Below, piece by piece: positions 1-64,000 of a stretch of 64,000 bases of DNA. Source of the stretch: Vibrio palustris. Its GTDB lineage: Bacteria; Pseudomonadota; Gammaproteobacteria; Enterobacterales; Vibrionaceae. The translations under genes and the position numbers were made by a program. The stretch covers positions 1,674,001 through 1,738,000 of the forward strand of contig NZ_AP024887.1 in NCBI RefSeq assembly GCF_024346995.1. Reading direction: 5' to 3'. Under the pieces are notes generated by a model. The model worked only from the letters and a program-made list of their open reading frames with translations, did no database searches and was not told the DNA's origin. Every line of letters starts with the position of its first letter. Positions within the stretch are counted from its first letter, which is position 1.

Positions 1-2
1 CG

Positions 3-83
3 CCGACGATAGAAGAAGGAAAAACCGTACAACCGGCAAAAACCTACCAATTATCGACCAATATCTCTAGCCGTCCACGCTAA
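3..83 (+). other. Possible 3' end of a truncated CDS
   Basis: Reading frame 3 stays open from the window edge to a TAA at 81-83 and would give a 26-residue tail rich in Thr, Ser and Pro. Frame 2 also stays open for about 20 codons, so the choice rests only on length and on the hairpin that follows. No family is recognisable from so short a piece. Confidence 0.25.
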
Positions 84-108
84 ACGCTAATTACTTAATA
101 ATTTCCAA

Positions 109-132
109 CCAAGAGCGCCCCATCGCTCTTGG
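109..132 (+). terminator. Hairpin between the edge ORF and rlmA
   Basis: CCAAGAGCG and CGCTCTTGG form a perfect 9-bp stem around a 6-nt loop. No clear T run follows, so it may be a weak terminator or a leader hairpin in front of rlmA. Confidence 0.4.
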
Positions 133-188
133 TATTTAGACAGCAGATCGTTACACTACCGCCATTCATTAAACACTTGAGATTATGT

Positions 189-1007
189 ATGGCTTATCAA
201 TGCCCTTTATGTCACACGCCGCTAACACACCAAGTACGCTCCTACGTATGTGATAATCAACATCAGTTTGATATCGCAAAAGAAGGCTACGTAAATCTAA
301 TGCCTGTTCAACATAAGCGCTCTAAAGATCCCGGTGACAACAAAGCCATGACTCAAGCAAGGCGGCGTTTTCTCAATGGCAGTCATTATGATGCGATGCG
401 TGATCGCGTCGCCACACTATGTACAGAGCACTTAGCAGGCACATGCAATCAAGTCTTAGATTTAGGTTGTGGGGAAGGCTACTACACCACACATATCGCC
501 AATACCTTACAGTCTCGTGATAACAATGCGACGATCTACGGATTAGATATTTCTAAAGTCGCAATACGTTACGCGGCAAAACGTTACCATCATTGCCACT
601 TTAGCGTTGCCTCGAGTCAGCGTTTACCTTTTTCTGAGCACAGTTTAGATGCCGTCGTGCGCATTTATGCTCCCAGTAACCCGAAAGAAATCTTACGCTG
701 TATTCGTCCTGGTGGTTTTTTACTGACAGTCACCCCCGCTGCCCGACATCTATTTGAATATAAAGAATGTATTTACGATACTGTTAAACTGCACGATGAA
801 ACCCCCGAGTCACTGGATGGATTTACGCTAGAGCACAGTGAAAAGGTCAATTACACCATGGCGCTACCAGGTAGCGATGCCTTCGATTTATTACAAATGA
901 CTCCGTTTTATTGGCATGCCAATGACAATTTTCGTGATTCATTGTCTCAGGCAACGATTTTCCCATGTGAAGCGGATTTTATGGTTCACCTGTATCGTAA
1001 ATCCTAA
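189..1007 (+). CDS. rlmA: 23S rRNA (guanine-N1)-methyltransferase RlmA
   Basis: Methylates N1 of G745 in helix 35 of 23S rRNA using S-adenosylmethionine. The ATG at 189 is preferred over the upstream one at 129 because the family starts directly with the zinc finger: C5, C8, C21 and H25 are its likely ligands. The SAM-binding motif VLDLGCGEGYY follows at residues 89-99, and the downstream body also reads as a class I methyltransferase. The 272-residue length matches the family. It stands alone, with hairpin 109-132 upstream. The RlmA assignment rests on the finger plus the conserved block after it (KEGYVNLMP). Confidence 0.93.
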   Translation: MAYQCPLCHTPLTHQVRSYVCDNQHQFDIAKEGYVNLMPVQHKRSKDPGDNKAMTQARRRFLNGSHYDAMRDRVATLCTEHLAGTCNQVLDLGCGEGYYTTHIANTLQSRDNNATIYGLDISKVAIRYAAKRYHHCHFSVASSQRLPFSEHSLDAVVRIYAPSNPKEILRCIRPGGFLLTVTPAARHLFEYKECIYDTVKLHDETPESLDGFTLEHSEKVNYTMALPGSDAFDLLQMTPFYWHANDNFRDSLSQATIFPCEADFMVHLYRKS

Positions 1008-1072
1008 CAGGTCGATTTATATCACATTTTGATATTTTTTTTCTTTATCAGTCAGCCTTTAACGTCGGTCTA

Positions 1073-1089
1073 TTGGCACAAACACTGCT
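1073..1089 (+). promoter_or_regulatory. Candidate sigma-54 (-24/-12) promoter
   Basis: TTGGCAC, five bases, then CTGCT fits the RpoN consensus TGGCAC-N5-TTGCW, with exactly 10 nt between the GG and GC dinucleotides. The qrr1 promoter in this window has the same geometry. Transcription would start near 1100 and lead into the 128-residue gene at 1271 after a leader of about 170 nt. No activator site was identified. Confidence 0.45.
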
Positions 1090-1270
1090 TAAAATTATGC
1101 GTTACACCTCATTATTTAACTCATTTATTAACACAATAGCGAATAATGTTTGTAAAAATAAAGTTAGGCACAGTGTTTGCTAAGGTTATTATGCTTGGTT
1201 AATGTAAATTCTGCGCAAGTTTTCTGTTGCGCAGCCGATAGCATTACTAAGAATGACTTAGGAGAAAAGT

Positions 1271-1657
1271 ATGAACCCAGTAGGAACAGGCTCTGCGCAC
1301 CTGAACTCCACCCAAACGGTGAAAACTCATACAGCGACACATTCAGAGCCCAAGAAAGTCGAGGTAGATCCGAACTTTTCACTCGTTGAGCACGATAAAA
1401 CTTCAGATACCGTGTCACTGTCTAAACAGGGGCAAGCGTTAATGAAAACGTTGGAGCACATCGATGAGACAGGAACGTTATCGCTACCTAAAGAAAAAAG
1501 CCTGAGTGATAAAGTAGAATCCTTTACTTATGGTGCATTGGGATTGGATAGGCCTGACGAAATCAATGAAAAAGCAGAAGAAGATAGCTCATATTCTGCT
1601 GGAAAATATTTGAAGGCAGCAGCAACAATCGGTGGCATTTTATTAGCTGTGGTTTAG
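1271..1657 (+). CDS. Hypothetical protein, 128 aa, with hydrophobic C-terminus
   Basis: I do not recognise a family. The first 50 residues are polar and rich in Ser, Thr and His. The middle is charged. The last 18 residues (KAAATIGGILLAVV at the end) form one hydrophobic stretch that could be a tail anchor. The start is supported by the AGGAG-type ribosome site at 1260-1264. An intrinsic terminator follows directly, so it is a single-gene unit, possibly driven by the sigma-54-like promoter at 1073. A longer reading frame on the opposite strand (1164-1418) has no such signals. Confidence 0.7.
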   Translation: MNPVGTGSAHLNSTQTVKTHTATHSEPKKVEVDPNFSLVEHDKTSDTVSLSKQGQALMKTLEHIDETGTLSLPKEKSLSDKVESFTYGALGLDRPDEINEKAEEDSSYSAGKYLKAAATIGGILLAVV

Positions 1658-1686
1658 CTCTGCACCATCTTAATCATTCTTGCGCT

Positions 1687-1713
1687 AAAAGGCACTTTCA
1701 GTGCCTTTTTTCT
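1687..1713 (+). terminator. Intrinsic terminator after the 128-aa gene
   Basis: AAAAGGCAC and GTGCCTTTT pair around a 5-nt loop and are followed by a T-rich run. Confidence 0.85.
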
Positions 1714-1922
1714 TTTCCACCATCGCTTCTTTGGGGCTGCCCTTGTGAATAAATAAAGTATAACTACGGCAATTATTTCAGTCTGTACTAAACTTTATAT
1801 CTATAAATCGTAGAAAAGTGATTAATTGTTATTGTCTATATTACTCATAGATCATCGAAATGAATTTATATGGTGATAACACCACCTCCAACATAAACCA
1901 TTAATATACTCGGAGCATGTTA

Positions 1923-2654
1923 ATGAAGTATGTATGCTGTATTCTTGCTAGTTGGTTAGTTTTAACACCGTTTGCAACCGCTGAGGTAATCACCGCAGCT
2001 CAAGGTACATGGCCTCCTTTTATTAATGGTAATGCTAAACAACCAGGTATTGCCGTAGAGATTGTTACCGCCGCCTACAGAAACCAAGGGTATGAGTTAC
2101 AGTTTGAAACGCTGCCTTGGTTAAGGGCACTAAAATCAGTCCAGAAAAATCGGATTGATATCATTCCTGCAATTTGGTTTACCGAAAAGCGAGCCAAGCA
2201 ATTTTCATATAGCCATAGCTTTCTTGATAACGAAGTAGTCTTTATTAAGCGGCATAACGACCCGTATGAATATTCAGGTCTTGAAAGTCTAACGGGTAAA
2301 AAAGTTGGTATCATCAAAGGCTACGGCTACGACAATACTTTTTTAACTGCGACTAATTTTGAAAAAATCGATGGCTATAGTTTACTGGTAAACTTAAAAC
2401 AGCTCAGATCACATCGGATTGATTTAGCATTAGCAGATAAAATTGTCGCACAGTACACAATGCAAAAGTCAGAATTATCCCTGACGAATTTTGCATTCAG
2501 CTCGACACCGTTATCTACCTATCCTTTACATATTGCGATTGGCCAGACTAACCCAAACGCGAAGCGTTACTTAGATATTTTTAATAAAGGTCTAGACGAA
2601 ATTAAGCGCAACGGGCAATTTGAAAAAATCGTCAAAAAATATAGCATTCACTAA
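1923..2654 (+). CDS. Periplasmic solute-binding protein, family 3
   Basis: A transporter-type substrate-binding protein (SBP_bac_3 fold, amino-acid-binding type) of 243 residues. A Sec signal peptide occupies about residues 1-20 (hydrophobic core, then ATA before EV). The ligand-binding body shows family features: TWPPF near the mature N-terminus, GKKVGIIKGYGYD in the middle, and a C-terminal FNKGLDEIKRNGQFEKI helix. The ATG at 1923 is chosen because GGAG at 1912-1915 lies 7 nt before it; the ATG at 1917 would be only 1 nt away. No permease or ATPase gene is adjacent, so it may be an orphan receptor or act in signalling. The ligand is unknown. Confidence 0.85.
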   Translation: MKYVCCILASWLVLTPFATAEVITAAQGTWPPFINGNAKQPGIAVEIVTAAYRNQGYELQFETLPWLRALKSVQKNRIDIIPAIWFTEKRAKQFSYSHSFLDNEVVFIKRHNDPYEYSGLESLTGKKVGIIKGYGYDNTFLTATNFEKIDGYSLLVNLKQLRSHRIDLALADKIVAQYTMQKSELSLTNFAFSSTPLSTYPLHIAIGQTNPNAKRYLDIFNKGLDEIKRNGQFEKIVKKYSIH

Positions 2655-2764
2655 ACATCCGATTTCCATACTTCTTATCAGAGGAAATTAAGACTCACAT
2701 GGTAGCGTATAACGTTGGCTGCCTATAACGATAAATTGCAACCTGTAGATACCATGCTCTGCCC

Positions 2765-4114
2765 CTATTGCATTTTGTTCTTCTTATCATATTTATCTTT
2801 ATACATTTTCTCATCGGCTTGAGCGAGCAAATCATCCAACGTCGCTTTTTTATCATTGGATACGGCAACACCCACCGCCACTGAGACTTGTAACGTAATA
2901 TCATTGGATTTAAACAGGTGTTTTTTGAAATGGTGATCAATTTTATCTAACACAACCTCAACTTGACCCGGCTTATGTACATCAAGCAACACGACAATAA
3001 ACTCATCACCGCCAATTCTCGCGACCAAATCTGTTTCACGCGTTAAGCCCAACAAACTTTGTGCAACAAATTTTAAATATTCATCCCCAATATTGTGGCC
3101 ATACGTGTCATTAACCAGCTTAAAGCCATTTAAGTCGATGCTAAATAAAGAAAATGGCTTATTAGCACGGCTATTTAAAGTATTACGTAAATACTGAATA
3201 GCATGCCTACGATTTGATATATGGGTCAATTCATCCTGAAGCGCATGCCGACGAGCAAAAAAATAACTTCTGATTAAGAGTAATAACACTATATAAACAA
3301 GAATACATATCAAAACTGAAATCAAGCAAGCGGCTGTGGTATAGCGGCTAACATCTGGATTATTAGAGAAATTTAGTTTTGCTTCTAATTGCCACTTGGA
3401 ACTCGGTAAATGAATAGGTAATTTAATATCTGGCTGGTCAAGAAACCCGTCACCATATAAAATCGAATTACCTTTGCTTAACGTGACATAGGCATTACTA
3501 ATTTTTTGAATTCCGACCGCTTCCAGCATCTTCTCATAATTAATGACAACACTCACCCCGCCCCAGTAATTTTGATTCAAAGGATAATCTGTAAATATTG
3601 GATAGCGCGCGATGATTGCTTTACCTCCTTGAACTAACGCGACTGGCTCAGTAATATAAACTCGTCCGCTCTCTTTCGCTTTAAGAACCGTTTCATATTG
3701 CTCAGGAAGCTCACGAAAGTTTAGCCCTATCGCTCGTTCATTGCCTTTCAAAGGATACGTGTTACTGATGATATCATTGGGCGCTATCCCCATATTACGA
3801 ACATACTGGGCTTTAGTAATCACTTTTTCAGAAATAGAATGCCACTCTTTTAGGGCAAACTCTGGGTTAATAGTAACAATCATCGCTAGACTGTCTGCCA
3901 GATACGTATCCATGTAGATCGCCGCTTCCATATTCGCTCGCACCAAGGAGACTTGTGATTCTAGATCGCGTTTCTTATCATCAGAAATGCGCTCATAGAC
4001 CTCCTGCGTGACGAATCTAACGAACGCGATCGACAGTAATATAAATAAAAAGGAAAGAATAACGAGTCTTTTCTTTTCGCTAACCTTCAACTCTTTTATA
4101 AAGTTAATCATCAA
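2765..4114 (-). CDS. Membrane diguanylate cyclase, CHASE-type sensor plus GGDEF
   Basis: Predicted to make cyclic di-GMP from two GTP at the inner membrane. Transmembrane segments lie at about residues 17-35 and 262-283. The periplasmic part between them resembles a CHASE sensor (NTYPLKGNERAIGLNFRE at about 118-135). The cytoplasmic GGDEF domain starts with DELTHISNRR and has an intact active site RIGGDEF (GGDEF at 368-372). The inhibitory I-site RETD is at 359-362, five residues upstream, so product inhibition is expected. There is no EAL domain. It converges with the solute-binding protein gene across about 110 bp. Confidence 0.92.
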   Translation of the reverse strand: MMINFIKELKVSEKKRLVILSFLFILLSIAFVRFVTQEVYERISDDKKRDLESQVSLVRANMEAAIYMDTYLADSLAMIVTINPEFALKEWHSISEKVITKAQYVRNMGIAPNDIISNTYPLKGNERAIGLNFRELPEQYETVLKAKESGRVYITEPVALVQGGKAIIARYPIFTDYPLNQNYWGGVSVVINYEKMLEAVGIQKISNAYVTLSKGNSILYGDGFLDQPDIKLPIHLPSSKWQLEAKLNFSNNPDVSRYTTAACLISVLICILVYIVLLLLIRSYFFARRHALQDELTHISNRRHAIQYLRNTLNSRANKPFSLFSIDLNGFKLVNDTYGHNIGDEYLKFVAQSLLGLTRETDLVARIGGDEFIVVLLDVHKPGQVEVVLDKIDHHFKKHLFKSNDITLQVSVAVGVAVSNDKKATLDDLLAQADEKMYKDKYDKKNKMQ

Positions 4115-4335
4115 TTGCCTATCACCTGTGCAGCGCTCTTAATTACATCTTATTAATCAACGTATTTTATACTTATAACGTCAAAAAACTTATGAACGAA
4201 GTATAGTACATTTCAAGATTTACATGTCGTGAGGTCACTCTTTTTACTCACTTGATACGCATAAACACGCTAGGCAAGCAAAAATAATGCTTAATAGGTA
4301 CCTTAGTTGGACCGTGGTATACATGGTAAAAATCA

Positions 4336-4367
4336 AAAAAGCTGCTCATTATGATGAACAGCTTTTT
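4336..4367 (-). terminator. Terminator at the end of the tad operon
   Basis: AAAAAGCTG on one arm and CAGCTTTTT on the other, with an interrupted inner stem, lie about 30 nt after the last tad-locus stop codon. A T tract follows on the minus strand. Confidence 0.75.
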
Positions 4368-4394
4368 AACTATCATATAAACACGGCTTAATCG

Positions 4395-5024
4395 CTAGTT
4401 AGTGGCATTATCATTTAAGATAATTTCAACTCGGCGATTTAGCTTTCTACCATAACTGGTATTATTCGCTGCTATAGGCTGTGTTTGGCCCTTACTGCTG
4501 GTCAGCATGGCAACGTTTTGTGTTTTATTCGCGATACGAGCTGACACCGTTGTTGCGCGTTGAGCCCCTAGTTGCGCATTATAAGCTTTTGACCCCATTG
4601 AATCTGTATGACCGACGATAGAAACCTTCGGCACTGATTCAAGCGCTGTGACTAAACGGGACAAAATTTGCTTATCAGTGGCGCTCATTTTCGCGCTATC
4701 AAATTCAAAATGGAAACGAGCAATGTTCTGCGTATTTTGCCAATAGCCTTGGCTAAGAAAATAACTAACACAATCAGATGGCAGTTGATCGGCGCTAACA
4801 TGCGCTTTAATCCAAGCGATATCCGCTTGCGAGTCCATCGCGGGCGTCTGAGCGCGATCACCAGCATACATGACCAACGTTTTACCATGATCGGCGGTAT
4901 TAAGAGTGTAGGCTTCAACGTTATTGTGGCGCTGGCATAAATACGCATACATCGAGGTTGCTTGCGCCGTAGCACTCAAAGAAAGACTACTTGCCACCAA
5001 GGCGATAATAAGCGGTAATTTCAT
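4395..5024 (-). CDS. OmpA-family protein of the tad locus
   Basis: An outer-membrane or periplasmic protein with a C-terminal OmpA-like peptidoglycan-binding domain. It is probably a cell-wall anchor for the Flp pilus machine. The start at 5024 gives a clear signal peptide (MKLPLIIALVASS, ending SATAQA) and has AAGGA just upstream; a longer frame to 5081 would lack this. The OmpA domain begins at FHFEFDSAKMS and contains GHTDSMGS and LGAQRA, followed by NRRVEIIL. These include the Asp and Arg positions used to bind diaminopimelate. It is the last gene of the operon, 14 nt after tadG. OmpA-like genes ending tad loci are known in Vibrio-type clusters. Confidence 0.88.
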   Translation of the reverse strand: MKLPLIIALVASSLSLSATAQATSMYAYLCQRHNNVEAYTLNTADHGKTLVMYAGDRAQTPAMDSQADIAWIKAHVSADQLPSDCVSYFLSQGYWQNTQNIARFHFEFDSAKMSATDKQILSRLVTALESVPKVSIVGHTDSMGSKAYNAQLGAQRATTVSARIANKTQNVAMLTSSKGQTQPIAANNTSYGRKLNRRVEIILNDNATN

Positions 5025-5037
5025 GTTGTTATCCTTG

Positions 5038-6333
5038 TTATTGTTCGTTTGATGGCGATAAACGCCCCATTTCTTCTGCAATCAATTCGAGTATTTTGTT
5101 TTTTATTTCTTGAGTATCATCTGCATCATATACGTTATTTTTGCCAACGCACTGTGACATTTCGGGATACTTATTAACCAAACGATATCCAACGCCTATC
5201 GCAAATAATCGAGACGTTATAGCTTCATTAGAAGGGGTTACATCGTTATTTAATTTCTGCGTAATAGTATTACATAAACCATGACTTATCATTCTCTGTG
5301 TCACTTCTTTATTGGAGTTCATGCCATCAGATAAAATAATAATTAGACGTCTAGAGTTTTTGCCCTGATGAGCTATCTGTGCGCCTTTAATCAATCCGCC
5401 ATAAAATGCTGTTGTCCCCTCAGGAGTGAAATTTTTTATTGTATTTTTAAATTTTTTAAAATCAGACGTTAAATTAACCGGATAGAACGTCACCTTTTTA
5501 TGAGCGTAGACTGGCGAAAATTTTTCTGGATAAAAAATATTATTTATGGTTTTATCATAATCAATTCTTTGAGCATCGTTAAAACACCAACCATCGTTAT
5601 TAGTGTGCTTATATCTAGCCTTACCGGAGCAAAACATGTAAGTATATTGGTCAGCGTAATAATTTCCATTAGAAACTTCTGCATCATCTGGGACAAACCG
5701 GTTAAAACCAACAAAGGCGATCTTACTTTGTGTTGATTTATCAGTGAGTTTTTCATTATATTCGCTTAGAATATCAGAAACACCGCCAATGACATTTTTT
5801 AAGTCGACATATTTAGGATTATTACTATCACCTGTCGAGTTTTCCATTGAAGATGAAAAATCGGCAACTAATACTACATCGACCGTTTTGGACTGATACT
5901 TACGCGCAGAGGAATACCCACCAACATTTAAATTATCGCCAAAACTGGTTTCAATACTAGCCTTCGAAAACCAATTGGGTTCTTGGATATGCGCTGCCAC
6001 TTGATATTCAAAAAATCGCTCAGAAGCACTACCTCCTTGTTTACAGCTAGAATTATTTTCACAGGCAATTACTGCTGTTTTTAAGCCATCTACTTTAGCG
6101 TTAGGGAAGTAATACTGAATATAATCAGTTGCTAACTTATTTCGAGCTTGTTCACTACCACCACTTTGCCCCGCAATCGCTAAAGCAGCTACTTCCGATG
6201 CTTCTTCTAAGCGAGCTTTGTCTTGTAAGGCGCGCGCACCATCGGTACCTAAAATGAATACCCCAAACAATAAAGGAATCATTAGAGCAAATAAAATCGC
6301 CGCATGGCCTTGCTGGCGTTGATACCTAGTCAT
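5038..6333 (-). CDS. tadG: TadG-like pilus assembly protein with vWA domain
   Basis: Pilus assembly factor with an N-terminal TadE/TadG-type membrane helix (about residues 8-28, with QQGHAAILFALMIPLLF) and a periplasmic von Willebrand factor A domain. The metal-site motif DFSSS is at about residues 158-162, followed by the ILSDGMN strand. I chose the ATG at 6333 because it places the typical TadG N-terminus first; the open frame runs further up to 6459 but would overlap tadF by more than 100 bp. The start is 2 nt after the tadF stop codon. Confidence 0.88.
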   Translation of the reverse strand: MTRYQRQQGHAAILFALMIPLLFGVFILGTDGARALQDKARLEEASEVAALAIAGQSGGSEQARNKLATDYIQYYFPNAKVDGLKTAVIACENNSSCKQGGSASERFFEYQVAAHIQEPNWFSKASIETSFGDNLNVGGYSSARKYQSKTVDVVLVADFSSSMENSTGDSNNPKYVDLKNVIGGVSDILSEYNEKLTDKSTQSKIAFVGFNRFVPDDAEVSNGNYYADQYTYMFCSGKARYKHTNNDGWCFNDAQRIDYDKTINNIFYPEKFSPVYAHKKVTFYPVNLTSDFKKFKNTIKNFTPEGTTAFYGGLIKGAQIAHQGKNSRRLIIILSDGMNSNKEVTQRMISHGLCNTITQKLNNDVTPSNEAITSRLFAIGVGYRLVNKYPEMSQCVGKNNVYDADDTQEIKNKILELIAEEMGRLSPSNEQ

Positions 6334-6335
6334 AA

Positions 6336-6911
6336 TTAGCGCCCTACCGAAATCGAACGAACTGACACCCGGGAAAAATCCTTCCCAACCAAACCGCCGA
6401 ACCAATTCATTGTGTCGTAACACAAGGTAACTTGATACAGGGTTGCAGAACGCCCCCAAGACGTTTGAAAAATTAGGTCTTTCTTCGGCTCACCACCGTT
6501 ACAAGCAATACCAATTTTCTTTTCATCAAAACTATTCCAATGGTCTAATGGTATAATATTTCCAAGACCATAATCTGACCGCTGAAAGACTTGAATATCA
6601 AATCCAAATTTATTCTCATTAAAACTGCCTAAGGTACGTTTTAGCGAATTTACCGTAATGCTATAGGCGTCTATCGCTTGATCTGACGTAAGTTTATAAT
6701 TGGCCGAATCATTTTTACTATTCGTATTAAAGAGTTGTGTTCTCTCTTTTACCACACTTGCCATTGAATAAGACAAACGCTCTAGGGTGCCTTTCATATT
6801 AATCTTAATAATCAAATCCGCACTGAATACCAGTAGCAAACCAAAAAATATGCCCACTATTGCGAATTCAATCGTAAAGTTACCGCTTTGATTAGTTGAT
6901 TTTAAAGTCAC
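6336..6911 (-). CDS. tadF: TadF-like minor pilin, GTG start
   Basis: A pseudopilin-like protein of the tad locus. The N-terminus has the pilin-type segment GNFTIEFAIVGIFFGLLLVFS, matching the TadF signature of a Glu after a short polar leader, and a periplasmic body follows. The nearest ATG (7019) would overlap tadE by 128 bp and add a second, unlikely hydrophobic segment. The GTG at 6911 gives a natural TadF N-terminus with an AGGAA site upstream and only a 20-bp overlap with tadE. TadF is thought to be processed by the TadV peptidase. The family call is firm; the exact start is inferred. Confidence 0.8.
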   Translation of the reverse strand: MTLKSTNQSGNFTIEFAIVGIFFGLLLVFSADLIIKINMKGTLERLSYSMASVVKERTQLFNTNSKNDSANYKLTSDQAIDAYSITVNSLKRTLGSFNENKFGFDIQVFQRSDYGLGNIIPLDHWNSFDEKKIGIACNGGEPKKDLIFQTSWGRSATLYQVTLCYDTMNWFGGLVGKDFSRVSVRSISVGR

Positions 6912-7467
6912 TACGCTGATATTCCTGTATGACGATCGCTTCACGAGCGAATAATGTATCGCTATTAGTAAAATAATTAAAAATAGGCGGAGCGTTATAG
7001 CTAATATGGTAAATCGCAATGGCCGAACTTTGTGGTTTAGCGCACATTTCCTTGTGTAGTTTTTTCTCGTCGTCTGTTGCGGATTCGGTTATAGGTTTAC
7101 ATTGTTCTTCTATTTGAGATAGTAGAGATAACGCTTTAAAATTAGACACATAGTGAATACTATATGTGAAGTCTTGAGCATCCACTACGTAGCGCCATAA
7201 GCTATCACTACGACTTAATACTGTTCTAAAATCGTTCAAGAAATCAGTGTCATTTTCGATACGTTTACTATGTAACGCGGCTTGAGAAATCGCTAAATCA
7301 CCAATTGAAGAAACAAATGACAAATAACTCATTTCCACCCACGCGACACACATCAACCAAAAAAAGATAAAACCAATGGCAAATTCTATCGACGCCACAC
7401 CGCGTTGCTTGATTTTCCTAGCGAAATTCAAAGGCTGCATTTTATTTATGTTGAAGCGCTTGATCAT
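6892..7467 (-). CDS. tadE: TadE-like minor pilin
   Basis: A 191-residue pseudopilin of the Flp system. After a basic leader it has the TadE-type motif RGVASIEFAIGFIFF (conserved Glu at +5 of the processed pilin helix), followed by a periplasmic domain with a possible disulphide (two Cys around residues 120-140). The ATG at 7467 overlaps tadD by 26 bp and has GGTGA upstream. An alternative ATG at 7440 starts just after the tadD stop but lacks a ribosome site. It lies between tadD and tadF, as in other tad operons. Confidence 0.85.
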   Translation of the reverse strand: MIKRFNINKMQPLNFARKIKQRGVASIEFAIGFIFFWLMCVAWVEMSYLSFVSSIGDLAISQAALHSKRIENDTDFLNDFRTVLSRSDSLWRYVVDAQDFTYSIHYVSNFKALSLLSQIEEQCKPITESATDDEKKLHKEMCAKPQSSAIAIYHISYNAPPIFNYFTNSDTLFAREAIVIQEYQRSDFKIN

Positions 7468-8218
7468 TTTGGCTCACCGATAGTTGCTGCAAATTCACTA
7501 GTTTTAATGCTCGTAATTGTTTGTATAACAAGCTTTGTTTATTTTCATCTAATTGTTTGGTGAGTGTTAAAAATGCAGCTTGATCACCTTGTTTCGCATA
7601 CACCAGCGCGAGGTTCGCTGTCACTGTCTGCTTATTTTTATTGGTTTCATCGTTGATTAATGATTCTAATAAGCTCCGCGCCGTGCCGTAGTCTTTTTGT
7701 AGTAACGCGATTAAAGCTAAATTATTTTTGATGGTGTGGTCGTTCCCCATCGAGCTACGTGCCTTCGAAAACCATAACTGCGCTTGAACTAAATCACCTT
7801 GATAGCCAGCCATCACACCAAGTAAATTCATTACTTTGGCATCTGTCGGGTGGTTACGATGTGCCAAAGACAAGTAATACTCAGCTTGCTTATATTCTTG
7901 GGTATTTAAATACGCCCTGCCGGCTAGGCGTTGGATCGCAAATTCTTTCGGCTGAGTTTTTAATAGTGGTTGTAAATAAAATATTGCTGAAGAATAGTCG
8001 CCCACCTTCTCGTACGTCTTAATTAACTTTATGCGAGTTTTTAACGATTCTTTCTTCACCAACTGTTTTTTATACAACTCAATTAATTGGCTATAACTGC
8101 CACTGCTTTCAAGAATTTTTTCGTTAGTGGTATCAGAAAATTTTTGCTTATTTTGCTGCGCACAGCCAGACATGGCAAGCATTAACAATCCATAAACTAC
8201 ATATTTAGAAACTGGCAT
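7442..8218 (-). CDS. tadD: TadD-like TPR lipoprotein
   Basis: A pilotin-like or scaffold lipoprotein of the tad machine. The N-terminus is a lipoprotein signal with lipobox LAMSGC (Cys at about residue 19). The remainder is a run of tetratricopeptide repeats, visible as repeated A/L-rich helices (for example RLAGRAYLNTQEYKQAEYYLSLAHR) from about residue 60 to 215. It is 258 residues long, typical for TadD. It overlaps tadC by 14 bp and tadE by 26 bp, so translation is probably coupled. TadD is needed for secretin function in characterised systems. Confidence 0.88.
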   Translation of the reverse strand: MPVSKYVVYGLLMLAMSGCAQQNKQKFSDTTNEKILESSGSYSQLIELYKKQLVKKESLKTRIKLIKTYEKVGDYSSAIFYLQPLLKTQPKEFAIQRLAGRAYLNTQEYKQAEYYLSLAHRNHPTDAKVMNLLGVMAGYQGDLVQAQLWFSKARSSMGNDHTIKNNLALIALLQKDYGTARSLLESLINDETNKNKQTVTANLALVYAKQGDQAAFLTLTKQLDENKQSLLYKQLRALKLVNLQQLSVSQNDQALQHK

Positions 8219-9083
8219 TTTGCATCATCCTCATAACACCTGGCGCTGCAATTAATATTACAATTGGTACCATAATAAACACAATCAAAGGAATCGACAT
8301 TTTAGCCGATAACTGACCGATTTTCTCTTCAACATGCAATAACTGAACTTCTCGAATATCAGCTGATAATGTAGTTAATACACTGTAAATGGATGAGCCA
8401 TATTGCAAGCTTTGGTTCAACGTCATCACAAAGCTACGAACTTCATCCGTCGGCACACGGTTATATAGCTCTTGCAATGCCTGCTCTAGTCCGACAATGC
8501 GTGCTCGCTTATCCACCTTACGCAGTAAATGGCTTAGATCTTTATCAAACGCCCCAAACTCTGCTGCAAGGTAGCTAATAGCCGCTTCAATTGTCATACC
8601 GGTTTGTACACACACCGCCATTAAATCAAGCATATATGGAAGCTTTTGTGATATGGACCGCTGAAGTGATTTTGCACGCGATGCTAAGTACGCGTCAGGA
8701 CCAATTAATACTGCCACCAAATATAACGCTTCAAGAATAATAAAAGTATTTTTATCAATCCCTAACCAAATATGCAGAGCAAAAATAACCCCCGCGCCGA
8801 CACAAAGCACAGTATATTTAATCGCGACAAAGTACTTGGCATACGTCGCTTCATAAAAACCAGCTGCAACAAATTTACCTTCTATATCTTCTTTATCAGA
8901 AGAAAAAACGCCATTTAAAAAACTTGCCGCTTTAGATACATCAAAACGACTGTTTTTTTGCATGTTGAGATTAAATTGAGCTAACTTCTTTTGTCGACTT
9001 AAATGTGAGAAGGAATAAATTAAAGCAATAACACCTAAAATAATCAGTACTAATGAGATAATAACGAAAACATTCATATTCAT
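8205..9083 (-). CDS. tadC: TadC inner-membrane platform protein
   Basis: One of two GspF-like platform proteins of the Flp pilus. It has an N-terminal transmembrane helix, a cytoplasmic type II secretion F domain (LDLMAVCVQTGMTIEAAI around residue 150, FVMTLNQSLQYGSSI around 220), and further membrane helices at about 95-130 and 265-285. The start is uncertain. A GTG at 9089 abuts the tadB stop, an ATG lies at 9083, and an ATG at 9077 has GGGA at the best spacing. I give the middle one. The family assignment does not depend on this. Confidence 0.9.
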   Translation of the reverse strand: MNMNVFVIISLVLIILGVIALIYSFSHLSRQKKLAQFNLNMQKNSRFDVSKAASFLNGVFSSDKEDIEGKFVAAGFYEATYAKYFVAIKYTVLCVGAGVIFALHIWLGIDKNTFIILEALYLVAVLIGPDAYLASRAKSLQRSISQKLPYMLDLMAVCVQTGMTIEAAISYLAAEFGAFDKDLSHLLRKVDKRARIVGLEQALQELYNRVPTDEVRSFVMTLNQSLQYGSSIYSVLTTLSADIREVQLLHVEEKIGQLSAKMSIPLIVFIMVPIVILIAAPGVMRMMQNASF

Positions 9084-9089
9084 TCCCAC

Positions 9090-10019
9090 TTACTTAACAC
9101 TTTTCATAAGCATCCACACGATTCCGATACCAATCGCTTCACTTATAATCACGTAATATAAAATGTTACGGCCACTATCATTTGTCATAACAAACTCATA
9201 GTTCTCGGGACTTAAAAACTGCAATACGAATAAAAATATAAAAGGTATCGCTGCAACGATTTTCGCCGACGTTCGTGCTTCTGAGGTAAGCGCAAACTTT
9301 TTCTTTTCAATAGAACGTGCATTGAACATAGTTCGGTTTAAACGATGCATAACATCCTTTAACTGCCCACCGCGCTGCATATTGGCTCGCAACGTAATAA
9401 CAAAAAAGTAAAATGATGGGTAGGGATAACGACGACAGGATTTACGAAACACTTCATCCGGCATTTCACCTAACTGTAAGCGCCGCCCCATAATATTAAA
9501 CTCTTTACCAATGTCGCCATCTAACTTATCGCCCACATACAAAATGGCATGCATAACACTTTCACCAGATGAAACCGCACTGGTCATCATATTCAGAGCA
9601 TCTGGAAATTGGGATTCAAATAGTTTACGTTCACGATTTTGCATCCAACGATAAAACATAACAGCACCGAGAAACATAAATATCGGTGTTACTAATAACG
9701 GTGAGGCACGGAGAAAAGTTCGATTGAAAAAGATCGCCGCCACAAATAACACGAGCATCACTATCACAATCTTTATCTCTGCTTGTTTCCCCATCTGCTT
9801 TTTAAAGTTTTCCCATCGCAACGCAATATCTTCTAAAAAACTCCGGTCGAGTAACGAAGAAAGATTGATCGCTTGCTCAGAGGTCGACATCGTACCGACA
9901 TACTCAGTATTATTAAATTCTTGCAAATAACTTATACGCTTCTTTTTTGATGAGCGATTAGAAAACGCGATATAAATCAGAGCAATAATACCTAATACTA
10001 TAATGAGTAAGTAGATCAT
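9090..10019 (-). CDS. tadB: TadB inner-membrane platform protein
   Basis: The partner of TadC, with the same GspF-type F domain (FPDALNMMTSAVSSGESVMHAI at about 150-171; FFVITLRANMQRGGQL further on) and hydrophobic segments near residues 3-16, 80-125 and 255-305. Its 309 residues match TadB. The start overlaps the tadA stop by 4 bp (ATGA) and the stop abuts tadC, so tadABC look translationally coupled. It is expected to form the membrane base on which the TadA ATPase acts. Confidence 0.92.
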   Translation of the reverse strand: MIYLLIIVLGIIALIYIAFSNRSSKKKRISYLQEFNNTEYVGTMSTSEQAINLSSLLDRSFLEDIALRWENFKKQMGKQAEIKIVIVMLVLFVAAIFFNRTFLRASPLLVTPIFMFLGAVMFYRWMQNRERKLFESQFPDALNMMTSAVSSGESVMHAILYVGDKLDGDIGKEFNIMGRRLQLGEMPDEVFRKSCRRYPYPSFYFFVITLRANMQRGGQLKDVMHRLNRTMFNARSIEKKKFALTSEARTSAKIVAAIPFIFLFVLQFLSPENYEFVMTNDSGRNILYYVIISEAIGIGIVWMLMKSVK

Positions 10020-11302
10020 TGTGAGGCTTCTCCAGCACGAAAAGCGGACATCAGCTTATCTTCTAATCCAAAGAATTTGGCTTTTTCTACCAAGACAGAA
10101 CGCTGCATTAATCCCGCTGTAACAAAATTACCACGAATTTTATTATCTTCAGCTTGTTGATAGTTTGGTTGAAAACGGAAAATTTCTTCCATAACAACAT
10201 TATTACCTTCCAAACCAATCACCTCAGTGATACTCATTACTTTACGGCTACCATCATGTAAACGTGAAATTTGAATAACGAGATCAACCGCACTAACAAT
10301 CGTTCGACGAATCGCTTCCAATGGTAGATTGTTGTTTGCCATCATGACCATAGATTCCACGCGCGCCATAGCATCACGTGGAGTATTGGCGTGTAAGGTC
10401 GACATAGAGCCATCATGGCCGGTATTCATCGCTTGGAGCATTTCAAAGGCTTCCGGACCTCGACACTCACCGACGATAATACGATCCGGACGCATCCGCA
10501 GTGAGTTAATCACCAAATCACGCTGATTAATTAAACCAGTGTTTTCAATACCCGCGGTACGTGTTTCTAAACGCACCACATGAGGTTGTTGCATCTTCAA
10601 TTCGGCCGCATCTTCTATGGTAATGATGCGCTCTTTCTCCGATATAAATTGCGATAACGCATTGAGCATGGTGGTTTTACCAGAGCCAGTACCACCAGAG
10701 ATGAGAATATTCAAACGGCAGCGAGAAGCCACCATCAATAACTGCGCCATTTCTGGACTCATGGCGCCAAATTCGCACAGTTTGCCCAAATCAATGCTTT
10801 GTTTTTTAAATTTACGGATCGAAATAGACGTACCGTCGATGGCAATAGGCGGGATGACGATATTCACCCGACTGCCATCTTCTAAGCGCGCATCACAGGT
10901 CGGCGATGCTTCATCGACGCGCCGTCCTACTCGTCCGGCGATACGTTTCGCTATGGCAAGCAGCTGAGCTTCATCAATAAAACTGATTGGCGCGGTTTCC
11001 ATTAAACCATTACGCTCGATATACACCGAATCGGGACCATTGACCATAATATCGGTAATCGATTCATCATCCATTAAGCGTTGTAGTGGCCCTAACCCAA
11101 TCAATTCATCCGTTAAACTTGAGACAAACTCCTTGCGCACCACTGATGATACCGACGCATTCTCGTTATCAATCAACATATCAATCGCATTTTCAATCTG
11201 ACTAGCAAGCTGGCTGCGAGTAATATTCGCAATTGCAGCCGGATCTAACGCATCAAAAATTTGCTTACGGAGTCGAATGTAGAGCTGTTTGGTCCCAAGC
11301 AT
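10016..11302 (-). CDS. tadA: TadA/CpaF secretion ATPase
   Basis: The hexameric type II/IV secretion ATPase that powers Flp pilus assembly and probably retraction. The Walker A motif GGTGSGKTT is at residues 203-211. The Asp box (ITIEDAAEL), the Walker B region ([19 protein letters not shown]) and the His box ([14 protein letters not shown]) follow in the usual order. The N-terminal domain ([20 protein letters not shown]) is the CpaF type. The 428 residues match the family. It starts 3 nt after the tadZ stop codon. Confidence 0.95.
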
Positions 11303-11305
11303 GCA

Positions 11306-12538
11306 TTACGCCTTTTTAAATAAGGTTTTAAATAGGGATGTCGACGATTTAGACTCTTCCCCTACGACTAAAGATGCTAATGATTTAATCGCAGCCGATG
11401 ATTTATGACGATTATTCGCTAAACGCTTACCACCGAGAATGACGTTACCAAAATTACTAATGAAAGGAATGACAACATCCACTTTATGCTTAAGAAATTG
11501 TTCCATCTCGGCTTGTGAGACGGTGGCATATTTCTCCGGTAAAATATAGTTAGCGACAATTAATAATCTTGGTCTTTCTGATGGCGGCAAATTTTCAACT
11601 GATAGCTTAATACGACCAGCGTCACGTAGGGAAGAAACCGTTGGTGACACAACCAAGATGACACAGTCACTTTTTAGCCAAGGTTGATTTTTTTCAAACA
11701 CCACACCAGAAGATGCCGACATATCTTCAATAATAAAGTTACATTCCGACGCCATGATATCGACCACAAATCGATGATATTCCGTGGTTTCGCTTTGAGT
11801 TAAATTCGGCGCAGTTAGTGCTAATAGTGACAGTAAATCACTTTGCTTATGGAGTAGACTTTTAGCACTGGCTAAATCTAACGTATCCGTGAAGCTACCA
11901 CTTTGCACTTCACGTTTTTCAAACTGCTTAATACCCAGCATAATATCGATATTGCCACTGTTATAATTGTGATCAACGATGATACAAGAGGCATGCTTTT
12001 GTTCTGACAATAAATACGATAACTCGGCAGTAATTGCCGTTGCTCCTACGCCACCTTTTGTGCCAATGACTGACACCTGCTTAGCGCGACGATTTTGACC
12101 AGGACCACGATTACGCTGGCGGTTATCATGAACACTGCGCACAAAATCGATCAGCTCTTGCTTGGTAATTGGCCAAAACAGGTAATAAAAGCCCAATTCT
12201 TTCAGGTTACGAATCGTCGATATCGCATCTTCACTCCCAATCACCACCACTGACGCATGGCTTGGCAACAAGTGGCTAATACGCTTAGCGTCCTCGGCGA
12301 CATTCTGACTGTCATTTAGCTCGATAATGACAATCTCTACTGTCTGTAAACGAACATATTCAGAAATATCGTCATCGGTATTTGGCGCGACAACCGGTTC
12401 GCTAATCCCTTCAAAACGGTAAGATTCAATCACCAATTGGCGGCACTGTTGAGTTTGGTAAAACAAAGCGGAGGTAATACTCTCCGATTCTTTCTCTGTC
12501 GGTTTACCCGTTTTCAGAATATCAACAAGATCGAGCAT
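11306..12538 (-). CDS. tadZ: TadZ/CpaE-like localisation ATPase
   Basis: A MinD/ParA-superfamily protein that places the pilus machine, usually at a pole. An atypical receiver-like domain fills about residues 30-140 (VVVIGSEDAI, then FWPITKQELIDFV). The P-loop follows at GTKGGVGATAIT (about 159-170). The canonical Lys of the deviant Walker motif is replaced by Ala (GGVGAT instead of GGVGKT), which is usual for the CpaE/TadZ branch and suggests altered nucleotide handling. It sits between the rcpB-like gene and tadA. Confidence 0.9.
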   Translation of the reverse strand: MLDLVDILKTGKPTEKESESITSALFYQTQQCRQLVIESYRFEGISEPVVAPNTDDDISEYVRLQTVEIVIIELNDSQNVAEDAKRISHLLPSHASVVVIGSEDAISTIRNLKELGFYYLFWPITKQELIDFVRSVHDNRQRNRGPGQNRRAKQVSVIGTKGGVGATAITAELSYLLSEQKHASCIIVDHNYNSGNIDIMLGIKQFEKREVQSGSFTDTLDLASAKSLLHKQSDLLSLLALTAPNLTQSETTEYHRFVVDIMASECNFIIEDMSASSGVVFEKNQPWLKSDCVILVVSPTVSSLRDAGRIKLSVENLPPSERPRLLIVANYILPEKYATVSQAEMEQFLKHKVDVVIPFISNFGNVILGGKRLANNRHKSSAAIKSLASLVVGEESKSSTSLFKTLFKKA

Positions 12539-12542
12539 AAGG

Positions 12543-13043
12543 CTATTTTCCAGACTCAGTAATAGAAGCAGATCGTTCGGGATGTGTCATCGACATCCAA
12601 CGGTTTTTTTCTACATTACACCCAAAGTCGCCATCGAACTGGCTTAATGAGTTATAATTGACATAACGGCAGTCATTAATTTTTACTTTGTACTCTGATA
12701 AATTAATAGAAAAAGACTGCTTTTTGTTGCTAGCCGTGATCGTTAACATCGTGTGATCCACGCCCATAGCAAGTAATTGGCGTTTTGCCGCTTGCATAAC
12801 TTGTTTAGCCGCATGGCCTTGATAGTGCATCTGAATGTTTTGCGATAACACTTGCTGTTTATGGTTATCAATAAACGCCGCGACGGTTTTTATCGCGTTG
12901 CGAGTACTGTTTACTTGCAAAGCTAAAGCTGTGTCTACTGGATACAAATTGACCTGTGTGCCAGTACGATCATGCACATGGCTACAACCCACTAAAAGTA
13001 GCGTGGTTAATATAGAAAGAGAGCGAATCACTTTGATACTCAT
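12543..13043 (-). CDS. CpaD/RcpB-like outer-membrane lipoprotein
   Basis: A 166-residue lipoprotein with signal MSIKVIRSLSILTTLLLVGC (lipidated Cys at residue 20). The C-terminal block DFGCNVEKNRWMSMTHPE resembles the CpaD signature (a conserved Cys followed by a His/Asp-Pro turn). It occupies the position of rcpB/cpaD in tad loci, right after the secretin. The ATG at 13043 forms a 4-bp ATGA overlap with rcpA and has GGAGGG upstream. The longer frame to 13070 is unnecessary. The relationship to RcpB or CpaD is inferred from position and this short motif. Confidence 0.75.
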   Translation of the reverse strand: MSIKVIRSLSILTTLLLVGCSHVHDRTGTQVNLYPVDTALALQVNSTRNAIKTVAAFIDNHKQQVLSQNIQMHYQGHAAKQVMQAAKRQLLAMGVDHTMLTITASNKKQSFSINLSEYKVKINDCRYVNYNSLSQFDGDFGCNVEKNRWMSMTHPERSASITESGK

Positions 13044-14440
13044 TGGATAAACCCTCCATTTGATAACCACTCACGCGCAGTATAAGTACTATCGGTTTTA
13101 TCATCCAAAGCAAAGAAGCGTTGCAAGTTGGTAGTACGCTCAAACGCAGGTAATGTCACTTGGTTGGTTTCAATCGGCTTCACCAAACTGACTGTCGCGA
13201 CAATCACAAGTTCGGTTTTTTTACGCTCGGTCTGAGTATAACGAAATAACGCACCTAAAATTGGAATATCACCAATATAAGGAATTTTGGATAGTGACTC
13301 GGTTTCTTCATTACTTAATAAACCGCCAAGGATAAAGCTTTGCCCATCGCCAAGCTCAACTGTGGTCTTCGCTTTACGGGTTTTCAGCGCAGGAACATCA
13401 TAAGTATTATTTTTAAACTGAGAATCTAATGAGCTTACTTCAGGATTAATAGCGAGCTTAATTTTATTATCACGCAACACATTTGCGGCTAAATTTAAAC
13501 GAATGCCATATTCTTTATAAGAAACGCTGCTACCATTATTGCTGGTTGTCACTACAGGTAACTCCCCCCCCACCAGGAAGCTCGCATTACCGCCCGAGAT
13601 AACAGAAATATTTGGCTCTGCTAAAACTTGTCCAACAGTATTATCCGCAACGGCGTTAATAACTGAGACAATATCACTGGCGCTAAAATGAGTAATACTA
13701 TTAACAAAAATACCATTGCTCTGGCCCGCTGAGTTGATTTGAATGCCTAAGTTCTCAGCAAATGACTGGGACACTTCAGCAACGGTAAGTTTTACATTAA
13801 CCTGCTTTGTCACTGCCACTTCAAGATTATTAACAATACCTTGATACTGCTTACCTAAGTCTAAGCTTTGTTCATCACTATCCGAGTTTGAACCTGTAGA
13901 TGATGAATTTGAACCTGTACCAGATCCAGAACTACCATTCGAATCGGAAGGAACCTTAACCGTTTTTTCAGTCGATGTTTTTTCCATCAACTCGCCAATA
14001 AGCGATTCGATACCTTGCTTTTGCTCTTCACTGGCAACCACACCGCTCAGCACAATTTGTTTGCCCAAATTGTAGATAGAAATATCGAGATGTGGATAAC
14101 GCATGGCAACTTGCTGTTTAATTGCTAATAAACTTTCATTGACAACCACTGTGTTATTAATGAGTGCATTACCATCACCATCAAACACAATCAGTGAGGT
14201 GTTGCCGACCTTTTTACCAAAGACCACCACTTTACGTTTACCAATCACTTGGTAATCCGCTATAGCTGGGTTGGCAATAAAGACGGAACTTATTGCATCT
14301 TTCGCAACAAGAGAATTAGCTTCACCATTACTGATATTCATCACACCAGCAGCAAAAACTGAGGAGCTCATACCCAGGAATATTGTGAGTGCTAATATCC
14401 TCGTCATCCCATTTCCTATAAAAGAGCGCACAGGTTTCAT
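13040..14440 (-). CDS. rcpA: RcpA/CpaC secretin of the Flp pilus
   Basis: The outer-membrane secretin channel. After a signal peptide (ending SSVFA, about residues 12-30) comes the pilus-formation N domain (EANSLVAKDAISSVFIANPAIADYQ region), then a BON-like segment. A Ser/Gly/Asn-rich linker at about 165-192 looks low-complexity. The secretin core follows (VLAEPNISVISGGNASFLVGGELPV; then LGDGQSFILGGLL). The codons for the Val-Gly-Gly-Glu of the core are written with a G8 run at 13564-13571 (minus strand), discussed in the findings. AGGA lies 8 nt before the start. Its 466 residues match CpaC. Confidence 0.93.
   Translation of the reverse strand: MKPVRSFIGNGMTRILALTIFLGMSSSVFAAGVMNISNGEANSLVAKDAISSVFIANPAIADYQVIGKRKVVVFGKKVGNTSLIVFDGDGNALINNTVVVNESLLAIKQQVAMRYPHLDISIYNLGKQIVLSGVVASEEQKQGIESLIGELMEKTSTEKTVKVPSDSNGSSGSGTGSNSSSTGSNSDSDEQSLDLGKQYQGIVNNLEVAVTKQVNVKLTVAEVSQSFAENLGIQINSAGQSNGIFVNSITHFSASDIVSVINAVADNTVGQVLAEPNISVISGGNASFLVGGELPVVTTSNNGSSVSYKEYGIRLNLAANVLRDNKIKLAINPEVSSLDSQFKNNTYDVPALKTRKAKTTVELGDGQSFILGGLLSNEETESLSKIPYIGDIPILGALFRYTQTERKKTELVIVATVSLVKPIETNQVTLPAFERTTNLQRFFALDDKTDSTYTAREWLSNGGFIQ
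13564..13571 (-). repeat. G8 homopolymer inside rcpA
   Basis: Eight consecutive G on the minus strand, encoding Gly-Gly and part of the flanking codons at about residue 290 of the secretin. The frame is intact in this sequence. Confidence 0.9.
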
Positions 14441-14450
14441 TCATTCTATC

Positions 14451-15239
14451 CTATTTAACGGTCGCGCTGCCTGCGCGAAACTCAGTGATTGCGTGGTATG
14501 AATCTAGTACATCGCCAGCATCAGCAGAAAGCTCTTTCGCTGTAGCATTTTTTACTGATTGATGCACTTCTAATTGAGCGATGCGCTTAGCAATGGTTAA
14601 TGTCGCCACTTGCTTTGGGTTTAGCTCAAGCACAAGCGAGGTTTTTTCGCCATCGACCTTACCATCTTTATTTTTAACCATATGCTTGGTTAATTTCAGA
14701 ACTCGTACGTTGCGTAGTACGGGGGTTAAAGAAACACCTCGGAAGCTATTGACCGTCTCACCATTAGCGAGGTTTTGTCGAGTTGATGCCAATGCTAGAA
14801 TGTCGACTTTAGAGTCACTATGAATGACACCACCGACAATCGAATCTGAATTGATATCCACTGGAAAAGCAATCATGCCAGCATCAACGATATAATCAAC
14901 GTACTCGGGGTCGCTCTCATAAATCATGGAACTGCGATACACTAATTGATTTTTTTGAATAGTTTTACGTGCAATCGGATTCTGGGAGAAATCAATAGAA
15001 AGGTTACTATCTAGACCGTATTGATTGGCTTTGGCTTCTGGCCACTGCTCAATATACACATCTGAACGTGTTACGGCTTGCTTGGGTGAAAGATCCGTTT
15101 TAGCGAGATATACAGTAAAACGCTTTTCTTGCTTAGCGACGGCAGGCTTAGTTTCTTTATGCTGCTGTTGATGAGTAATACCATAGACACCAATCGCGAT
15201 GGCTAATACGGCAAATAAACTGACTAATTTTATATTCAT
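14451..15239 (-). CDS. rcpC: RcpC/CpaB-like pilus assembly protein
   Basis: A periplasmic CpaB-family protein with an N-terminal signal anchor (MNIKLVSLFAVLAIAIGVYG) followed by an SAF domain at about residues 40-105 (KTDLSPKQAVTRSDVYIEQW, then IARKTIQKNQLVYRSSM). The RcpC/CpaB body follows (GMIAFPVDINSDSIVGGVIHSDSKVDIL). SAF domains are thought to bind peptidoglycan or glycans and help stabilise the secretin. The ATG at 15239 is chosen; the longer frame would need a TTG. It is 10 bp from rcpA and 28 bp from tadV. Confidence 0.9.
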   Translation of the reverse strand: MNIKLVSLFAVLAIAIGVYGITHQQQHKETKPAVAKQEKRFTVYLAKTDLSPKQAVTRSDVYIEQWPEAKANQYGLDSNLSIDFSQNPIARKTIQKNQLVYRSSMIYESDPEYVDYIVDAGMIAFPVDINSDSIVGGVIHSDSKVDILALASTRQNLANGETVNSFRGVSLTPVLRNVRVLKLTKHMVKNKDGKVDGEKTSLVLELNPKQVATLTIAKRIAQLEVHQSVKNATAKELSADAGDVLDSYHAITEFRAGSATVK

Positions 15240-15267
15240 AGATAACCACAATATCGTTAATAAACAA

Positions 15268-15687
15268 TTAACTGGGTAGCAGGGTTAACACAATACCGAA
15301 GCCAAAGCTAACAACAATAGGTACCCCATAAGGAACGCCTTTAGTATAGGGTGCGCCATTAGAAGATAAACGTCCCCATAAGCAAAGCGCTATCGCTAAC
15401 ACACCTCCTAACAACAGCGTGCTAACAAGGCAAAGTAAGAACCATTGCTCATCCACCCCTAATGTTAAGACCGTTATTAACTTTATGTCACCAGCACCGC
15501 AAAAGCCACAATGCCACAACACAATACCAATAAATAAAACAAGTAAAGTTATCTTATAAGGTAAGTGACTAATGTGCGCATAGCGAACCATTAAGATACT
15601 TAGTAATATAAGTAATACATCAATATTTCTTATTTCTCTATACCGAATATCTGTATACAGAACTTTGATAAGAATAAGGGGCAGCAT
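15268..15687 (-). CDS. tadV: TadV/CpaA prepilin peptidase
   Basis: An aspartic membrane protease that cleaves the Flp prepilin and the TadE/F pseudopilins. The two catalytic Asp residues are visible: YTDIRYREIRN near the N-terminus and GAGDIKLI in the second half, the latter being the GxGD-type motif. Four or more hydrophobic helices fill the 139 residues, a usual TadV length. The ATG at 15687 is favoured: a G9 run lies 7 nt upstream and could pair with the anti-Shine-Dalgarno CCUCC, allowing one G-U pair. ATGs at 15717 and 15753 would read through the G9 run and overlap or abut flp. Confidence 0.87.
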   Translation of the reverse strand: MLPLILIKVLYTDIRYREIRNIDVLLILLSILMVRYAHISHLPYKITLLVLFIGIVLWHCGFCGAGDIKLITVLTLGVDEQWFLLCLVSTLLLGGVLAIALCLWGRLSSNGAPYTKGVPYGVPIVVSFGFGIVLTLLPS

Positions 15688-15694
15688 ATAAAAG

Positions 15695-15703
15695 CCCCCC
15701 CCC
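15695..15703 (-). repeat. G9 homopolymer at the tadV translation start
   Basis: Nine consecutive G on the minus strand, ending 7 nt before the preferred tadV ATG. It doubles as the only ribosome-binding candidate for that start. It is the longest G/C homopolymer I noticed in the window. Confidence 0.9.
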
Positions 15704-15727
15704 AAGATAGGTAACATTAATACGTTA

Positions 15728-15949
15728 CTACTTAATTTTTGAAGCGCTATCAATATTGTCTGAAATAGTCTTCATTGCACCGTCCAATGCTGTAGATAAC
15801 TTGCCATTGAACATAGCAAAAATTATTGCAGAGATTGCTACACCAATAATTGCGTATTCAATTGCCGTCACACCGCGTTTATCAGCAGAAAAAGAGTGAA
15901 CGTAAGAAGCAGTCGTTGCGTAAGCTTTTGCACATAATTTATTAAACAT
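15728..15949 (-). CDS. flp: Flp-type major prepilin
   Basis: A type IVb pilin subunit of 73 residues. The class signature is clear: a 26-residue charged leader, then RGVTAIEYAIIGVAISAI, with cleavage expected just after the Gly and before VTAIEY. Glu and Tyr occupy the conserved positions of the mature pilin. The remainder is a short soluble tail ending KIK. AAGGA lies 8 nt before the ATG. It is the first gene of the tad operon. Only one flp copy is present here. Confidence 0.95.
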   Translation of the reverse strand: MFNKLCAKAYATTASYVHSFSADKRGVTAIEYAIIGVAISAIIFAMFNGKLSTALDGAMKTISDNIDSASKIK

Positions 15950-15990
15950 GGTGTAATCCTTAAAATAAAATGATTTCGTAAAATAGAGTA

Positions 15991-16033
15991 ATTATAAAAC
16001 TTGCCTTAAAATCGGCGAGTAACGAAAATCGGC
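15991..16033 (-). promoter_or_regulatory. Candidate tad promoter with paired direct repeats
   Basis: On the minus strand a perfect TATAAT occurs at 15991-15996, about 42 nt before the flp ATG, without a good -35 hexamer. Two copies of GCCGATTTT lie at 16008-16016 and 16025-16033, with a 17-bp period, where an activator would sit. No regulator was identified. Confidence 0.35.
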
Positions 16034-16483
16034 AATCAGCTAACATAACTGGTTATCATTGGCTAACCTTACAGAGTATAGCTACTCATTCGCGGCGACA
16101 ACCAATTCCATCAGTCTGTGTTAATAAATCGTCAACTAACTGTGATGTTTCATGCAGGTTATAGTACCTGATTTGTTTTCGATGCAAAGCTAAATTATAC
16201 GCGTTTTACGCTCTGTCACTCATCAGTCTCAACATTGAAACACTAATGCAAAATTTCATCAATATGGAACAGATATCTTATAATAGACCAAAATAATCGC
16301 AGTTTCACTCATGTTGTTTAATACATTACAATTTTAATCAGTACACAAATACAACAATACACTTATTAATTAAGCACTTGATACAACTAGACTCATAAGC
16401 CTAGTTGCGTACAACGTCATTATTACAGGCTAACCCCATAGACTTGGAATGCACAAAATGTCTATTCGTTGTCAATCTTTAGA
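16034..16483. other. Non-coding gap upstream of tad
   Basis: About 450 bp without a convincing gene. CAACTAG and CTAGTTG at about 16384-16408 form an inverted repeat on the far side of the ycgN stop; it lacks a T run, so it is at best a weak ycgN terminator. The rest is AT-rich and probably carries regulatory DNA for the tad operon, but I see no specific site. Confidence 0.4.
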
Positions 16484-16924
16484 TTACTCTCGCCCTGGGT
16501 GATTAATAATGTGGTCTTCCCAATCAATCACATTAATTTCATAAACAAACTGGTCGCGTACGCTTTGCCCTGCAGTATGCATGCGTGTTTTTGAGCCCGT
16601 GATCAGTGGGTGCCATTCTGGCAGCGGTTTTTTTTCCGCCAATAAACGATAAGCGCAGGTATCAGGTAACCAATTAAATTCATTAATTTTATCACGGGTC
16701 AGTTTTAGACAAGCTTCACCAGAATCAAAGCGGTTTTCGTAATCTTTGCAGCTACAGGTATCATTATCTAATAGACTACAGCCCACATTGGTGTAATACA
16801 CTTCGTCGGTATCATCATCCATCAGTTTATGTAGGCAACATTTTCCACAACCATCACATAAAGACTCCCATTCCTGTTCGGACATTTGTTCTAGGGATTT
16901 AGCTTGCCAAAAAGGTGTTGTCAT
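16484..16924 (-). CDS. ycgN: YcgN-like Cys-cluster protein
   Basis: A UPF0260/YkgJ-type protein of unknown role. The Cys motif [22 protein letters not shown] near the N-terminus and a second set ([18 protein letters not shown], then C) are the presumed metal ligands. [22 protein letters not shown] is closely similar to E. coli YcgN. The ATG at 16924 begins [20 protein letters not shown], as in the family; an ATG at 16942 is possible. It is a single gene transcribed towards the tad promoter region. Confidence 0.88.
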
Positions 16925-17116
16925 TGTGAATCTCGCACTCATACTGTGGGTAAATGGGCGCCCTTTATACCTAGCTTACTCATAAAGTGCAACCACTGCT
17001 CACTCGCTTATAAACAATAACAAGTGTCGTTCATTCGGCATCCAAGACTAGGCGTGCTGAAGTGTTTCTGCTAGGATGCCGCTCCTTAAATTTATTACGC
17101 AAGAATAGGTATCGTC

Positions 17117-17365
17117 ATGGAATGTCGTTTAGGCTGCGGCGCATGTTGTATTGCCCCGAGCATTTCCTCTCCCATTCCGGGCATGCCAAATGGCAAGCCT
17201 GCGGGAGTGCGCTGCATACAGCTCAATCAAGATAACTTATGCCAGTTATTTGGTAAGCCAGAACGCCCTGCAGTGTGTAGTCAGTTTCAAGCAGATATTG
17301 AGATATGCGGACAAACCAGCACGCAGGCCATCGCGATTATTACCGAATTAGAGATAGTCACTTAG
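17117..17365 (+). CDS. YkgJ-family small Cys-cluster protein
   Basis: An 82-residue protein with the zinc/iron-chelating CxxxxCGACC pattern at the start (CRLGCGACC). Further Cys residues appear at CIQLNQDNLC, a CSQF motif and a late CG. This is the compact YkgJ-like layout, RPAVC following the metal site. Function is unknown. It is divergent from ycgN, another Cys-cluster protein, and converges on recR through a shared terminator. Confidence 0.85.
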   Translation: MECRLGCGACCIAPSISSPIPGMPNGKPAGVRCIQLNQDNLCQLFGKPERPAVCSQFQADIEICGQTSTQAIAIITELEIVT

Positions 17366-17404
17366 CGGTGTATGCGTCAGTGCCATAATATATGGTGGGA
17401 ATAA

Positions 17405-17432
17405 AAAAAACCGCCTTCAAAAGCGGTTTTTT
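17405..17432. terminator. Bidirectional terminator between ykgJ-like gene and recR
   Basis: AAAACCGC and GCGGTTTT pair around a 7-8 nt loop, with an A run on the left and a T run on the right. It suits both converging genes. Confidence 0.85.
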
Positions 17433-17433
17433 A

Positions 17434-18036
17434 TTACGATAATTTGAGTCTACCCAGTAATGAGTGTGAAAGCGTCGTACCATCGACTAATTCCAACTCA
17501 CCTCCCATCGGGACACCATGAGCAATACGACTAGCAGACACTTCATGCTCTCGGCACAGCTCGTTAATATAATGAGCGGTAGCTTCGCCTTCAACCGTTG
17601 GATTAGTTGCTAAGATCACTTCTTGCACATCACCACGTTGTAAGCGGTAATCAAGAATATCTAGGCCAATATCACTAGGGCCAATACCATCGAGCGGTGA
17701 AAGATGGCCCATCAGTACAAAGTAGCGGCCAGAAAATTGCCCTGTCGCTTCTAATGCTGCGATATCTGCAGGGCTTTCTACCACACAAATCTGCCCACTT
17801 TCTGCACGTTTATGGTTGTTACAGATATGACAAATGTCATCTTCGGTAAAAGTTCGGCATTCGCTGCAATGGCCTATCTCAACCATGGCTTTGTTAAGCG
17901 CATCGGCTAACTGTAAGCCACCTTTTCTATCGCGCTGTAACAAATGAAAGGCCATACGTTGAGCTGACTTAGGACCGACTCCCGGCAGACAACGTAAGGC
18001 CTCCATCAAATGCTCCAGCATAGGACTGGTTCGCAT
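17434..18036 (-). CDS. recR: Recombination mediator RecR
   Basis: Works with RecF and RecO to load RecA on gapped DNA. The helix-hairpin-helix [17 protein letters not shown] is at about residues 17-33. The zinc finger has C57, C60, C69 and C72 (CSEC, CHIC). A Toprim domain follows ([14 protein letters not shown], with [12 protein letters not shown]). The 200 residues match the family. It follows ybaB by 19 bp in the conserved dnaX-ybaB-recR order. Confidence 0.97.
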
Positions 18037-18055
18037 TATTTACCTTCTTATTCGA

Positions 18056-18388
18056 TTAAAATGGCATTTTCATACCTGGTGGTAATTGCATACCGCCAGT
18101 CACAGAATCCATTTTCTCTTTTTGCGTTTCCTCAATTCGACGCGCAGCATCGTTAAATGCAGCGGCAATCAAATCTTCTAGCATTTCTTTATCGTCTTCC
18201 ATCAAGCTTTGATCGATATCGACACGGCGGACATTATGGCTACCGGTAATGGTCACTTTAACTAGACCAGCACCGGACTCACCCGTCACTTCCATATTCG
18301 CTACTTCTTCTTGCATTTGTTGCATGCGATCTTGCATTTGTTGGGCTTGCTTCATGAGGTTGCCCATACCGCCTTTTCCACCAAACAT
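18056..18388 (-). CDS. ybaB: YbaB/EbfC nucleoid-associated protein
   Basis: A small DNA-binding dimer that associates with the nucleoid. It has a Gly/Met/Gln-rich N-terminus ([19 protein letters not shown]) and the family core [24 protein letters not shown], ending in [12 protein letters not shown]. The ATG at 18388 begins with the usual MFGGKGG; an ATG two codons upstream is possible. It lies between dnaX and recR, as in E. coli. Confidence 0.95.
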
Positions 18389-18465
18389 TGTCATTCTCTC
18401 TGGTTAGTCTTGATTAGTTCAACATTAAATGGGGATGATTTTATTACTATTCAACCCCATATCGT

Positions 18466-20571
18466 TCAAATAGGCCTTACGCTATCTTCATCAAGTGTCG
18501 CATTAAAGCGGCGCTGGATAAATTGTACATTAGGATCAGAAGATAAGCTTTGCATGGCTTGTGAAAGTTTATTTTGATACAAACTCTCACGTAATTCTAA
18601 TGGAGTTTCACCGTGTTCGCCGACCAAAACTGTAAGCTGGCATGTCTGCCCTAACGCAATGTTTAATGCAGTTAATAGTTCATCACGGGCTTTTTCAGTA
18701 TTCAAATGAGCATGACTAGGCCGCAACGTTAATTCAATATGTTCCGCTTGCTGATGAAAAACAGAATTCAAAGCCAGTTGCTCAACTAACTTAGGCACAG
18801 TCAAACGTTGAATTAAGGCTGCCCACTCATTAAGGGCGGCGGCTTCTTGTGTAAGCTTATAACTCATTTCCCGCGTTTTTTCATGCTCTAGCGCTTTTTT
18901 CAGCTTCGTTGGAGTAACATCAGACTTAACAGTCGGTACAACGGGTTGACTTGGTTTCCATTGATAATCACGTTCATTCTCAACAGCTGTAGACGAATTA
19001 TCAGGTGTCTCATTAGGCGACATCCATTGAGTATCGGCGGTTGGTTGGGCGCGTTGTGATACGCGATCCAATACCGACTCTTTAGATTTAGATGCCGCTA
19101 CCGTCTTTTTTACGCGACCACCATCTTGCGTAGATGCCGTACCTTGACGTTTGGAGCGTAACTGATGACGCAGCCCACCTAGGCTCGATGCAGGTGCGGA
19201 TGCAGCAGGCTCAGGCGCTTGTGGTGATACTTCCGATTGTGTTTGTGATGTTGTCGCTTGCTCGGTAGACGCCGGTTGTGTTATCGGTCTAGCATTCTGG
19301 ACGTTACTCGTTGGCGCAGAGTGAGCGCTTCCCATCGAAGCTTGTGCTGACACGGCTTGTGTTGGCATAGTGTGAGATGGTGATGTAACCGATTCTGCCT
19401 CAGGGCTTGCCACTGGCGATACAGGTGAACCTGCTGGTTCTGGCGCCGGCGAGACTGGCGCAACAACGGATTCTATGGCGGTCTGCTTAGCGGGACGAAA
19501 CGCCAACATGCGCAATAAAATCATTTCCATACCGACGCGTGCTGTCGGTGCTAATGCCAAGTCATCACGCCCTTTTAAAGCGATCTGGTAGTACAGCTGT
19601 ACATCCTGTGGGGTCAGGACATTCGCAAGCTGCATCACCTTCTCAGCATCAGGGGACTGTTCATCTAACGTTGCTGGTAGCGCTTGATACATAGCAACGC
19701 GATGCAATTGAGTTGCCAGTTGTTGTAGCAAACCATCCCACTCGACACCATTTTCAGCGAGTGCTTGCAACCCGCTCATGATGCCTTGCGGCGTTTTACT
19801 TGCCACAGACTGCAAAAGATGCAATGCCTGGTCGGTATCCAATGTTCCCAACATATGAGACACCAAACTACCTTCTACACTGCCATTACCTAGAGCAATT
19901 GCCTGATCGGTTAAACTCAATGCATCACGCATACTGCCGTCAGCGGCATGCGCAATTAGAGATAATGCTTTATCGTCACTGAGGATATTTTCTTGCTGTA
20001 AGACACTCCCCAATTGCGCTTGAATCTGCTCAACCCCAATCGGCTTGAGGTTAAATTGCAAGCAGCGCGACAATACTGTCACTGGGAGTTTTTGTGGATC
20101 GGTTGTCGCGAGTAAAAACTTCACATATTCAGGAGGCTCTTCCAAGGTTTTTAAGAGCGCATTAAAGCTGTGCCTAGACAGCATATGCACTTCATCTATC
20201 AAATAAACCTTGAAACGTCCTCTTGCTGGCTTGTATTGCACGTTATCGAGCAACTCACGCGTATCTTCGACTTTGGTGCGAGACGCGGCATCGATTTCCA
20301 ACAAATCGACGAATCGCCCTTCATCAATCTCACGACAAGCATCACACTGGCCACAAGGTGTGGCTGTAATACCATGTTCGCAATTCAACCCTTTTGCTAA
20401 CAAACGAGCAATGGTTGTTTTCCCGACTCCACGTGTACCACTAAATAAATAGGCGTGATGGAGTCGGTTCTGTGTCAAAGCGTTCTCTAACGCAGTTAAT
20501 ACGTGAGCTTGGCCCACAACCTCATTAAACTGCGTTGGTCGCCATTTACGCGCGAGAGCAAGATAACTCAT
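18466..20571 (-). CDS. dnaX: DNA polymerase III subunits tau and gamma
   Basis: The clamp-loader ATPase. Walker A GTRGVGKT is at residues 45-52. Zinc ligands are C64, C73, C76 and C79. Walker B is LIDEVHML, and sensor 1 is in FLLATTDPQKLP. After the clamp-loader core (to about residue 370) a Ala/Pro/Ser/Gln-rich linker extends to about 560. The C-terminal tau domain (from about 570) binds DnaB and the polymerase alpha subunit. Full length is 701 residues. An A AAA AAG slippery heptamer at codons 487-489 predicts a shorter gamma product; see the separate entry. It is followed by ybaB and recR and preceded by apt. Confidence 0.97.
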   Translation of the reverse strand: MSYLALARKWRPTQFNEVVGQAHVLTALENALTQNRLHHAYLFSGTRGVGKTTIARLLAKGLNCEHGITATPCGQCDACREIDEGRFVDLLEIDAASRTKVEDTRELLDNVQYKPARGRFKVYLIDEVHMLSRHSFNALLKTLEEPPEYVKFLLATTDPQKLPVTVLSRCLQFNLKPIGVEQIQAQLGSVLQQENILSDDKALSLIAHAADGSMRDALSLTDQAIALGNGSVEGSLVSHMLGTLDTDQALHLLQSVASKTPQGIMSGLQALAENGVEWDGLLQQLATQLHRVAMYQALPATLDEQSPDAEKVMQLANVLTPQDVQLYYQIALKGRDDLALAPTARVGMEMILLRMLAFRPAKQTAIESVVAPVSPAPEPAGSPVSPVASPEAESVTSPSHTMPTQAVSAQASMGSAHSAPTSNVQNARPITQPASTEQATTSQTQSEVSPQAPEPAASAPASSLGGLRHQLRSKRQGTASTQDGGRVKKTVAASKSKESVLDRVSQRAQPTADTQWMSPNETPDNSSTAVENERDYQWKPSQPVVPTVKSDVTPTKLKKALEHEKTREMSYKLTQEAAALNEWAALIQRLTVPKLVEQLALNSVFHQQAEHIELTLRPSHAHLNTEKARDELLTALNIALGQTCQLTVLVGEHGETPLELRESLYQNKLSQAMQSLSSDPNVQFIQRRFNATLDEDSVRPI
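19088..19111 (-). promoter_or_regulatory. dnaX: Predicted -1 frameshift site in dnaX
   Basis: A AAA AAG (minus strand, 19111 down to 19105) is in the correct phase for tandem -1 slippage on codons 488 and 489. In the -1 frame the next codons read Asp-Gly-Ser-Gly-Ile and then TAA at 19090-19088. Gamma would therefore be about 494 residues. The heptamer matches the E. coli dnaX site. A GGTGG segment 10-15 nt upstream may serve as the stimulatory Shine-Dalgarno-like element. I did not find a strong downstream hairpin by eye. Confidence 0.8.
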
Positions 20572-20592
20572 GAATACTTCCGTTTTTGGTGT

Positions 20593-21138
20593 TTAGTGAC
20601 CGTCAAATTCACACAGACTGTAAACGTTCAGCCCTAAACTTTCCAGACGTTTATCACCACCAATTTCAGGCAAATTAATAACGAATGCAGCATGCTCAAC
20701 AATACCGCCAAGATCGCGGATGAGTTTTGTTGTCGCTTCAATCGTACCGCCTGTTGCAAGCAAATCGTCAACCACAAGCACTTTGTCACCCGGTTGAATT
20801 GCATCAACATGAATTTCTAAGGTATCCGTACCGTACTCTAGTTCGTAAGACTGTGCCCTTGTCTCACGAGGTAGTTTGCCCGGCTTACGTACAGGCACAA
20901 AACCCACACCTAATTCCAACGCTAGCGGTGCCCCAAATAGGAAACCACGAGCTTCTGTGCCGACTACCTTAGTAAAACCCATCGACTCATATTTCTCAAC
21001 AAACAGTTGAATAGTCGCCTGATAGGCTTTGGCATCTTCTAACAAGCTCATTACATCACGAAATAAAATCCCTGGCTTAGGGTAATCTGCGACGCTTTTG
21101 ATACTTGATTTGATCAGTGAAAGAGTTTCGGTTGTCAT
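20593..21138 (-). CDS. apt: Adenine phosphoribosyltransferase
   Basis: Salvages adenine to AMP using PRPP. The PRPP-binding motif [13 protein letters not shown] is at residues 120-132. The family segment [26 protein letters not shown] lies at about 60-85. Its 181 residues match E. coli Apt. It is located 21 bp upstream of dnaX, as in other gammaproteobacteria. Confidence 0.96.
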
Positions 21139-21245
21139 AATTTAATTAACTTCGTTTGACACAATGCTCTCAGGTTACAAAAGCAATGTTAATTACGGTT
21201 AGTGGCCATTCATCTTAACGATTTACAGGCGCCAAAAATACAAAC

Positions 21246-21264
21246 GCCCACTCGAAGAGTGGGC
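21246..21264 (-). terminator. Hairpin downstream of the small ORF before apt
   Basis: GCCCACTC and GAGTGGGC form a perfect 8-bp stem around a 3-nt loop. On the minus strand a T-rich stretch (TTTGTATTTTT) follows. It would end a leftward transcript arising right of 21280. Confidence 0.6.
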
Positions 21265-21280
21265 ACACTTCCCGTTAATG

Positions 21281-21412
21281 CTAGTGATTTTCGCTACGCA
21301 TAGCAACAATCTCGTGAGGGAGGCGCTGAATAAACCATCTGAAAATCATCTTTTCACGTAAAAAAACGCCGAAAAAAACACCGAAAAATAGGTAATATAA
21401 ACTATAAAACAT
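21281..21412 (-). CDS. Possible small membrane protein
   Basis: An open frame that could encode about 43 residues from the ATG at 21412 (MFYSLYYLFFGVFFGVFLRE...) or 70 from 21493. It begins with one hydrophobic helix and has a basic then mixed tail ending VAMRSENH. A terminator-like hairpin lies 17 nt after the stop, which favours a real transcript. I do not recognise a family and see no strong ribosome site. It may be a shadow frame. Confidence 0.35.
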   Translation of the reverse strand: MFYSLYYLFFGVFFGVFLREKMIFRWFIQRLPHEIVAMRSENH

Positions 21413-21570
21413 AAACTTAGAATAAAAATAAACACATGTATTCGTTTGGTTACTTTTAACGCACTTTCTATCGAAAAAGCATAAGCTCAACATTGTTTAA
21501 CATTCGATATTAACGATGGCGCTAGTTAAACGATACACCTTAACCACGCCGTCACTGCGTAACCCTTATC

Positions 21571-22749
21571 TTAAATTTTTTCTTTCATATAAATATCAAA
21601 CACAAAGTTACTGCTACCCACTTCACTAAGGGTAAGTTTACATGCCGTTTTTAACTGCAATTCAGTCACCATAAAGTTCTTCAAACAGTTACTACCAAGC
21701 TGTACATCCCCAGACACACTCACCTGCTTGATAGTATTAGACCATCGACACGATAAACCAGCAGGAAGGATGGATAGAGTACCATCATTAAAATTCACTA
21801 AACCAAACATGGCAGAGACTGGCGCAGTATGTTCTGTGCATTTAATTCCCCTCTCCACAATATCTGCAAAGTCTTTAAGATCGACACTCAAATTACGTGT
21901 ATTTCTGAGGTAATCATAAAACAACGCGCGAACCAGTAAAGTGGTACCAACACCGTCATCCGGATCGCTACTAGAATCCACGATATAAAACATCATTTGC
22001 CCATTGATCAACCAGGAATAGTCAAACACCAACGGCATATTTTCTGTCGATTGTAATAGTCGGTAACTGCATTGCCATGCACCTTGTGCTGACTCGTTGT
22101 CAGGTAATAAAGCCTGTAACAACTCTCTGGCCGCATTAGGATGCTTATGCAAGTACTCTAGATGCCAATACAAATCACGCTCTTCTGCTAACGTTGTTTC
22201 ATCGTCAACACGGTACCATTGACTAGAAAAATCTCGTTGATCAGCTTGAGTGTCCCTATTATCCGCTAAGGTATTTTCAATCGCACCACGTAAATGCTCA
22301 TGATCACGAATCGGTTTTGGCAGAAAATCTTTGATCCCAAATCGCAGCGCTTTCGCTACTTGCGACATATCGTCGGTCGCAGAAATGATGATAAGCGGTA
22401 GAGATGGGTACTCTAAACTCACTTCTTCAACAAACTCCATTCCATTTAATACTGGCATCGACAAATCACACAGTATTAAGTCTGGGCAACGCTCAGAAAG
22501 CAGGCGTAGCCCTTCCAAGCCATTCTCGGCTTCAACGACTTCATAGCCATAGGAAACTAAAAAAGCTCGAGTCAAATGACGAAAAATTGGATCGTCATCC
22601 ACCAGCATGATAATTTGGCCCTGAACGGTTTCTGGAGCTAGTTGTGTGGCAGTGTCGGCTTGTAGTCGAACATCAGCTTTGTACATATCTGTAACCTCAC
22701 TATGTTCTTTCTCTAAAGAGATATTTTTATTTTTATAGGGTACTTTCAT
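21571..22749 (-). CDS. rssB: RssB-like response regulator with PP2C-like output
   Basis: Resembles E. coli RssB, the adaptor that delivers RpoS to ClpXP. The N-terminal receiver has DDD near its start and the phospho-acceptor in LILCDLSMPVLNG (D95 from the first ATG). Its ISATDDMSQVAKALRFGIKDFLPKP segment matches RssB closely. The C-terminal half has the degenerate PP2C-type fold of this family (TTLLVRALFYDYL; LSILPAGL). The ATG at 22749 has AGGTGA only 3 nt upstream; the ATG at 22686 (MYKADVRL) has GAGG at better spacing and is an alternative start. It is transcribed away from the LysR gene. Confidence 0.75.
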   Translation of the reverse strand: MKVPYKNKNISLEKEHSEVTDMYKADVRLQADTATQLAPETVQGQIIMLVDDDPIFRHLTRAFLVSYGYEVVEAENGLEGLRLLSERCPDLILCDLSMPVLNGMEFVEEVSLEYPSLPLIIISATDDMSQVAKALRFGIKDFLPKPIRDHEHLRGAIENTLADNRDTQADQRDFSSQWYRVDDETTLAEERDLYWHLEYLHKHPNAARELLQALLPDNESAQGAWQCSYRLLQSTENMPLVFDYSWLINGQMMFYIVDSSSDPDDGVGTTLLVRALFYDYLRNTRNLSVDLKDFADIVERGIKCTEHTAPVSAMFGLVNFNDGTLSILPAGLSCRWSNTIKQVSVSGDVQLGSNCLKNFMVTELQLKTACKLTLSEVGSSNFVFDIYMKEKI

Positions 22750-22927
22750 ACTTCACCTATTAAGGTAGCTTTGAAATACGATTTATACAAATATTCCAGT
22801 TTTCCGTAAAGATGCATACTATATGTATGAAATATGACATATCATACATCGTATTGACATGCCTCAAGCAATAAATTTTGAGGTAGAGATAAATTAATCC
22901 ACCCCAGTAAATAATGTGTCAGGAACT

Positions 22928-23803
22928 ATGAAATTAGATGACCTCAACCTCTTTCGACTGGTGGTCGAAAATGGCAGCTACACGGCGACATCCCGTAAGA
23001 CTATGATTCCAGTAGCCACCATTACCCGACGCATTCAGGCACTTGAAGATTCCTTAAATCTTAGATTGCTGAATCGTCATGCGAGAAAACTGTCGTTAAC
23101 CGAAGCTGGGGAACGATTCTTTAACGAATGCTCTCCTTTACTCAATCGATTAGCCAGTATGACCGAAGAAATTACGGATGAATGTCGTGGCGCATCGGGT
23201 AAAATAAAAATTTCCGCCCCTTCAAACTTAACTAAACGCTTAATGATGCCGATGTTTATCGCGTTTATGCGACAATATCCCGACATCAACATTGAACTAA
23301 CAACCAGTAATCATGCCGATCAACTTGATCCGACGGAATGGGATGTGATTTTTCGGGTTGGTCCACAACGTGATTCAAGCCTTATTGCCCGTAAACTTAG
23401 CGAAGTGAAAGACGTACTTGTCGCAAGTCCTGATTATCTCGCATTAAATCCTATTCCCTCTCACGCCGATGACTTACATCAACATTATCTACTCAAAGGT
23501 TACCCTTTAATTAAGTGGCATTTAACTAATAGCAAAGGGGACAATGTTGTCAATATGGACAAAGGGCGCTTTCAAGCTAATACGATTGATGTTGTCAGGC
23601 ATGCATGCACACAAGGGCTAGGTATTGCACTCATGCCAGATATGATGTCAGAAGAGTATATTGAAGCTGGAACGTTGAAACGCGTACTCGATGATTGGTC
23701 TGCTAACCCCCGTGATATTTACATGCTGTATAACCACAAAGATCACTTGCCCGAAAAAGTTCGTCTCTTCATCGACTTCGTTATTGGATACGATTTAACC
23801 TAA
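22928..23803 (+). CDS. LysR-family transcriptional regulator
   Basis: A typical LTTR of 291 residues. The N-terminal helix-turn-helix is LDDLNLFRLVVENGSYTATSRKTMIPVATITRRIQALEDSL with the linker helix to about residue 60 (LNRHARKLSLTEAGERFF). The effector-binding domain has the usual two halves (IELTTSNHADQLDPTEWDVIFRVG; TQGLGIALMPDMMSEEYI). The start at 22928 is an ATG with AGGA close upstream; the frame could extend to a GTG at 22916. It converges with the nitroreductase. The target and inducer are unknown. Confidence 0.92.
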   Translation: MKLDDLNLFRLVVENGSYTATSRKTMIPVATITRRIQALEDSLNLRLLNRHARKLSLTEAGERFFNECSPLLNRLASMTEEITDECRGASGKIKISAPSNLTKRLMMPMFIAFMRQYPDINIELTTSNHADQLDPTEWDVIFRVGPQRDSSLIARKLSEVKDVLVASPDYLALNPIPSHADDLHQHYLLKGYPLIKWHLTNSKGDNVVNMDKGRFQANTIDVVRHACTQGLGIALMPDMMSEEYIEAGTLKRVLDDWSANPRDIYMLYNHKDHLPEKVRLFIDFVIGYDLT

Positions 23804-23815
23804 AAACATGGATAA

Positions 23816-23836
23816 AAAGGGTCATCAAGACCCTTT
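23816..23836. terminator. Terminator between LysR and nitroreductase genes
   Basis: AAAGGGTC and GACCCTTT pair around ATCAA. An A run on the left suits the leftward nitroreductase transcript and the hairpin can also end the LysR transcript. Confidence 0.75.
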
Positions 23837-23863
23837 CCATTTAACATAATAAATTACATATCT

Positions 23864-24412
23864 TTACAAATAGCTAACAAAGTCTTGGCTATTACGTTGT
23901 GGCACATCCAGCGGTTTCATTGCAGGTGATCCTAAATATAAGAACCCAACAATCTGATCGTTTTGCTCAAGATGAAAAGCATTTTTTACGTTCTCATTAA
24001 ATATCCAACTACCACTGCGCCACATGCCTTGAAAACCTTGTGCTAATGCTGCCATCTGCATTGCTTGCACCGCGCATCCTGCCGATAAATGCTGCTCTAA
24101 AGCCGGAACCTTCTCGTGTGGTTTAACGGTCGCAATAACAGTAATCACCATTGGTGCACGCTTAGGTGCATTTTTGGCTTTATTAACTATAACTTCATCA
24201 CTACCGGATTTGATTTCTGCTTCGGCAAAAATAGCGGATAAAGTATCTAAGCCTTCACCTTGCGCAATAACAAAGCGCCATGGCGTCAATAACCCATGAT
24301 CTGGGGCTCGCAATCCTGCTTGGATAATATTTTCTAGTACTTCCCCATGAGGAGCAGGCTCCTTCAACTTCGCCATAGAACGTCGGTTTAGCAGCATTTC
24401 TAGTGCGTCCAT
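23864..24412 (-). CDS. YdjA-family nitroreductase
   Basis: An FMN-dependent nitroreductase-like protein of 182 residues, closest in wording to E. coli YdjA. LNRRSMAKLKEPAP starts the fold, APDHGLLTPWRF lies near residue 35, and GCAVQAMQMAALAQGFQGMWRSGSW near residues 108-132. The C-terminus is QIVGFLYLGSP. AAGGAG lies before the start. Substrate is unknown; this family may act on nitroaromatics or quinones. Confidence 0.9.
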   Translation of the reverse strand: MDALEMLLNRRSMAKLKEPAPHGEVLENIIQAGLRAPDHGLLTPWRFVIAQGEGLDTLSAIFAEAEIKSGSDEVIVNKAKNAPKRAPMVITVIATVKPHEKVPALEQHLSAGCAVQAMQMAALAQGFQGMWRSGSWIFNENVKNAFHLEQNDQIVGFLYLGSPAMKPLDVPQRNSQDFVSYL

Positions 24413-24538
24413 AGTGCACTCTCCTTACAGTCATTATAAATACGCCGTCAGCTCATCACACATTGATCAGCTCGCGCTTTGAGAGTATCAATAAACTCAA
24501 GACTAGGTCGATACCCAGGTGATACTAATCCATTTTAT

Positions 24539-26686
24539 CTAGCCATCATTCTTATTGTTATCTTGTGACACGAACCAGCGCTGTAAACCTTCACTCGGTA
24601 AATAATGCTCGCCATATTTTTGCGCATAACTGTGCATAAGTTCTAACAGCGAGTCCTTGCCAAAATGTTGCATATAATCAAATGGCCCGCCTAAAAATGG
24701 CGGAAACCCTAAGCCAAAAATCGCGCCAATATCACCATCTCGCTCATTGATGATCACCGCCTCATCCCAACACCGAGCCGCTTCATTTAACATCGGTAAT
24801 AGGCAGCGCATCGCAATGGTTTCTGCCGTTAAATAGTTTTCTGGCGTGACATGCAACTGTGCATACAGTTTTTCGTTAACAACAACCTTACCTTTACCTT
24901 GATAATCATAAAACCCAAGCCGAGATTTTTTACCGAGCCACTGTTTATCTATCATAGTTTGCAAGATATTCGGCCCAACAAAACGCTCTCCTAACTCTTT
25001 TATCATCACAGGCATGACCTTATTACAAACATCAATACCCACCGCATCAAGAAGCTTAAATGGCCCCATTGGAAAACCAAATGCGGTCAAAGCCTGATCA
25101 ATATCGGTAATCGGCTCACCATTTTCCAGCATCACTAATGCCTCGCGCAAAAATGGCGCCAAAATACGATTCACATAAAAACCCGCACTATCCTTAACAA
25201 CAATTGGGGTTTTACCTTGTTGCCTCGCAAACATCACGACGCGTTCAATCGTCTGTGAGGAGGTACCCTGATGAGGTACAATTTCCACCAGAGGCATTTT
25301 TTCTACTGGGCTAAAGTAATGTAGGCCAATAATGTTTTCTGGGCGTTCAGCGCCCTCAGCGATTTGGCTAATGGGTATCGACGATGTATTAGAGGCAAAG
25401 ATTACTGATTGGTCGGCCTGAGATTCGACCTCTTTAACCATGTTCTGCTTGATACTCAACTCTTCAAATACCGCTTCTATGATGAGCTGACATTGCTGCA
25501 CTCCTTGCCAATCAACGCTTCCGGATAACCGCTGCATATAGGTATTCTGTTCACGCGGTGTCATTTTCTGCATCACAACTTTGTTTGCTAAGGTGTCGTG
25601 ACAATGACGCAATGCCGCTAATACTCCCGAATGCTGAATGTCCTTAATGCGTACATTGGCTTCGGCTGCTGTCATACTGACATAACCAATTCCTGCCCCC
25701 ATTAAACCGCCCCCCAATACCATTACCTGAGTAATGCTATTAACAGCGTCACTATTTTGTTCACGCTTAAGGGCCGTCGTTTGATGGAATAAACGCCGTA
25801 ATGCCTGGGATTCAGGAGTCATAGCTAAACAGCCAAACTGGTCAGATTCTTGCTCAAGTCCAGTAGAAAACCCTGACTGAATACCGTGATAAAACACCTC
25901 TAAAATCGCTTTCGGCGCTGGATAATGTCCCGCCGTTTTTGTCAGCATTTTAGTTCGTACTTTAGCAATCACTTGTTTGGCTACAAAGTCTGATTTCACC
26001 ATTAGACAATCGATCCAACGACTTTTATTCCATAACTGGCATTGCCAAGAATCAAGCGTGCGTTTTCGAATATGCTTAGTAAGCACGCTATCTTTAACTA
26101 CTTTAAGTAATTGATGCTCTGAAACAACTTCATCAACCAAACCTAACTTATGAGCCTTTTTCACCGAAATCGTTTTACCTGTCATGATGAGGTCTAATGC
26201 AGGTAAGACACCAATTAATCGCGGTAGACGCTGCGTCCCTCCGGCTCCCGGAAGTAAACCTAAACGCACTTCAGGGAACGCAAAATTTGTCACTTTAGCA
26301 TCACTACACACACGATAGTCGCACGCCAGCGCAAGCTCCAGCCCGCCTCCCAGACAAGCGCCATGAATAGCGGCAACCACTGGACACGGTAAATTTGCTA
26401 ACCGTTGAAATACTTGCTGCCCTCGCTTGGCAATATCTTTAACTTGCTCAGCACTTTCGCATGCATCGATCATGGCAACATCAGCGCCAGCAATAAAATG
26501 ATCCGTTTTAAGCGAATAGAGAATGACAGCTTGAGGCGGATTCACTTCCAGTTGCTGCAAAATCTCGGCGACATCATCAAACGCTTCGGCCTTTAGCGTA
26601 TTCACTTTGGCATTAGGCACATCAACGGCGAGCCATACGACTTCCTGTGCATCTCGCGTATAAGAAAATCCACTCGTTTGTGTCAT
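24539..26686 (-). CDS. fadJ: Fatty acid oxidation complex alpha subunit FadJ
   Basis: A bifunctional enoyl-CoA hydratase and 3-hydroxyacyl-CoA dehydrogenase of 715 residues. The crotonase domain fills about residues 1-190 ([56 protein letters not shown]). The NAD-binding dehydrogenase starts at about 305 ([16 protein letters not shown]) and continues to the C-terminal helix domain with [16 protein letters not shown]. The start at 26686 forms an ATGA overlap with the fadI stop; the open frame reaches 26734 inside fadI. The order fadI-fadJ matches E. coli. Confidence 0.94.
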
Positions 26687-27978
26687 GCCTCTACCTCCAA
26701 TATCATTGCTGCCCCTAGCCCACCTGCAGCGCAAGCCGTCGTGAGCCCAAGACCACCACCACGGCGCTTTAATTCATGCAAGGTTTGTAAGATCATCCGT
26801 GCTCCAGTGGCAGCAAAAGGATGTCCGTATGCAATCGAGCCTCCTAACACATTGAGCTTTTGTGGATCAATCTCGCCCACAGGCTTATCCCACCCCAATT
26901 GTTCCTTGGCAAATTGGCGACTGGCAAACATGTTTGTATTGGCCAGTACTTGTGCAGCAAACGCTTCATGCATATCGATCAATGTCAGGTCCGTTAACTG
27001 TAATCCACACCGCTTTAACACTTTAGGCGTTGCATACGCGGGCCCTAATAACAACGCATCTTGAGCCGATAACCCCGCAAACGCGTAGTCTTTTAAATAA
27101 CCAAGGATGGGAATGCCTAACGCTTTCGCTTGCTTTTCACTCATCATGAGTAAAGCAGCAGCACCATCAGTCATCGGTGAACTATTCGCCGCCGTTACTG
27201 AGCCATGCTGGCGATCAAAAACGGGATTTAGAGATTGATAGTCAACCAATAAAGCGTCAGCTCTCAACGTATTATCACGTTCAATCCAATCGGTATAAGG
27301 TTTGGGGTACATGGTCATAACTTGAGAAGTAAGATACCCAGATTCCCATGCATGATGAGCTTTTTGATGTGATTGATGAGCAAAGTGATCTTGCTCTAAG
27401 CGAGATATACCGAAAGTCTTTGCCATTTTTTCAGCCGCTTGCCCCATGGTTTCTCCGGTGGAATATTCCGCAACCGCAGGCGGCACTGGCAGGTACTCTT
27501 TAAATCGTAACCCACGCAATTGTTTCGCTTTATCCCATAAGGTTTTTTGTTTATTCATGGCGAGTAAACGCTCGGCTAACGGTCGAGATAATCCAATCGG
27601 TAAAACAGAGCTAGAATCAGCGCCACCGGCGATCCCTGTCGTAATTCGCCCCTGCCAAATGGCATCCGCAATGTTGGCAACCGATTGAAAGCTTGTCGCG
27701 CAAGCACGAGTAACAGAATAAGCATCCGTCGTTACAGGCATCGCACTTCCAAGGACTATCTCACGGGCAATATTAGGAGCCGAGGGCATTTGAATGACTT
27801 GCCCGAAAACCAATTGCTCAATACGACTTGCAGCCACCGGCGAACGTAAAAGCAATTCATTGACGACATGTTGCCCTAATTCCAATGCGGTTAATGCTTT
27901 GAGCGACGTACCTTGCCGCGCAAACGGGGTCCGAAGTCCTGACACAAATGCTACTCGATCTTGTTGCTGAGTCACCAT
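26683..27978 (-). CDS. fadI: Acetyl-CoA acyltransferase FadI
   Basis: The thiolase subunit that cleaves 3-ketoacyl-CoA. The nucleophile is C93 in VTRACATSF. The C-terminal [16 protein letters not shown] segment and the final [13 protein letters not shown]ys complete the thiolase active site. Its 431 residues match FadI. AAGGAGTGTT precedes the start. It is divergent from fadL across a 681-bp gap that contains a terminator on the same strand about 150 nt upstream of fadI. Confidence 0.96.
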
Positions 27979-28114
27979 AACACTCCTTCCTTATGATAAG
28001 CGCTAAAGGTAAGTGTAATGACAACGAGACGCTTCGCCACTGCTGGGCTATCAAACATGAGCTCTGTGGCATAAAACGACAATGAGAGAGATGACGGCGC
28101 TCTCAAAATAACCG

Positions 28115-28148
28115 CAAAAAAAAAAACCACACAGTAAACTGTGTGGTT
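28115..28148 (-). terminator. Strong leftward terminator between fadL and fadI
   Basis: A perfect 10-bp stem with a TAAA-type loop is followed on the minus strand by a run of about 11 T. It lies about 150 nt upstream of fadI and no recognised leftward gene precedes it. Confidence 0.8.
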
Positions 28149-28300
28149 GCAATGAAACAATTAACTCGCGTTAACTAAAGTAATCAGAGAACTGATTAGG
28201 GAGAAAGTAAAGTCAGCCTTCAAAGGAAAGGTCATCTTGCTCACACGTTACTCTTTCGACTAACGAGATGACGAACATCAATATAGCGCATTCAACAAAA
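28125..28300 (-). ncRNA. Candidate small RNA or fadI leader, terminator-ended
   Basis: The leftward strand carries two inverted repeats in a row and then a strong intrinsic terminator. The first is TAATCAG-TTCT-CTGATTA (28182-28199). The second is TTAAC and GTTAA around 28161-28174. The terminator is a perfect 10-bp stem AACCACACAG (28125-28134) with CTGTGTGGTT, followed by 11 T. The right end is not known; 28300 is a guess from the AT-rich promoter-like DNA around 28280-28320. It could be a free small RNA or an attenuated leader of fadIJ. Confidence 0.45.
28161..28235 (-). CDS. Possible 24-residue ORF in the fadI leader
   Basis: On the minus strand an ATG at 28235 opens a frame for 24 residues, MTFPLKADF then a hydrophobic stretch ending VNAS, with TAA at 28161-28163. 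The stop falls just before the terminator hairpin. No clear ribosome site is present. It may be a leader peptide, a small membrane peptide, or chance. Confidence 0.25.
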   Translation of the reverse strand: MTFPLKADFTFSLISSLITLVNAS

Positions 28301-28555
28301 TAAAATTTGTAACAGATCAATTTTGTTGCAGTTAAACCCCATATAACACGGGTGGTTGATACAGAACCAGTCCTTACGAAGATTTTAGCACGATTAAAAA
28401 CCATTAACTATCTGATTTTTATGTTAAAAATAGAATTATTGTCGTGTAAGACATTTTTCCAACTCTAAATAGAGTCATTACTCTAAATAATGCATATTTC
28501 CTGCATATTTACGTTTGTTCACGCTAATTTCTCACAAAATGTCACCTATTTTTGC

Positions 28556-28572
28556 AATGGTCGGATTTGTAT
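28556..28572 (+). promoter_or_regulatory. Candidate FadR operator before fadL
   Basis: AATGGTCGGATTTGTAT fits the FadR consensus AACTGGTCNGACNTGTT with the core TGGTC and TTTGT intact and about three mismatches. It lies about 90-105 nt upstream of the fadL ATG, next to AT-rich promoter-like DNA. FadR control of fad genes is established in Vibrio and E. coli; this particular site is inferred. Confidence 0.45.
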
Positions 28573-28659
28573 CTTATACACTAGCCACTAGTATCAGCGC
28601 GAAATTGAGTATTAACTCAAAATAATGCCCTATAGAGGCAGACTTGTAGGATAAATAAA

Positions 28660-29931
28660 ATGAAAAAGACTCGCTTGTATCAAAAAACGTTGCTCGCAGT
28701 GGCCGTCGGCCTTGTGACTCAACAAGCATCCGCAGCCGGTTTCCAATTGAATGCACAATCCGCTACTGGCCTCGGTCGGGCATTTGCTGGTGATGCAGTG
28801 ATCGCCGATAATGCCTCATCCATGGCTCGTAACCCAGCCACCATGGCATTATTTGATCACACTGCAATGTCTCTTGGGGTTGAAACCATCAAGACACTGA
28901 TTGATGTGAACGAAGCAACCTATAACGGGGTTGCACCTGTTGATGACGTCGATGATGTCGGTAGCACCTCTGTCGCGCCAAACTTGCATTTAATTGTGCC
29001 AGTTAATGATAAGTTTGCTTGGGGTATCAATGCCTACACCAACTTTGGCACGAAGACCGAATTTGCTGATGACTATATTGCATCAGAATATGGAGGCAAA
29101 ACCGATCTTAAAAGCATCAACTTAGGTTTAGCCGGTTCGTACCGTTTAAATCAAGAATGGAGTTTCGGCGCGGGCATCGATATTTTGTATGGTCAAGGCA
29201 CGATGCAGCGCTATGCAAGTAACACGTTAGCTCAAGCTAGTTCAGCGCAACTGGGCACCACCATTCCGGCAGGAACGGCATTAGTCGATGTTGATAAAGC
29301 CGATGGCTGGGCCGTTGGATTTAACGTCGGTACGGTATACGAATTAGATGAAAATAACCGTTTCGGTTTTGCTTACCACTATAGCCCTAAATTTTCAGCA
29401 AAAGACGATTACGGCCAAGAAATTACGCTACCACTGCCCGACATTGCCGAGTTTTCCGGTTTTCATAAAATCAAAAACACCAAGTTCGCGGTGCATTACA
29501 GCGTGCAGTGGATTGGTTGGGATTCGTTTGACAATATCGACTTTGATGACTTAGATGCGTCGCAATCTCCAATTGTGAGTGCAACATCTGGCAGCAACTA
29601 CAAAAAACCATACCAATGGCAAGATGGCTGGCACTACGCGATTGGCGGCACCTATTACATGACAAAAGCCGTCACCTTACGTGCTGGTTACATGTACGAT
29701 ACCAGTGCTCAAGATAAACTGACGTCGATTTCAGTCCCTGATTCGGATCGCCAATGGTTCTCTGCAGGTATTGGGTATAAACTGTCGAAACAGTCAACTA
29801 TCGACTTTGGCGCGACGTATCTGTTAGGCGAAAAAGTGGACGTGACCGAAAATGGTGCGGGAACAACTTTAACGGCAACCACGAAAGCCGATGCTATCTT
29901 ATTGGGTCTCCAATATAGCCATACTTTTTAA
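28660..29931 (+). CDS. fadL: Outer-membrane long-chain fatty acid transporter FadL
   Basis: An OmpP1/FadL/TodX beta-barrel of 423 residues. The signal peptide ends at about residue 25 (QQASA), before AGFQLNAQSATGLGRAFAGDA, the typical plug-domain start. NPATMALF follows near residue 58. Aromatic-rich beta strands continue to the C-terminal LLGLQYSHTF with Phe last, as for barrel insertion. The neighbouring fadIJ genes degrade the imported fatty acids. A candidate FadR site lies upstream and a terminator follows. Confidence 0.94.
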   Translation: MKKTRLYQKTLLAVAVGLVTQQASAAGFQLNAQSATGLGRAFAGDAVIADNASSMARNPATMALFDHTAMSLGVETIKTLIDVNEATYNGVAPVDDVDDVGSTSVAPNLHLIVPVNDKFAWGINAYTNFGTKTEFADDYIASEYGGKTDLKSINLGLAGSYRLNQEWSFGAGIDILYGQGTMQRYASNTLAQASSAQLGTTIPAGTALVDVDKADGWAVGFNVGTVYELDENNRFGFAYHYSPKFSAKDDYGQEITLPLPDIAEFSGFHKIKNTKFAVHYSVQWIGWDSFDNIDFDDLDASQSPIVSATSGSNYKKPYQWQDGWHYAIGGTYYMTKAVTLRAGYMYDTSAQDKLTSISVPDSDRQWFSAGIGYKLSKQSTIDFGATYLLGEKVDVTENGAGTTLTATTKADAILLGLQYSHTF

Positions 29932-29971
29932 ACGATAGAAATGTGTTGGCAAATACAGCCTATGGATCATC

Positions 29972-29998
29972 AAAAGAGCCGCGTCGCGGCTCTTTTTT
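29972..29998 (+). terminator. fadL terminator
   Basis: AAAAGAGCCGC and GCGGCTCTTTT pair around GTC and are followed by T. Confidence 0.9.
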
Positions 29999-30087
29999 AT
30001 GCAAACAGGGTTGATGTACTGTTCGCATGTACCTGTACTGGCAACCTTTTATAGTATGGGTGTCTTGTTTATTGTTGTTTATTAGGT

Positions 30088-30106
30088 CTTCGCGCCTTTT
30101 GCGAAG
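30088..30106 (-). terminator. Weak hairpin after the ATPase-peptidase gene
   Basis: CTTCGC and GCGAAG pair around a 7-nt loop, about 35 nt after the leftward stop at 30140. No T run follows, so it is a doubtful terminator. Confidence 0.3.
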
Positions 30107-30139
30107 GTACGGTGGAATGATTGGTTGGACATCATTATG

Positions 30140-31675
30140 TCATCTTGAAGGATTACCGAACAACCTACTCCAGAACCCCGCCTTCTTCGCGGGACTAGGG
30201 TCGTGTCTCGCAGCCTGTGGGTGCTGTGATGCGGCCTGGATTTCAACGACTTGAGTTTTTGTCGACTCTTGCGGCAATTGGGTATCGGCGGAAGCTATGC
30301 GTAGAGCCTTAGACGCGACCATCCCGAGAAGCGAGGTCAACTCGTGCTCGAAACCGATAGTGACGTCGGTTTCGCCGCTTCGGGCATGAGCGATCTCGTG
30401 AAGCAAGGTGGATGCATAGCTCTCGACAGAAGCGAGTTCGCTACGCTTGATGATGATTTCCGTGCCAGTCCAAAGGCCGCTGGCCTCCGAGAAGCTTCCG
30501 GTCTCGGGGCGCATAATCTCCGAGATCTTTACCGATTGAACCCTCGAAGGAAGTCCACCGACAAGATCTGCTAGCCTTCCGGTCATGTCGAATACCCATC
30601 TTTCGGCCTGCATAAGCTTTTCGGGCGGGACGAATTTGAATTCGAAGCAATCATTCCACTCAGAAATGAAATTACCCAAATCCTGTATCGTGTTACCTTT
30701 CGTATCGACCTGTCCCGACAGCTTTTCTTTGACAGTGCTCGGTATCGTAATAATCTGCCGCCCGTTCACCCGAGCCTCTTCGACGAAACGCGGGGCATTC
30801 ATCATCTCCTCATCCGTTAGAAACAGTACATTTCCAGATGCGTTGGTGATCTTCGACGCATGTACGGAGACATCCGTCCATTTCATTTCGTCATGCAGCG
30901 TGCCGCTCCCGAAGTTGCCGAGATCATCGACTAAGGCTCTGGCAACTGCTTCCGAAGAAGAAGCGAGCAGGACGGACTTCACTCGGTCCGAGTAGGCGGT
31001 TCTCCCGACATTCGTCCTTTCGCGATTGAGAGCTTTCTTGATAACGGCCGTCAGCGAAGTGATGTTGTAGGAGAACAAGAAATTCTCCTCTTCGGCTACG
31101 CGGATGCCATTGATGTAAATAAAGGAGACCTTACCCGCCTTCTGCAGGACTTCTCCATATTGAGTTTTTTCTAGGTTTTCGTCACCGGAGAAACACAGGA
31201 ACAGACACTTCGCCTGCTCGACGTCCTCAACAGAACAACCTTTCAAGATGAATTCAGTTCCGACGAATGTCGGATCGGACGGTTCGGAGATGCAGGCGTG
31301 CAGCGTGATAACATCAGAGAAATCATGCTTCTCAGAGCGATCGAAGGAGACATCGCAGAACTTAGAGCGGATACGGGTCTCGATGCCCACTCGGTCGAAT
31401 GTAGCCAGAGCGTCCTTCAAGCCTACGCCGAACTTTCCGATGAGACCGGGATGATCGAGCTTTTCCTGATTCTCGTTCATCGTGAAGTGCTCGTGGCGGA
31501 GGCCACGGCCAAAGTCCCTGATGCACCAATTACCGTCGCCGTCGCGGGAGATGGTAATTTCCCGCGTGCCAGTCAATATTTGCTCGTCGAGCGCGTTTGC
31601 AATGATTTCCCGAATGGCATGGTATGCATCCCAGTTTTCAAGCATCCGCTCGATGTTCAGGTCAAATTTCTTCAT
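30140..31675 (-). CDS. GHKL ATPase with C-terminal HExxH peptidase motif
   Basis: I do not recognise a named family. From the ATG at 31675 the protein has 511 residues. The N-terminal third is a GHKL (Hsp90/MutL/gyrase type) ATPase: E23, N27 and D30 in the N-box (REIIANALDE), DFGRG at 54-58, and GKFGVGLK at 80-87. The middle is unassigned. HEIAH at 426-430 is a zinc-peptidase motif, with Glu 443 or 445 (GFEHEL) as a candidate third ligand. The last 15 residues are basic and aromatic. An earlier start at 31732 is possible. GC and codon choice look higher and different from the neighbours, and the gene sits alone between fadL and a phosphatase gene. Confidence 0.8.
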   Translation of the reverse strand: MKKFDLNIERMLENWDAYHAIREIIANALDEQILTGTREITISRDGDGNWCIRDFGRGLRHEHFTMNENQEKLDHPGLIGKFGVGLKDALATFDRVGIETRIRSKFCDVSFDRSEKHDFSDVITLHACISEPSDPTFVGTEFILKGCSVEDVEQAKCLFLCFSGDENLEKTQYGEVLQKAGKVSFIYINGIRVAEEENFLFSYNITSLTAVIKKALNRERTNVGRTAYSDRVKSVLLASSSEAVARALVDDLGNFGSGTLHDEMKWTDVSVHASKITNASGNVLFLTDEEMMNAPRFVEEARVNGRQIITIPSTVKEKLSGQVDTKGNTIQDLGNFISEWNDCFEFKFVPPEKLMQAERWVFDMTGRLADLVGGLPSRVQSVKISEIMRPETGSFSEASGLWTGTEIIIKRSELASVESYASTLLHEIAHARSGETDVTIGFEHELTSLLGMVASKALRIASADTQLPQESTKTQVVEIQAASQHPQAARHDPSPAKKAGFWSRLFGNPSR

Positions 31676-31729
31676 TGCCACATTCACTCCGCTTCGATTT
31701 CGCTTGATGCCCAACATTTTAATAGTGCA

Positions 31730-31847
31730 CATGCGCGTTTAAACCGAGCTTGAGAGTTCAAAAAAATAAACTCTAAGTATCTGTTTTAAAAGCATTTTTC
31801 AGGGTTACCCCAAAGCAAGTCAAAATACCAATTCGAGCATGCGCGTT
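31730..31847. repeat. Direct repeat CATGCGCGTT upstream of the ATPase gene
   Basis: CATGCGCGTT occurs at 31730-31739 and again at 31838-31847, 108 bp apart, both in the promoter-side flank of the ATPase-peptidase gene. They could be operator copies or traces of an insertion. No third copy was found left of the gene. Confidence 0.4.
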
Positions 31848-31971
31848 ATATCATTTTTCCACAGCACGTTATTCTGGCTGATAAAATGGTTAACGATTGA
31901 TCTTAATACACTTTCATTGACACAACTATGACAAACTAAGCAAAAAAACACTACTCAGGTCATAAAAACAG

Positions 31972-31996
31972 GCATCCAATATGCAATTGAGGATGC
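31972..31996 (-). terminator. Probable terminator of the phosphatase gene
   Basis: GCATCC and GGATGC flank a 13-nt loop directly after the stop codon; CTGTTTTTATG follows on the minus strand. Confidence 0.45.
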
Positions 31997-32470
31997 TCAT
32001 GTGGTTTGCATAGCTGGCAAACGTAATTGCGCTGCTTGCTCGAGTAAATCAAGGACATAATCAAAACCGTCGCTTCCACCGTAATAGGGATCTGGAATTT
32101 CATCCGTTTCAAGGCCGAGGCCGGCTAACAGTAATTGAATTTTATAACGGTACTGCGGCGGGCACATGGCGGTGAGATCCGCCACATTTTGCGTATCGGC
32201 GGCAAAAATATAATCAAAGCGGGCAAAGTCTTGCAACGCAACGGGGCGTGAGCGCATGTGCTCAAAAGAGTAACCGCGTTGCTCACCGGCCGCTCTCGCT
32301 CGCGGATCCGGTTTTTCTCCCTCATGAAAACCAAGTGTGCCTGCAGAATCAATATCGATGTTGATGCCGAGTCTTTGCGCTTGGTATTGAAACACCGCTT
32401 GCGCTGTTGGCGAACGACAGATATTGCCCATGCAAACCATGAGTACTTTTACTGGTGGTTCAATCGTCAT
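31997..32470 (-). CDS. Low-molecular-weight protein-tyrosine phosphatase
   Basis: An arsenate reductase-like tyrosine phosphatase of 157 residues. The catalytic loop is VCMGNICRSP (the C(X)5R motif) near residue 12, and the general acid Asp lies in EIPDPYYGG near residue 125. The remaining family signs (SAGTLGFHEGEKPDPRA; RPVALQDFARFDYIFAAD) are present. No polysaccharide kinase or export gene is next to it, so the substrate is not implied by context. Confidence 0.93.
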   Translation of the reverse strand: MTIEPPVKVLMVCMGNICRSPTAQAVFQYQAQRLGINIDIDSAGTLGFHEGEKPDPRARAAGEQRGYSFEHMRSRPVALQDFARFDYIFAADTQNVADLTAMCPPQYRYKIQLLLAGLGLETDEIPDPYYGGSDGFDYVLDLLEQAAQLRLPAMQTT

Positions 32471-32621
32471 CGCTTTCTCCTAGCCTAATGGAACCTATAC
32501 ACTCTGTCGCATAATGTGCTGCTTTGCAACGGTACGATATTATCAAGTTTGTCGTATTCAGTGATTACGCATTATCGTATGATAATCACCATCGTTCATC
32601 GCGACAGCAATAGGATTAATC

Positions 32622-33215
32622 ATGTCAGATCAACAAAGACATCAAGCACGACAACAAAAAGTTAAAGAAAACGTTGATGCGAAAATTGCGTCAGCGCAAC
32701 AGGAAAAGGGATTACTACTGGTAGTCACAGGCAATGGAAAAGGCAAATCTACGTCTGGCTTTGGCACCATAACGCGCGCTATCGGGCACGAGCAGAAATG
32801 TGCAGTCGCCCAATTTGTAAAAGGAACTTGGGATAATGGCGAACGTAATGTGTTGGAAAAGCTTGGCGTTGAGTTTCAAGTCATGGCGACTGGCTTTACA
32901 TGGGAAACGCAAAACAAACAAACCGATACCGACGCAGCGCAAGCGGTGTGGAAAGAATGTTTGCGCATGCTGCAAGATCCCTCATTACACGTCCTGCTGT
33001 TTGATGAAATCACCTATATGATTAACTTTGGCTACATTGATCTCGATGAGGTGATCGACGCGCTACAACAGCGCCCGCCAATGCAATCTGTGATTATCAC
33101 CGGGCGAGGCGCACACCGCCGCTTAATAGAGCTTGCAGATACCGTATCGGAAGTTAAAAACACCAAGCATGCTTTTGATTCTGGTATCAAAGCGCTTAAA
33201 GGCGTTGATTGGTAA
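32622..33215 (+). CDS. btuR: Corrinoid adenosyltransferase BtuR/CobO
   Basis: Transfers adenosine from ATP to cob(I)alamin to make adenosylcobalamin. The P-loop GNGKGKST is at residues 37-44. FVKGTWDNGERNVLE and LLFDEITYMINFGYIDLDEVIDAL match the family. The 197 residues match E. coli BtuR. It stands alone with its own terminator. I did not see a cobalamin riboswitch in the 150 bp upstream. Confidence 0.95.
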   Translation: MSDQQRHQARQQKVKENVDAKIASAQQEKGLLLVVTGNGKGKSTSGFGTITRAIGHEQKCAVAQFVKGTWDNGERNVLEKLGVEFQVMATGFTWETQNKQTDTDAAQAVWKECLRMLQDPSLHVLLFDEITYMINFGYIDLDEVIDALQQRPPMQSVIITGRGAHRRLIELADTVSEVKNTKHAFDSGIKALKGVDW

Positions 33216-33221
33216 TAACAA

Positions 33222-33256
33222 AAAAGCCTCATGCAATAGAATGGCATGAGGCTTTT
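33222..33256 (+). terminator. Terminator between btuR and asmA
   Basis: AAAAGCCTCATGC and GCATGAGGCTTTT form a long perfect stem around a 9-nt loop. It can serve both converging genes. Confidence 0.9.
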
Positions 33257-33282
33257 ATAAACATGACGATGAAAATGGCTCG

Positions 33283-35403
33283 TTAGTTAAACAGGCCTTT
33301 AATCAAGCCATTAACGGCTTTTTTGGTTCTCTCGTCTTTGATTTTACCATCGAGTTTTTCTAAACCGCGATCGACTTCCTTACGCGCTTTCTGTTTCAAC
33401 ACATCGTCAAACACTAATTTGAATTTAGGCTTCGCCCACTGACCGTGAATATTAAGTGGGATAGTGACATCACGCAGTTCGTCAATACTCTTTCCACCCT
33501 GCCCTTTAAGGCTAGAAACCAGCGAAGTACGCACTAACATATCCATCGTTTCTTCTAAATAGTTAGCACTGCCTTCCCCCTGAATACGCAATAGAGGTGA
33601 CTGTAAATGTAAGCTGGTTACATTGGCAACACCTTGATCTAATTTAACTTTAGCCGTTAAAGAACTGAAATCAGTTTTCTGCGGCGCATCATCTTCAACC
33701 TTTTGTCCTTTCAGTTTGGCATAAGTTGTACGAATCAACTGCGCGACATTGACCCCGTTAATCGAACCATCTTTAAAAGCCATATCCAAAGAGCCTTCAA
33801 GATTAGGCTTAAGTATCTCCGGTGTAAGGCCTGCGCCCTGTACGGAAAAATCGGCATTCATATTACCTGCCAGCCACTGCTTCTTCGTGAGATCTTTTAG
33901 TAGAGGCAATGCCTCAACATGTTTAATGGTCCCGCTTGCTTTGTACGTCGCGGGTAAATCATTGCCATCCAGTGTCGCTTTAGCATTCACATGACCGTCA
34001 TACAAATCCGCATCAAAGTGGTTGAGTAAGACCTTACCTTGGTGAATCGCCATGTTAATATCAACATTATGTAGTTTCGCATTGGCGGCTTTAAACTGCT
34101 TCATCTTCACAGAGCCGCTCACATCTAAACCACTTAACGCACTGAGATCCGGCTCCGCCGCTTTTTGGTCAATTAACGATTGATCGTGGGTTTTCGCTGG
34201 TACCGTTTTCGGTTTTGCTTGAGACTGAGCCTCTGGAGACACTAAAAACGGATCCAAATCCACATTATCGCTGGATAAAGAAAAGGTAATTTTAGGGATC
34301 TCATCTAACTTGGCGTTGACTTTACCTTGCCATTGCATCTCATTGATGTCTAAGGTATCAAGATTAAGCTTTGCTTGCTTCTTACCAAGGTCATAACTAC
34401 CCTTTGCGGCTAATTGCAGTTTGAGTGGCGCATTAGGTACACTTTTACCATCAAGCTGAGTATTCACATTAAATTGTGTCAAACTAATATGATTCAATGC
34501 CTCATCAATCGTCATCGATGCTTGTCCATCGGCCGACAATGCCATGTCATTGGCCTTACCAGACACCTGATACTTGATAAGATTTTCCTTCGTGAGGCTA
34601 AGCGATTCTGCCGTCACCTCTGCCTGCTTAATTTGTACTTGCTTGTCGCTGTAGCTGGCCTTGATTGACATATCACGTAACGTGCTATCTTGCCAAGGAT
34701 TAGACACATTCAGTTCCGTGGTGCCAGAGACCGCAAAGGTCTGTTGATTATGTGAGCCTTTGGCACCAAAGGTGACATTCGACCATTGGTTAACCGCAAA
34801 GTTATCAAGGCTGAGTTGTAAGTCATAGAGTTTAGTAAACGTCTTCGTTTGTTGGTCTTGGATATCCAACACCCCATTAACGATATCCACACCTTGTACC
34901 GATAGCTCCCAAGGTTGCGACGAATCATCGGTTTTAACCGTGTCTGACGGCTCTTCTTTTGCTTGAGATGGGGTTGATTTAGATTTAGTTGCTTGAGAGC
35001 TGGCCGATTCTGGCGCTTTAAAACTATCCAGATTCGATTGACCATTCTTCAATGTCTCAAGGTGTACTTCGGCTCCTTCCAAGCGTACATTGCCAATATT
35101 AAGCTCATGATCAAGCAAGCCAAAGAGTGAGACATCAATGCCTACTTCATCAACTTTAAACATATTGGCAGAAGAATACCCTTGCGGGTTCTTTAATTCG
35201 GTTTGCCCCAATTGAAAACCAATCGATGGAAAAAACTGCCAGCTAATATCGCCTGTAATAACGAGATCTAGCCCTGTTTTATCTTTCACTTGGTTGACAA
35301 TTAATGGCTTAAATTGGTTGGGATTAACAAAAATCACTAACACGATCACGCAACTAACGAGGATGGCTAATAGCGTACCGAGTAAGATAGAAAGCTTCTT
35401 CAT
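33283..35403 (-). CDS. asmA: AsmA-family membrane protein
   Basis: A 706-residue AsmA-like protein with one N-terminal membrane anchor (MKKLSILLGTLLAILVSCVIVLVIF) and a large periplasmic part. AsmA relatives are thought to help move phospholipids or affect outer-membrane assembly. Family blocks are visible: NQVKDKTGLDLVITGDISWQFFPSIGFQLG near residue 35, and the C-terminal LRIQGEGSANYLEETMDMLVRTSL then DVTIPLNIHGQWAKPKF. A Lys/Ser/Thr/Gln-rich spacer near 130-160 is low in complexity. The ATG at 35403 starts the anchor directly; the longer frame adds an unlikely leader. Confidence 0.9.
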   Translation of the reverse strand: MKKLSILLGTLLAILVSCVIVLVIFVNPNQFKPLIVNQVKDKTGLDLVITGDISWQFFPSIGFQLGQTELKNPQGYSSANMFKVDEVGIDVSLFGLLDHELNIGNVRLEGAEVHLETLKNGQSNLDSFKAPESASSQATKSKSTPSQAKEEPSDTVKTDDSSQPWELSVQGVDIVNGVLDIQDQQTKTFTKLYDLQLSLDNFAVNQWSNVTFGAKGSHNQQTFAVSGTTELNVSNPWQDSTLRDMSIKASYSDKQVQIKQAEVTAESLSLTKENLIKYQVSGKANDMALSADGQASMTIDEALNHISLTQFNVNTQLDGKSVPNAPLKLQLAAKGSYDLGKKQAKLNLDTLDINEMQWQGKVNAKLDEIPKITFSLSSDNVDLDPFLVSPEAQSQAKPKTVPAKTHDQSLIDQKAAEPDLSALSGLDVSGSVKMKQFKAANAKLHNVDINMAIHQGKVLLNHFDADLYDGHVNAKATLDGNDLPATYKASGTIKHVEALPLLKDLTKKQWLAGNMNADFSVQGAGLTPEILKPNLEGSLDMAFKDGSINGVNVAQLIRTTYAKLKGQKVEDDAPQKTDFSSLTAKVKLDQGVANVTSLHLQSPLLRIQGEGSANYLEETMDMLVRTSLVSSLKGQGGKSIDELRDVTIPLNIHGQWAKPKFKLVFDDVLKQKARKEVDRGLEKLDGKIKDERTKKAVNGLIKGLFN

Positions 35404-35421
35404 CTCGGGGTTCCTTGCGGT

Positions 35422-35448
35422 AAAAAAAAGTGGCACATCAGTGCCACT
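35422..35448 (-). terminator. Terminator after udk
   Basis: AGTGGCAC and GTGCCACT pair around four bases and are followed on the minus strand by eight T. It separates udk from asmA, so asmA likely needs read-through or its own promoter. Confidence 0.85.
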
Positions 35449-35493
35449 TATCTTAGTCAATGTTTCTAACTCTATGCCATTATTCAGTAAAAA

Positions 35494-36135
35494 TTATGAT
35501 TTTAAAAGTTTAGAAATATGTGCTTTTAGGACATCAATGGCAATTCGGTTCTTACCACCACGCGGAACAATAATATCCGCATGCTGTTTGGACGGCTCAA
35601 TAAACTGTAAGAACATCGGACGTACGGTTTTTTGGTATTGATTTAATACCGATTCCATCGTACGACCACGCTCTTCCACGTCACGCTTCACACGGCGCAA
35701 TAGACAGATATCTAAAGGTGTATCCATAAAGACACTCGCGTGCATTAAGTTACGTAGACGGGGTTCAGTCAGTAATAGAATACCTTCCAAAATGATGACT
35801 TTCTTTGGAGTCATGCGCGTCGTTTGTTCTGTTCGGGTATGCTCACTGTAGCTATACTCAGGAACATCAACCGCTTCGCCACGCTCCAATTGTTCTAAAT
35901 GCTCGCATAACAATTCATGATCCAACGCACTAGGATGGTCATAATTTGTTTTTACACGTTCTTCCATACTAAGATGACTCTGATCTTTGTAGTAGCAATC
36001 TTCCGTAATCACCCCAATTTGGTTATCGCCAACTTTTGCACGAAGTTCTTTGTAGACAGTACTTGCGATCAAACTCTTTCCAGAGGCAGAAGCGCCAGCG
36101 ATACCAATGATGACGCATTGATTATAATCAGACAT
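35494..36135 (-). CDS. udk: Uridine kinase
   Basis: Phosphorylates uridine and cytidine with GTP or ATP. The P-loop GASASGKS is at residues 14-21. [55 protein letters not shown] and [13 protein letters not shown] are uridine-kinase blocks. The 213 residues match E. coli Udk. It is upstream of asmA, which follows the same direction. Confidence 0.96.
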
Positions 36136-36318
36136 GTATTAGCACCCGATACGTGATAGATGTGAGGATTTAGGTAAACCGCCTGATTATAGGGAGAACA
36201 GGCCAGTTATACTAGATTCTAACAGGGAAAATGCAGCGTAAATAGACTGTTTGATTAACAAAGCAGCAGAGATAACGATTACATTATCCCTGCATCAAGC
36301 TTTATTCGATTGAATCGC

Positions 36319-37392
36319 TTATACGAATGTTACATCAATAGCATCGGGCTTGACCTGCCCTTGCCAATACAGCGTCGACGCAATCCGCTCAGCTAATTGT
36401 AAATAATAGCCTGCATGTTCGCTATCCGGACGACGAGCCACAGTCGGGATACCGGCGTCAATATCTTCACGCATTGCCATGTGTAAAGGCACTTGCGCTA
36501 ACAAGGCAAGACCACTGTCAGATGCGAGCGACTGGGCACCACCACTGCCAAAAATCGCTTCATGCGCTCCACAGTGACTGCAAATGTGATAACTCATGTT
36601 TTCCACAATGCCAATGACCGGCACATTCACTTCCTCAAACATCGCGGCTCCTTTGCGAGCATCGGCTAACGCCAAATCTTGCGGAGTAGTGACGATTACT
36701 GAGCCGGTGACGGGCATTTGCTGAGCTAAAGTTAATTGTATATCGCCGGTACCAGGCGGCATATCAATGACCAAGTAATCTAACTCTGGCCAATGGGTTT
36801 CGCGCAGTAGTTGCTCAAAGGCTTTTGAGGCCATCGGCCCACGCCAAATAGCCGCATTGGCTTTATCCACTAAATAACCAATGGAATGGGTATAAATACC
36901 GTGCGCCTTAACCGGCTGCATCCATTTGTTATCGACCACTTCAGGCTTGGCATCTATGGTACCCAACATTAACGGGACCGATGGTCCATAGACATCGGCA
37001 TCAAGCAAACCCGTTTTGGCTCCTGATTGTGATAACGCTAATGCCAAATTGACTGCTGTGGTTGATTTACCGACGCCGCCTTTCGCAGATGTTACAGCGA
37101 TGATGTTTTTTACACCACGAATCGGTTTGTCGATCGTGGTTTGTAATGTGCTGGGTTTGACGATGATTTCATAAGCAATACGGTCAATCTCATTATTGTC
37201 GATTTGAGCCTCAATCCATTGAGCTAGCTCGGTTTTAATATCGTTAACCGCAAAAGGCAAGGCAATCTGCAACAGGTGCTCTGACGAAAGCGATACCACA
37301 TTAGGCTGATCGGCCCAATTTGGGATTAAATGAGGATGAGAAAATTGATTTAACCACACGCAAAAATCGTGTTTGGACGTTAACGAATGCAT
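36319..37392 (-). CDS. mrp: Iron-sulfur carrier protein Mrp/ApbC
   Basis: A P-loop scaffold and carrier of Fe-S clusters (ApbC/NBP35 family). The ATPase motif SAKGGVGKSTTAVNLALAL contains the deviant Walker KGGVGKS at about residues 104-110. DADVYGPSVPLMLG and YLVIDMPPGTGDIQLTLAQ follow. The cluster-binding CSHC lies in ENMSYHICSHCGAHE. The ATG at 37392 has AGGAGGG just upstream; the 357 residues match the family. It is divergent from metG, as in many gammaproteobacteria. Confidence 0.95.
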   Translation of the reverse strand: MHSLTSKHDFCVWLNQFSHPHLIPNWADQPNVVSLSSEHLLQIALPFAVNDIKTELAQWIEAQIDNNEIDRIAYEIIVKPSTLQTTIDKPIRGVKNIIAVTSAKGGVGKSTTAVNLALALSQSGAKTGLLDADVYGPSVPLMLGTIDAKPEVVDNKWMQPVKAHGIYTHSIGYLVDKANAAIWRGPMASKAFEQLLRETHWPELDYLVIDMPPGTGDIQLTLAQQMPVTGSVIVTTPQDLALADARKGAAMFEEVNVPVIGIVENMSYHICSHCGAHEAIFGSGGAQSLASDSGLALLAQVPLHMAMREDIDAGIPTVARRPDSEHAGYYLQLAERIASTLYWQGQVKPDAIDVTFV

Positions 37393-37552
37393 AAGCCCTC
37401 CTTTTTTTGCCATGCTAGCATTCAATCTCTTCAGAAAGAAGCTTGAAAAAGTTCCTCGATCCATGTGGACTGCGGCTTGGCGTTCTACCTATCATGAGGT
37501 AGTATTATCCACCACTGTTTTCAATACCTATCAAAAAAGCGAATAATTAAGT

Positions 37553-39601
37553 ATGGCAACTGAACCGAGAAAAATTCTGGTAACTTGTGCCCTTCCGTAC
37601 GCTAACGGTTCTATCCACTTGGGTCATATGCTTGAGCATATCCAAGCTGATATTTGGGTTCGTTATCAGCGCCTACGAGGCAACACAACTAACTTCATCT
37701 GTGCAGACGATGCTCACGGCACGCCAATCATGCTTAAAGCGCAACAGATGGGTATCACGCCAGAAGAAATGATCGCCGGTGTCAGTGAAGAACATCAGCA
37801 AGATTTTTCAGGGTTTAACATTAGTTTTGATAACTATCACAGTACTCATAGTGAAGAAAACCGTGAGTTAGCATCACATATTTATCTCGAACTGAAGAAA
37901 AACGGTTTTATATCAAGTCGTACAATTTCGCAGTTATTTGATCCTGAAAAACAAATGTTCTTGCCCGATCGCTTCGTGAAAGGCTCTTGTCCTAAATGTA
38001 AAGCCGAAGATCAATACGGCGATAACTGTGAGGTTTGTGGTGAAACCTACAGCCCAACCGAGCTTATCAACCCACGTTCTGCCGTATCAGGGGCGACACC
38101 AGTATTAAAAGACTCAGAACACTTTTTCTTTGACTTGCCGCAATTTGAAAGCATGCTAAAAGCGTGGACTCGCTCAGGTTCTCTACAAACAGAAACCGCA
38201 AACAAAATGCAAGAATGGTTCGAATCTGGCCTTCAACAATGGGATATCTCGCGCGATGCACCTTATTTCGGATTTGAAATTCCAGGTGAAGCAGGCAAGT
38301 TCTTCTATGTATGGCTTGACGCACCAATTGGTTACATGGGCTCATTCAAAAACCTTTGTGACAAACGTGATGATTTAAGTTTTGACGAGTACTGGAAGAA
38401 AGATAGCTCAACAGAGCTTTATCACTTCATCGGTAAAGATATCGTGTATTTCCACAGCTTGTTCTGGCCAGCGATGCTTGAAGGCGCAGGTTACCGCCAA
38501 CCTAACAATGTCTTTGTACATGGCTATGTAACGGTTAACGGCGCGAAAATGTCTAAATCAAAAGGGACGTTCATTAAAGCGAGTACTTACCTGCGTCACC
38601 TCGACCCAGAGTGCTTGCGTTATTACTACGCTGCCAAACTGAATAATCGTATTGATGATCTTGACTTAAATCTTGATGATTTTACGCAGCGTGTTAACTC
38701 GGATGTCGTCAATAAAATTGTTAACTTAGCCTCTCGTAACGCAGGGTTTATTACGAAGCGCTTTGAAGGCAAATTATCATCCCAGCTTGCAGAGCCAGAG
38801 TTATACCAATCCTTCGTTGATGCTGCGCAGCATATTGGTGAGCTATTTGAAAACCGCGAGTACAGCCGAGCAATTCGTGAAATTACCGCTCTTGCCGATA
38901 AAGCCAACCAATATGTCGATGAAAAAGCCCCTTGGGTTGTCGCGAAGCAAGAAGGTCAAGAACAAGCATTACAAGACATTTGTACAGTTGGTCTTAACTT
39001 ATTCCGCGTATTAATGACTTACTTGAAGCCTGTCATGCCGTTATTGGCAGAAAAAACCGAAGCGTTCTTAAACCAAGAACTGACTTGGGATGGCATTGCA
39101 ACACCCTTAACGGATCACAGTATTAGTCGCTTTAAAGCCCTATTTAACCGTATCGATCCGAAACATATCGAAAATATGCTGGAAGATTCTAAAGAAGTTG
39201 CAGCCGCAGAAAAAGCCGCGGTAGAAGCGGCGACTCAAGCTCAACAAACAGAATTGGATAAAGACCCAATCGCGGATGAAATCGAGTTTGATGATTTTGC
39301 GAAAGTCGATATGCGTATTGCGAAGATTATTTCATGTGAATCGGTACCAAAAGCGAATAAGCTGCTGAAATTCCAATTAGATATTGGTGGTGAAACCCGT
39401 CAAGTATTCTCAGGTATCAAAGCCGCTTATCAACCTGAAGATCTCGTGGGCAAATACACTGTGATGGTCGCCAACCTTAAACCACGCAAAATGAAGTTTG
39501 GTATGTCTGAAGGAATGATTCTTGCTGCCGGACCTGGTGGTGACGAGTTATGGATTTTAGAGCCCCATGAAGGCGCTCAACCTGGTATGCGCGTCATGTA
39601 A
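37553..39601 (+). CDS. metG: Methionyl-tRNA synthetase
   Basis: Charges tRNA-Met with methionine. HLGH, the HIGH signature, is at residues 22-25. Zinc ligands are C146, C149, C159 and C162. KMSKS is at residues 332-336. A C-terminal tRNA-binding (EMAP-like) domain starts near residue 580 ([18 protein letters not shown]) and ends with GMRVM. The 682 residues match the gammaproteobacterial long form. Confidence 0.98.
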
Positions 39602-39631
39602 TTACGCGTTCACCGAGTATTATGACAGCCT

Positions 39632-39665
39632 AAAGCCCACATCAATTCGATGTGGGCTTTTTTTA
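39632..39665 (+). terminator. metG terminator
   Basis: AAAGCCCACATC and GATGTGGGCTTT form a perfect 12-bp stem around AATTC, followed by a T tract. Confidence 0.95.
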
Positions 39666-39814
39666 TAGCAGCACCGACCTGGACAAAATCTGCACTTCAT
39701 TGGTGCGAAAAATTCGCAAGTATAAACATAAATCACTGAAAAATATAAAATAAAAACTTGGCATTAAGCGTGCAACATAACTGAACACTTACGTACACCA
39801 ACTTGGAGTCGGTT

Positions 39815-40621
39815 ATGTTTATCTTATTTACGATAATCATTTCGTTGGCGATACTAGCGGCCATATACAAGTATTCTCAACGTCAGCAAGCTTTAATGCA
39901 GCGCCAATACGATATGTTGGTAGAACTACGTCAACTCCTGAATCTGACTCATCAACATCGTCGTGAGACTCACCTTTCTTTACTACAAGATGAAGATCGC
40001 TCGCCTGAGATTGAGAGTCTGCAAAAACAAATCACGTCTCGCTCCAGCACTCTCCTCTCCACCACGCACTTAGATAACAAACCTATGTATCGCATTTTCC
40101 AAGCCAAACTAGAGGAGCTGATGCATGAGTGGCCAACGTACTCACTCAGTCGCAATCAAATGACACACGGAAAAACCCTTCGTCATGGCATGTTTTTAAT
40201 CGATGAAGTGGTTTTGGACTGGCTATTAACTTCAAATAAAGAAATGTTGTGTGATGAATACCACCAGCAATGGCAAATGGTCATCGACAGTCTTGATTCG
40301 TTAACTCAACTCCGTATTTGCATTGAAGATCTTGCTAGCGAAGCGGGTCAACAACGTTTTCTCATGTATGCCGATATTGTCTATAAAAAAGTGAATCAGC
40401 TCTCTTTCATTAGCGCTTTACCGATTTCCACCCCCGAGTGTTCACTCGCATTACAAACATTACACCGTTGTTTACAAGAAAAAGAGATCGATATAGAAGC
40501 GCTCGAGCTTTATCAACTGATGCATTCACTCTCTATGGCCATCGCCAATGAATACGATTTAATTCTCAGCCGGCTGACAAAAACTTTATTTATTCCATTA
40601 CCTAAATTGGTTATCGCTTAA
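39815..40621 (+). CDS. Hypothetical membrane-anchored protein, 268 aa
   Basis: I do not recognise a named family. The N-terminus (MFILFTIIISLAILAAIYKYS) is one membrane anchor. A Gln/Arg-rich stretch (QRQQALMQRQYDMLVELRQLL) is probably coiled coil at about 22-50. The remainder is a mostly helical, soluble domain with Leu heptads and no known catalytic motif. The ATG at 39815 has GGAG upstream; the open frame goes to a TTG at 39803. It is monocistronic, bounded by terminators. Confidence 0.75.
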   Translation: MFILFTIIISLAILAAIYKYSQRQQALMQRQYDMLVELRQLLNLTHQHRRETHLSLLQDEDRSPEIESLQKQITSRSSTLLSTTHLDNKPMYRIFQAKLEELMHEWPTYSLSRNQMTHGKTLRHGMFLIDEVVLDWLLTSNKEMLCDEYHQQWQMVIDSLDSLTQLRICIEDLASEAGQQRFLMYADIVYKKVNQLSFISALPISTPECSLALQTLHRCLQEKEIDIEALELYQLMHSLSMAIANEYDLILSRLTKTLFIPLPKLVIA

Positions 40622-40635
40622 TAGCTGAATGAAAA

Positions 40636-40672
40636 AAGCCCCATAATGAACTGACACGCATTATGGGGCTTT
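40636..40672. terminator. Bidirectional terminator before udp
   Basis: AAGCCCCATAATG and CATTATGGGGCTT form a long stem around a 10-nt loop, flanked by A on the left and T on the right. It serves both converging genes. Confidence 0.85.
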
Positions 40673-40689
40673 TACATTAACAAACCGTG

Positions 40690-41448
40690 TTATAGAAGTT
40701 TTCGCGCGGCTTCCACCACCACTTTGATAGAGCGTGTTTCGGCTTTTTTCAATGTGTCATGATCCGGTGTTTCAGATTGTGAACGGTTAATGATTACACC
40801 TGCCACACATCCTGCTTTTAAACCAGAGCTTGCACACATGGTCAGCAATGTCGCCGATTCCATTTCGAAGTTTAAGACACCCATGTCTTGCCACTCTTGC
40901 ATCGAACCTTGGAAACGACGCACAACACGCCCACTAAACGTGTCGTAACGCTCTTGACCTGGGTAAAAAGTATCAGAAGAGGCCGTAACCCCTGTGAACA
41001 CTTTAGCGCCGCTTTCATCGGCCGCTTGCTTCATTGCCGTCGCCACTTCAAAATCCGCAACCGCAGGAAATTCCATCGGAGCAAAGTGCGAGCTTGCCCC
41101 ATCAAGGCGTACCGAGCCCGTCGTCACAATCATATCACCAACGTTAACATGTGGCTGAATCGCACCCGTAGTGCCTACACGCAAGAAGGTTCTCACTCCT
41201 AGCTGAGCCAATTCTTCAACGGCAATAGACGTTGATGGACCACCGATACCAGTAGAACAGACCACAACGGACTTGCCATCGAGCTCACCACGATACACGG
41301 TATACTCACGTTGACTGGCAAGAAATTGTGGGTTGTCCATCAGGTTAGCAATTTTTTCTACGCGAGCCGGATCGCCGGGAATGATCGCCAAGGTGGCTCC
41401 TTGAAGATCCTCTGTGGTTACGCCTAAATGAAATACAGCTTGAGTCAT
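40690..41448 (-). CDS. udp: Uridine phosphorylase
   Basis: Splits uridine into uracil and ribose-1-phosphate. [29 protein letters not shown] is the family N-terminus, [29 protein letters not shown] the phosphate-binding part, and [18 protein letters not shown] the nucleoside-binding part. The 252 residues match E. coli Udp. Upstream DNA has candidate CRP/CytR-like half sites, but none is clean. Confidence 0.97.
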
Positions 41449-41655
41449 AAGATACTCCTTAAGTCGGCTTATTCAGCTCTTCATAGTTATGATAAATAGG
41501 GATACATCACTTACTGTAAGTGAGAACTTGATATTTGGTATCGATCAATATCACAAAAACAGTCATAGGAAATCACACCATTACATATTAGTGTGACTTA
41601 CTTCATGAAATATCCACTATAACCTGAGTCATTGAGAGAGTATAGACCGCTTGAG

Positions 41656-43950
41656 CTAATCCGATTGCTTATATCGTAATAAACGTAATGCATTCAACGT
41701 CACTAACGCAGTTGCACCGCTATCTGCGAGAACAGCCAGCCATAAACCGGTCACCCCTAAGACACTGGTAACCAGAAAAATGGCTTTTAACCCTAACGCG
41801 ATTGATACATTTTGTTTAATATTGCTGACGGTTGAACGTGATAACACAATCATATTGGCTAACGCGGTTAAACGACTTTGCGTTAACGCAGCATCGGCAG
41901 TATCTAGCGCGACATCCGTCCCATTTCCCATCGCAATACCAATATGGGCGGCTTTCATGGCCGGCGCATCGTTGATCCCATCACCAATCATCGCAACGTG
42001 CTGAGTTTTGGCGAGTTCTCGTACAGCATTGACTTTATCTTGTGGTAATAATTGGGCTTGATAGTCCATGCCTAACTGTTGAGCGATGCCAGCAGCGCTA
42101 CGTTCATTATCCCCAGTCAGCATTACACTGCGAATACCCAATTGGCTTAATTGCTCTATCGCTTTTTTGGCTTCTGGGCGAAGCGTATCTTGCCAAGCCA
42201 CAGCTCCAACTAATTCTTCGTCTCGTAACACACACGCGACGGTTTTACCCTGTGATTCCAATTGAAGTAGCGACTCCCACTGCACGCTTTGTTCACAAAA
42301 ACGCGGCGACACAATGCGATACGAACGACCATCAACCTCGCCACTCACGCCTCGCCCTGCTTGTGCATTACGCTGCTCAGCGTCTTTAAACGCAATATTA
42401 GACGCGAGAGCGTAGCGAATGACCGCTTTGGCGAGTGGATGTGACGACCCGCTTTCAACGGCCGCAACCTTGGCAATTAGGCTATGCTCATCGATTCCAT
42501 CAACGACCAAAACATCGGTCACCTGTGGATTACCTTGCGTTAATGTGCCAGTTTTATCAAACGCGATAGTGTCAATCTTGCCAAGTTGTTCTAATGCTGC
42601 GCCGCCTTTTACTAACGCCCCATGCTTAGTCACAGTGGCTAAACCAGAGGTAATCGCTGCGGGGGTTGAAATAACCAGAGCACATGGACATGCAATCAAT
42701 AGTGTTGCCAGACCACGATATAACCAAGTTTCCCATGGCTGTGCGAAAAATAGAGGAGGAATAAACACCACGGCCAAGCCGACAAATAACATGAGCGGTG
42801 TATACCAACGACTAAACTTATCAAGAAAACGCTCTAACGGCGCTTTATGTGACTCTGCGTCTTCCATCAAGTGTAAAATGCGATCAATGGCATTGTCGCC
42901 CTGGCGAGAAGTAATCTTAATACGTACTACTTGGTCAACCACAACACAGCCCGCCGCTAGGTGTGCATTCTGATGATGCTCAACGGGAATCGACTCACCG
43001 GTTAATGCGCTTTCATCGACATTCGCTAACTCGTCTAGCAGACATCCATCAGCAGGTAGGCGATTGCCTGGACTCACTTCAACAATATCACCCGGTGTGA
43101 GTTCATTCGCGGCAACCTCTTCACGATGATTATCCTGAATGCGGATCGCCGTTTCTGGTACGAGTGCCATTAACGACTGAACACCACTGCGGGCACGAGA
43201 CGCCGCATAGCCTTCTAAGCGTTCGCCAATCATGAAAAGAACGATGACCATTGCCGCTTCTGCCGTCGCCCCTAAATATAACGCGCCAATTGCCGCCACT
43301 GACATTAAGGTTTCTATCGCAAATGGCGTACCTGATTTCGCTAAACGCCATGCGCTACCGACGATCGGGATTAATCCAATTAGGCAGACAATGACATACA
43401 TCCACTGGCTAAGTGTGGTATTCCACATCCCCGTTAGCGCCGCAATGGCGACACCAAAACCCAGACCAATAATACGTTGGGTGTCTGAATCTTTATACCA
43501 TGGGGAGGAATCAACGTCTGGAGAGGAATGGCTAGCAGACTTGTGTAAGCGAAAACCTGTCGCGTTCACCGCCTGTTCTATTTTTTGTTCTGTTTCTGCA
43601 TGATTGAAATCAACAATCAATTTTTCGGTACTGAAGACCACTTTTACCGCTTCAATATCCGCTAGCTTATTAACGGCAGTTTCAACTTTGCGCGCGCAAG
43701 AGGGACAGTCCATCCCCAGAATCGTCCAGCGCTGCTGATGTTGACCGGCTCGCCGCTCAGGCTCACTGTCGTCATCCGGCGAATCACCGCCACTGCAACC
43801 GCTCTCTGCAGTAGAATGATTATGCCCTGCATGCTTGTCTGATGTATCCATCGATTGGTGTGAGGTGCCACAACACGAGCTATGTTGATGAGCCGGTTTT
43901 GATACGGTTTTTTTACTAGAACAGCAATCTTTATGTTTACTACACATCAT
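41656..43950 (-). CDS. zntA: Zn/Cd/Pb-translocating P-type ATPase ZntA
   Basis: Exports zinc, cadmium or lead from the cytoplasm. A 70-residue N-terminal extension is rich in Cys, His and acidic residues. The metal-binding domain then has GMDCPSC (C82, C85). The membrane metal site CPC (IACPCALVIST), the phosphorylation motif DKTGTLT, and the hinge GDGINDAPAMKAA follow. The 764 residues suit the family. A MerR-type promoter directly upstream predicts induction by these metals. Confidence 0.95.
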   Translation of the reverse strand: MMCSKHKDCCSSKKTVSKPAHQHSSCCGTSHQSMDTSDKHAGHNHSTAESGCSGGDSPDDDSEPERRAGQHQQRWTILGMDCPSCARKVETAVNKLADIEAVKVVFSTEKLIVDFNHAETEQKIEQAVNATGFRLHKSASHSSPDVDSSPWYKDSDTQRIIGLGFGVAIAALTGMWNTTLSQWMYVIVCLIGLIPIVGSAWRLAKSGTPFAIETLMSVAAIGALYLGATAEAAMVIVLFMIGERLEGYAASRARSGVQSLMALVPETAIRIQDNHREEVAANELTPGDIVEVSPGNRLPADGCLLDELANVDESALTGESIPVEHHQNAHLAAGCVVVDQVVRIKITSRQGDNAIDRILHLMEDAESHKAPLERFLDKFSRWYTPLMLFVGLAVVFIPPLFFAQPWETWLYRGLATLLIACPCALVISTPAAITSGLATVTKHGALVKGGAALEQLGKIDTIAFDKTGTLTQGNPQVTDVLVVDGIDEHSLIAKVAAVESGSSHPLAKAVIRYALASNIAFKDAEQRNAQAGRGVSGEVDGRSYRIVSPRFCEQSVQWESLLQLESQGKTVACVLRDEELVGAVAWQDTLRPEAKKAIEQLSQLGIRSVMLTGDNERSAAGIAQQLGMDYQAQLLPQDKVNAVRELAKTQHVAMIGDGINDAPAMKAAHIGIAMGNGTDVALDTADAALTQSRLTALANMIVLSRSTVSNIKQNVSIALGLKAIFLVTSVLGVTGLWLAVLADSGATALVTLNALRLLRYKQSD

Positions 43951-43980
43951 CTATTCTCTTAATTAGTGAATCATAGCCCA

Positions 43981-44012
43981 AGCATACACATTGGAGCCAA
44001 CTCCAAGGTCAA
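43981..44012 (-). promoter_or_regulatory. ZntR-like promoter and operator of zntA
   Basis: On the minus strand, TTGACC (-35, 44012-44007) and TATGCT (-10, 43986-43981) are separated by 20 bp, the over-long spacing typical of MerR-family control. The spacer contains the perfect dyad TTGGAG-TTGG-CTCCAA (43991-44006). It resembles ZntR operators; the regulator gene is not in this window. Confidence 0.75.
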
Positions 44013-44044
44013 GCCTATTTGGCTCTCATTGTATTCAATAGATG

Positions 44045-44069
44045 AAAAAAAAGCGCCGCAGCGCTCTTT
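44045..44069 (-). terminator. moa operon terminator
   Basis: GAGCGC-TGCG-GCGCT on the minus strand is followed by a run of eight T, just after moaE. Confidence 0.8.
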
Positions 44070-44075
44070 GTCTTG

Positions 44076-44534
44076 TTAACTTTCTTGCCACCGTTGCGCG
44101 GCCAATCGATCTGACTCACGAGAGTCAAGCCAACGAGTTTCTGTCGTTGTGCGTTCTTTTTTCCAAAAAGGGGCTTGGGTTTTCAGGTAATCCATAATGA
44201 AGTCACACGCTGAAAACGCGGCCTGTCGATGGGCACTCGCCACACCAACTAACACAATTTGGTCACCTAAATCTAAATCACCAATACGATGAATGATCGT
44301 CACACCCAATAATGGCCAACGCTGCTCTGCTTGTTCGGCAATCTCATGCAACGATTTTTCGGTCATACCAGGATAATGCTCAAGGCTTAGCCCAATGACA
44401 TCATCGTTTAGATTCATATCACGAACTTTACCAACAAAACTGACCACGGCACCAATATCCGTTGCTTGCGATAAACGTTCGTATTCCTCAGACAACACAA
44501 AATCCTGAGCTTGAACTACCACCTTTCTTTCCAT
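44076..44534 (-). CDS. moaE: Molybdopterin synthase large subunit MoaE
   Basis: The catalytic subunit that, with MoaD, puts sulfur into cyclic pyranopterin monophosphate to make molybdopterin. VSFVGKVRDMN, LEHYPGMTEKSL, IHRIGDLDLGD and KTQAPFWKKE with the active-site Lys are present. The 152 residues match the family. It starts 1 bp after moaD. Confidence 0.96.
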   Translation of the reverse strand: MERKVVVQAQDFVLSEEYERLSQATDIGAVVSFVGKVRDMNLNDDVIGLSLEHYPGMTEKSLHEIAEQAEQRWPLLGVTIIHRIGDLDLGDQIVLVGVASAHRQAAFSACDFIMDYLKTQAPFWKKERTTTETRWLDSRESDRLAAQRWQES

Positions 44535-44535
44535 A

Positions 44536-44781
44536 TCAGCCCCCAGTCACGGGAGGGAAAAACGCGATCTCATCACCATCACTCAATTTGGTGTTCATTG
44601 GCACAATCGTCTGGTTAAGCGCGGACAGTAGCTTATCGCTTTCGAGCGCAAGCGCCCATTTATCGCTTTGCGTAGCTAAATGTTGACGCACGGCTTCAAT
44701 ATCAGAAAACTCTGCGGATATTGTTAAGCTGTCACATCCCACTAATTCGCGTGTTTGCGCAAAAAATAATACCGTAATCAT
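44536..44781 (-). CDS. moaD: Molybdopterin synthase small subunit MoaD
   Basis: The ubiquitin-like sulfur carrier, 81 residues, ending in the essential Gly-Gly (FFPPVTGG) that becomes a thiocarboxylate. The start [15 protein letters not shown] is typical. It overlaps moaC by 4 bp and is followed at once by moaE, so translation is probably coupled. Confidence 0.95.
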
Positions 44782-45257
44782 ACTTCCGCCTTAAAGTGAC
44801 CCGATTTACCGCCCGTTTTTTCTAGCAAGCGTACCGACTCAACTACCATATTTTTCTGTACGGCTTTACACATGTCGTAAATCGTGAGTGCCGCCACTGA
44901 GGCTGCCGTCAGTGCTTCCATTTCAACACCGGTTTTTCCCGCTAACTTACACAGTGATTCAATTCGTACTTGGTGCGTTTTTTCACAGGCTTCAATCTGT
45001 ACTTCCACTTTGGACAATAATAATGGATGGCAAAGCGGAATCAGCTCCCATGTACGTTTTGCCGCTTGAATTCCGGCAATACGGGCGGTAGCAAACACAT
45101 CGCCTTTATGATGCTGCCCTGAGACAATCATGTGCAAAGTCTCAGGTGCCATCGTAACCCAAGCTTCAGCACGGGCTTCACGTACCGTCTCAGCTTTTTG
45201 CGACACATCGACCATATTGGCCTCACCCGCATCATTAATATGTGTCAATTCAGACAT
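44778..45257 (-). CDS. moaC: Cyclic pyranopterin monophosphate synthase MoaC
   Basis: Works after MoaA to make cyclic pyranopterin monophosphate. [37 protein letters not shown], and [26 protein letters not shown] are the conserved blocks, the last with the catalytic Lys. The 159 residues match E. coli MoaC. Confidence 0.97.
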
Positions 45258-45269
45258 TCACATTCTCGC

Positions 45270-45776
45270 TTATAAATGAGGAATAAAGTTACATGGGCGA
45301 TGCGTCGAATCGAGCTGATCGCGTAAAATTTTTGTCCATGCGGTACGACATGCGCCCGTAGACCCTGGCATAGCAAAAATAACGGTGTGATTAGCAAAAC
45401 CCGCTAACGCGCGCGATTGAATCGTGGAGGTACCAATTTCATCATAAGACACCATACGAAATAGCTCACCAAACCCTTCAACTTCTTTATCAAATAACGG
45501 TTTAATGGCTTCTGGTGTGCTATCTCGAGAGGTAAATCCTGTCCCACCAGTAATCAAAACAACTTGCACATCTTCATCTGCAATCCACTGCGACACAATG
45601 GCACGAATTAAATAACGATCATCAATCGCAATTTTTTTCTCGGCTAAGCGGTGACCGGCATCTTTTAATGATTCAACCAAATATTGGCCTGATGTATCAT
45701 CATCTTCAGTACGCGTATCTGACACAGTTAACACCGCGATATTGGCGGCTTGAAACTCATTAGCACCATGACCCAT
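45270..45776 (-). CDS. moaB: Molybdenum cofactor protein MoaB
   Basis: A MoeA/MogA-like fold protein. VLTVSDTRTEDDDTSGQYLVE, LITGGTGFTSRDSTPEAIKPL and FAMPGSTGACRTAWTKIL give the family. It may act as the adenylyl transferase for molybdopterin if MogA is absent here. The ATG at 45776 has GGGGA upstream and gives 168 residues; the frame extends to 45794. Confidence 0.95.
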   Translation of the reverse strand: MGHGANEFQAANIAVLTVSDTRTEDDDTSGQYLVESLKDAGHRLAEKKIAIDDRYLIRAIVSQWIADEDVQVVLITGGTGFTSRDSTPEAIKPLFDKEVEGFGELFRMVSYDEIGTSTIQSRALAGFANHTVIFAMPGSTGACRTAWTKILRDQLDSTHRPCNFIPHL

Positions 45777-45887
45777 AGTCTTCCCCTTTTTCACTTTTTA
45801 TGCATGGCAGTCATACCACGACAACTGCCTCTGATTTTTTGTAATGACTGAACATCGCGCATATGCGGCGTTCAGAACAGATCCACA

Positions 45888-46877
45888 CTAACCACCAATC
45901 GATGCCAAATGTGGGGTCATCCCCGTATTGCCATCATGTAAATAGTGACTCACTGACTTACCCTGTAAATGCTCACCGATACGCGCGATAAGCGCTTCTT
46001 GCTGTGAATCAGATTGCAAAAGATCGCGTAACTCCACACCTTCCTCACCAAATAAACACAAATGCAGCTTACCCAGTGCGGATACTCGTAAACGGTTACA
46101 GGTCTGACAAAAATGCCGCTCATAAGGCATAATTAACCCAACTTCCCCTAGGTAGTCAGGATGAGTAAATACCTTAGCCGGGCCATCGGTCAGTTGACGT
46201 GGTTTCATACTCCAACCATTGGCGATCAGTGAATTTTGAATCTGCACGCCCGAGACATGATGGTTATCAAATAAACTATCCATTTCTCCGGTTTGCATTA
46301 ACTCAATAAAACGCAATTGAATCGAACGGTCTTTGATCCAATTCAAGAAATCAGGCAAAGCGTGATGATTTAAATCTTTGAGTAGGACGACATTCACTTT
46401 GACTTGCTCATAACCAGCGATAAACGCTTCATCAATCCCTTGCATGACTTGGTGAAAACGATTTTGACCCGTGATTTGCTTAAACATGCGTGGATCTAAG
46501 CTATCGATACTGACATTTATATTCGTCAGGCCAGCGGCTTTCCAATCATGCACATTTGCAGCCATGCGATAACCATTAGTTGTCGTCGCTACTTTCTTAA
46601 TTTCAGGAACACTAGCCACTGTCGACACTATGTCTAAAAAGTCTTTGCGTAATGTCGGCTCACCACCGGTGATACGCACTTTTGACGTGCCACAAGCGGC
46701 GAACGTTGTCACAATACGTTCGATCTCGGGCAAGGTCAGAAATGACGAGTTTTTGCTGCCTGTTGGGTAATACCCATCGGGTAAACAGTAGGTACATTTA
46801 AAATTACATACGTCCGTAACGGACAGGCGTAAATAATTAAACTTACGCCGAAAACTATCTTCGAATTGTTGCGCCAT
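45888..46877 (-). CDS. moaA: GTP 3',8-cyclase MoaA
   Basis: A radical-SAM enzyme that starts molybdenum cofactor synthesis from GTP. The SAM cluster motif is CNFKCTYC (C24, C28, C31). The second, GTP-binding cluster is [18 protein letters not shown] near residue 260. The ATG at 46877 has GGAAAGGTG upstream, as in the E. coli leader; 329 residues. It heads the moaABCDE operon, under a Moco riboswitch. Confidence 0.97.
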
Positions 46878-46879
46878 GA

Positions 46880-47000
46880 AACACCTTTCCAAACACGGGA
46901 GGCATCATCATTTCTAGTGATGCCCGCGTGGCGGTATTGCCACAGGATTACACACCCTATCCGGAAGACTTAGGTGAGTAAACTCGGAGTTATGGCAACT
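46880..47000 (-). promoter_or_regulatory. Moco riboswitch-type leader of moaA
   Basis: The minus-strand leader ends with GCCTCCCGTGTTTGG and then AAAGGTG, which closely follows the E. coli moaA leader around its ribosome site. Upstream pieces (CTCACCTAAG; GGGTGTGTAATCC; GCCACGCGGGC; a GATG/CATC hairpin) fit the multi-stem Moco RNA. The outer boundary is approximate. It probably controls moaA translation by molybdenum cofactor. Confidence 0.75.
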
Positions 47001-47178
47001 GAGGTCTTTTTAAGAATAAAAAATACGCTCAGCAGCATGGCGTTAAAATACTTAATGTTGGCAGCGGTTTCTACCCTAATTGATAAAAAATTCCCCATCT
47101 AAACCAAATTTTCTATACTATCCATTATTATTAATGAGTCACCCACCCTGGGTGACTGTGACAAAATAGAAAATAAAT

Positions 47179-48069
47179 ATGTCATTGCATAACACTCATA
47201 AAGTCGTCGCCATCGGCGGAGGGCATGGATTAGGCCGCGTATTGGCCGCGCTGAAAGACTTCGGCAATCATGCCACGGGGATTGTCACGACCACAGATAA
47301 TGGTGGGTCTACTGGCAGAATTCGTCATTGCCAAGGTGGTATCGCTTGGGGAGACATGCGTAACTGTCTCAATCAATTGATTACTGAGCCTTGCATTAGC
47401 TCGATGATGTTTGAATACCGTTTTAAAGGAGCCGGGGAGCTCAACGGTCATAACTTAGGCAACCTTATCCTCACAGCGCTGGATAACCTGTCGGTGCGAC
47501 CTTTGGATGCCATTAATTTAATTCGCAATATGCTGGGTGTCGAAGTGAACTTATTGCCGATGGCAGAGCACCCAAGTGATTTAGCTGGCCTGTCAACAAC
47601 AGGAAAATGGGTCACTGGTGAAACTAACATCGATGATATGCAGGAGCCGTTACTAAGGCTTGATTTGGATCCTGAAGTGCCTGCCACTCGAGAAGCCATT
47701 CATGCTATTAATCATGCCAATACTATCATCCTTGGTCCTGGCAGTTTTTTAACCAGTGTGATGCCTCCGCTATTATTACCCGAACTCGCCAACGCTATTG
47801 CCGCGAATACTCGCGCCACTGTCATCTTTATTGAGAATTTGAGCCCAGAATTTGGGCCGGCAAAACTGATGACACTGCAACAAAAATTGGAATGGTGTGA
47901 GCGTTCTTTTCACGCCCGCCCAATTGATGTGGTGATTGGCGAGCACGCTCACCCAGAATTAGAGGATCGCTGGAATTGTGTCACGCGTGACTTGGCATCA
48001 CTAAACCGTCGCTGGCGTCATGATCGCAGTAAACTACAACAGGCTATCGAAGAACACATGCAGCCATAA
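47179..48069 (+). CDS. YvcK/YbhK-family CofD-like protein
   Basis: A UPF0052 protein of the CofD-like fold, proposed to act in gluconeogenic growth and envelope metabolism and to bind nucleotide sugars. The Gly-rich start VVAIGGGHGLGRVLAAL, DNGGSTGRIR and GDMRNCLNQLI, LNGHNLGNLILTAL and HANTIILGPGSFLTSVMPPLL are family blocks. The 296 residues match E. coli YbhK. It is divergent from moaA, the same arrangement as ybhK-moaA in E. coli. Confidence 0.93.
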   Translation: MSLHNTHKVVAIGGGHGLGRVLAALKDFGNHATGIVTTTDNGGSTGRIRHCQGGIAWGDMRNCLNQLITEPCISSMMFEYRFKGAGELNGHNLGNLILTALDNLSVRPLDAINLIRNMLGVEVNLLPMAEHPSDLAGLSTTGKWVTGETNIDDMQEPLLRLDLDPEVPATREAIHAINHANTIILGPGSFLTSVMPPLLLPELANAIAANTRATVIFIENLSPEFGPAKLMTLQQKLEWCERSFHARPIDVVIGEHAHPELEDRWNCVTRDLASLNRRWRHDRSKLQQAIEEHMQP

Positions 48070-48075
48070 TGACAA

Positions 48076-48103
48076 CAAGCCATTGCCGATAAGCAATGGC
48101 TTG
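48076..48103. terminator. Hairpin between yvcK-like gene and luxU
   Basis: CAAGCCATTGC and GCAATGGCTTG form a perfect 11-bp stem around CGATAA, centred between two converging stops. There is no T run, so it may be a weak bidirectional terminator. Confidence 0.65.
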
Positions 48104-48107
48104 TGAC

Positions 48108-48455
48108 TTAAGCTTCCGATGATGGCTGGAGCCGTTCATATCGCTCACGCGTTTCTTTTAATAGCCGCTGTAAATCATCATGTTCTGCTACGACATCCAT
48201 ATCGAGCCCAAGCTTCACCATGCTATCGATTTCAATGGCTTTGGCGCATAATTTATCAGCGCCAAAACTTGCTGCACTACTTTTCAATGCATGACTGACT
48301 TCTTTTAAGTATTCACTATCGCCATGTTCTTGCCCACGTAGGGTCTCTTCGTACGACGCGAGTTCACTTAAAAAAATTCCGAGTAATACTGGAACATTCT
48401 CTTGCCCTATTTCACTGGCAAGCGTATCTATCTTGTTCTTATTCAATAAGTCCAT
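48108..48455 (-). CDS. luxU: Quorum-sensing phosphorelay protein LuxU
   Basis: The histidine phosphotransfer protein that passes phosphate from the sensor kinases to LuxO. The phospho-acceptor is H55 in EVSHALKSSAASFGADKLC. The 115-residue length from the ATG at 48455 matches LuxU; AAGGAAAG lies upstream. The open frame reaches 48497 but would overlap luxO. It is cotranscribed with luxO, 5 bp downstream. Confidence 0.95.
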   Translation of the reverse strand: MDLLNKNKIDTLASEIGQENVPVLLGIFLSELASYEETLRGQEHGDSEYLKEVSHALKSSAASFGADKLCAKAIEIDSMVKLGLDMDVVAEHDDLQRLLKETRERYERLQPSSEA

Positions 48456-48460
48456 GCAGA

Positions 48461-49873
48461 CTAACTTTCCTTTTCTTTCACTTTCTGACTGTTCCACGTT
48501 TGTAATTTACGATACAAGGTCGAAGGGCTAACATCGAGGTAACCAGCGGCACGAGGAATATTTCCGTCACACGCTTCAATAGCGCGCTCTATCGCAAGTT
48601 TTTCAGTTAACCATAAAGGATGAATATCACTCACTGATAGCGGCATATCCATCATACTGTTACCACTGGTGACCGGTTGGGGCTCTACGGGTTGATTGAG
48701 CGGTGGTGGCAACATAGGAAGCAATATCTCTCGGCCTTCATTTAACACCACAACATTACGCAATACGTTTTGTAGCTGACGTACATTACCCGGCCATTCA
48801 TACTGTTTAAAGCGCTCAACAACTTCAGAAGCCATGCGCACAAAGCCTTTGCCTTCCTCTTTCGACATAAAACCGAGCAAGGAATAAGCAATTTCAATCA
48901 CATCTTCACCTCGCTCTCTTAACGGAGGTAAGTGCAGTGGAATCACGTATAAACGATAATATAAATCTTCACGAAAACGGCCTTCTTGTACTTCTTTCCA
49001 TGGATCACGGTTAGTTGCACATACAAAGCGTACATCAACACTTTTCATCTTAGAAGAGCCGACTTTTTGGAACGTTCCGGTTTGGATAAATCTTAATAAT
49101 TTAGTTTGCAGATCCAAATCCATTTCGCACAACTCATCCAAAAAGAGCGTACCACCGTCGGCAAGCTCAGCGGCACCTTGGCGATCGGTTGCCGCGCCCG
49201 TGAACGCCCCTTTCACATGACCAAACAATTCACTCTCAATTAAATCTTTCGGAATCGCCGCGCAGTTTATGGCAATAAACGGTTTATCTACGCGTTTACT
49301 CGCGGCATGAATTGCTTCCGCACATACTTCTTTACCCGTGCCACTTTCTCCGGTAATAAAAATACTTGCTTTACTGCTGGCAGCTGAATCAATCGTACGA
49401 TATACCGCTTGCATCGTTTGGCTGCTACCAATAAACCCTTGATAATTTTGATTATCGGGGTCCAACGCGTCATCTTTTAACTTGCTAGCTTTACGCATCG
49501 CATTGTTTACAGTAACCCGTAAGCGATCCGCTTCACACGGCTTAATTAAAAAATCTTGAGCACCATGACGCATCGCATCCACGGCGGTATCGATGGAACC
49601 ATGCGCAGTCATAAACACAATCGGTACATGTGGGTGATCACGTTTGACTTCGTACAACACGTCCATGCCCGTCATATCAGGCAGGCGTAAATCAAGCAGA
49701 ATCAGATCAGGCTCTCGCTCGGAAATTGAACGAATCGCATCATGACCGGTACCAACCAGCGTAATATCAATGTTTAACGGCGTAAGATACGAGCGATACA
49801 GTGCTGCCACTGATGCCGTATCTTCCACCATCAACAAATACTTTGAATGTTGAGGGGGATATTCTAATTCCAT
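48461..49873 (-). CDS. luxO: Quorum-sensing regulator LuxO
   Basis: A sigma-54-dependent response regulator that activates qrr genes when phosphorylated at low cell density. The receiver has [15 protein letters not shown] and the phospho-acceptor D61 in [15 protein letters not shown]. The AAA+ domain has Walker A GESGTGKE (175-182) and the sigma-54 contact GAFTGA (222-227). The C-terminal Fis-type helix-turn-helix is [19 protein letters not shown]. The 470 residues match LuxO. It is divergent from the adjacent qrr1. Confidence 0.97.
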
Positions 49874-49891
49874 AACCTAGCCGTAACGGAT

Positions 49892-49936
49892 TTGCATTTT
49901 GCGCAGAATCTTCGCATTCATCATTGCATTATGCAA
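49892..49936 (+). promoter_or_regulatory. Two LuxO-type activator sites for qrr1
   Basis: TTGCATTATGCAA at 49924-49936 is a perfect TTGCA-N3-TGCAA site. TTGCATTTTGCGC at 49892-49904 is a second, imperfect copy. Both lie 62-107 bp upstream of the sigma-54 -12 element, where enhancer sites are expected, and within reach of the luxO start for autorepression. Confidence 0.85.
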
Positions 49937-49997
49937 ATTCTTTTGTTTTTTTAGTTATATTCACTACAACATCACTGATTTTTCAGAGTTTACATTT

Positions 49998-50012
49998 TGG
50001 CACAGTATATGC
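49998..50012 (+). promoter_or_regulatory. Sigma-54 promoter of qrr1
   Basis: TGGCAC-AGTAT-ATGC keeps the GG and GC pairs 10 nt apart, as required for RpoN. It lies just before the conserved 5' end of the small RNA, with the start expected near 50025. Confidence 0.88.
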
Positions 50013-50024
50013 TTTATATAATTA

Positions 50025-50119
50025 TGACCCGCAAGGGTCACCTAGCCAACTGACGTTGTTAGTGAATTCGATGTTCACAATATTATAGCCAATAGAGCCT
50101 TTCTATTGGCTCTTTTTTT
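50025..50119 (+). ncRNA. qrr1: Quorum regulatory small RNA Qrr1
   Basis: Hfq-dependent small RNA, activated by LuxO-P, that base-pairs with the mRNA of the LuxR/HapR master regulator and others. The 5' hairpin TGACCC-GCAA-GGGTCA is followed by the invariant CCTAGCCAACTGACGTTGTT segment, the Qrr pairing core. The 3' end is the terminator AGCCAATAGA with TCTATTGGCT and seven T. Length is about 95 nt. It sits between luxO and uvrB, the position of qrr1 in Vibrio. Confidence 0.95.
50087..50119 (+). terminator. Rho-independent terminator of qrr1
   Basis: AGCCAATAGA and TCTATTGGCT pair around GCCTT; CTTTTTTT follows. It may also limit read-through from uvrB on the other strand. Confidence 0.95.
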
Positions 50120-50135
50120 ATGTCTGTAATTAAGT

Positions 50136-52166
50136 TTAGCTATTGACAATAAATTGGTGTCTGAGCGTTTCGATTTTATCGCGAAGTTTAGCTGCCGCTT
50201 CAAATTCTAAATCTTGAGCGTGCTGATACATGGTGGTTTCAAGTTTTTGAATTTCTTTCTCTAGCTCTTGAGGCGTTAATGCGTCATAATCTCCTGATTT
50301 CTCAGCCACTTTACTCAGTGGTATGGCTTTCGATTTAGGCTGTTTATTGCCTTTCGTTGCCTCACCAAGCTCCATAATGTCATTAATATTAGTTTTGAGC
50401 GCTTGCGGAGTTACCCCCAATTCTTCATTATGTAAATGCTGCTTTTCGCGCCGACGATGGGTTTCATCAATCGCTAACTTCATGGAGCGTGTAATACGAT
50501 CTCCATATAAAATTGCTTTCCCTTTCACATTACGTGCCGCACGGCCAATCGTTTGAATCAGTGAGCGTTCCGAACGTAAAAACCCTTCTTTATCCGCGTC
50601 AAGTATTGCTACTAGTGACACTTCTGGCATATCTAAACCTTCGCGCAGTAAGTTGATCCCCACTAGCGCATCAAACTTACCTAAGCGTAAGTCACGAATA
50701 ATTTCGACACGTTCAACCGTATCAATGTCTGAATGTAAGTACCGCACCTTTATGTCATGTTCGTGCAAGTACTCCGTTAGATCCTCAGCCATACGCTTGG
50801 TTAACGTTGTCACCAAGACTCGCTCTCCTTCTGCTGAGCGCAGACGGATTTCTGATAATAAATCATCAACTTGAGTCGCTACTGGACGAACTTCAATTTC
50901 TGGATCTAACAAGCCTGTCGGGCGGACAACCTGCTCAACGACATCTCCGTCAGATTTATCTAATTCATACTGGCTTGGAGTCGCAGACACAAAAATGGTC
51001 TGTGGCGCTAACGCTTCAAACTCATCAAATTTTAATGGGCGGTTATCTAACGCGGAAGGCAAACGAAAACCATACTCCACTAAGGTTTCTTTGCGTGAGC
51101 GATCACCTTTATACATAGCACCGATCTGTGGCACCGTCACGTGTGACTCATCTATGACCAACAAACCATCATGGGGCAAATAATCAAATAAAGTTGGCGG
51201 CGGCTCACCCTCATTGCGACCACTAAGATAACGCGAATAGTTTTCTATACCAGAGCAAAACCCCAATTCATTCATCATTTCGATATCAAATTGCGTGCGC
51301 TGCGTAATTCTTTGCTCTTCTAGCAATTTATTATTATCACGTAGATACTGCTGACGCTGCTGTAGCTCGCGCTTGATATTATCGATGGCTTCCAAAATCT
51401 TATCGCGAGGCGTCACATAGTGAGTTTTCGGGTAGACAGTAAAACGGGCAAGATCTCGCTGTTTAATCACCCCAGTTAGTGGATCAAACAAGCTGATTTT
51501 TTCAATTTCATCATCAAACATTTCCACTCTTACCGCTTCTTGTTCTGATTCGGCAGGGAAAATATCAATCACTTCACCGCGGACGCGAAATTGACCACGT
51601 TCAAACGTCATTTGATTACGTGTGTACTGTAATTCAGCCAAGCGACGCAGCATATCACGCTGGTTCATGACATCACCGCGACGTAAATGCAGCATCATTT
51701 TTAAGTAAGAATCCGGATCACCCAAGCCATAAATCGCCGACACAGACGCAACGATAATGGCATCTTTACGTTCGAGCAGAGCCTTAGTTGCAGAAAGTCG
51801 CATTTGTTCAATGTGAGCATTTACAGAGGCATCTTTCTCAATAAATGTATCTGTTGTCGGTACATAGGCTTCAGGTTGGTAGTAGTCATAGTAAGATACA
51901 AAATACTCAACGGCATTATTAGGAAAGAAACTCTTCATCTCACCATAAAGTTGCGCCGCCAACGTTTTATTTGGCGCCAACAGAATCGTCGGTCTATGTG
52001 ACTGGGCGATCACATTCGCTAACGTAAACGTTTTTCCTGAGCCAGTGACACCGAGTAGAGTTTGATGGGCTAAACCCGCATCAATGCCTTCCAAAAGTGC
52101 GCTAATCGCTTCAGGTTGATCCCCAGCTGGTTGGTAGTGAGACACTAACTCAAACGCTTTACTCAT
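50136..52166 (-). CDS. uvrB: Excinuclease ABC subunit B
   Basis: The damage-recognition helicase of nucleotide excision repair. Walker A GVTGSGKT is at residues 39-46. The beta-hairpin region has [34 protein letters not shown] (DEAD-like Walker B) and QTIGRAARN (motif VI) follow. The C-terminal UVR domain is [28 protein letters not shown]. The 676 residues match the family. I did not find a clean LexA box upstream. Confidence 0.98.
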
Positions 52167-52728
52167 AAATCCCCTAATATTCCGGCTGACTGCTTATTCT
52201 CTATTTTCGCCGCTGACGTTCTCTAATAGCAAGACATTCCTTAAAGAATTATCTATCGTTTATTAAACATATTTGCCGTAATGATCAGCATTAATCATGC
52301 TTGTATTTTTTATCATGATGAATTTTCTGTTTTTCTACGGATAGCTATAGATCGCTCCTGCTTAGTCTGATATTATCCTCGGCCCCGCTGCTCTACACCA
52401 TCAAAAAACAAAAAAACAATCCACGGCTTGTCCCCATTTTTTCTAAAATCCACATAAAAATAACATTCTCAGTCCATGACACTCAGAATAGATTCAACGT
52501 GGAAATTTAATTTAAAACTAATAATAACAACAAGTTAAAAGAAAAATCCATTCCTTATATTGTCACATGCATTTTAACCCTGTGAATAAAAAAATAATAA
52601 CCCCAAGGTAATTCACACACTTATCCACAAAAATAGTGGATAAGTAAACACAGCCTAGAACTGGTAAGGGCTACAGAAATGTAAAGAAAAAAATGTTACT
52701 TTTTTATTATTTTTACCGCGTAAAAACG
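52167..52728. other. Non-coding AT-rich gap between uvrB and tRNA-Asn
   Basis: About 560 bp with no convincing gene. The left part should hold the uvrB promoter. The right part is strongly AT-rich and contains a small cluster of DnaA-box-like nonamers (separate entry) before the tRNA promoter. Confidence 0.6.
52581..52643. promoter_or_regulatory. Cluster of DnaA-box-like sites
   Basis: TTATCCACA at 52621-52629 is a perfect DnaA box. TGTGAATAA at 52581-52589 is the complement of TTATTCACA, also within the consensus. AGTGGATAA at 52635-52643 is an inverted copy with one mismatch. The three lie in 63 bp of AT-rich DNA outside any gene. Confidence 0.5.
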
Positions 52729-52757
52729 TTGACAGAAAAAATCACAATCGCTAGTAT
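52729..52757 (+). promoter_or_regulatory. tRNA-Asn promoter
   Basis: TTGACA (52729-52734) and TAGTAT (52752-52757) are 17 bp apart. The GC-rich stretch after the -10 (ACGCCCCGC) is a discriminator of the type seen at stringently controlled stable-RNA promoters. Confidence 0.85.
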
Positions 52758-52776
52758 ACGCCCCGCATTAAGCAAT

Positions 52777-52852
52777 TCCCCCTTAGTTCAGTTGGTAGAA
52801 CGCCGGACTGTTAATCCGTATGTCGCAGGTTCGAGTCCCGCAGGGGGAGCCA
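52777..52852 (+). tRNA. tRNA-Asn (anticodon GTT)
   Basis: A 76-nt cloverleaf with encoded CCA. The acceptor arms TCCCCCT (52777-52783) and AGGGGGA pair fully. The anticodon stem-loop has GGACTGTTAATCC with anticodon GTT, and the T arm has GGTTCGAGTCC. It has its own sigma-70 promoter and terminator. Confidence 0.98.
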
Positions 52853-52861
52853 AATTCAATA

Positions 52862-52890
52862 AAAAAAGACGCCTCTAGGCGTCTTTTTTT
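52862..52890 (+). terminator. tRNA-Asn terminator
   Basis: AAAGACGCC and GGCGTCTTT pair around TCTA and are followed by T. Confidence 0.95.
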
Positions 52891-53046
52891 ATACCTAAAG
52901 TCAAGCTTGTAGTGAAAACAAGCGACATTCCTGCTTTTTAAACACATCCACAAACAATAAAATGCCCATGCTTAGCGAGCCCTAAACGTCAACATGTCCC
53001 TTTGATTATGTTACTATAAAATCACTATTTTTAATGGAGGTAGATA

Positions 53047-53295
53047 ATGGGTCACATATTAGGTGATGCTTTCCCTTACGTAGCAGGCGCTTTCAAAATT
53101 ATTGTCTTGTGTATTGGTGGCTACTTTGCAATTAAGTGGCATTTTGAGGAAGATAGAAGAGTCAGAGAAGCCAAAGGCGAAGTGTTTGACAAAGTAAGCT
53201 ACATGAAGAAATTAGCGATAATCATCACCTCTCTCATCTCACTAGTCCTGCTTATCGTGCTCGTGGTTTATGCCACAAACTGGTACCTCGACTAA
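53047..53295 (+). CDS. Small two-helix membrane protein
   Basis: An 82-residue protein without a family I recognise. Hydrophobic helices lie at about residues 8-28 (YVAGAFKIIVLCIGGYFAI) and 53-77 (KLAIIITSLISLVLLIVLVVYAT), with a charged loop between them (WHFEEDRRVREAKGEVFDK). GGAGG lies 7 nt before the start. It is a single gene without an obvious partner. Confidence 0.75.
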   Translation: MGHILGDAFPYVAGAFKIIVLCIGGYFAIKWHFEEDRRVREAKGEVFDKVSYMKKLAIIITSLISLVLLIVLVVYATNWYLD

Positions 53296-53537
53296 TCGGC
53301 TTTTTCGGCTAGATTAAACCGGACAACTCAGCAAGCGTCTTGTCAACCACCATACTAATAACGAGAACTTCCGCTAACATTATGGATGGTCGTTGCTATG
53401 CTTAGCATACAAACGTTTCGAGACGCTATTGAGTATGATTATTTTGCATAACCCTATATGCTAAACTTTCATTTCATTCATAACAGTATCAGCGTTAGAC
53501 TGCCATAAATTATCATTCCCTATTTATGGAGCACGTT

Positions 53538-54518
53538 ATGTTTGATGCGTTAATTCTGAATCAAGAAGATAAAACAACCATTGCCGCGATTGAACAGCTT
53601 GAGGAATCACAACTTCCCGACGAGGGAGTGTTGGTTGCGGTTGATTACTCATCACTCAATTATAAAGATGGCCTTGCGATTACCGGCAAAGGCAAAATTA
53701 TCCGTAATTTCCCAATGGTCCCAGGCATTGACTTAGCAGGAAAAGTCCTTACTTCAGATGACCCTCGTTACCAAGAAGGTGATTCAGTTGTCTTAACAGG
53801 CTGGGGAGTGGGAGAAAATCACTGGGGAGGGATGTCTCAAAAAGCGAGCTTGAAGCCAGAATGGCTTGTTCCTCTTCCTAATGGTTTAACCTCAAAACAA
53901 GCGATGATGGTCGGTACCGCTGGCTTAACAGCCATGCTGTGTGTTCAAGCGCTCATTGACGCTGAAATAAAACCTGAAGATGGCACCGTTTTGGTAACAG
54001 GCGCCAGCGGCGGCGTCGGTTCTGTCGCCGTCACTCTACTATCACAACTTGGTTATAAGGTTGCTGCCGTCACTGGTCGCATCGAAGAAAATGGTCCATT
54101 ACTAGAAAAACTCGGCGCGAGTCAACTCATTGAACGCTCTGAATTTGAAGAGCCTGCACGTCCACTAGAAAAGCAACTCTGGGCTGGCGCCATTGATACG
54201 GTTGGCAGCAAAATGTTAGCAAAAGTGTTAACTCAAATGAGCTATAACAGCGCGGTGGCAGCCTGCGGACTTGCCGGCGGATTTGATTTGCCGACAACCG
54301 TCATGCCATTTATTTTGCGTAATGTTCGCCTACAAGGCGTGGATTCGGTAAGCTGCCCTCGTGAAAAACGCATGGCCGCATGGGAAAAACTGGCACAATT
54401 ATTACCTACTGAATATTTCGAGCAAGCGTGCACCGAAATCACATTAGCTGACGCGCCGCACTATGCAGAAAAAATTACCACCGGCCAAAATACAGGCCGT
54501 GTCGTAATCAAGCTTTAA
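53538..54518 (+). CDS. acuI: AcuI/YhdH-family quinone-type oxidoreductase
   Basis: An MDR-superfamily NADPH-dependent reductase of 326 residues. AcuI converts acryloyl-CoA to propionyl-CoA; E. coli YhdH is the same family. The N-terminal catalytic part has DYSSLNYKDGLAITGKGKI and FPMVPGIDLAGKV, and the Rossmann part VLVTGASGGVGSVAVTLLSQLGY. No zinc Cys set is seen, as expected. The ATG at 53538 has GGAG upstream. The acryloyl-CoA role is known for the family and may not hold here. Confidence 0.87.
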   Translation: MFDALILNQEDKTTIAAIEQLEESQLPDEGVLVAVDYSSLNYKDGLAITGKGKIIRNFPMVPGIDLAGKVLTSDDPRYQEGDSVVLTGWGVGENHWGGMSQKASLKPEWLVPLPNGLTSKQAMMVGTAGLTAMLCVQALIDAEIKPEDGTVLVTGASGGVGSVAVTLLSQLGYKVAAVTGRIEENGPLLEKLGASQLIERSEFEEPARPLEKQLWAGAIDTVGSKMLAKVLTQMSYNSAVAACGLAGGFDLPTTVMPFILRNVRLQGVDSVSCPREKRMAAWEKLAQLLPTEYFEQACTEITLADAPHYAEKITTGQNTGRVVIKL

Positions 54519-54529
54519 CCGCTTTTTGA

Positions 54530-54551
54530 GTAAGGCCGATCACGGCCTTAC
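54530..54551. terminator. Terminator between acuI and LysR genes
   Basis: GTAAGGCCG and CGGCCTTAC pair around ATCA. The stem overlaps the last codons of the leftward LysR gene and follows the acuI stop by 11 bp. Confidence 0.6.
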
Positions 54552-55493
54552 TTCATCTAGTCCCATGTCTTCTACACGTTTCGCGATAAGCCTGCCACAC
54601 TCTTCTTTGACGATATTTCTCAACCAGATTTGTGCTGGTGAGTGGTCACAACGCGGGTGCCAGATCATCGAGTAATCAAAAGGCGTAAAATCAAAGGGTA
54701 ACGGTTTTACGATCAAGTCATAACGCGCCGCGACTAAATACGCCAAATCGGCAGGGACGGTAATAATGAGCGGCATCATATCGACGATCGCGAGTGCCGC
54801 TTCTAAATGATAAGCCCTCAAAACCATACGCCGTTGCGGTTTATCTGCCAGAGCCTGTTCAAGCAGTAGTTTTACCCCATCACTAATCGCTATCATGGCA
54901 TGGGGGTAAGCTAAATAATCATCCAGCTCCATGTTTTTATCCGCCAGTGGATGATGTTTAGACAACAAACATAGCACCCCCACCCGACCCAATATTTCAT
55001 GCTGCAATGGCTCAATCGAATGAATAGGGCGGCAGATGGCTAAATCAGCTCGGCCATAAGTAAATTGATCCTTAAAGTGCTCATTTTGTAGCGGCAAAAA
55101 ATCAAACGCAACATGCGGAGCTTCCTGATAAATACGAGGTAACGCAAAAGGCATAAGCGTTTGCATGGCATAATCGGTCGTTGCAATCGTGAACGTTTGC
55201 TCGCAAGATTTGGCATCAAAATCGATAGGTGATAAGAGCTGACGAAAAGACTCAAGAGGCTCACCTAACGCTCGGTTTACCGATAAGGCTTTTTCAGTCG
55301 GAATCAGATACTGACCTTGACGTGTGAATAAAGGATCGGCGAGTAAACTGCGTAGCCGCCCTAAAATCCGACTCATTGCTGACTGGCTTAGGTTTAAACG
55401 ATTCGCTGCTCGGCTCACACTGCGCTCCTCAACCAGAATTCGCAGCGCAACTAACAGATTCAAATCTCGCCGATAAATCTCTTCTACTTCCAT
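54540..55493 (-). CDS. LysR-family transcriptional regulator
   Basis: An LTTR of 317 residues. The helix-turn-helix is RDLNLLVALRILVEERSVSRAANRLNLSQSAMSRILGRLR, of the NodD/LeuO-like branch (DPLFTRQGQYLIPTEKA follows). The effector domain has FTIATTDYAMQTLMPFALP and DLAICRPIHS. The ATG at 55493 is chosen; the frame reaches 55568 without support. It converges with acuI, so direct control of acuI is possible but not shown. Confidence 0.9.
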   Translation of the reverse strand: MEVEEIYRRDLNLLVALRILVEERSVSRAANRLNLSQSAMSRILGRLRSLLADPLFTRQGQYLIPTEKALSVNRALGEPLESFRQLLSPIDFDAKSCEQTFTIATTDYAMQTLMPFALPRIYQEAPHVAFDFLPLQNEHFKDQFTYGRADLAICRPIHSIEPLQHEILGRVGVLCLLSKHHPLADKNMELDDYLAYPHAMIAISDGVKLLLEQALADKPQRRMVLRAYHLEAALAIVDMMPLIITVPADLAYLVAARYDLIVKPLPFDFTPFDYSMIWHPRCDHSPAQIWLRNIVKEECGRLIAKRVEDMGLDEVRP

Positions 55494-55729
55494 ACCCAAT
55501 CTTACGTAATCTAACAACGTTGCTAGTGTACCCAATAAACGAAGGAAAATATCGTTTAAGTGTGACACATTTGAGCCTACGACCCCTCTTTATAACAAAA
55601 AGGCATAAGGTTGACTTAATACGTACTTTTAGTCCGCAAAAGCAAAGTGTTGATAAACGCGATTAAATGACAACCGACTCTGAACGATATCATCCTTTTT
55701 GTTTTAACTATTTCGCAAATACGATGTTG

Positions 55730-56623
55730 CTAACGTGTTTCGCCTGCAGATATAGCACTCAATTTCGCTACGACATTCAGTGCTTGAGCGTTCAAGTTGG
55801 ATGCCTGCCAAGCCACCACGATTTGGCTAGTAAGCGTCATACCCTCGATGCTGACAATCACCGCAGAATCATCCAAATGCTCGGCTAAGGAATATGGCAC
55901 GATAGCGATTCCAAATCCTGCCTGAGCCATAGCAATAGTGGTGCGCAACTGCGGCGAGGCAAATTGCGGCTGCAATCGTATACCCGCATCGCCCAGTAAC
56001 GCGCTCAACGCATCATACAGCGCAGGGCCCGTTTCTCGCGGAAACAACAACAGTTTTTGCTCTTTGAGGTGATGCAGTTGAATACTCTTAAACCGCGCTA
56101 ATGGATGATGGGCCGGAATCACAGCAACAAACGGGTCATCAAGTAACCGTTTTCGTTCAAACGGTTCACTGGCGTAACAAGGTACACGCATGATCGCAAG
56201 GTCTTGTTGCTTATTCTTAAGTTGCGCCACCAGCTCTGGCATCGGCATTTCCGCGGTATTAAAGTGAATGCCATTACTCTGGATGGAAGCCATTTTTTCC
56301 AGTACAGGGATACACGTTGAGGTAGAGGTCGCAAAACCAATATTCACTTGCGTGCTCTCACCACGAGCCACCTGCCGTACCCTTGCCTCTGCACGCTGTG
56401 CATCCGCTAATATACTTTCTGCATCTTTTAAAAAGACCTCCCCTGCACGCGTTAATTCAACACCACGAGATAGACGTTTAAATAAATCCACACCTAATTC
56501 ATGTTCCAGCTTTTTTATCTGCTGGCTCAACGGTGGCTGTGCAATTCCTAGCTGTTCAGCCGCTTTCGTAAAATGGCGTAACTGAGCAACGGTAACGAAG
56601 TACTTTAAGTGACGAAATTCCAT
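55730..56623 (-). CDS. LysR-family regulator of the acetoin operon (AlsR/BudR-like)
   Basis: An LTTR of 297 residues with the typical N-terminus MEFRHLKYFVTVAQLRHFTKAAEQLGIAQPPLSQQIKKLEHELG. The CbnR/AlsR-like effector domain follows (VNIGFATSTSTCIPVLEKM; FGIAIVPYSLAEHL). It is divergent from budA across 97 bp, the arrangement of alsR/budR in Bacillus and Vibrio. It probably activates budAB in response to acetate or pyruvate-derived signals. Confidence 0.88.
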   Translation of the reverse strand: MEFRHLKYFVTVAQLRHFTKAAEQLGIAQPPLSQQIKKLEHELGVDLFKRLSRGVELTRAGEVFLKDAESILADAQRAEARVRQVARGESTQVNIGFATSTSTCIPVLEKMASIQSNGIHFNTAEMPMPELVAQLKNKQQDLAIMRVPCYASEPFERKRLLDDPFVAVIPAHHPLARFKSIQLHHLKEQKLLLFPRETGPALYDALSALLGDAGIRLQPQFASPQLRTTIAMAQAGFGIAIVPYSLAEHLDDSAVIVSIEGMTLTSQIVVAWQASNLNAQALNVVAKLSAISAGETR

Positions 56624-56720
56624 ATTTTTTCTATATCAAAATAAATCTTTTTTATATTGGATTTATCCGTGTAACAAAGTCAACCTTAATAGACACACTA
56701 TTGCATAAACGGATAAAAAC

Positions 56721-57506
56721 ATGCGTGAACTTTCTAACTCCCAATGTGCCTGCTCGTTTGATGTTGCAAAAGAATATGCGCTCTACCATCAAACCACAGG
56801 TGAGGGCGAAATTTATCAAACATCATTGATGAGTGCCCTGATTGCAGGCATTTATGAAGGAACGACAAGCATAGCTCAGTTACGTGAGCACGGCGATTTT
56901 GGTTTAGGTACGTTTGACCAACTTGATGGTGAGCTTATTGCTTTTGATCAAGACGTTTATCAGCTTAAATCCGATGGTTCGGCCAATCCTGCGACGATGG
57001 AACAAAAAACACCATTTGCGGTGATGACCTTTTTCAATGCAGATATCGAACTGCCCCTCAACGCTGCCATGACTCGCTCTGAGGTCCATGATCTCATCGA
57101 TAAAATGGTTCCTAGCGATAACATTTTTTGCGCCGTACGCATTGATGGCGTGTTTGACTTTGTACGCACCCGCACTGTCCCTAAACAGACCCCGCCTTAT
57201 CGACCAATGTTGGAAGCGATCAAAGCACAACCGACGTTTAGTTTTGCTCATCGGCACGGTGTTGTCGCTGGCTTTCGTAGCCCGCAATACACGACGGGAA
57301 TCAATGTTCCCGGTTACCACGAACATTTCATTACCGATGACCGCCAAGGTGGCGGACACATTCAAGATTATCGAGTGTCATCGGGCGTTCTGCAGATAGG
57401 TAAAGTGTCAAAGTTAGTCATTGACACCCCAACATCAGACGGTTTTCTCAATGCCAACTTGGCACCTGACGATATCCGGTCCGCCATTGAAAAAGCAGAA
57501 AAATAA
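56721..57506 (+). CDS. budA: Acetolactate decarboxylase
   Basis: Converts alpha-acetolactate to acetoin. [42 protein letters not shown] is the family N-terminus, and the zinc His residues lie in [20 protein letters not shown]. The 261 residues match BudA/AlsD. It is directly upstream of budB and controlled by the divergent LysR gene. The pathway sends pyruvate to neutral product and limits acid. Confidence 0.96.
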
Positions 57507-57538
57507 CACAATTAGGTCAACCTAATAAGGAATAAACT

Positions 57539-59221
57539 ATGCCATCTCAACCTGCAAACCAAACCGGAGCTCAGTTAATCGCACTACAATTGGAGTCGCT
57601 GGGTATCCAAACGGTTTTTGGTATTCCGGGTGCCAAAATCGACCCCTTGTTTGATGCCATTGAAGACACAAATATCGAGATGATACCTGTGCGCCACGAA
57701 GCCAATGCCGCGTTTATGGCAGGTGCTGTTGGCCGTTTAACGGGCAAAGCGGGCGTTGCCATGGTGACCTCTGGGCCCGGTTGTGGAAACCTGGTTTCGG
57801 GTGTCGCGACGGCCAATTCAGAAGGCGACCCGATGATCGCACTTGGTGGTGCTGTGAAACGTACCGACCAACAAAAGCAGACTCACCAAAGTATTGATAC
57901 GGTAAGCATCTTTCGTTCCATCACCAAATTCAGCGCGGAAGTGCAGCATGCCGATGCTGCTAGCGAAGTGATGGCTAATGCGTTTCGTATCGCCGAATCG
58001 GGTCGCCCTGGAGCCTGCTTTGTTAGCCTACCGCAAGATGTCTTAACCGACTCAACACAAACGGACATTATTGTTCCCTCACATTATAGCCAACCAGGCA
58101 TAGCCGACAGCGCCGCAACAGAAGAGGCGGTGAGCCGTATCAAACAATCTAAACGATGCGTGGTATTACTCGGTCTACATGCCAGTCGGAGTACCAACAA
58201 AACCGCGATTGCTCAATTTTTACAAAAAACGCAACTTCCCGTTGTCGGTACCTATCAAGCTGCCGGCGCCGTCGACATTACTTACTATGATCACTTTGCC
58301 GGACGTGTCGGATTATTTAATAACCAACCGGGTGATGTATTACTGCGTGACGCGGATTTAATTATTACGGTTGGCTTTAGTCCCATAGAATACGATCCGG
58401 AATTATGGAATCGTCATCGTTGTGCCATTATCCATGTCGATATAGAACCTGCCGAATATCAATTGAACTACCAACCTTGTGTCGAGATTATTGGTGATAT
58501 CGCGCAATCGCTCGACAAGGTCAGTGAGGCCATATCGGAAGCAACATTACTTTCTCCGATTGCCTGCTCTGTGCTTGATGAAGTCGCCACACAACGAGAA
58601 GTGATTAAACATTACCCGCTCACGCACAACTCACAGGGGTTTCATCCACTGACCCTTATTAAAGCAATGCAGGCAATTGTGTCGCAAGATACAACCATGT
58701 GCTTAGATATGGGCAGCTTCCATATTTGGATTGCTCGCTACCTTAGTTGCTTCCGCGCGCGCCAAATGTTGGTATCTAACGGCCAGCAAACCATGGGCGT
58801 CGCGCTGCCTTGGGCCATCAGCGCTAGTTTACTCAAGCCTGGTCATAAAATCATTTCGGTTTCTGGAGACGGTGGTTTTATGCAATCGAGCATGGAATTA
58901 GAGACAGCCGTCCGGCTCAACTGTAACATTCTCCATATTATCTGGGTTGATAACGCGTACAATATGGTAGAAATGCAAGAACTGAAAAAATACCAACGGT
59001 ATTCCGGCGTAAAATTTGGCCCGATTGATTTCAGGATGTATGCCGAATCATTCGGAGCGAAAGGTTTTGCCGTGACCAGTGCCCATGAATTACAGTCAGT
59101 ATTACAGGCGGCGATGAACGTTGAAGGGCCATCCGTTGTTGCTATCCCTGTGGACTACAGTGACAACTACAAATTGATGTTGCCGCGCGATAATCATGAT
59201 CAGGATCCAGTCTTTTCTTGA
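57539..59221 (+). CDS. budB: Catabolic acetolactate synthase
   Basis: A thiamine-diphosphate enzyme that joins two pyruvates. The catalytic Glu is E54 in VRHEANAAFMAGAVGRL. TSGPGCGNLV and the GDGGFMQSSMELETAVR cofactor-binding motif lie further on. The 560 residues and the absence of a regulatory subunit mark the catabolic BudB/AlsS type rather than IlvB. It follows budA by 32 bp. No budC-like butanediol dehydrogenase is adjacent. Confidence 0.95.
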   Translation: MPSQPANQTGAQLIALQLESLGIQTVFGIPGAKIDPLFDAIEDTNIEMIPVRHEANAAFMAGAVGRLTGKAGVAMVTSGPGCGNLVSGVATANSEGDPMIALGGAVKRTDQQKQTHQSIDTVSIFRSITKFSAEVQHADAASEVMANAFRIAESGRPGACFVSLPQDVLTDSTQTDIIVPSHYSQPGIADSAATEEAVSRIKQSKRCVVLLGLHASRSTNKTAIAQFLQKTQLPVVGTYQAAGAVDITYYDHFAGRVGLFNNQPGDVLLRDADLIITVGFSPIEYDPELWNRHRCAIIHVDIEPAEYQLNYQPCVEIIGDIAQSLDKVSEAISEATLLSPIACSVLDEVATQREVIKHYPLTHNSQGFHPLTLIKAMQAIVSQDTTMCLDMGSFHIWIARYLSCFRARQMLVSNGQQTMGVALPWAISASLLKPGHKIISVSGDGGFMQSSMELETAVRLNCNILHIIWVDNAYNMVEMQELKKYQRYSGVKFGPIDFRMYAESFGAKGFAVTSAHELQSVLQAAMNVEGPSVVAIPVDYSDNYKLMLPRDNHDQDPVFS

Positions 59222-59320
59222 TCCATTGTTCTATTGATCCAACGTTATCTTCAACGCTGGCGTGTCGCCAATAAAGCGCGGCAGACAAGGCACACCAACG
59301 TCTAGGTTTCACTTAAAGCC

Positions 59321-59353
59321 GTCAAGTACATACTCACCATGTGTGTACTTGAC
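59321..59353 (+). terminator. Probable budAB terminator
   Basis: GTCAAGTACA and TGTACTTGAC pair around a loop of about 13 nt about 100 nt after budB. A GCCGTATTTTT stretch follows. Confidence 0.55.
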
Positions 59354-59704
59354 GCCGTATTTTTGGGGTTTATTGAAGAGCTTTCGCGTTGACGCCTTCG
59401 GCAAATTACATGGCAGTTAATAATGCAACGCGATGATTGGTATAAGGATTCACCCAATCTCCTAAGAGGCACATAAAGACCACCCAACCTTCCCTTCTTT
59501 TGATAATGTGTTGTGTTACAATTACCACAATTGAATCACTAATACATTCAATATCCAGATACGGCGCCGTACCCTGACTCGTGCTCCGACTAGCAATGCT
59601 CGAACAGATTTTATTCAGCCGTATAAAACCCTAGCTTTCCTCGGTTGTTATCCTCGCAACAAAAACGGATAATACTAGGATCAGAATTTCACCCTAGGCT
59701 GACT
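59354..59704. other. Gap between budB and rsxA
   Basis: About 350 bp without a supportable gene. It probably holds the rsx promoter. A short frame on the opposite strand at 59302-59487 overlaps the terminator and has no ribosome site. Confidence 0.5.
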
Positions 59705-60286
59705 ATGACCGAATATGTGTTGCTGTTGATCGGCACTGTGCTGGTTAACAATTTTGTACTCGTAAAATTTTTAGGTTTATGCCCATTCATGGGGGTTTCT
59801 AAAAAACTGGAAACAGCCATTGGCATGGGATTAGCGACAACGTTCGTATTAACGTTAGCGTCCGTATGTTCGTATCTTGTTGAAACCTATATTTTAAGAC
59901 CGCTGGGTATTGATTACCTGCGTACCATGAGTTTTATTTTAGTGATTGCGGTGGTTGTGCAATTTACTGAAATGGTGGTGCATAAAACCAGCCCAACACT
60001 ATATCGATTACTCGGTATCTTTTTGCCGTTAATCACAACCAACTGTGCAGTGCTCGGTGTGGCATTACTTAACATTAATGAAAATCATAACTTTATCGAA
60101 TCCATCATTTACGGATTTGGAGCCGCTTTAGGGTTTTCTTTGGTGTTAATTCTCTTTGCTTCAATGCGTGAACGGATCCACGTTGCCGATGTTCCTGCTC
60201 CTTTCAAAGGTGCATCGATTGCGATGATCACCGCAGGATTAATGTCTCTTGCCTTTATGGGCTTTACCGGATTGGTGAAACTGTAA
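59705..60286 (+). CDS. rsxA: Electron transport complex subunit RsxA
   Basis: An inner-membrane subunit of the Rsx (Rnf-type) complex, 193 residues with about six membrane helices. [32 protein letters not shown] is the conserved N-terminus (with the Cys proposed to bind an Fe-S centre). The ATG at 59705 is chosen because the family begins there; the open frame starts at 59645. Rsx in E. coli resets the SoxR redox sensor; Rnf pumps Na+ or H+. Confidence 0.97.
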
Positions 60287-60867
60287 TGAGTACCATCTTG
60301 ATTGCTGTAATTGCACTGGCCGTTCTCGCGGCTGTATTCGGTGCAATACTTGGATTTGCATCTGTGCGTTTCAAAGTCGATGCCGACCCGATTGTCGATC
60401 AAATCGATTCGATTCTTCCCCAAACTCAATGTGGCCAATGTGGCTATCCGGGGTGCCGCCCGTATGCCGAAGCGATCGCCAATGGCGATACCATTAACAA
60501 GTGTCCTCCAGGCGGACAAGCGACGATCGAAAAATTGGCTGATCTCATGGGAGTCGATGTCCCAGAGCCTGCACATGACCTTGAAGACAATGTCAAAACC
60601 GTCGCATTTATCCACGAAGATATGTGCATTGGCTGCACTAAATGCATCCAAGCGTGCCCAGTTGATGCTATTGTTGGTGGCACGAAAGCATTACATACCG
60701 TGATCAAAGATGAATGTACTGGTTGTGATTTATGTGTCGCACCGTGCCCAACTGACTGTATTGAAATGATCCCTGTCGAAACCACCCCTGATAACTGGAA
60801 ATGGAAATTAGATGCCATTCCTATTGTTGACGTGACCAATGCCGCCGCTGAACAGGGTGTGAAATAA
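60286..60867 (+). CDS. rsxB: Electron transport complex subunit RsxB
   Basis: A ferredoxin-like subunit of 193 residues. After one membrane helix, [17 protein letters not shown] forms one [4Fe-4S] site. Two ferredoxin-type motifs ([32 protein letters not shown]) follow. It overlaps rsxA and rsxC by 1 bp each (TAATG), so rsxABC are translationally coupled. Confidence 0.97.
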
Positions 60868-63743
60868 TGGATAACATGTCATTAATCGAGCAAATCAAAA
60901 GTGGCAAATTGTGGGATTTTCCTGGTGGGATCCATCCACCAGAAAATAAAAAACAATCCACTAAAAAACCTCTCGCTGACGCTGGCGTGCCTCACGAGTT
61001 AATACTGCCATTAAAACAACATATTGGCCGTGCTGGCAGTGTGAGCGTCAAAGTGGGTGATCATGTGTTAAAAGGTCAGCCGCTAACCCAATGCAATACC
61101 GCATTCACTGTGCCTATTCATGCGCCAACCTCCGGTACAATCAAAGCCATTGAAGATAGAACGGTTCCCCATCCTTCTGGCTTAAGTGAACCGTGTTTGA
61201 TTTTGGAATCTGACGGCGACGATCGTTGGATTGAGCGTACTCCCTACCGCGATTATCATTTGGCTACGCCAGCGGATGTGATTGAACATATTCGCCAAGC
61301 TGGTATTTCCGGTATGGGTGGAGCCGGTTTTCCAACCGCGCGTAAAATTGAATCAGGCCAAGCCAAAATTGATATGGTCATCATCAATGCGGCCGAGTGC
61401 GAACCTTATATTACTGCCGATGATGCATTGATGCGCGAATATGCCGCTGACATTATCGCCGGCATTGAGGTGGTTGAGCATATTTTGTCCCCAAAGCTGA
61501 CCATTATTGGGATTGAAGATAACAAGCCACAAGCGATTAAAGCGCTGGAAACGGCCGCACAACATCACGACAACATTGTCATACGTGTCGTGCCGACCAA
61601 ATACCCATCAGGCGGAGCTAAACAATTAATTAAATTGTTAACCAATCAAGAAGTCCCTAGCGGACGACGTTCTTCTGAACTCGGCCAAATGGTCTTTAAT
61701 GTTGGTACGGTTCACGCGATAAAACATGCCGTGATGGATGGTGAGCCATTAATTCAACGTGTCGTGACACTCACCGGTAAAGCCATAAAGCACCCACAAA
61801 ATGTCTGGGCTCGCTTAGGTACGCCGATTCAATTTTTATTAGACCAATTTGGTTATAAAGAAGATAAAAAAGTTCCCCGTTTGATTATGGGTGGACCTCT
61901 CATGGGCTTTACTCTTCCCCATAGCGGCGTGCCGATCACCAAAATATCCAACTGTATTTTAGCGCCCACGCGCCGAGAATTAGCGCCACCGAAACCTGAA
62001 ATGCCCTGTATTCGCTGTAGTGCTTGTGCCGACGCGTGCCCAGCTTCATTATTACCGCAGCAGCTCTTTTGGCATGCGAAAGCGGAAGAATACGAAAAGT
62101 GTGAAGAGCTTGATTTAAAAGATTGTATTGAGTGTGGTGCTTGCGCCTATGTCTGTCCAAGCGACATTCCATTAGTTCAATATTACCGCCAAGCGAAAGC
62201 AGAAATTCGTGAACGCCGCCTAGAATCAGAAGCCGCTGAACGAGCGAAACAACGCTTTGAAGCGAAAAAAGCACGCATGGAACGTGAGAAAGAAGAACGA
62301 GAAAATCGCCACAAAAAAGCAGCTGAACAACGCCGCCAGAAAATGACGGAAACCAGTGGCGGCAATGACGCAGTATCTGCAGCGATTGAGCGCGTAAAAT
62401 CACAAAAACAAGCAACACAACAAGACGCAGGGCCAAAACCGGCTGTCGCTGCAGCAATTGCTCGTGCCAAAGCCCAACAAGCTGAAGCAATGAACAAAGA
62501 TGCGGAGACCCCTGATAATAGCGAAATGATGAAATTACGTGAAGAACGTAAACGTCAGGCCCGTGAGCGTAAAGCCGCCCAGCAAGCACAAAAAGCGTCC
62601 CATTCAGAGCATGAATCTGCGACGAATGACACCGCTTCATCAACGGCGGACACTAATGAAGGCAATGGGAAAAAAGACGCCGTCGCCGCTGCTGTAGCTC
62701 GCGCCAAAGCACGTAAGCAGCAGCAAGCTGAGCCATCAAAAGATACAGTAGCTAACGAGACTGAAACCAGCAACGGCAGTGATAAGAAAGATGCCGTCGC
62801 CGCTGCGGTTGCTCGCGCTAAGGCACGTAAGCAGCAACAAGCACAACCTGACACCGACGACTCTCAGGCACAGCCAGCGCAAGACGCATCATCGCTAGCG
62901 TCGGCGCCGAATACGTCGCCAAGCGCAGATGATGAATCTCAGCCTGACGCTGACCCGAAAAAGGCCGCCGTCGCCGCTGCGATTGCTCGCGCCAAGGCAC
63001 GTAAGCAGCAACAGGCACAATCTGACACCGATGACTCTCAAGCACAGCAAGCGCAAGACGCATCATCGCTAGCACCCGAGCCGAATACGTCGCCCAGCGC
63101 AGATGATGAATCTCAGCCTGACGCTGACCCGAAAAAGGCCGCCGTCGCCGCTGCGATTGCTCGCGCCAAGGCACGTAAGCAGCAACAGGCACAATCTGAC
63201 ACCGATGACTCTCAAGAACAGCAAGCGCAAGACGCATCATCGCTAGCATCGGCGCCGAATACGGCGCCAAGCACGGATGATGAATCTCAGCCTGACGCTG
63301 ACCCGAAAAAGGCCGCCGTCGCCGCTGCGATTGCTCGCGCCAAAGCACGTAAGCAGCAACAGGCACAATCTGACACTGATGACTCTCAGGCAGAGCAAGA
63401 CGCATCATCGCTAGCATCGGCGCCGAATACGTCGCCAAGCACAGATGATGAGCCTCAGCCTGACGCTGACCCGAAAAAGGCCGCCGTCGCCGCTGCGATT
63501 GCTCGTGCCAAAGCACGTAAGCAGCAACAGGCACAATCTGACACTGATGACTCTCAGGCAGAGCCAGAGCAAGACGCATCATCGCTAGCATCGGCGCCGA
63601 ATACGGCGCCAAGCGTAGATGATGAGCCTCAGCCTGACGCTGACCCGAAAAAGGCCGCCGTCGCCGCTGCGATTGCTCGCGCTAAAGCACGTAAAGCCGC
63701 CAATAAACAACGTCCATCTAACAATTCTGAGGAGAATGACTAG
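60867..63743 (+). CDS. rsxC: Electron transport complex subunit RsxC with repeat tail
   Basis: The NADH-binding subunit. The NQO1-like domain has [13 protein letters not shown] and the [16 protein letters not shown] flavin/NADH site. Two ferredoxin motifs ([32 protein letters not shown]) lie near residues 372-425. The tail after about residue 450 is Lys/Ala/Gln/Glu-rich coil that contains a tandem repeat of about 58 residues (separate entry). At 958 residues it is longer than E. coli RsxC (740), and the extra length is the repeat tail. The frame is intact to the TAG at 63741. Confidence 0.95.
62670..63730 (+). repeat. Tandem repeat in the rsxC tail
   Basis: A core of [20 protein letters not shown] recurs. 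Starts of GACCCG lie at 62952, 63126, 63300, 63468 and 63642, spacings 174, 174, 168 and 174 bp. Two older, more diverged units begin at about 62670 and 62784. Each full unit is 58 residues: an Ala/Lys/Arg helix, then an Asp/Ser/Gln/Pro-rich acidic spacer. The near-identity of DNA between units points to recent duplication. Confidence 0.93.
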
Positions 63744-64000
63744 TGGCCTTTTTTATAGCAAGTTCACCGCATACCCATGTGAAGCGGAGCACTGCTGACA
63801 TTATGAAATGGGTAGCGGTATGCGCCATTCCAGGCCTGATTGCCCAACTCTACTATTTTGGCTGGGGCACTTTAATACAGTTACTCTTTGCGATCGTAGT
63901 GGCATTAAGCTGCGAAGCTATTGTCATGAAATGCCGTAAACGCCCAATCAGCACAGCACTGCGTGATAACAGTGCACTGGTCACAGCTTGGCTACTCGCG
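63743..64000 (+). CDS. rsxD: Electron transport complex subunit RsxD, 5' part
   Basis: The first 86 codons are present and the gene continues past the window. The GTG at 63743 overlaps the rsxC stop by 1 nt (TAGTG), with GAGGAG upstream. The start reads [19 protein letters not shown] and continues with [22 protein letters not shown], closely similar to E. coli RsxD. RsxD carries a covalent FMN further downstream in known relatives, not visible here. Confidence 0.93.

Follow-up and report, generated by a model that had tools for sequence, protein, structure and literature searches.

The gene and its domains

The gene described here occupies positions 30140-31675 on the minus strand of a 64,000-nucleotide stretch of Vibrio palustris DNA (hereafter the window), with its stop codon at 30140-30142, and encodes a 511-residue protein in which a GHKL ATPase is combined with a zincin. 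A longer frame of 530 residues opens at 31732; this start was rejected as it falls within a repeat and aligned relatives begin at 31675, and the ATG at 31675 is favoured by the alignment. The gene is flanked on the left by a plus-strand ORF (28660-29931) and on the right by a minus-strand ORF (31997-32470), candidates for fadL and a phosphatase gene, respectively, by names that a preliminary description of this DNA assigned by eye. No DNA-repair gene adjoins it in the window, and a search of Rfam over window positions 28000-34000 gave no matches at E ≤ 0.1.

According to the limits taken from the predicted model, a Bergerat-fold ATPase domain (about residues 1-160; 31196-31675, minus strand), holding E23, N27, D54 and GKFGVGLK at residues 80-87, is followed by a transducer-like middle domain (about residues 161-340; 30656-31195, minus strand) with a conserved NRERxxVGRxAY block at residues 217-228. 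Both the Bergerat fold and the transducer domain were found by structure comparison of the model. Conservation was assessed in 94 aligned rows comprising the window protein, 20 of the 120 listed protein hits and 73 of 83 loci, with short, duplicate and near-identical sequences left out; these relatives come from Bacteria and Archaea and reach down to 45% identity. The GHKL motif set consists of a Glu, an Asn, D-x-G-x-G and G-x-F-G-x-G, and its residues are present in all 94 rows, with E23, N27, D30, D54, G56, G58, G80, G83 and G85 invariant. The Bergerat-fold features singled out in the preliminary description (E23, N27, D30, DFGRG and GKFGVGLK) are all there, and the invariant positions just named include E23, N27 and D30 as well as residues of both motifs. 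In addition, P0076 (823 residues), P0077 (860 residues) and P0078 (772 residues) carry two ATPase motif sets and one HExxH each; as natural two-head, one-protease fusions they would fit, and are at most suggestive of, an ATPase working in pairs.

The C-terminal zincin domain (residues 345-465; 30281-30643, minus strand) was delimited by the predicted model me72992365385 together with weak profile matches, and is Wss1-like by VIA-align. Residues 466-511 (30143-30280, minus strand) form a low-confidence, probably disordered tail in the predicted model. On the same strand the domain holds HEIAH (residues 426-430; 30386-30400) and two candidates for the third zinc ligand, Asp437 (30365-30367) and Glu443 (30347-30349). 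All 94 rows agree at H426, E427, H430, D437, F442 and E443, and Glu443 stands 13 residues past H430, in agreement with the earlier expectation of a Glu 13-17 residues downstream of HEIAH. The strict signature HExxHxxxGxxDxxxxFE is carried by 114 of the 120 listed hits and 85 of the 94 alignment rows; among the six listed hits in which it is missing, P0043, P0059, P0072, P0076 and P0080 keep HExxH, and P0113 is a 323-residue protein without it. Because the signature is so frequent, and is also kept in proteins of a Moorella phage and a Citrobacter plasmid, the zinc motif lies far beyond chance.

Folded alone, the C-terminal domain reached a pLDDT of 94, and HExxH was found within a zincin fold in the predicted structure. 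The structural check that had been suggested for HEIAH is answered in part by this result, the predicted fold being of the zinc metallopeptidase type. VIA-align placed Wss1, a DNA-protein-crosslink protease, nearest to the domain, with YbeY-type entries (nucleases by title) also among its top rows. Foldseek ranked the minigluzincin abylysin first (E 0.017), with no match at E ≤ 0.001, and the sequence match to the PDB entry of Wss1 is not significant (E 0.21). At E ≤ 0.1, the SprT-like profile matched 40 of 74 members (best 2.5e-4) and the WLM profile 6 of 74 (best 0.002), and MPTase-PolyVal gave weak matches in 21 of the 74; no DUF4263 appeared among the matches of the Pfam profile search, the C-terminal domain being a zincin instead. 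Comparison with the Wss1 sequence shows that the WLM pattern HExxHxxxGxH is not retained, with T436 occupying the position of the second His. The third zinc ligand of Wss1 is a His, for which D437 or E443 would have to stand in. Altogether, structure prediction and comparison support the earlier claim that a GHKL ATPase and a zincin are joined in one chain.

Integron signals, repeats and acquisition

Upstream of the ATG, a leader at 31676-31715 (minus strand) opens with a GTTRRRY integron core site, here GTTGGGC (31709-31715), and reads GTTGGGCATCAAGCGAAATCGAAGCGGAGTGAATGTGGCA. Nearly the same leader was aligned in a Comamonas MAG (L009; protein 88% identical, leader from GTTGGGC) and a Nitrosomonadales MAG (L010; protein 83% identical, leader from GTTAGGC), and the DNA upstream of the leader aligns poorly across all three. 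In L009, a complete attC (GCCCAAC ... GTTAAAC) follows the stop, its bottom strand folding with a z of -4.4 (none of 200 shuffles as good), and an ORF 3.35 kb upstream aligns with positions 1-196 of the 315-position integron-integrase model, scoring 265.4 bits where the cut-off is 265. The window shows the same attC left half (GTCCAACCAATCATTCCACCG...) after the stop, at 30085-30130 (minus strand, GTCCAAC...). The right half is missing by comparison with the complete attC, since the sequence departs after the left half and enters a repeat, L; the remnant folds with a z of -2.3 (5 of 200 shuffles as good). The leader of L010 is accompanied by no clear attC and L011-L014 have neither, so that the gene also travels by other means. 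Because the attC is truncated here, we regard the gene as a former cassette that has probably lost its mobility and occupies the first position behind an attI-like region. This cassette route of acquisition is new relative to the earlier reading.

The attI-like region, R (31709-31986, minus strand), is a repeat of about 280 bp that terminates at the core site; the stretches read on both contigs (C1 and C2) yielded 15 copies of it, some of them shorter or only about 65% identical. It holds both window copies of CATGCGCGTT (31730-31739 and 31838-31847). The preliminary description had noted a repeat beside the gene, and its recurrence stands (two occurrences against 0.26 expected, with 1 of 100 shuffles reaching two); it belongs to the longer, dispersed R. 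A plain insertion scar was rejected as the explanation of CATGCGCGTT, since both copies lie inside R. Two R copies adjoin integron-integrase fragments, at distances of 77 and 124 bp (C1:924902-925027 and C1:936352-936723; the match of the second starts at model position 17), and for this reason the simplest reading of R would be as the attI region of an integron that has decayed. The same genome yielded no integrase above the family cut-off. The R copies precede a variety of cassette-like genes, and L copies are often found downstream in the same orientation.

Repeat L itself (AATAAACAAGACACCCATACTATAA; 30049-30073, minus strand) lies after the truncated attC, and 16 further copies (AATAAACAAGACACCC...) are present in L124-L133. 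In boundary pattern it resembles a 3' conserved segment: its inner boundary after cassette-like genes is sharp, and its outward extension measures about 30-350 bp between other copies. By eye, some L copies adjoin transposase-like ORFs. One R...L unit of this genome (L128, C2:460271-466533) contains four large ORFs, two of which begin, again by eye, like an OLD-type ATPase and a helicase; it is possibly another defence unit.

Composition and rarity agree with acquisition from outside. Codon use and GC were compared over 50 window ORFs of at least 150 residues, with the gene entered as its 530-residue ORF. Its GC content is 52% versus 44% for the 49 other ORFs (z 2.1), in keeping with the earlier remark that the gene is GC-richer than its neighbours; GC3 is 62% versus 40 ± 4% (z 5.9), and in codon use it departs further from the rest than any other of the 50 (z -4.6). 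The preliminary description had proposed horizontal gain and allowed that the gene might instead prove general at this site in Vibrio, with normal codon use. It is not general in the genus: of 196 genomes we found it in one, its own. In the phylum, 3 of 398 genomes carry it at E ≤ 1e-40 (own genome included), and so does 1 of 61 relatives searched as whole genomes (own genome included). No blastn match to the gene was obtained in E. coli genomes, and among 156 genomes of one archaeal phylum it was found in just two that were already known. Horizontal gain is well supported, because the gene is confined to one of 196 genus genomes and has the most atypical codon use of 50 ORFs. A comparison with empty sites in the genus yielded nothing, since the best fadL match in other genomes is 72% identical and R occurs in 1 of 227 genomes at E ≤ 1e-10.

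Family distribution and gene neighbourhoods

The protein search returned 5371 hits at E ≤ 1e-3 among 7999 scored candidates, and all 120 listed hits, window protein included, carry the precomputed Pfam label PF25856. The protein is thus no one-off fusion but a member of a large family; an isolated novel fusion is ruled out by these hits, and the lone oddity of the preliminary description has to be given up. PF25856 was not returned by the profile search of our Pfam copy, the label being precomputed, and the Pfam and NCBIfam searches gave matches below cut-offs only. PHROG 6077, of unknown function, matched at 8e-20. Members of PF25856 are annotated as 'ATP-binding protein' or 'MPN635 N-terminal domain-containing protein', and we infer the name of the family from two listed proteins with the latter type of title. 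We found no characterised member, and no paper on MPN635 in the open-licence literature.

Among the listed hits, relatives are up to 87% identical and originate from Vibrio cholerae, V. parahaemolyticus, Aeromonas, Shewanella, Agarivorans, Janthinobacterium and Chromobacterium, among other sources. Relatives are also encoded in 190 GTDB contig stretches, the best 80 of which, at 46-88% identity, represent many groups of Bacteria and Archaea. A quick tree built from the 94 rows places the window protein and P0016, a hit labelled V. cholerae, together as a pair (support 96). The 23 phylum groups require 33 label changes on this tree versus a minimum of 22, and some archaeal rows adjoin bacterial ones, a pattern that fits repeated transfer, with each single case remaining short of proof.

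Seven plasmid records match over at least 80% of the query; 3 of 21 viral-contig stretches with a pattern encode a relative (one of them weak), including the viral contig L089; and of 50,697 phage records, one gave a partial match. The distant homologue of Moorella phage MTATph1 (L008 4971-6311) is 28% identical over residues 12-231 and keeps the zinc signature, with a Glu, by eye, at the ATPase Asn position. A conjugative plasmid of Citrobacter (L007 8007-8354) encodes a stand-alone zincin of 115 residues with the full HExxHxxxGxxDxxxxFE; it sits among IS elements, and a hemagglutinin-repeat gene lies no more than 8 kb away.

A same-strand ORF of at least 90 residues lies within 250 nt of the gene at 64 of 85 loci, a count that leaves out the Euzebya locus (L004), where the gene was missed among the called ORFs and the annotated upstream neighbour is DprA. 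SbcD-type genes occur at 12 of the 85 loci over 1.14 Mb of flank, where 0.6-1.1 would be expected at an assumed density of one or two per 2 Mb; they are not in the fetched flanks, many of them short, of the other 73. The 12 cases are partly related by descent, so that perhaps only about four are independent. At six loci, four from archaea (L026, L032, L045 and L030) and two from Novosphingobium (L058 and L060), SbcD, SbcC and the GHKL gene share a strand and are either at most 41 nt apart or overlap slightly. Pfam matches of the metallophosphatase and SMC/AAA types were obtained for five of these six SbcD-SbcC pairs, L060 being outside the check. One Nitrosopumilus MAG has two copies of the gene (L028 and L030), one behind SbcD-SbcC and the other behind a 365-residue ORF.

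Neighbour families were counted in 123 close ORFs (same strand, gap ≤ 250 nt, at least 110 residues, at most two per side), a set that leaves out L007, L008, L060, L061, L090, L091 and ORFs of more than 1500 residues. Of the 99 Pfam families matched, the 25 commonest include SMC/AAA, OLD-type, metallophosphatase and restriction types, as well as RmuC, DUF2130 and Holliday-junction-nuclease types. No family occurs in more than 7 of the 123 ORFs; the top ones, AAA/SMC ATPases and metallophosphatases, account for 7, 7, 6, 5 and 5, and most close ORFs belong to neither. PADLOC matched 345 models on the close ORFs, including LmuB-, mad3-, AriA-, GajA- and OLD-type, and 212 on 123 of the 337 far ORFs of the same loci, including restriction, JetB and PtuB. 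Since these figures count models, not separate ORFs, and the two sets were drawn from one group of loci, we claim no enrichment of defence genes. In Salinibacter, a plasmid copy of the gene is embedded in a cluster of type I restriction genes, with an SprT gene two genes further on. Rhodocyclus (L012 8973-9989) and Azoarcus (L014 8972-9988) have in common a 338-residue ORF 11-12 nt upstream of the gene, Cys-rich by eye and with a membrane-like segment, which is a candidate partner.

Proposed function and known systems

The reading that we favour, tentatively and at a little under an even chance, is that the gene was acquired as an integron cassette, is now probably fixed, and encodes an ATP-gated metalloprotease acting likeliest on protein-bound DNA in repair or defence. 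With ATP, two ATPase heads would pair to form a clamp of the kind known from GyrB, MutL, MORC and Hsp90. Once shut around DNA or a protein bound to it, the clamp would position or unmask the zincin, which would then cut the protein held in or near the clamp. The likeliest target would be a protein on DNA, whether crosslinked, blocking an end or brought in by a phage or plasmid, a choice guided by the SbcD linkage and the Wss1-like fold. Where nucleases of the SbcCD/Mre11-Rad50 type are encoded beside the gene, the protease may cooperate with them, its role being repair or defence. We infer this function, with DNA binding as a proposal within it, for in structural comparison Hsp90 scores as high as the DNA clamps. 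Also counting against the reading are the insignificant sequence match to Wss1, the rank of abylysin ahead of it in Foldseek, the YbeY-type entries near the top in VIA-align, the missing second His of the WLM pattern, the 73 loci with no SbcD in their fetched flanks, the PADLOC matches among far ORFs and the lack of a DNA-repair gene next to the window gene. The preliminary description, whose horizontal gain and GHKL-zincin chain hold, had overlooked both cassette signs (leader and attC remnant) as well as the Wss1-like fold and the linkage to SbcD. Its suggestion of an ATP-gated protease is supported as a possibility; of the stress-response or phage-defence role attached to it, defence is possible and unproven, and no PADLOC model matched.

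A bolder version, which we consider doubtful, would make the family an undescribed class of prokaryotic protease, in which an ATP-driven GHKL clamp with a Wss1/SPRTN-like zincin strips proteins from DNA ends or crosslinks and so gives access to SbcCD/Mre11-Rad50-type nucleases. Such a class would owe part of its spread between phyla to integron cassettes and would serve both repair and defence against protein-capped or protein-coated invading DNA. Dedicated DNA-protein-crosslink proteases have been described mainly in eukaryotes. If true, the clearance of protein-blocked DNA in prokaryotes would become directly testable through a clamp ATPase with a Wss1/SPRTN-like protease that is widespread in bacteria and archaea.

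Defence is plausible because VcSduA, a GHKL-plus-effector chain, defends V. cholerae against phage (PMC12137116) and because integron cassettes hold defence genes, as told of the work of Darracq and Kieffer in PMC12409362. Both points would also serve an abortive-infection effector, in which infection is sensed by the GHKL part and the zincin is thereby activated to cut an essential host protein; variants of VcSduA in either activity lost phage defence (PMC12137116), and GajA-, OLD-, AriA- and restriction-type ORFs lie close to relatives. The effector of VcSduA is, however, a nuclease, PADLOC returned no family for the window protein at E ≤ 1, far ORFs of the same loci match PADLOC too, and 45-60% identity across phyla is high for a fast-evolving effector. 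We rate this alternative as rather unlikely.

The full-length model has TRAP1 and Hsp90 as its best structural matches, which would suit a chaperone-protease of quality control whose clamp remodels misfolded clients for the zincin to cut. A sacsin N-terminal model also matches the protein, below cut-off, and TPR proteins make up 3 of the 123 close ORFs. No Hsp90 family is among the Pfam matches of the protein, the commonest neighbour families are the AAA/SMC ATPases and metallophosphatases already mentioned (with most of the 123 ORFs in neither), and a patchy distribution is unusual for core proteostasis; such a role is improbable. Smaller still is the chance of a mobile-element helper that would disarm host restriction or defence, like ArdC and the zincins of polyvalent proteins. 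The weak MPTase-PolyVal matches, the seven plasmid records, L089, the phage homologue and the plasmid copy inside a restriction cluster point that way, against the rarity of the gene in viruses. Last, a catalytically dead zincin serving as scaffold for the ATPase is very improbable, for pseudopeptidases are known (PMC11266112) but HExxH, D437 and E443 are invariant in all 94 rows.

Relative to known systems, the window protein departs from Wss1 and SPRTN in lacking the His at the WLM position; its sequence match to Wss1 falls short of significance, the SprT-like and WLM profile matches being weak, and to our knowledge neither Wss1 nor SPRTN has a GHKL part. With the minigluzincins abylysin and selecase, the first Foldseek matches, it has in common the minimal zincin fold and a Glu in the last helix as possible third ligand, whereas minigluzincins are stand-alone domains and the window protein has a short HExxH-x12-E spacing. 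The pairing of GHKL with HExxH or a zincin was not found in the excerpts of open-licence literature consulted, and may be in print elsewhere. A 2008 paper on MORC contains no occurrence of protease, peptidase or metallopeptidase (PMC2292703), and a review of jumbo phages names GHKL and zincin only apart in its excerpted text (PMC7824862).

Phage-defence integron cassettes share with the window gene the single gene, the core-site leader and the attC remnant, the attC being truncated in the window; the gene is not named among the defence cassettes in the excerpted text of PMC12409362, and would, if the favoured reading is true, be a further candidate among the defence genes stored by integrons. 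A likeness in architecture is offered by VcSduA (Shedu-type, paraMORC3 architecture), likewise from Vibrio, with an N-terminal GHKL domain, a middle domain and a C-terminal effector in one chain (PMC12137116). Its effector is a PD-(D/E)xK nuclease in contrast to the zincin of the window protein, through which a protease would join the GHKL-plus-effector design.
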